In this document: one piece after another, positions 1 to 18,338 of the stretch
Numbering within the stretch: position 1 is the stretch's first letter
Layout of the letters: the number at the start of each line of letters is the position of its first letter
Source of the DNA: Acidimicrobiia bacterium
GTDB lineage: Bacteria > Actinomycetota > Acidimicrobiia > Acidimicrobiales > Ilumatobacteraceae
Assembly: GCA_030425785.1 (NCBI GenBank)
Contig: JAUHYJ010000008.1
Location: 1-18,338, forward strand
DNA: 18,338 nucleotides
Direction of reading: 5' to 3'
Translations under genes and position numbers: made by a program
The notes under the pieces: generated by a model
Databases searched by the model: none
Told to the model about the DNA's origin: nothing
The model's input: only the letters and a program-made list of their open reading frames with translations

Positions 1-395
1 CGTCGCTCGACCACGACCTCGACCTGCTCGCCGCGAAGGTCGACGCCGGAGCCGACCGGGCGATCACGCAGATGTGCTTCGACACCGACGCCGTCGTGCG
101 CTACGCCGAGCGCGTCGAAGCGCGCAGCATCGACGTCCGGCTCACCGCCGGGATCTTCCCGATCCACTCGTTCCCGGCCGTGGCCCGCTTCGCCTCCCGG
201 TGCGGGGCGACGATCCCCGATGCGCTCGCCGAGCGCTTCTCCGGGCTCGACGACGACGCGGAGACCACCCGCAAGCTCGGCGCCGAGTTCGCCGCCGAGC
301 AGATCGACCGACTCGCCGACCACGGCATCGACCACGTCCACCTCTACACCCTCAACCGCTCCGAGCTGGCGCACGCCGTGCTCGAACGCCTCTGA
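1..395 (+). CDS. metF: Methylenetetrahydrofolate reductase, C-terminal part (5' truncated by window)
   Basis: This is the last ~130 codons of a 5,10-methylenetetrahydrofolate reductase, which makes 5-methyl-THF with FAD and a nicotinamide cofactor. The frame is open from base 3 and ends with TGA at 393-395; the start lies left of the window. Visible family features are the segment [13 protein letters not shown] followed by RLTAGIFPI (the end of the TIM barrel, where families usually read 'AGA..ITQ.FFD' and 'AGIMPI'), and a C-terminal helix with [16 protein letters not shown] character (here [13 protein letters not shown]) before the stop. The gene is 14 bases upstream of metH on the same strand, so the two are very probably co-transcribed and metabolically coupled: MetF's product is the methyl donor of MetH. 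Length and N-terminus cannot be judged. The assignment rests on these motifs plus the metH context. Confidence 0.9.
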
Positions 396-409
396 TCGAC
401 GGAACCACC

Positions 410-4102
<3,693 letters not shown>

Positions 4103-4104
4103 CG

Positions 4105-4704
4105 TCACCAGCCGTTGCGGTGGACCTGCTCGTCCAGCGGACGACGTTGACGGGACGAACCACTCCCGGTCGGCGTCTCGTCGTCGGCGCGGTAGCCGAG
4201 TCCGATCACGCCGATCGGCCGGATGCCGTCGGGGACCCCGAAATGGTCGAGCAGCTCGCGCTCGTGCTCGCTGATGCCGAAGAACCAGCCGCCGAGCCCG
4301 TTGTCGACCGCAGCCAGCAACGCCGTCATCGCTGCCATCGACGCATCGACGTCCCAGAACTTCACGGGCCAGGCGTCGGCGTCCTGGAGGCCGAAGTCGG
4401 CCTTGTCGTCCTCGCTGTAGCGGGCCGTGTACCTCCGGTGGTCGGCGATCGGCAGCACGATGACGGTCGGTCCGGCCGCCAGGAACTCGTCGGACATCGG
4501 GAACTCGCGGTCGTCGGTGATCCGCCAGAAGTCGGCGACCGTCTCGGGCGTGTCGAGCACGAGGAAGTCGACGCCCTGCGCGAAGCCGGCCGTCGGTGAC
4601 CGCCGGGCCAGATCGAGGATCCGGTCGACGACGTCGGCGGGCACCGGGCGTTGGTCGAACCGACGGACCATCCGGCGCCGACGCACCGTGTCGCTGAACT
4701 CCAT
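4105..4704 (-). CDS. Nitroreductase-family FMN oxidoreductase
   Basis: The 199-residue protein belongs to the FMN-dependent nitroreductase family, which reduces nitro groups, quinones or flavins using NAD(P)H; the true substrate is unknown. Visible features are an N-terminal basic stretch RRRRMVRRF that typically contacts FMN phosphate, then SPTAGFAQG, a central GGWFFG segment, and the C-terminal end GYRADDETP...RRPLDEQVHRNGW, characteristic of short actinobacterial members. The ATG at 4702-4704 is preceded by TACCGT-N6, a -10-like hexamer placed for a leaderless transcript. The gene stands alone: convergent with metH (two-base gap) and divergent from the thioredoxin-like/UGSC operon across 64 bases. 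Annotators sometimes label relatives cobalamin-lower-ligand (BluB-like) enzymes, but nothing here specifically supports BluB despite the neighbouring metH. Confidence 0.85.
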   Translation of the reverse strand: MEFSDTVRRRRMVRRFDQRPVPADVVDRILDLARRSPTAGFAQGVDFLVLDTPETVADFWRITDDREFPMSDEFLAAGPTVIVLPIADHRRYTARYSEDDKADFGLQDADAWPVKFWDVDASMAAMTALLAAVDNGLGGWFFGISEHERELLDHFGVPDGIRPIGVIGLGYRADDETPTGSGSSRQRRPLDEQVHRNGW

Positions 4705-4710
4705 GCGTGC

Positions 4711-4716
4711 ACGGTA
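4711..4716 (-). promoter_or_regulatory. Putative -10 hexamer of leaderless nitroreductase promoter
   Basis: Read on the minus strand the hexamer is TACCGT, matching TANNNT, followed by exactly six bases and then the ATG. Transcription would start at or next to the start codon. No convincing -35 is visible. It forms a 7-base inverted repeat (CTACCGT/ACGGTAG) with the divergent hexamer at 4757-4762. Confidence 0.45.
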
Positions 4717-4756
4717 GTTGCGTCGCTGCGCTCGCTCGCTCGCGGTTCGCCCGGGC

Positions 4757-4762
4757 TACCGT
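4757..4762 (+). promoter_or_regulatory. Putative -10 hexamer of the UGSC operon promoter
   Basis: TACCGT followed by six bases (CCCCAC) and the ATG at 4769, the same geometry as the divergent nitroreductase promoter. It predicts a leaderless mRNA for the three-gene selenoprotein operon. No clear -35; the bases between the two divergent hexamers are a GC-rich GCTCGCT-type run. Confidence 0.45.
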
Positions 4763-4768
4763 CCCCAC

Positions 4769-6205
4769 ATGGGCAAGCCGCAGTTGCCGGACGGGTTGGT
4801 CGCGATCGTGAAACGCGACTGTGAGACGTGCCGGACCGTCGTCCCGGTGCTGCAACAGCTCGCAGCCGGGCCCGGCATCACCGTCTACACCCAGGACGAC
4901 CCCGACTTTCCCGGTGATCCCGCGGCCGTGTACGACGCCGACCTCGCCGTGAGCTGGCACCACGACATCGAGACGGTGCCGACCCTCATCCGCGTCGTCG
5001 ACGGCGCCGAGGTCGGCCGCACGTTCGGCTGGTCGCAGCCCAATTGGCGCGAGTTCACCGGCATCGACGACCTCGGCGACGGGCTGCCCGTGATGCGGCC
5101 GGGGTGCGGCAGCAAGAGCGTCGATCCCGACCTGGTCGACGAGCTGCGTGCCCGTCACGGCGGCAGCATCCTGCGGTCGCGGCGCATCGAGGTCGCCGAC
5201 GCCGAGGACGACATCGAGATGATGTTCACCCGGGGCTGGAGCGACGGGCTGCCCGTCGTCCCACCGACCGAGGCCCGCGTGCTCGCCATGCTCGACGGCA
5301 CCAGCCGTGCGCCCGACGAGGTCGTGGCCACCGTGCCACCCGACCTCGTCGAGGCGACCGTCGAGAAGGTCGCGATCGCCGCCGTGATGGCCGGGTGCAA
5401 GCCCGAGTACTTCCCCTGGGTGCTGACCGCGGTCGAAGCGGCGTGCACCGACGAGTTCAACATGCACGGTCTGCTGGCGACGACGATGCCGGTCGGGCCG
5501 ATCGTGGTGTGCAGCGGCCCGGGCACCCGCAAGATCGGCATGAACTCGGGCATGAACGTGCTCGGGCAGGGCAACCGGGCGAACTCGACGATCGGCCGCG
5601 CCCTGCAGCTCGTCGTTCGCAACGTGGGCGGCGGACGACCGGGTGAGGTCGACCGGGCCGCCCACGGCAACCCCGGCAAGCTCGGGTTCTGCTTCGCCGA
5701 GGCCGACGACACGTCGCCGTACGGCACGCTCGCCGGCAGCTTCGGGGTCGACGAGGGCACCGACGCACTGACCGTGTTCGCGGGCGGCGGGCCGACCTGC
5801 CTGTTCGATCAGCTCTCGCGCGAGCCCGAGTCGCTCGCCAACTCGCTCGCCCACCAACTGCAGGCGGTGAACCACCACAAGCTCGTTCGCGGCTTCGACG
5901 CGATGCTGGTCATGGGTCCGGAGCACGCCCGCGTGTTCGCCGAGGCCGGGTGGGATCGCGACCGCATCCTGTTCGAGCTGCACGTGCGACTGGCCACCCC
6001 GGCCACCGAGCTCGAGCGTGGCGCCGGCGGCATCGCGGAGGGTGTTCCGGCCGGCTTCGGCGACGCCGCGCTCCCCAAGTTCACCCCGACCGGGCTGCTG
6101 CTCACCTACGCCGGCGGTGGCGCGGGGCTGTTCTCGGCCGTGATCGCCGGCTGGGTCAACGGCGCGAAGGGCTCGACACCCGTCACCAGAGAAGTGCGAT
6201 ACTGA
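4769..6205 (+). CDS. Thioredoxin-like domain fused to large conserved domain, partner of the UGSC selenoprotein
   Basis: The 478-residue protein has two parts. Residues ~8-110 look like a thioredoxin fold: a beta strand LVAIVKRD, the redox pair Cys18-Glu-Thr-Cys21, and a cis-proline-type segment ETVPTL with Pro71. From about residue 150 a second domain begins with TRGWSDGLPVVPPT (154-167), continuing with AVMAGCKPEYFPWV, MHGLLATTMPVGPIVV, GPGTRKIGMNSG, GNRANSTIGRAL and GKLGFCFAEAD. I recognise this as a widespread conserved family of unknown function, with several Cys in conserved-looking blocks (AGC, VVC, GFC), but know no established reaction. There is no signal peptide, so it is probably cytoplasmic. 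ATG 4769 is chosen because TACCGT-N6 precedes it and the upstream in-frame extension is low-complexity. It is first in the operon, 45 bases before the UGSC gene. The fused CxxC domain would suit a reductase for the UxxC of the next gene (inference). Confidence 0.8.
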   Translation: MGKPQLPDGLVAIVKRDCETCRTVVPVLQQLAAGPGITVYTQDDPDFPGDPAAVYDADLAVSWHHDIETVPTLIRVVDGAEVGRTFGWSQPNWREFTGIDDLGDGLPVMRPGCGSKSVDPDLVDELRARHGGSILRSRRIEVADAEDDIEMMFTRGWSDGLPVVPPTEARVLAMLDGTSRAPDEVVATVPPDLVEATVEKVAIAAVMAGCKPEYFPWVLTAVEAACTDEFNMHGLLATTMPVGPIVVCSGPGTRKIGMNSGMNVLGQGNRANSTIGRALQLVVRNVGGGRPGEVDRAAHGNPGKLGFCFAEADDTSPYGTLAGSFGVDEGTDALTVFAGGGPTCLFDQLSREPESLANSLAHQLQAVNHHKLVRGFDAMLVMGPEHARVFAEAGWDRDRILFELHVRLATPATELERGAGGIAEGVPAGFGDAALPKFTPTGLLLTYAGGGAGLFSAVIAGWVNGAKGSTPVTREVRY

Positions 6206-6215
6206 CCTGTCGTTC

Positions 6216-6228
6216 GGGGTCAGACCCC
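6216..6228. repeat. Intergenic palindrome of a dispersed short element
   Basis: GGGGTCAGACCCC is a perfect odd palindrome (with C/G flanks, arms of seven) between the thioredoxin-like and UGSC genes. The adjoining GGATGACAGAT, read on the opposite strand as ATCTGTCATCC, recurs at 14382-14392 as ATCTGTCATCG followed by GGGGTCAGG, so the two sites look like copies of one short element. It could slow or partly terminate transcription before the selenoprotein gene. Confidence 0.6.
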
Positions 6229-6250
6229 GGATGACAGATCTGGGGGAACC

Positions 6251-6772
6251 ATGACACGCACGATTCTCGATCCGACCGGCGAACGCAGCGTCGCCGAGCG
6301 GGCGCGCCTGGCACGGCCGGGCTCGCTCGACGGGGTCACCGTCGGCCTGCTCGACATCAGCAAGCCGCGCGGCGACGTCTTCCTCGACCGCATCGAGGAA
6401 CGGCTGGCCGAGACCGGCGCGACGGTCAAGCGGTACATGAAGCCGACGTTCGCGAAGCCTGCCCCCGTCGACCTGCGCCACGAGATCGCGACCGAATGCC
6501 AGGTCGTGATCGAGGCGCTCGCCGATTGAGGCAGCTGCACGTCGTGCAGTGTGCACGACATCAGTGACCTCGAGCTCCGCGGCGTCCCCGGCGTGTTCGT
6601 GGCGTCGAGCGAGTTCGTGACCGCGGCCGAGGCCCAGTCGAAGTCCCTCGGCTACTCGGCCATGGCGCGCGTGTTCACGCCGCACCCGATCCAGGATCGC
6701 ACCGACGACGAGATGCGCAACTACGCCGACGCGGCGTTCGAACAGATCGTCGCCCAGATCACCGCCGGCTGA
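6251..6772 (+). CDS. UGSC-family selenoprotein (in-frame UGA read as selenocysteine)
   Basis: The 173-residue protein is interrupted by one in-frame TGA at codon 93 (6527-6529). Reading it as selenocysteine gives U93-G-S-C96-T-S-C99-S-V-H-D, the signature of the UGSC (seleno)protein family, named from its motif and found in metagenomic selenoproteome surveys. The same frame stays open on both sides. The N-terminal half has GVTVGLLDISKPRGD (about 28-42) and a Rossmann-like start. The second half has SVHDISDLELRGVPGVFV, FVTAAEAQ and PHPIQD (144-149), as in family members. UGSC is a UxxC pair, likely forming a selenosulfide, so a redox role is inferred; the substrate is unknown. ATG 6251 follows GGGGGA at 6242-6247, with short spacing. 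A SECIS-like hairpin follows the UGA. The gene sits between the thioredoxin-like partner and an MBL-like gene 15 bases downstream. Standard calling would report two ORFs (6251-6529, and ~6551-6772 from a GTG without ribosome site). Confidence 0.93.
6527..6529 (+). other. Selenocysteine codon UGA
   Basis: The in-frame TGA lies between ...VIEALAD and GSCTSC. Family relatives have U (or Cys in non-selenium versions) at exactly this site, and coding with the same GC-rich codon style resumes immediately after it. Decoding needs SelB and tRNA-Sec, which are not in this window. Confidence 0.92.
6541..6559 (+). promoter_or_regulatory. Bacterial SECIS-like hairpin after the UGA
   Basis: GTCGTGC (6541-6547) pairs perfectly with GCACGAC (6553-6559) around the five-base loop AGUGU. 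Eleven bases separate the UGA from the stem, the spacing known for the E. coli fdhF minimal upper stem-loop. A G is present in the first two loop bases, as bacterial SECIS models require. The overlapping stem CTGCAC (6535-6540)/GTGCAG (6544-6549) is mutually exclusive and could compete. The two AGU serine/AGU codons here depart from the usual GC-ending codons, consistent with RNA constraint. Confidence 0.75.
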
Positions 6773-6787
6773 CCCGTCGAGGCACGC

Positions 6788-8485
6788 GTGATCGCCGACC
6801 GCTCCGTCATCGCGACCGGCCCGAAGGGCGAGCTCGCGCACCGTGACTCGATCGCCCACTCCGAGCGGTTCGAGCGCCGCCTCCACGAGGTGACACACGG
6901 GGTGTGGTGCTACGTCGGTGGCGGGCTCCCGAACATCACGTTCGTCGAGGCGCCCGACGGCCTGATCGTCGTCGATTCGGGCGAGAGCCGCGAAGAGGCG
7001 GCCGAGGCGCTGGCCGCGGTGCGCGAGCACACCGACGCCCCGCTGCGGGCGATGCTCTGGTCGCACTTCCACTATGTGAACGGCACCGCGACGTACACCG
7101 ACGAGGCACCCGACCTCGAGATCTGGGCCCACGTCGACGGTCCGCGGCTCCTGGCCGAGATGGGCGCCGAGGTCGGGCCGGTCCGGTCGCGAGGCGTCGT
7201 GCAGCAGTTCGGCATCCTGCTCCCCGACGAGGGACCCGACGCCCTGCCGAACGTCGGGCTCGGGCCGTTCTGGAAGGACCCGAACCGACCGAGGACGACC
7301 CACGGCTACGTGCCGCCCAACCGGTTCGTCGACGGCCCGACCGACACGACGATCGCCGGTGAGCGGGTCGTCCTGACCCCGGTGCCGAGCGACAGCGAGG
7401 ACACCGTCGTCATCTGGCTGCCCGACCGGGCGGTGTGCATCAACAACCATCTCTGGCCGGCGCTGTTCAACGTCTTCCCGCTGCGCGGCGAGCCCTACCG
7501 CGATCCGTTGGTGCGGCTCCGGGCCTTCGATCTGATGCTCGGCTACGGCCTCGACCACCTCGTCGGCGTCCACGGCCCACCGATCAGCGGCGCCGAGCGG
7601 GTGCGCACTGCCCTCACCGACTACCGCGACTCGATCCAGTTCCTGTGGGACCAGACGGTGCGCGGGATGAACGCCGGGCTGACCCTCGGTGAGCTGGTCG
7701 AGCAGGTGCAGCTCCCCGATCGCTTCCGGGACGCCTACTACACGACCGAGTTCTACGGGATGGTGCCGCACCACGTCCGCCAGATCCACGGCGGGGTCCG
7801 CGGCTGGTTCGACGGTGACGCCGTCAACCTGTTCCCGCTCCCGCCCGCGGACGAGGCACGCCGCATCATCGCCGGCCTCGGCGGCCGCGAGAACGTGCTC
7901 GGCCAGGCCCGTGCGGCGCTGGCCGACGACGAGGTGTCGTGGGCGGCGCAGCTCGCCACATACCTGCTCCGTGTCGACCCGGACGACGGCGATGCCCGCA
8001 CCGTCAAGGCCGGTGCGCTCCGCCTGATCGCCCAGACGGTCACGGCTGCCAACGTGCGGTCGTGGTGCCTCACCCAGGCGCGCGAACTCGAAGGTGAGCT
8101 CTCGCTCGATCGATTCCGGGTGCACCACACGTCGGCTCGCCGCGTCCTCGAGGCGGCACCCGAGGTCTACGTCCACGCGCTGCGGGTGCAGCTCGCACCC
8201 GAGCGGGCCGATGTCGAGATCGGCGTGCAGTGGCACTTCGTCGACGCCGACACCCGCGCGAGCCTGCGGCTCCGGCACGGCGTCGCCGTGCCCGGCTCGA
8301 TCGACGACCACGCCGACGTCACCCTCGCGCTCGACCTCGCGACCTGGGCGGCCATCTACGCCGGCGACACGACGGCATCGGAGGCCGAGACCGACGGGCG
8401 GCTCACGATCGACGGCGACCGGGCCGCGCTCGGGCGCTTCTTCGCCGCCTTCGACCAACCCCACCTCGCCGCCGCGTTCGCGTGA
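6788..8485 (+). CDS. Alkylsulfatase-like metallo-beta-lactamase-fold protein
   Basis: The 565-residue protein has the three-part layout of SdsA1/BDS1-type alkyl sulfatases: an N-terminal metallo-beta-lactamase domain (~30-280), an all-helical dimerisation domain (~300-440, with FYGMVPHHVRQIHGGVRGWFDGDAVNLFPLPP), and a C-terminal SCP2-like domain (~450-565). Family hydrolases cleave sulfate esters at a binuclear zinc site. Here the usual HxHxDH reads H93-F-H95-Y-V-N98: the Asp and third His are replaced, although VGVHGPP may retain a later metal His. It may therefore bind one metal or have a different activity. There is no signal peptide. The start is GTG at 6788, after GAGG at a normal distance. 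It lies 15 bases downstream of the selenoprotein, so it is translated from the same mRNA and probably acts in the same process. The stop at 8483-8485 is convergent with mutY, 21 bases apart. Confidence 0.82.
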   Translation: MIADRSVIATGPKGELAHRDSIAHSERFERRLHEVTHGVWCYVGGGLPNITFVEAPDGLIVVDSGESREEAAEALAAVREHTDAPLRAMLWSHFHYVNGTATYTDEAPDLEIWAHVDGPRLLAEMGAEVGPVRSRGVVQQFGILLPDEGPDALPNVGLGPFWKDPNRPRTTHGYVPPNRFVDGPTDTTIAGERVVLTPVPSDSEDTVVIWLPDRAVCINNHLWPALFNVFPLRGEPYRDPLVRLRAFDLMLGYGLDHLVGVHGPPISGAERVRTALTDYRDSIQFLWDQTVRGMNAGLTLGELVEQVQLPDRFRDAYYTTEFYGMVPHHVRQIHGGVRGWFDGDAVNLFPLPPADEARRIIAGLGGRENVLGQARAALADDEVSWAAQLATYLLRVDPDDGDARTVKAGALRLIAQTVTAANVRSWCLTQARELEGELSLDRFRVHHTSARRVLEAAPEVYVHALRVQLAPERADVEIGVQWHFVDADTRASLRLRHGVAVPGSIDDHADVTLALDLATWAAIYAGDTTASEAETDGRLTIDGDRAALGRFFAAFDQPHLAAAFA

Positions 8486-8506
8486 GCGCCCACGCCCCCG
8501 CCCACC

Positions 8507-9355
8507 TCAGTCGGGCAGGCGCAACCGTTCGCCGTCGAGTGCGCACAGTCCCTCGCGGAGCAACGCATCGACGAGCCGATCGGACGCCACCGTGTCACGC
8601 TGCATGATCGCCGCGACCTCGTCGCGGCCGACGGGGCCGTCGCCGAGCGCCCGCATCAGGCGACCGCGCGCCTGACGGTCGCTGCCCTCGAACCGAGCCT
8701 GCTTCGTGCTGACACCGCTCGATCCGACCGCCGGGTCGGCCCGGTCGGGGTCACCCCGCCACGCGCACCGGTCGGCGACCGGGCACTCGCCGCACCGGGG
8801 CGAGCGCGGTCGACACAGCACGGCACCGAGGTCCATCAGGCACTGGTTCCACACCCAGGCGTCGCCGTGCGGGAGCGCGTCGTCGGCCAGGCGCTGGACC
8901 TGGTTCGGGGTCAGTCGCTCCCCCGCCTGGCGGGCGTAGACCCGGGCGATGTTGGTGTCGACGACCGCCGCGTCGAGCCCGAACGCGAACGCCATGAGCG
9001 CCCGGGCGGTGTACGGGCCGATGCCCGGCAGGGCGAGCAACCCGTCGAGGTCGTGCGGGAACCCACCCAGTTCGGTGACACGCTGCGCCGTGGCGTGCAG
9101 GTTGCGCGCCCGCCGCGGGTACCCGAGGCCCTGCCACTCGCGGAGCACGTCGCCGAGCGGCGCCGCCGCGCACGCCGTCGGCGTGGGGAACCGTTTGAGG
9201 AACGCATGCCAGCGCGGGATCACCCGAGCCACCTGGGTCTGCTGGAGCATGACCTCGCTGACCAGGACCGCCCACGGGTCGCGCGTCTCGCGCCACGGCA
9301 GGTCGCGCAGGCGCGGCACACCCCACGCCAGCACCTCACCGGTGAACGTGCTCAC
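8507..9355 (-). CDS. mutY: A/G-specific adenine glycosylase MutY
   Basis: The 282-residue enzyme removes adenine mispaired with 8-oxoguanine. It shows LPWR (19-22), the catalytic Glu34 in SEVMLQQTQV, a helix-hairpin-helix LPGIGPYTA (109-117), Asp133 in VVDTNIARV, and a [4Fe-4S] cluster set C181-x6-C188-x2-C191-x5-C197. After the cluster there are only ~85 residues ending in a winged-helix-like segment, not the Nudix-like 8-oxoG recognition domain of E. coli MutY; this shorter form is common in actinobacteria, so it is not a truncation by itself. The start is GTG at 9355, overlapping the stop of the upstream membrane-protein gene in a four-base GTGA arrangement, which implies translational coupling. 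It is the last gene of a minus-strand run from 11713. Confidence 0.93.
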   Translation of the reverse strand: MSTFTGEVLAWGVPRLRDLPWRETRDPWAVLVSEVMLQQTQVARVIPRWHAFLKRFPTPTACAAAPLGDVLREWQGLGYPRRARNLHATAQRVTELGGFPHDLDGLLALPGIGPYTARALMAFAFGLDAAVVDTNIARVYARQAGERLTPNQVQRLADDALPHGDAWVWNQCLMDLGAVLCRPRSPRCGECPVADRCAWRGDPDRADPAVGSSGVSTKQARFEGSDRQARGRLMRALGDGPVGRDEVAAIMQRDTVASDRLVDALLREGLCALDGERLRLPD

Positions 9356-10695
9356 GACTTGCGATGGCGGCGCCAGTGGCGGAAGCGCTCCTGATGCTCC
9401 TCGATCCGTTCGCGCGTCGAGGGCGGCCGCCGGATCAGCTGACCGGTGTCATCGCGCGTCGGGAAGCGCAGCGCGAAGTCGACCTTCGACTCACCGCGTC
9501 TCGTTTCCTCCTCGGCGAGGTCGCGCAGGCGTATCAGCCGTTCTCGGCGCTCGATCGACCACGGCCCGACGCGCAGCGACAGGTAGAGCAGCCCGCCGAG
9601 CAGGATCGGGAAGAAGAACTGCGCGAAGCGGTACGCGGCCACACCCAGTGTGGCCGGACGCCGCTCGACGCCGAAGCCGACGAGCATGATCACGTAGCTG
9701 GCGTCGACGTAGCCGAGCCCGCCGGGGGTGATCGGGATCGCCGCCATCACGTTCGCGATGCCGAACGCGATGATGAGCGCGTCGACGCTCAGCGTGACGT
9801 TGAACGCCCGCAGGAACACCCACAGCGCCGCCGCGTCGAACAACCAGTTCAGCGCCGCCCAGAACGCCACGCGACCGAGGAGCCGCTTGTCGCTGATCAG
9901 CTGGTCGAGCCGCTCGGCGAGGCGGTACACGACGCTCGATGCCTTGTCCTCGTCGAAGCGGAGCTTGCGGGCGATCCAGCGGATCATCCGCTCGGCCCGA
10001 CCCTGGCCCTCCATCAGCCCGAACACGAGCGCGCCGGCGATGCCCATCACGATGACGCCGGCGAGGGCCGCCGAGCCGTACAGCGGGTTGACGCCGCGGA
10101 TCGGGATCGAGACGATCAGGCCGACCCACAGGATGAGGTTGAGGACGACGGCGGATCCGAGCCCGACGGTGGCGAGCGCGAAGCCCGCATCGGGGCCGGC
10201 GACACCCGAGAGGGTCATCAACCGATAGCCGAGTGCCGACGATGCGGCACTGCCACCGGGCACGATCGACGAGAGCGCGCGCGTGCTCATCTGGATCCGG
10301 AACAGCCGCCATCGTGACAGCTGCTCGCCGGCGTCGCCGAGCGCCGCCTTCATGAGCGGCGCATAGCAGTAGAGCGCGATCAGTTCGAGTGCGAGACCGA
10401 CCCCGAGCAGTAGCGGTTCGACCCGCCGGAGATCATCGAGCGCATCCCGGAAATCGGGGATCATCGGGACGATGAAGTAGTAACTGAGCGTCGCTGCCAC
10501 CAGCAGCTTCAGCGTGAACCGGAACGGCTTGCGGTTCGGCGCATCGTCGTCCGCGTCGCCGCCATCGTTCCTCGCGCCGTCGACGTCGACCGGATCGCGG
10601 TCCGCGTCGGGCTCCCAGGTGATCCCGGCCTCGCTGTGCGAGCCGGGCCGGCGCCCGGTCGTCGGGCCAGTGGAGGAGGTGACGGGTTCGGTCAT
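9352..10695 (-). CDS. Lysylphosphatidylglycerol synthase-type transmembrane (UPF0104/YbhN-like) protein
   Basis: The 447-residue integral membrane protein belongs to the LPG_synthase_TM / UPF0104 family. A charged, probably disordered cytoplasmic N-terminus (~1-62) is followed by about eight hydrophobic segments (roughly 62-82, 95-112, 135-165, 170-200, 208-232, 275-297, 305-330, 350-378). The family hallmark TPGGLGYVDASYV is followed by VGFG. A basic cytoplasmic tail follows. Relatives act as aminoacyl-phospholipid flippases when fused to a synthase domain; this stand-alone form lacks the catalytic domain, so its cargo is unknown. ATG at 10693-10695. It overlaps mutY by four bases and lies 34 bases after the serine hydrolase gene. 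A TAGCCT hexamer overlapping that gene's stop (10727-10732) could provide a separate promoter with a ~31-base leader. Confidence 0.85.
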   Translation of the reverse strand: MTEPVTSSTGPTTGRRPGSHSEAGITWEPDADRDPVDVDGARNDGGDADDDAPNRKPFRFTLKLLVAATLSYYFIVPMIPDFRDALDDLRRVEPLLLGVGLALELIALYCYAPLMKAALGDAGEQLSRWRLFRIQMSTRALSSIVPGGSAASSALGYRLMTLSGVAGPDAGFALATVGLGSAVVLNLILWVGLIVSIPIRGVNPLYGSAALAGVIVMGIAGALVFGLMEGQGRAERMIRWIARKLRFDEDKASSVVYRLAERLDQLISDKRLLGRVAFWAALNWLFDAAALWVFLRAFNVTLSVDALIIAFGIANVMAAIPITPGGLGYVDASYVIMLVGFGVERRPATLGVAAYRFAQFFFPILLGGLLYLSLRVGPWSIERRERLIRLRDLAEEETRRGESKVDFALRFPTRDDTGQLIRRPPSTRERIEEHQERFRHWRRHRKS

Positions 10696-10729
10696 CGCGC
10701 TGGCGGCTGGCAGGAACCGCCACCTCAGG

Positions 10730-11713
10730 CTATGCGACGAGTGGCACGGAGCGGATGAGGTCGCCGATTCCGGCGACGACGTGGCGACGCATCTCGGCCG
10801 GCGTCTTGCCGAGATGCACGACCGTCAGCCGGCGATCGGGCACGACCACGATGTACTGGCCCTCGTAGCCGTGGGCGGCGATCGAGCCCGGGAACTCGGG
10901 CCACATCCACCAGTGACGGCCGTAGTCGAACCCGGTCGGCAGGTCATCGGTCGGGTCGTGGGCCACCTGGGTGCGGCCGTGGTCGGCCCAGCCTTCGGGC
11001 AGGATCCGCTCGCCGGCAGCGGTCACACCGTCGTGGCGGTAGAGCTCGCCGAACCGGGCGAAGTCGCGGGCGGTCGCGTACACGTACGACGACCCGACCC
11101 AGGTGCCGACGTCGTCGAACTTGGGGATCGCCGAGGTCATCCCGCACGGTGCGAACAGCCGCTCCTGGAGGAACCGTTCCATCCCGTCGCGTCCGCCGCC
11201 GACGATGTCGCCGAGGATGCGGGTGATGATGTTCGTCGTGCCCGACGAATAGTTCCACACCGTGCCGGGTGCGTGATCGAGCGGCAGGGCCGCGGCGTAC
11301 GCCGCATGGTCGTCGGCCCCGTCACCGAACAGCATCGCGATGCAGTGCGACGTCTCGCCGTCGACGTAGTCCTCGACGAAGCGCAGGCCCGGTCGCATCT
11401 CGAGCAGGTCGAGCAGCGTGATCGCCTCCTTGTCGGTGCCGCGCCACTCGGGGACGGGCGCCGGCAGGTCGAGGTCGAGGCGGCCGTCGCGGACGAGGAT
11501 GCCGCACGCCGCGTGGGTCATCGACTTGGCCGTGCTCCACGAAATGAGCGTCGACTCGGCCGTGACCGGCTCGGCCGCGGCGAAGTCGTTCGCCGGCTGC
11601 TCGCCGTAGCGCTCGGCGACGATCTCGCCGTCGTGCATCACGACCATGGCGAGCGAGATGCCCTGGTCGGTGGGACGTTCGAAGATCGCATCGACCGACG
11701 ACTGGAGATCCAT
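10730..11713 (-). CDS. Serine hydrolase of the beta-lactamase class C / esterase family
   Basis: The 327-residue protein has the penicillin-binding-protein fold: the SxxK motif S60-T-A-K63 (nucleophile and general base), a Tyr motif in WNYSSGTTNI (Tyr155), and HGYEGQ near the C-terminus in place of KTG. These families include EstB-type esterases, D-aminopeptidases and class C beta-lactamases; substrate specificity cannot be told from sequence, and no signal peptide supports a periplasmic or secreted beta-lactamase. ATG at 11711-11713 was preferred over an upstream GTG at 11768-11770, because the extra residues are unlike the family and would overlap the divergent sigma-factor start; TACCGT-N6 lies directly before it. 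It is the first gene of the minus-strand group with the LPG-type membrane protein and mutY. Confidence 0.87.
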   Translation of the reverse strand: MDLQSSVDAIFERPTDQGISLAMVVMHDGEIVAERYGEQPANDFAAAEPVTAESTLISWSTAKSMTHAACGILVRDGRLDLDLPAPVPEWRGTDKEAITLLDLLEMRPGLRFVEDYVDGETSHCIAMLFGDGADDHAAYAAALPLDHAPGTVWNYSSGTTNIITRILGDIVGGGRDGMERFLQERLFAPCGMTSAIPKFDDVGTWVGSSYVYATARDFARFGELYRHDGVTAAGERILPEGWADHGRTQVAHDPTDDLPTGFDYGRHWWMWPEFPGSIAAHGYEGQYIVVVPDRRLTVVHLGKTPAEMRRHVVAGIGDLIRSVPLVA

Positions 11714-11719
11714 GGGGCG

Positions 11720-11725
11720 ACGGTA
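11720..11725 (-). promoter_or_regulatory. Putative -10 hexamer of leaderless serine hydrolase promoter
   Basis: On the minus strand TACCGT is followed by six bases (CGCCCC) and ATG, the same arrangement as at 4711-4716 and 4757-4762. No clear -35 is visible. Confidence 0.45.
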
Positions 11726-11738
11726 GCGGACCCAACCG

Positions 11739-11755
11739 CGTGGCAGGCTGGCGGG
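11739..11755 (+). repeat. 17-base upstream element shared with the LOG gene promoter
   Basis: CGTGGCAGGCTGGCGGG occurs here, directly upstream of the sigma-factor start, and in inverted orientation at 15519-15535 immediately before the LOG gene ATG. CAGGCT within it sits where a -10 would lie: six bases before the LOG ATG and ten before the sigma-factor GTG. It may be a shared promoter motif. Confidence 0.5.
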
Positions 11756-11759
11756 TGTC

Positions 11760-12239
11760 GTGGGTGACATGACGGACGTGGGTCAACTCTTCGATGCCGA
11801 GTACGAGCGCCTGGTGCGCTCGCTCGGTGTCGCGTTCGACCCGGCCGACGCCGCCGATGCGGTGCAGGAGGCGTTCATCCGCGCCGATCGCGACTGGTCG
11901 AAGGTGCGCGGGCTCGACGATCCGGCGGGCTGGGTTCGGCGGGTGGCCGTCAACCGGCTGCTCAACGGGCAGCGCAACCGTCGCCGGCGGCGGGAGATCC
12001 TCGCCACCGTGCGGCCGATCGCCGACGCCGACCTGACCGCCGAGCTGCTCGATCTGCGCCAGGCGGTCGCGTCGCTGCCGGACCGGATGCGTGCAGCCGT
12101 CGTGCTGCACTACCTGTCGGGCCTGCCGGTCGACGACGTCGCCGCTGCGCTCGACGTCGCGCCCGGCACGGTGAAGTCGAACCTGCACGATGCGCGCGCC
12201 CGTCTCCGTTCCGCACTCACGGAGGGCTCCGATGTCTGA
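11760..12239 (+). CDS. ECF-type RNA polymerase sigma factor
   Basis: The ~159-residue protein has the two-domain ECF sigma organisation. Region 2 (about 10-65) contains the acidic DAADAVQEAFIRADRDW stretch for RNA polymerase contact and the -10-binding GWVRRVAVNRLLNGQRNRRRRRE. Region 4 (about 100-155) contains LPDRMRAAVVLHYLSGLPVDDVAAALDVAPGTVKSNLHDARARLR, a helix-turn-helix for -35 recognition. The start is GTG 11760 or ATG 11769, three codons later; GTG is nearer the predicted transcription start, but ATG is equally acceptable. The stop overlaps by eight bases the start of the following membrane protein, which is the classic sigma/anti-sigma arrangement. Auto-regulation is likely but no operator is evident. 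Confidence 0.92.
   Translation: MGDMTDVGQLFDAEYERLVRSLGVAFDPADAADAVQEAFIRADRDWSKVRGLDDPAGWVRRVAVNRLLNGQRNRRRRREILATVRPIADADLTAELLDLRQAVASLPDRMRAAVVLHYLSGLPVDDVAAALDVAPGTVKSNLHDARARLRSALTEGSDV
12221..12226 (+). promoter_or_regulatory. Strong ribosome binding site deciding the start at 12232
   Basis: GGAGGG lies five bases before the ATG at 12232, inside the 3' end of the sigma-factor gene. It is the best Shine-Dalgarno match noticed in the window and rules out the upstream in-frame start at 12190. Confidence 0.8.
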
Positions 12240-14379
12240 CGACGCACCCATCCCGCACGACCTGACCGATCGGCTCCGACGGCTCGAGCCGCAGGTCGAC
12301 GTTTCGGCGAGCCGAGCCGTGTTCGAACGTGGCCGCACTGCGCCGGCGGTGCCGCGCTGGCTGATGCCCGCCGCGGCCGCCGTGCTGATCGTCGGCGGCA
12401 TCGTCGGGCTGCTGGCACTGCGCAGCGGCGACGACGACGTGGTGCCGAGCGCCGACACCGACCCGGCGGCCGAGGAGCGGGAGGCCGTCAACGTGCTGAC
12501 CGAGGGCGACGGCTACGAGACGGTGCTGGTCGCCGAGTCGCGGTTCGGGTTCGGCAACGCCGAATTGGTCACGTCGGACGAGCAGTTGGATGCGTTGTGG
12601 GACGAGTGGACACCCGGCCCCGTCCGGCCGGGCGTGGACTTCTCACGTGCCGTCGCCGTGGTGACGACTCGGCCGGACGATGCCTGTCCCGACGCCCTCG
12701 TGCGATTCGAGCGTGGTCCGGCGGACGACCGGCCGACCGAGTGGACCGCCGTCTTCGAGGACCTGGCAGAGGAGTGCGAGGTCCCGCTGCTCTCGTGGAT
12801 CTACGTCGTGGCGATCGACCGGGACGCGCTGGGTGCGGCCGCGACGATCGTGCTCCCGGCACAGGACATCTTCGATGTCCCCGAGCAGCGTCTCGAGTAC
12901 ACCGCCGCCGGATCGACGCCGAGCGACCCGACCGACGATGAATCTCCGACCCTGGCCGACACCGGCATCGTCGTCGATCTGCCCGAGGTCGGCAGCCCGA
13001 CGCTGCACAATCTGAGCATCGGGCTCGTCTGGGTCGTCGCCCACGACGACGGCACCGTGTCGGTCTTGCCGGCGACGGTCGACGTGTTCCCGGTCGCCGA
13101 GGAGGACACCGGGGGCGCGAACCCGCAGCAACGTCTGGTGTCCGTGTCGTCCGGTGGCGACGCGTTCCTCTCGTCGCCGTTCACGTGGGACGACCACGGC
13201 CGCACGATCAACGGCGGGCGCGTGAACGACCTCGCCGGCTTCGTCGGACGCGTCGAGGACGACGGCGTGCACGTCTGGACGACCGATGCCGACCGGATCG
13301 AGGGCGCGCCCGAACCTCTGCCCGACCGCGTCGGCACGTCGCCGGACCGCACCCAGGCCGAGCTGCGGCGTGCGGTCGGTGAGCCGATGGATCCGATGAC
13401 GTTCTTCACCCTCTCGTCGAGCGGGCCGATCTGGCGGTACTTCGACGCGACGCTGGTCGTGGAAGATGGCGTCGGCCGGATCTGCGAGCTGCCGACCGAC
13501 GTGCCGGTCCCCGACCAGACGGGCTGCGACGATGCGGAGATCGCGATCGACACCCAGGTCACGTCCGGCGACCCGGACCTGACGACCTGGTTCCACCCGC
13601 CGATCCTGGCCTTCCAGGACCCGCTGCGGGGGTTCACCACCTTCGTCCCCCTCGGTGGCATCAGCAGCCGCAACGACGCGGCCTTCGACGAGGATGCCGA
13701 GGCGATCGTCACCGACGTGAGGCTCGAGTGCGGCCCGCCCGGGCTCGTCATCCGCGTCGACATGGAGTTCTTCACCGCCGAGTCGGCCGAGTTCGTCGTG
13801 ATCGACGGCGACGTCGAACTGACCAGCGGTAACCTGACGACCACCGAGCCCGGCGAGTCGGGCATCGGGCTCTCGCTCACGAATCCGCCGACCCCCGACG
13901 CCGAGCTCCGTGTCTCGTTCGGCACCACCGACCTGACCCTGCCCCTCCCCGATGAGGTCCCGGACTGCACCGCGGAGCCATGGGAGCGCCTCACGACCGC
14001 CATCACCGACGACGTCGAGGTGCCCGGCGTCGTGCTCGCAGCCGACCCCGTGGCGTGGAACGACCTCGCCGAGCGGATGGGCGTACCCACCGACCGGCTG
14101 GACGACGAGTCTCTCGCTCTGGCGGTGACGGCCGAATGGTATCCATGCACGCCCGACGTGCGGGTGTACGCCGACAGCGAGCCTCGGACCTGGGTCGTCG
14201 AGTACGGGCCCGGCGACGAGGACGAGTGCGAGGCCATGGCGGTGGCGCAGACCACGGTGCTCGCCGTCCCCGCCGACCTCGTCGGCGAGCAGTTCGTCGT
14301 CCGGCTCGCGACCGCGGGCGTGGAGGGCGGACCACGCTTCGCCGTCGATCTGGCGAGCGACGTCGTCACCCGCCTCTAG
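12232..14379 (+). CDS. Large single-pass membrane protein, probable anti-sigma factor or sensor of the ECF sigma factor
   Basis: The 715-residue protein has a short N-terminal cytoplasmic part (1-41, DLTDRLRRLEPQ...), one transmembrane helix at about 42-63 (LMPAAAAVLIVGGIVGLLAL), and a ~650-residue acidic extracytoplasmic region. The N-terminus lacks a clear zinc anti-sigma HxxxCxxC motif, so the anti-sigma call rests on topology and the eight-base overlap with the sigma gene. The outer region seems to contain at least three units. Residues ~95-215 have a pattern like PrcB-type domains (VTSDEQLDALWDEW...VDFSRAVAVV). A middle unit (~245-365) resembles the end of a Rieske domain without its ligands. 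The C-terminal unit (~490-715) is beta-rich with scattered Cys that may form disulfides. None of these gives a function. Translation starts at ATG 12232 after GGAGGG. Confidence 0.75.
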   Translation: MSDDAPIPHDLTDRLRRLEPQVDVSASRAVFERGRTAPAVPRWLMPAAAAVLIVGGIVGLLALRSGDDDVVPSADTDPAAEEREAVNVLTEGDGYETVLVAESRFGFGNAELVTSDEQLDALWDEWTPGPVRPGVDFSRAVAVVTTRPDDACPDALVRFERGPADDRPTEWTAVFEDLAEECEVPLLSWIYVVAIDRDALGAAATIVLPAQDIFDVPEQRLEYTAAGSTPSDPTDDESPTLADTGIVVDLPEVGSPTLHNLSIGLVWVVAHDDGTVSVLPATVDVFPVAEEDTGGANPQQRLVSVSSGGDAFLSSPFTWDDHGRTINGGRVNDLAGFVGRVEDDGVHVWTTDADRIEGAPEPLPDRVGTSPDRTQAELRRAVGEPMDPMTFFTLSSSGPIWRYFDATLVVEDGVGRICELPTDVPVPDQTGCDDAEIAIDTQVTSGDPDLTTWFHPPILAFQDPLRGFTTFVPLGGISSRNDAAFDEDAEAIVTDVRLECGPPGLVIRVDMEFFTAESAEFVVIDGDVELTSGNLTTTEPGESGIGLSLTNPPTPDAELRVSFGTTDLTLPLPDEVPDCTAEPWERLTTAITDDVEVPGVVLAADPVAWNDLAERMGVPTDRLDDESLALAVTAEWYPCTPDVRVYADSEPRTWVVEYGPGDEDECEAMAVAQTTVLAVPADLVGEQFVVRLATAGVEGGPRFAVDLASDVVTRL

Positions 14380-14398
14380 CGAATCTGTCATCGGGGGT

Positions 14399-14444
14399 CA
14401 GGCACAAGTCGCAAGGTCAACCGCGACCTTGCGACTTGTGCCTG
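14399..14444. terminator. 20-bp perfect inverted repeat between convergent genes
   Basis: The arm 14399-14418 is exactly complementary to 14425-14444 with a six-base loop (AACCGC). It lies between the stop of the membrane-protein gene (14379) and the Nudix gene, whose last codons are inside the right arm. No U-tract follows, so it is either a stem-only bidirectional terminator or a mobile palindromic element. The outer part contains GTGCCTGGCAC (14438-14448), also found at 17239-17249. Confidence 0.7.
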
Positions 14445-14929
14445 GCACCGGGTGCAAGGTCGGTGGCGAGCAGGCGCTCGCCGTCGAAGATGCACCTCGC
14501 GGTGAACCAGTCGCCTGCGAGCAGCATCGGGAACCAGAGCTCGTCGTCGGGCCACATCTCGTCGAAGGGGATGTCGTCGAGGGTGTGCCAGAGCGGGATC
14601 GCCTCGGGTGTCTCGACCGGCTCGCCCTCGTGGCCGTCGGCTCGGAACACCGTGCAGTGCAGTCGCAGGCCGTCGAGGAAGTGGAACCGCAGCTCGCCGG
14701 CCTCGACGACGCCGGTCGGCACGACGCCGACCTCCTCGGTCGTCTCCCGGATCGCCGCTTCCATGGCCGTCTCGCCGGGGTCGATCTTGCCGCCGGGGCC
14801 GTTGATCAGCCCGGCGCCGATGCCGCGTTGCTTGCGGATCAGGAGGATCCGACCGTCGTGGATCACGAACAGCAGGGTCGCCCGGACGGTCGGCTCCCAG
14901 ACCGACCAGTCGACCTCGTCGACGTTCAA
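14417..14929 (-). CDS. MTH1-like Nudix hydrolase (probable 8-oxo-dGTP diphosphatase)
   Basis: The 170-residue enzyme has a perfect Nudix box at 47-69 (G47-x5-E53-x7-R61-E62-xx-E65-E66-x-G68) and, unusually informative, MWPDDELWFPMLLAG (125-139), the same segment as the MWPDD...WFPLLL of human MTH1, where the two Asp recognise the purine. This supports hydrolysis of oxidised purine nucleotides over generic MutT. The start is TTG at 14929, seven bases after the LOG stop and preceded by a GGTGA site; no ATG or GTG fits. The last ~13 residues (PGARHKSQGRG) are encoded by the palindromic element at 14399-14444 and its flank, so they are not part of the ancestral fold. The gene is co-transcribed with LOG. 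Confidence 0.88.
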   Translation of the reverse strand: MNVDEVDWSVWEPTVRATLLFVIHDGRILLIRKQRGIGAGLINGPGGKIDPGETAMEAAIRETTEEVGVVPTGVVEAGELRFHFLDGLRLHCTVFRADGHEGEPVETPEAIPLWHTLDDIPFDEMWPDDELWFPMLLAGDWFTARCIFDGERLLATDLAPGARHKSQGRG

Positions 14930-14936
14930 CGCGCGA

Positions 14937-15518
14937 TCACCGAACCGACGGGTCGGTCCACTTGCTCGGGCTGTCGGGTGCCGGGGCGCGCACGATCTCG
15001 ATGGCGTCGGCGACCGTGCTCGCCCGCTGCGCCATGACCCGGTGGGCGTCGCGGATCAGCCCGGCGGCGACCGCCTCGTCGAAGAACTGGAACAGGCGCT
15101 CGTAGTAGCCGCCGACGTCGAGGAAGGCGACGGGCTTGGCCACGATGCCGATCTGGTTCCAGGTCAGGATCTCCATCACCTCGTCGAGGGTGCCGTAACC
15201 GCCCGGCAGGGTGACGACGCCGTCGGAGCGGTCGCACATCGCCTGCTTGCGGGTGTGCATCGTGTCGGTGACGATCAGCTCGGTCAGCCCGGTGTGGGCG
15301 ACCTCGCGGTCGGCGAGCGCCTGCGGGATGACCCCGATCACCTCGCCACCCGCCGCCAACGTGGCGTCGGCGACCGTGCCCATCAGGCCGACCCGGCCGC
15401 CGCCGTAGACCAGCTGGTGTCCGCCGGCGCCGATCGCCGTGCCCAGCTCGGTCGCGATCTCGGCGATCGCAGGGTCGTTGCCCGGGTTCGATCCGCAGAA
15501 CACACAGATGCTCGCCAT
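14937..15518 (-). CDS. LOG-family nucleotide 5'-monophosphate phosphoribohydrolase
   Basis: The 193-residue protein belongs to the LOG (Lonely Guy) family, formerly misnamed lysine decarboxylase. It hydrolyses the N-glycosidic bond of cytokinin-type or other nucleoside monophosphates, releasing base and ribose-5-phosphate. Features are the N-terminal strand ICVFCGSN, LVYGGGRVGLMG (37-47), the conserved Arg90-Lys91, and the signature PGGYGTLDE (105-113). ATG 15516-15518 begins exactly where family homology starts; the in-frame upstream extension to 15800 runs back through the mcd promoter and start and is rejected. CAGGCT-N6 precedes the ATG, predicting a leaderless mRNA. The Nudix gene follows after seven bases. 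The bacterial substrate is generally purine monophosphates and is not determined here. Confidence 0.92.
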   Translation of the reverse strand: MASICVFCGSNPGNDPAIAEIATELGTAIGAGGHQLVYGGGRVGLMGTVADATLAAGGEVIGVIPQALADREVAHTGLTELIVTDTMHTRKQAMCDRSDGVVTLPGGYGTLDEVMEILTWNQIGIVAKPVAFLDVGGYYERLFQFFDEAVAAGLIRDAHRVMAQRASTVADAIEIVRAPAPDSPSKWTDPSVR

Positions 15519-15535
15519 CCCGCCAGCCTGCCACG
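15519..15535 (-). repeat. 17-base promoter element shared with the sigma-factor gene
   Basis: The minus strand reads CGTGGCAGGCTGGCGGG directly into the LOG ATG, identical to 11739-11755. CAGGCT is a degenerate -10 six bases before the start codon. Confidence 0.5.
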
Positions 15536-15551
15536 TCCGGCACCGCCGGTT

Positions 15552-15592
15552 GCGTGAGGATCGGACCGCTCGTCGCCGCCCGATCCTCACGC
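15552..15592. promoter_or_regulatory. 13-bp perfect inverted repeat in the LOG/mcd divergent region
   Basis: GCGTGAGGATCGG (15552-15564) and CCGATCCTCACGC (15580-15592) are exact inverted copies separated by 15 bases. They lie in the 127-base space between the divergent LOG and mcd starts, upstream of both predicted -10 sites. This is suited to a dimeric regulator binding site or an RNA hairpin. Confidence 0.55.
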
Positions 15593-15633
15593 GAACGACG
15601 TCACCCGCTTGGATGGCGACGGTTACCGACGGG

Positions 15634-15639
15634 TAGTTT
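15634..15639 (+). promoter_or_regulatory. Putative -10 hexamer of leaderless mcd promoter
   Basis: TAGTTT matches TANNNT and is followed by six bases (TGGACC) and the ATG at 15646. A TTGGAT at 15609-15614 is a possible -35 with a 19-base spacer, slightly long. Confidence 0.5.
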
Positions 15640-15645
15640 TGGACC

Positions 15646-17232
15646 ATGACGTCGCCCGATCTCGCCGCCGCCACCGCCGCCATCGAGACCGCCGAGTCGG
15701 TGATCGCGACGGCCGTCGCCCGTCTGACCGAGCTCGGTGGCCCCGACGCCCAGCAGGTCTTCGCGTACGAGCTCGCCCACGGCGCGGCCGGCATCGCCAC
15801 CGCCCGCTCGATGCTCGGCTACGGCGAGCACGGCGACACCGAGGCCGCTCTGGCCTGCGGCTTCGCCGCCGACGCGATCCACGATCTCGCGACCAAGCTG
15901 CTCGGCCGCCACGAGCTGTGGGGCGTCGACCCCGACGCCCTTGCCCCGACCGATGGCTTCGTCACGACGTATCGCGATCCGGAGTTCATGGCGTCGCTCG
16001 CCCGCACGCCGGGCCCCCGCCACCTCCCCCAGGAGATGGACATGGTGCAGGACGCCTTCGGGGCCTTCGCGCGGGACGTCATCGCACCCCACGCCGAGCA
16101 CGTGCATCGCACCAACGGCGACGTGCCCGAGGAGATCATCTCGGGCATGGCCGAGCTCGGCGCGTTCGGCCTCAGCGTGCCGGCCGAGTACGGCGGCTAC
16201 AGCGAGGGCGGCGAGGAGGAATACCTCGGCATGGTCGTCGCGACCGAGGCGCTCAGCACCGCCAGCCTCGGCATCGGCGGTTCGCTGATCACGCGCCCCG
16301 AGATCCTCACCCGCGCCCTCGTCAAGGGCGGCACCGAGGACCAGAAGAACGAGTGGCTGCCGAAGCTCGCCACCGCCGAGGTCATGCCGGCCGTTGCCGT
16401 CACCGAGCCCGACTACGGCTCCGACGTCGCCGGCCTCAAGGTCACCGCCACCCCGCAGGACGGCCCTGACGGCGAAGCCGGCTACGTCATCAACGGCGTC
16501 AAGACGTGGTGCACGTTCGGTGCTCGCGCCGACGCCCTCGCGCTCCTCGCCCGGACCGACCCCGACAAGTCGGCCGGCCACCGCGGCCTCAGCCTGTTCA
16601 TCGTCCCGAAGGAGCGCGGCGACGGCCACGGCTTCGTGATCAAGCAGGACGCCGGTGGGAAGATGGAGGGCCGCCCGATCGACACGATCGGCTACCGCGG
16701 CATGCACTCGTACGAGATCGCGCTCGACGACTGGTGGGTTCCCGAAGACAACTTGGTGGGAGGCCGCCAGGGTCTTGGTCAAGGCTTCTACCTCCAGATG
16801 GCCGGCTTCGAGAACGGGCGCCTCCAGACCGCGGCCCGTGCGCTCGGCGTGATGCAGGCCGCCTACGACGCGGCGGTCGAATACGCCGACAACCGCAAGG
16901 TGTTCGGCCAGAACATCGTCGAGTACCAGCTCACCCAGGCCAAGCTCGGCCGGATGGCGATGATCATCCAGGCCAGCCGTCAGTTCTCGTACGAGGTCGC
17001 CCGACTCATGGGCCAGGGCAAGGGCCAGATGGAGGCGTCGATGGTGAAGGCCTACGTCTGCAAGGCCGCCGAGTGGGTCACCCGCGAAGCCATGCAGATC
17101 CACGGTGGCTTCGGGTACGCCGAGGAGTACGCGGTCAGCCGCCTCTTCGTCGACGCCCGCGTCCTGTCGATCTTCGAGGGCGCCGACGAGACGCTCTGCC
17201 TCAAGGTCATCGCCCGCCGCCTCGTCGCGTAG
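15646..17232 (+). CDS. mcd: (2S)-methylsuccinyl-CoA dehydrogenase (acyl-CoA dehydrogenase family)
   Basis: The 528-residue flavoprotein is an acyl-CoA dehydrogenase with an extra ~130-residue N-terminal helical domain (AYELAHGAAGIATARSMLGY, then FAADAIHDLATKLLGR), the distinguishing trait of methylsuccinyl-CoA dehydrogenase, which makes mesaconyl-CoA in the ethylmalonyl-CoA pathway. The core follows with VPAEYGGY, AVTEPDYGSDVAG (FAD/substrate), GYVINGVKTWCTFG, DTIGYRGMHSYEI, GFENGRLQTAARALG, REAMQIHGGFGYAEEY and the catalytic-base segment SIFEGADE with Glu511. The sequence strongly resembles characterised Mcd proteins along the whole length as I remember them. ATG 15646 is supported by TAGTTT-N6. 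No other ethylmalonyl-CoA genes (ccr, ecm, mch) are adjacent in this window. A general short-chain acyl-CoA dehydrogenase is less likely given the N-terminal domain. Confidence 0.9.
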   Translation: MTSPDLAAATAAIETAESVIATAVARLTELGGPDAQQVFAYELAHGAAGIATARSMLGYGEHGDTEAALACGFAADAIHDLATKLLGRHELWGVDPDALAPTDGFVTTYRDPEFMASLARTPGPRHLPQEMDMVQDAFGAFARDVIAPHAEHVHRTNGDVPEEIISGMAELGAFGLSVPAEYGGYSEGGEEEYLGMVVATEALSTASLGIGGSLITRPEILTRALVKGGTEDQKNEWLPKLATAEVMPAVAVTEPDYGSDVAGLKVTATPQDGPDGEAGYVINGVKTWCTFGARADALALLARTDPDKSAGHRGLSLFIVPKERGDGHGFVIKQDAGGKMEGRPIDTIGYRGMHSYEIALDDWWVPEDNLVGGRQGLGQGFYLQMAGFENGRLQTAARALGVMQAAYDAAVEYADNRKVFGQNIVEYQLTQAKLGRMAMIIQASRQFSYEVARLMGQGKGQMEASMVKAYVCKAAEWVTREAMQIHGGFGYAEEYAVSRLFVDARVLSIFEGADETLCLKVIARRLVA

Positions 17233-17237
17233 CGGGT

Positions 17238-17250
17238 AGTGCCTGGCACT
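17238..17250. repeat. Palindrome between convergent genes, terminator-like
   Basis: AGTGCCTGGCACT is an odd palindrome (six-base arms) in the 23 bases between the mcd stop and the HAD hydrolase stop. Its core GTGCCTGGCAC recurs at 14438-14448, also at a convergent gene end. It could be a bidirectional terminator or a dispersed element. Confidence 0.5.
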
Positions 17251-17255
17251 CCCCG

Positions 17256-17930
17256 TTACAGGAGGTCGGCGACCGATCGGATGCGGGCGAAGCTCGCTCC
17301 GGCGTGGTCGTCGTGCGGGTCGATGAGGATCGGGAGCAGGCCGGCCGCGCCCGCTCCCTCGATGTCCATCGTCACCGAGTCACCGACGTACGCGATCCGT
17401 GACCGGTCGAACTCGTCGAAGTGCGGCAGGGCGAAGTCGAAGACGCGCGGGTCGGGCTTGGCGATCCCCACGACGTGGCTGTCGACGATCACACGCATCG
17501 GCACCAGGTCGCCGTCGCCAGGCTGACAGATGCCGCTCACCAGCAGCGTCTGCTCGATCTGCCCGCTCGCATTCGACACGACGCCCATCGGCACACCACG
17601 GGCGGCGAGCTCGCGCAGTGCCGCGACCGTCTCGGGGATCGCCCACCGCCAGAGGTGTGGTCCGCGCGTGTGGTCGAGCACCTCGGCCGCGTGATGGACG
17701 AGGTCGCCGGCGACGCCCACCATCTCGACGTAGGTGACGTTGTAGGCGTCCCAGGTGGTCTCGGCGGAGCGGGCGTGCGACTTGGCCGCCATCGCGGCGT
17801 AGTGGGCGCGACGGTGGACCTCGAGCGTCGGGTCACCGCCGTACGGCTCGAGCAGCGGACCGAGCACGGTCGGGTCGGGCAGCACGAGCACGCCACCGGC
17901 GTCGAACAGGATCGCGTCGTAGTCGTTCAT
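17256..17930 (-). CDS. HAD-superfamily hydrolase
   Basis: The 224-residue protein is a HAD phosphatase-like hydrolase. Motif I is FDAGGVL with nucleophile Asp10; the DxGGV version replaces the second Asp by Gly, as in several HAD-IA members. Motif II is VVSNASG, motif III is the Lys in GIAKPDPRVF, and motif IV is YVGDSVTMDIEGA. A helical cap lies between motifs I and II (~15-100), as in subfamily I. Phosphoglycolate phosphatase, haloacid dehalogenase or a nucleotidase are all possible; I cannot choose. ATG 17928-17930 overlaps the TGA of the upstream gene in an ATGA junction and homology begins at once; the longer in-frame start at 18047 is Arg-rich and rejected. It converges on mcd. Confidence 0.9.
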   Translation of the reverse strand: MNDYDAILFDAGGVLVLPDPTVLGPLLEPYGGDPTLEVHRRAHYAAMAAKSHARSAETTWDAYNVTYVEMVGVAGDLVHHAAEVLDHTRGPHLWRWAIPETVAALRELAARGVPMGVVSNASGQIEQTLLVSGICQPGDGDLVPMRVIVDSHVVGIAKPDPRVFDFALPHFDEFDRSRIAYVGDSVTMDIEGAGAAGLLPILIDPHDDHAGASFARIRSVADLL

Positions 17931-18338
17931 CGGTCGTCCTCGGATGGTGGTGGGGGCTCGACGCCGCAGTCTCGGAACGCCTCGGCGTACGTCACGGGAT
18001 CGGATGCGGCGGCCGGATCGGTGAGATCGATGCCGTCGGCGACGCACTCGGCGGCGGCCGGGTCGAGGCCGGCGTCGATCAGCCGATCGACGAACCCGCG
18101 CCGGAACGCGGTGCCGTCGGGATCGAGCTCACGCAACCGCTCGTCGTCGAAGCCGCACGCGAGCAGTGCGGCATAGAGATCGGCGTTGAACTCGGCTGCG
18201 CTCCCGGCCGTCGAGGTGGCGAGGATCTCGACGACGCAGTCGGCCTCGGCGGCGAGGAAGCCGCCGTCCGTCAACACCGACCGCAACTCGTCGAGCGACG
18301 CCGCACCGGGTCCGACCGGTTCGAGTTCGGCGAGGCGC
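17927..18338 (-). CDS. Protein of unknown function, 5' end beyond window
   Basis: The reading frame is open from the window edge to TGA 17927-17929, at least 136 residues, with no certain start inside; a TTG at 18286 is unlikely to be the start because the frame continues in similar codon use to 18338. I do not recognise the family. It contains at least two similar helical units, about DELRSVLTDGGFLAAEADCV and RLIDAGLDPAAAECVADGI, and a weaker third (DLYAALLACGFDDERL): a leucine-rich helix, Gly, then an acidic/Ala segment ending in Cys. Cys are regularly spaced, suggesting disulfides in an exported protein, but the N-terminus is missing. It is translationally coupled to the HAD gene by ATGA overlap. 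Confidence 0.65.
   Translation of the reverse strand, partial: RLAELEPVGPGAASLDELRSVLTDGGFLAAEADCVVEILATSTAGSAAEFNADLYAALLACGFDDERLRELDPDGTAFRRGFVDRLIDAGLDPAAAECVADGIDLTDPAAASDPVTYAEAFRDCGVEPPPPSEDDR

Follow-up and report, generated by a model that had tools for sequence, protein, structure and literature searches.

An open reading frame in an 18,338-nt stretch of DNA from an Acidimicrobiia bacterium (family Ilumatobacteraceae; the whole stretch is hereafter the window) continues in phase through a TGA codon, raising the questions of which protein is encoded, with what partner and chemistry it may act, and whether the TGA is read as selenocysteine (Sec). The sequence-only reading had proposed a member of the UGSC selenoprotein family, with U-G-S-C-T-S-C-S-V-H-D beginning at the TGA and the landmark PHPIQD behind it. 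Translation of positions 6251–6769 with the TGA at 6527–6529 as U yielded 173 residues containing both elements (as ADUGSCTSCSVHD and TPHPIQD), and the frame was terminated by a second TGA at 6770–6772. The product matched PF24696 with an E-value of 1.3e-46 over residues 4–171 (159 bits against a cut-off of 25) and NF041046 with 169 bits (curated cut-off of 125), and thus belongs to the UGSC family; the gene has the U/C-G-S-C motif of this family, in which the first residue is encoded by TGA or a Cys codon. The chance that 80 codons stay open at this base composition is 0.44, and a frame without stops after the TGA is therefore weak evidence by itself; it is the homology to the UGSC family that makes the read-through frame real. 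Furthermore, the comparison with 63 relatives aligned without gaps gave 1248, 919, and 2853 differences at the first, second, and third codon positions for residues 1–92 and 985, 724, and 2068 for residues 105–173. The excess at the third position on either side agrees with the earlier claim that both flanks of the TGA are coding. Altogether, homology and conservation, both read from sequence comparison, confirm the gene beyond chance. The features of the locus are listed in the table below.

Features of the UGSC locus (positions in the window).
Feature	Position	Strand	Basis
UGSC selenoprotein gene	6251..6772	+	173 residues and stop; translation, PF24696/NF041046 matches
Candidate ribosome-binding site GGGGGA of the UGSC gene (likely)	6242..6247	+	sequence
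Selenocysteine codon 93, TGA (near certain)	6527..6529	+	TGA in 102/107 family loci, Cys codon in 5
Putative bSECIS hairpin, 8-bp stem GTCGTGCA/TGCACGAC, loop GTG 6549–6551	6541..6559	+	frozen codons, one compensating pair, fold, published rules
UP, 478 aa: N-terminal thioredoxin domain (CETC) and C-terminal domain without Pfam/NCBIfam name	4769..6205	+	homologues, upstream position, AF2
CxxC codons C18-E-T-C21 of the UP thioredoxin domain	4820..4831	+	C[AEPQ]TC in 70/70 relatives
UP core domain, about residues 146–478	5204..6202	+	alignment A3; kept in distant UGSC partners

Relatives of the gene were collected from two sources. A UGSC profile searched against 296 genomes of the phylum at an E-value of 0.001 found matches in 23 of them. 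Named genomes were scanned by two patterns excluding the Sec position, and the best 80 of at least 558 confirmed stretches (henceforth the named loci) were retained, so that these 80 are close relatives. The two sources made up 107 UGSC loci, among which three pairs were identical, leaving 104 distinct sequences. A single UGSC copy was found in the source genome (an 83% complete draft, with 857 contigs totalling 4.42 Mb). As anticipated for automated gene calling, 103 of the 120 database matches listed were only 95–126 aa long and covered just 50–53% of the query; the locus illustrates how frequently gene callers truncate such proteins.

The gene upstream of UGSC, which we call UP, is a regular partner. 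In 75 of the 80 named loci (best 80 of at least 558), a UP homologue ended no more than 2.5 kb before UGSC, and the gap between the two genes, 45 nt in the window, had a median of 12 nt (range, −4 to 917) and was at most 60 nt in 66 of the 73 loci measured. No UP was found within that distance in L100, L101, L103, L106, and L116; UGSC is at most 0.4 kb away from the start of the locus in L100, L106, and L116, L103 holds 2.2 kb without UP, and L101 has a partial UP match 7.4 kb off. Of the 296 phylum genomes, 22 had both UGSC (E-value up to 0.001) and the UP core (over 150 bits), and one genome had each alone; the core is thus present in 22 of the 23 genomes with UGSC, and vice versa. The exceptions are G183, with the UP core only, and G018, with a weak UGSC match only. 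Contig C272 of G183 carries several UP-core matches in frames of 664 and 782 residues and no UGSC match, perhaps representing a divergent fused form. Nine further genomes matched just the thioredoxin part of UP, with 29 bits or less. One database protein (P0176) joins UP to the portion of UGSC that precedes the Sec codon. Judging from gene order and co-occurrence, we regard UGSC and UP as a two-gene unit, which is probably transcribed as a single message.

On the same grounds, the gene following UGSC is placed outside this unit. A gene beginning 15 nt past the UGSC stop (6788–8485) encodes an alkyl-sulfatase-like metallo-beta-lactamase with an SCP2-like tail, and across the 80 named loci (best 80 of at least 558) this hydrolase gene was not a conserved neighbour of UGSC. 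Relatives of the genes at 8507–11770 recurred in the same 80 loci, namely mutY in 48, a membrane protein in 39, and a protein of the beta-lactamase fold in 26, and the UGSC neighbourhood is therefore partly conserved. A small perfect inverted repeat (CGGGGT-CAG-ACCCCG, 6215–6229) without a T run lies between UP and UGSC; it is possibly an attenuator or nothing.

Some UP homologues bear the name thioredoxin in their source annotation. The AF2 model of UP (pLDDT of 91) has a thioredoxin fold at residues 2–99, so that residues 1–99 combine fold and CxxC motif, and C[AEPQ]TC was present in all 70 relatives whose N-terminus is covered. Distant partners of UGSC aligned over the UP core alone (alignment A3), in which C210 and H386 are invariant; their whole frames, 362–386 aa at eight places, are too short for both parts, and a thioredoxin tethered in UP is thus not a universal recharger. 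The thioredoxin domain encoded next door suggests that UGSC acts as a selenium-based reductase. Selenium genes were found directly upstream of UP in at least 11 of the 80 named loci (best 80 of at least 558; for instance L088), comprising tRNA-Sec in 8, selB in 10, selA in 7, and selD in 5 loci, and the count is a lower bound since many loci hold little upstream DNA. Loci with tRNA-Sec and/or selA-selB before UP-UGSC are L067, L082, L086, L087, L088, L093, L096, L097, L102, L104, and L109. In view of this arrangement, the Sec system of those genomes may have UGSC as a main client.

In the AF2 model of UGSC (pLDDT of 95), strands and helices alternate in five predicted units, and residue 93 (modelled as Cys) opens the helix that follows strand 3. 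The order of a thioredoxin fold, beta-alpha-beta-alpha-beta-beta-alpha with its redox motif placed at the first core helix, was not seen in the model of UGSC itself. The fold search with the model found nothing beyond a common doubly wound fold. In the hmmscan of 38 UGSC members (E-value up to 1), all 38 matched UGSC_fam, and the four other families matching more than five members (28, 28, 13, and 11) were all selenoprotein B of glycine/betaine/sarcosine/D-proline reductase. TIGR01917 was matched by 28 of the 38 members with a best E-value of 8.8e-7, PrdB by three, and the phosphorylase model NF006492 by five (best E-value of 8.9e-4). The Pfam GRDB model, which stops just before Sec, was matched by none of the 38. 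Ten UGSC proteins scored 15–19 bits against the GrdB-type models (cut-offs from 65 to 800; 602 for TIGR01917), and seven of the ten had matches at an E-value up to 0.01. None of these ten reached a GrdB or PrdB family cut-off, and neither did the window protein, which scored 11.3 bits against the 800 required for GrdF (E-value of 0.095). We consequently rejected UGSC as a member of GrdB, its scores being far under the family cut-offs.

The matches extended up to residues 76–161 of UGSC against 326–409 of the 431 positions of GrdB. A custom HMM made from 20 GRDB ends was tested on the 107 UGSC proteins, 939 neighbouring ORFs, and 1070 shuffled sequences; at an E-value below 1 it matched 90, none, and one of them, respectively, and at an E-value below 0.01 it matched 12 of the 107 UGSC proteins (the window protein had an E-value of 0.32). 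In hhalign, UGSC and the GRDB ends were aligned Sec on Sec with a probability of 84.5%. When seven motif residues were masked, merely two of the 107 remained at an E-value below 1 and the window protein dropped out, so that much of the GrdB signal is the motif. GrdB carries UxxCxxC (stated in the part of PMC13188914 consulted), and UGSC has both this motif and Sec in the same domain register as GrdB and PrdB; moreover, E, G, and P at +15, +18, and +20 after Sec coincide between UGSC and five full GrdB proteins. A remote common origin of UGSC and the Sec end of GrdB-type selenoprotein B is likely, though not proven, from these comparisons, and UGSC looks like a remote relative of that Sec end rather than a protein with the thioredoxin fold guessed in 2008. 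Besides UGSC, the same genome encodes a short GrdB/PrdB-like protein (L146; contig C184, about 3193–3594 and beyond), the frame of which passes through TGA (...LLTPIUPFCTRTVSV...), a second likely selenoprotein.

We somewhat favour the reading that UGSC is a Sec protein with a GrdB-like Sec end, working with UP as a selenolate reductase recharged by thioredoxin. SelB and tRNA-Sec would decode the UGA at 6527–6529 as Sec, steered by the downstream hairpin. In the resulting five-strand alternating beta/alpha domain, Sec would sit within UxxCxxC at the predicted helix start after the third strand. The selenolate of Sec93 would attack or reduce a small substrate between UGSC and the UP core, which, with its invariant C210 and H386, would hold this substrate; Cys96/Cys99 would then resolve the selenyl intermediate, and the CETC thioredoxin domain of UP would recharge the site. 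Glycine reductase also draws on thioredoxin, according to the part of PMC13188914 consulted. The Sec93 selenolate, Cys96/Cys99, and the tethered thioredoxin would make a complete reductive cycle. The UP-UGSC complex, the direction of electron flow, and the kind of chemistry are what we infer from these parts, and selenolate reductase chemistry is put forward as a hypothesis.

The alternative that survives best, which we hold to be unlikely, is that UGSC is a Sec-containing general thiol/selenol antioxidant or peroxidase, i.e., a thioredoxin-like oxidoreductase, to which UP merely supplies reductant. Such a role was proposed in 2008 (in the part of PMC2398784 consulted) and would suit the UxxC motif and the linked thioredoxin domain in UP. 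In contrast, the predicted alternation of strand and helix over five units, with Sec behind the third strand, is unlike thioredoxin; the NCBIfam matches listed beyond UGSC for the 38 members were mainly GrdB-type and none was thioredoxin; and a specific substrate is suggested by the UP core, which accompanies UGSC in 22 of 23 genomes.

The remaining alternatives concern the TGA itself. The hairpin behind it leaves 19 nt between UGA and the loop, and a 34-nt piece folded with −12.9 kcal/mol; the stability is unremarkable alone, 20 of 200 shuffled sequences folding as well. In the accessible part of PMC13188914, the consensus of bacterial SECIS elements is given as a loop of 3–9 nt, a stem of 4–16 bp, G within the first two loop places, 16–37 nt from UGA, and an energy of at most −7.5 kcal/mol. 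The hairpin shares all these rules (loop of 3, stem of 8, G first), with its loop at the lower size limit. Across 91 distinct UGSC sequences of at least 60% identity, the median synonymous diversity was 0.0 in codons 97–103 versus 0.49 elsewhere (p of 7e-6), and codons 97, 99, 100, 101, and 103 used a single codon for the common residue (ACG, TGC, AGT, GTG, and GAC). Stem pair 18–30 was G-C in 78, G-T in 6, and A-T in 6 of 90 distinct rows and never broken, and pairs 16–32 and 15–33 were broken in 13 and three rows, respectively. Evolutionary evidence from frozen codons and pairing is stronger than fold stability in arguing for a SECIS element.

As to the decoding machinery, the sequence-only reading had regarded the absence of selB and tRNA-Sec as pointing to a Cys protein or pseudogene. 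All four components that it named were present in the source genome: tRNA-Sec with 66.2 bits (gathering score of 47), selB with 265 bits (cut-off of 242) adjoining selA on contig C58, selA with 400 bits, and selD with 327 bits. In a set of 40 related genomes, selA exceeded its cut-off in 17 of the 18 with TGA-type UGSC versus 9 of the 22 others (p of 0.0004); the latter comprise one of three with only non-TGA UGSC genes and eight of 19 without a UGSC match. The exception, G036 (locus L026; 94% complete), has a TGA-type UGSC and no selA match, for which a missing contig or decay are possible reasons.

At the Sec site, 102 of the 107 loci (including the best 80 of at least 558) have TGA and five a Cys codon (L034, L038, L039, L047, and L050), corresponding to 99 and five of the 104 distinct sequences, and no other codon was found in the 107. 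Among the phylum genomes, exactly one TGA was present in 26 of all 35 matches listed, including 16 of the 17 that exceeded the cut-off. The 14 near-full-length hits in the protein database have Cys (10), Trp (P0003 and P0005), Arg (P0002), or a garbled residue (P0007) there. P0002, P0003, and P0005 are short metagenome proteins, and their Arg and Trp perhaps stem from gene calling under code 4 or from errors in the reads. Insertion of Sec at codon 93 is, as far as comparison of genomes can tell, near certain. That the TGA is a true stop, leaving a pseudogene or two split proteins, would agree with the ORFs of 92 and 73 aa that annotation gives without recoding, yet it is very improbable given the coding constraint on either side, the frozen SECIS codons, the full set of selenium genes, and 107 loci in which the codon is TGA or Cys, without a single TAA, TAG, or other sense codon. 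The least probable alternative is a TGA read as tryptophan (code 4/25) or miscalled from TGC or TGG; the two W and one R among the database hits might speak for it, whereas all 107 loci have TGA or a Cys codon at the DNA level, a read error is very unlikely since TGA recurs at the site across many separate assemblies, the source genome holds the full Sec machinery, and a SECIS hairpin would be purposeless.

UGSC as a Sec protein acting with UP has to be set beside what was known before. The family itself is not new, as it was already listed among the selenoproteins in 2008 (PMC2398784) and is modelled by NCBI and Pfam; the window protein is a whole-length member of PF24696/NF041046 with Sec in U-G-S-C-T-S-C. 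According to the consulted parts of two aquatic metagenome surveys, UGSC is among the more numerous selenoprotein families, with 255 sequences (PMC2398784) and 8.2% of the selenoprotein genes (PMC9402790), and the former held a thioredoxin fold likely. That the function of UGSC is not established, as the sequence-only reading had it, agrees with the portions of the selenoprotein literature consulted, and these portions contain no mention of a UP-UGSC unit with a thioredoxin domain or of a link to GrdB. The two-gene unit and the possible GrdB-type relationship are what we add here, and together with the SECIS hairpin they go beyond the sequence-only reading. A fixed partner and possible GrdB-type ancestry turn UGSC into a testable two-subunit reductase and cast doubt on the thioredoxin fold guessed earlier.

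Two further known systems come close. In the Global Ocean Sampling set, UGSC was found joined to an unnamed conserved domain (the UGSC/Unknown_1 fusion, as described in the accessible part of PMC2398784); UP is a neighbour of UGSC here and fused to it in P0176 up to the Sec codon; our guess is that Unknown_1 is the UP core. With the GrdB-type selenoprotein B (GrdB/GrdF/GrdH/PrdB; TIGR01917, NF040794, NF040795, TIGR04483, and PF07355), UGSC shares UxxCxxC, the E, G, and P that follow it, and a later HP/FP element. Unlike these proteins, UGSC remains far below the cut-offs without a match to Pfam GRDB, has 173 residues against 431–435 model positions (GrdB/GrdF/GrdH), and is paired with a partner that carries a thioredoxin domain. 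We tentatively propose, at somewhat less than even confidence, that UGSC and UP form a two-component system driven by thioredoxin and related to the Stickland selenoprotein-B reductases, but pared down to the bare Sec domain. In aquatic Actinobacteria (the Ilumatobacteraceae and their kin), beyond the clostridia that ferment amino acids, this system would reductively cleave a small molecule.
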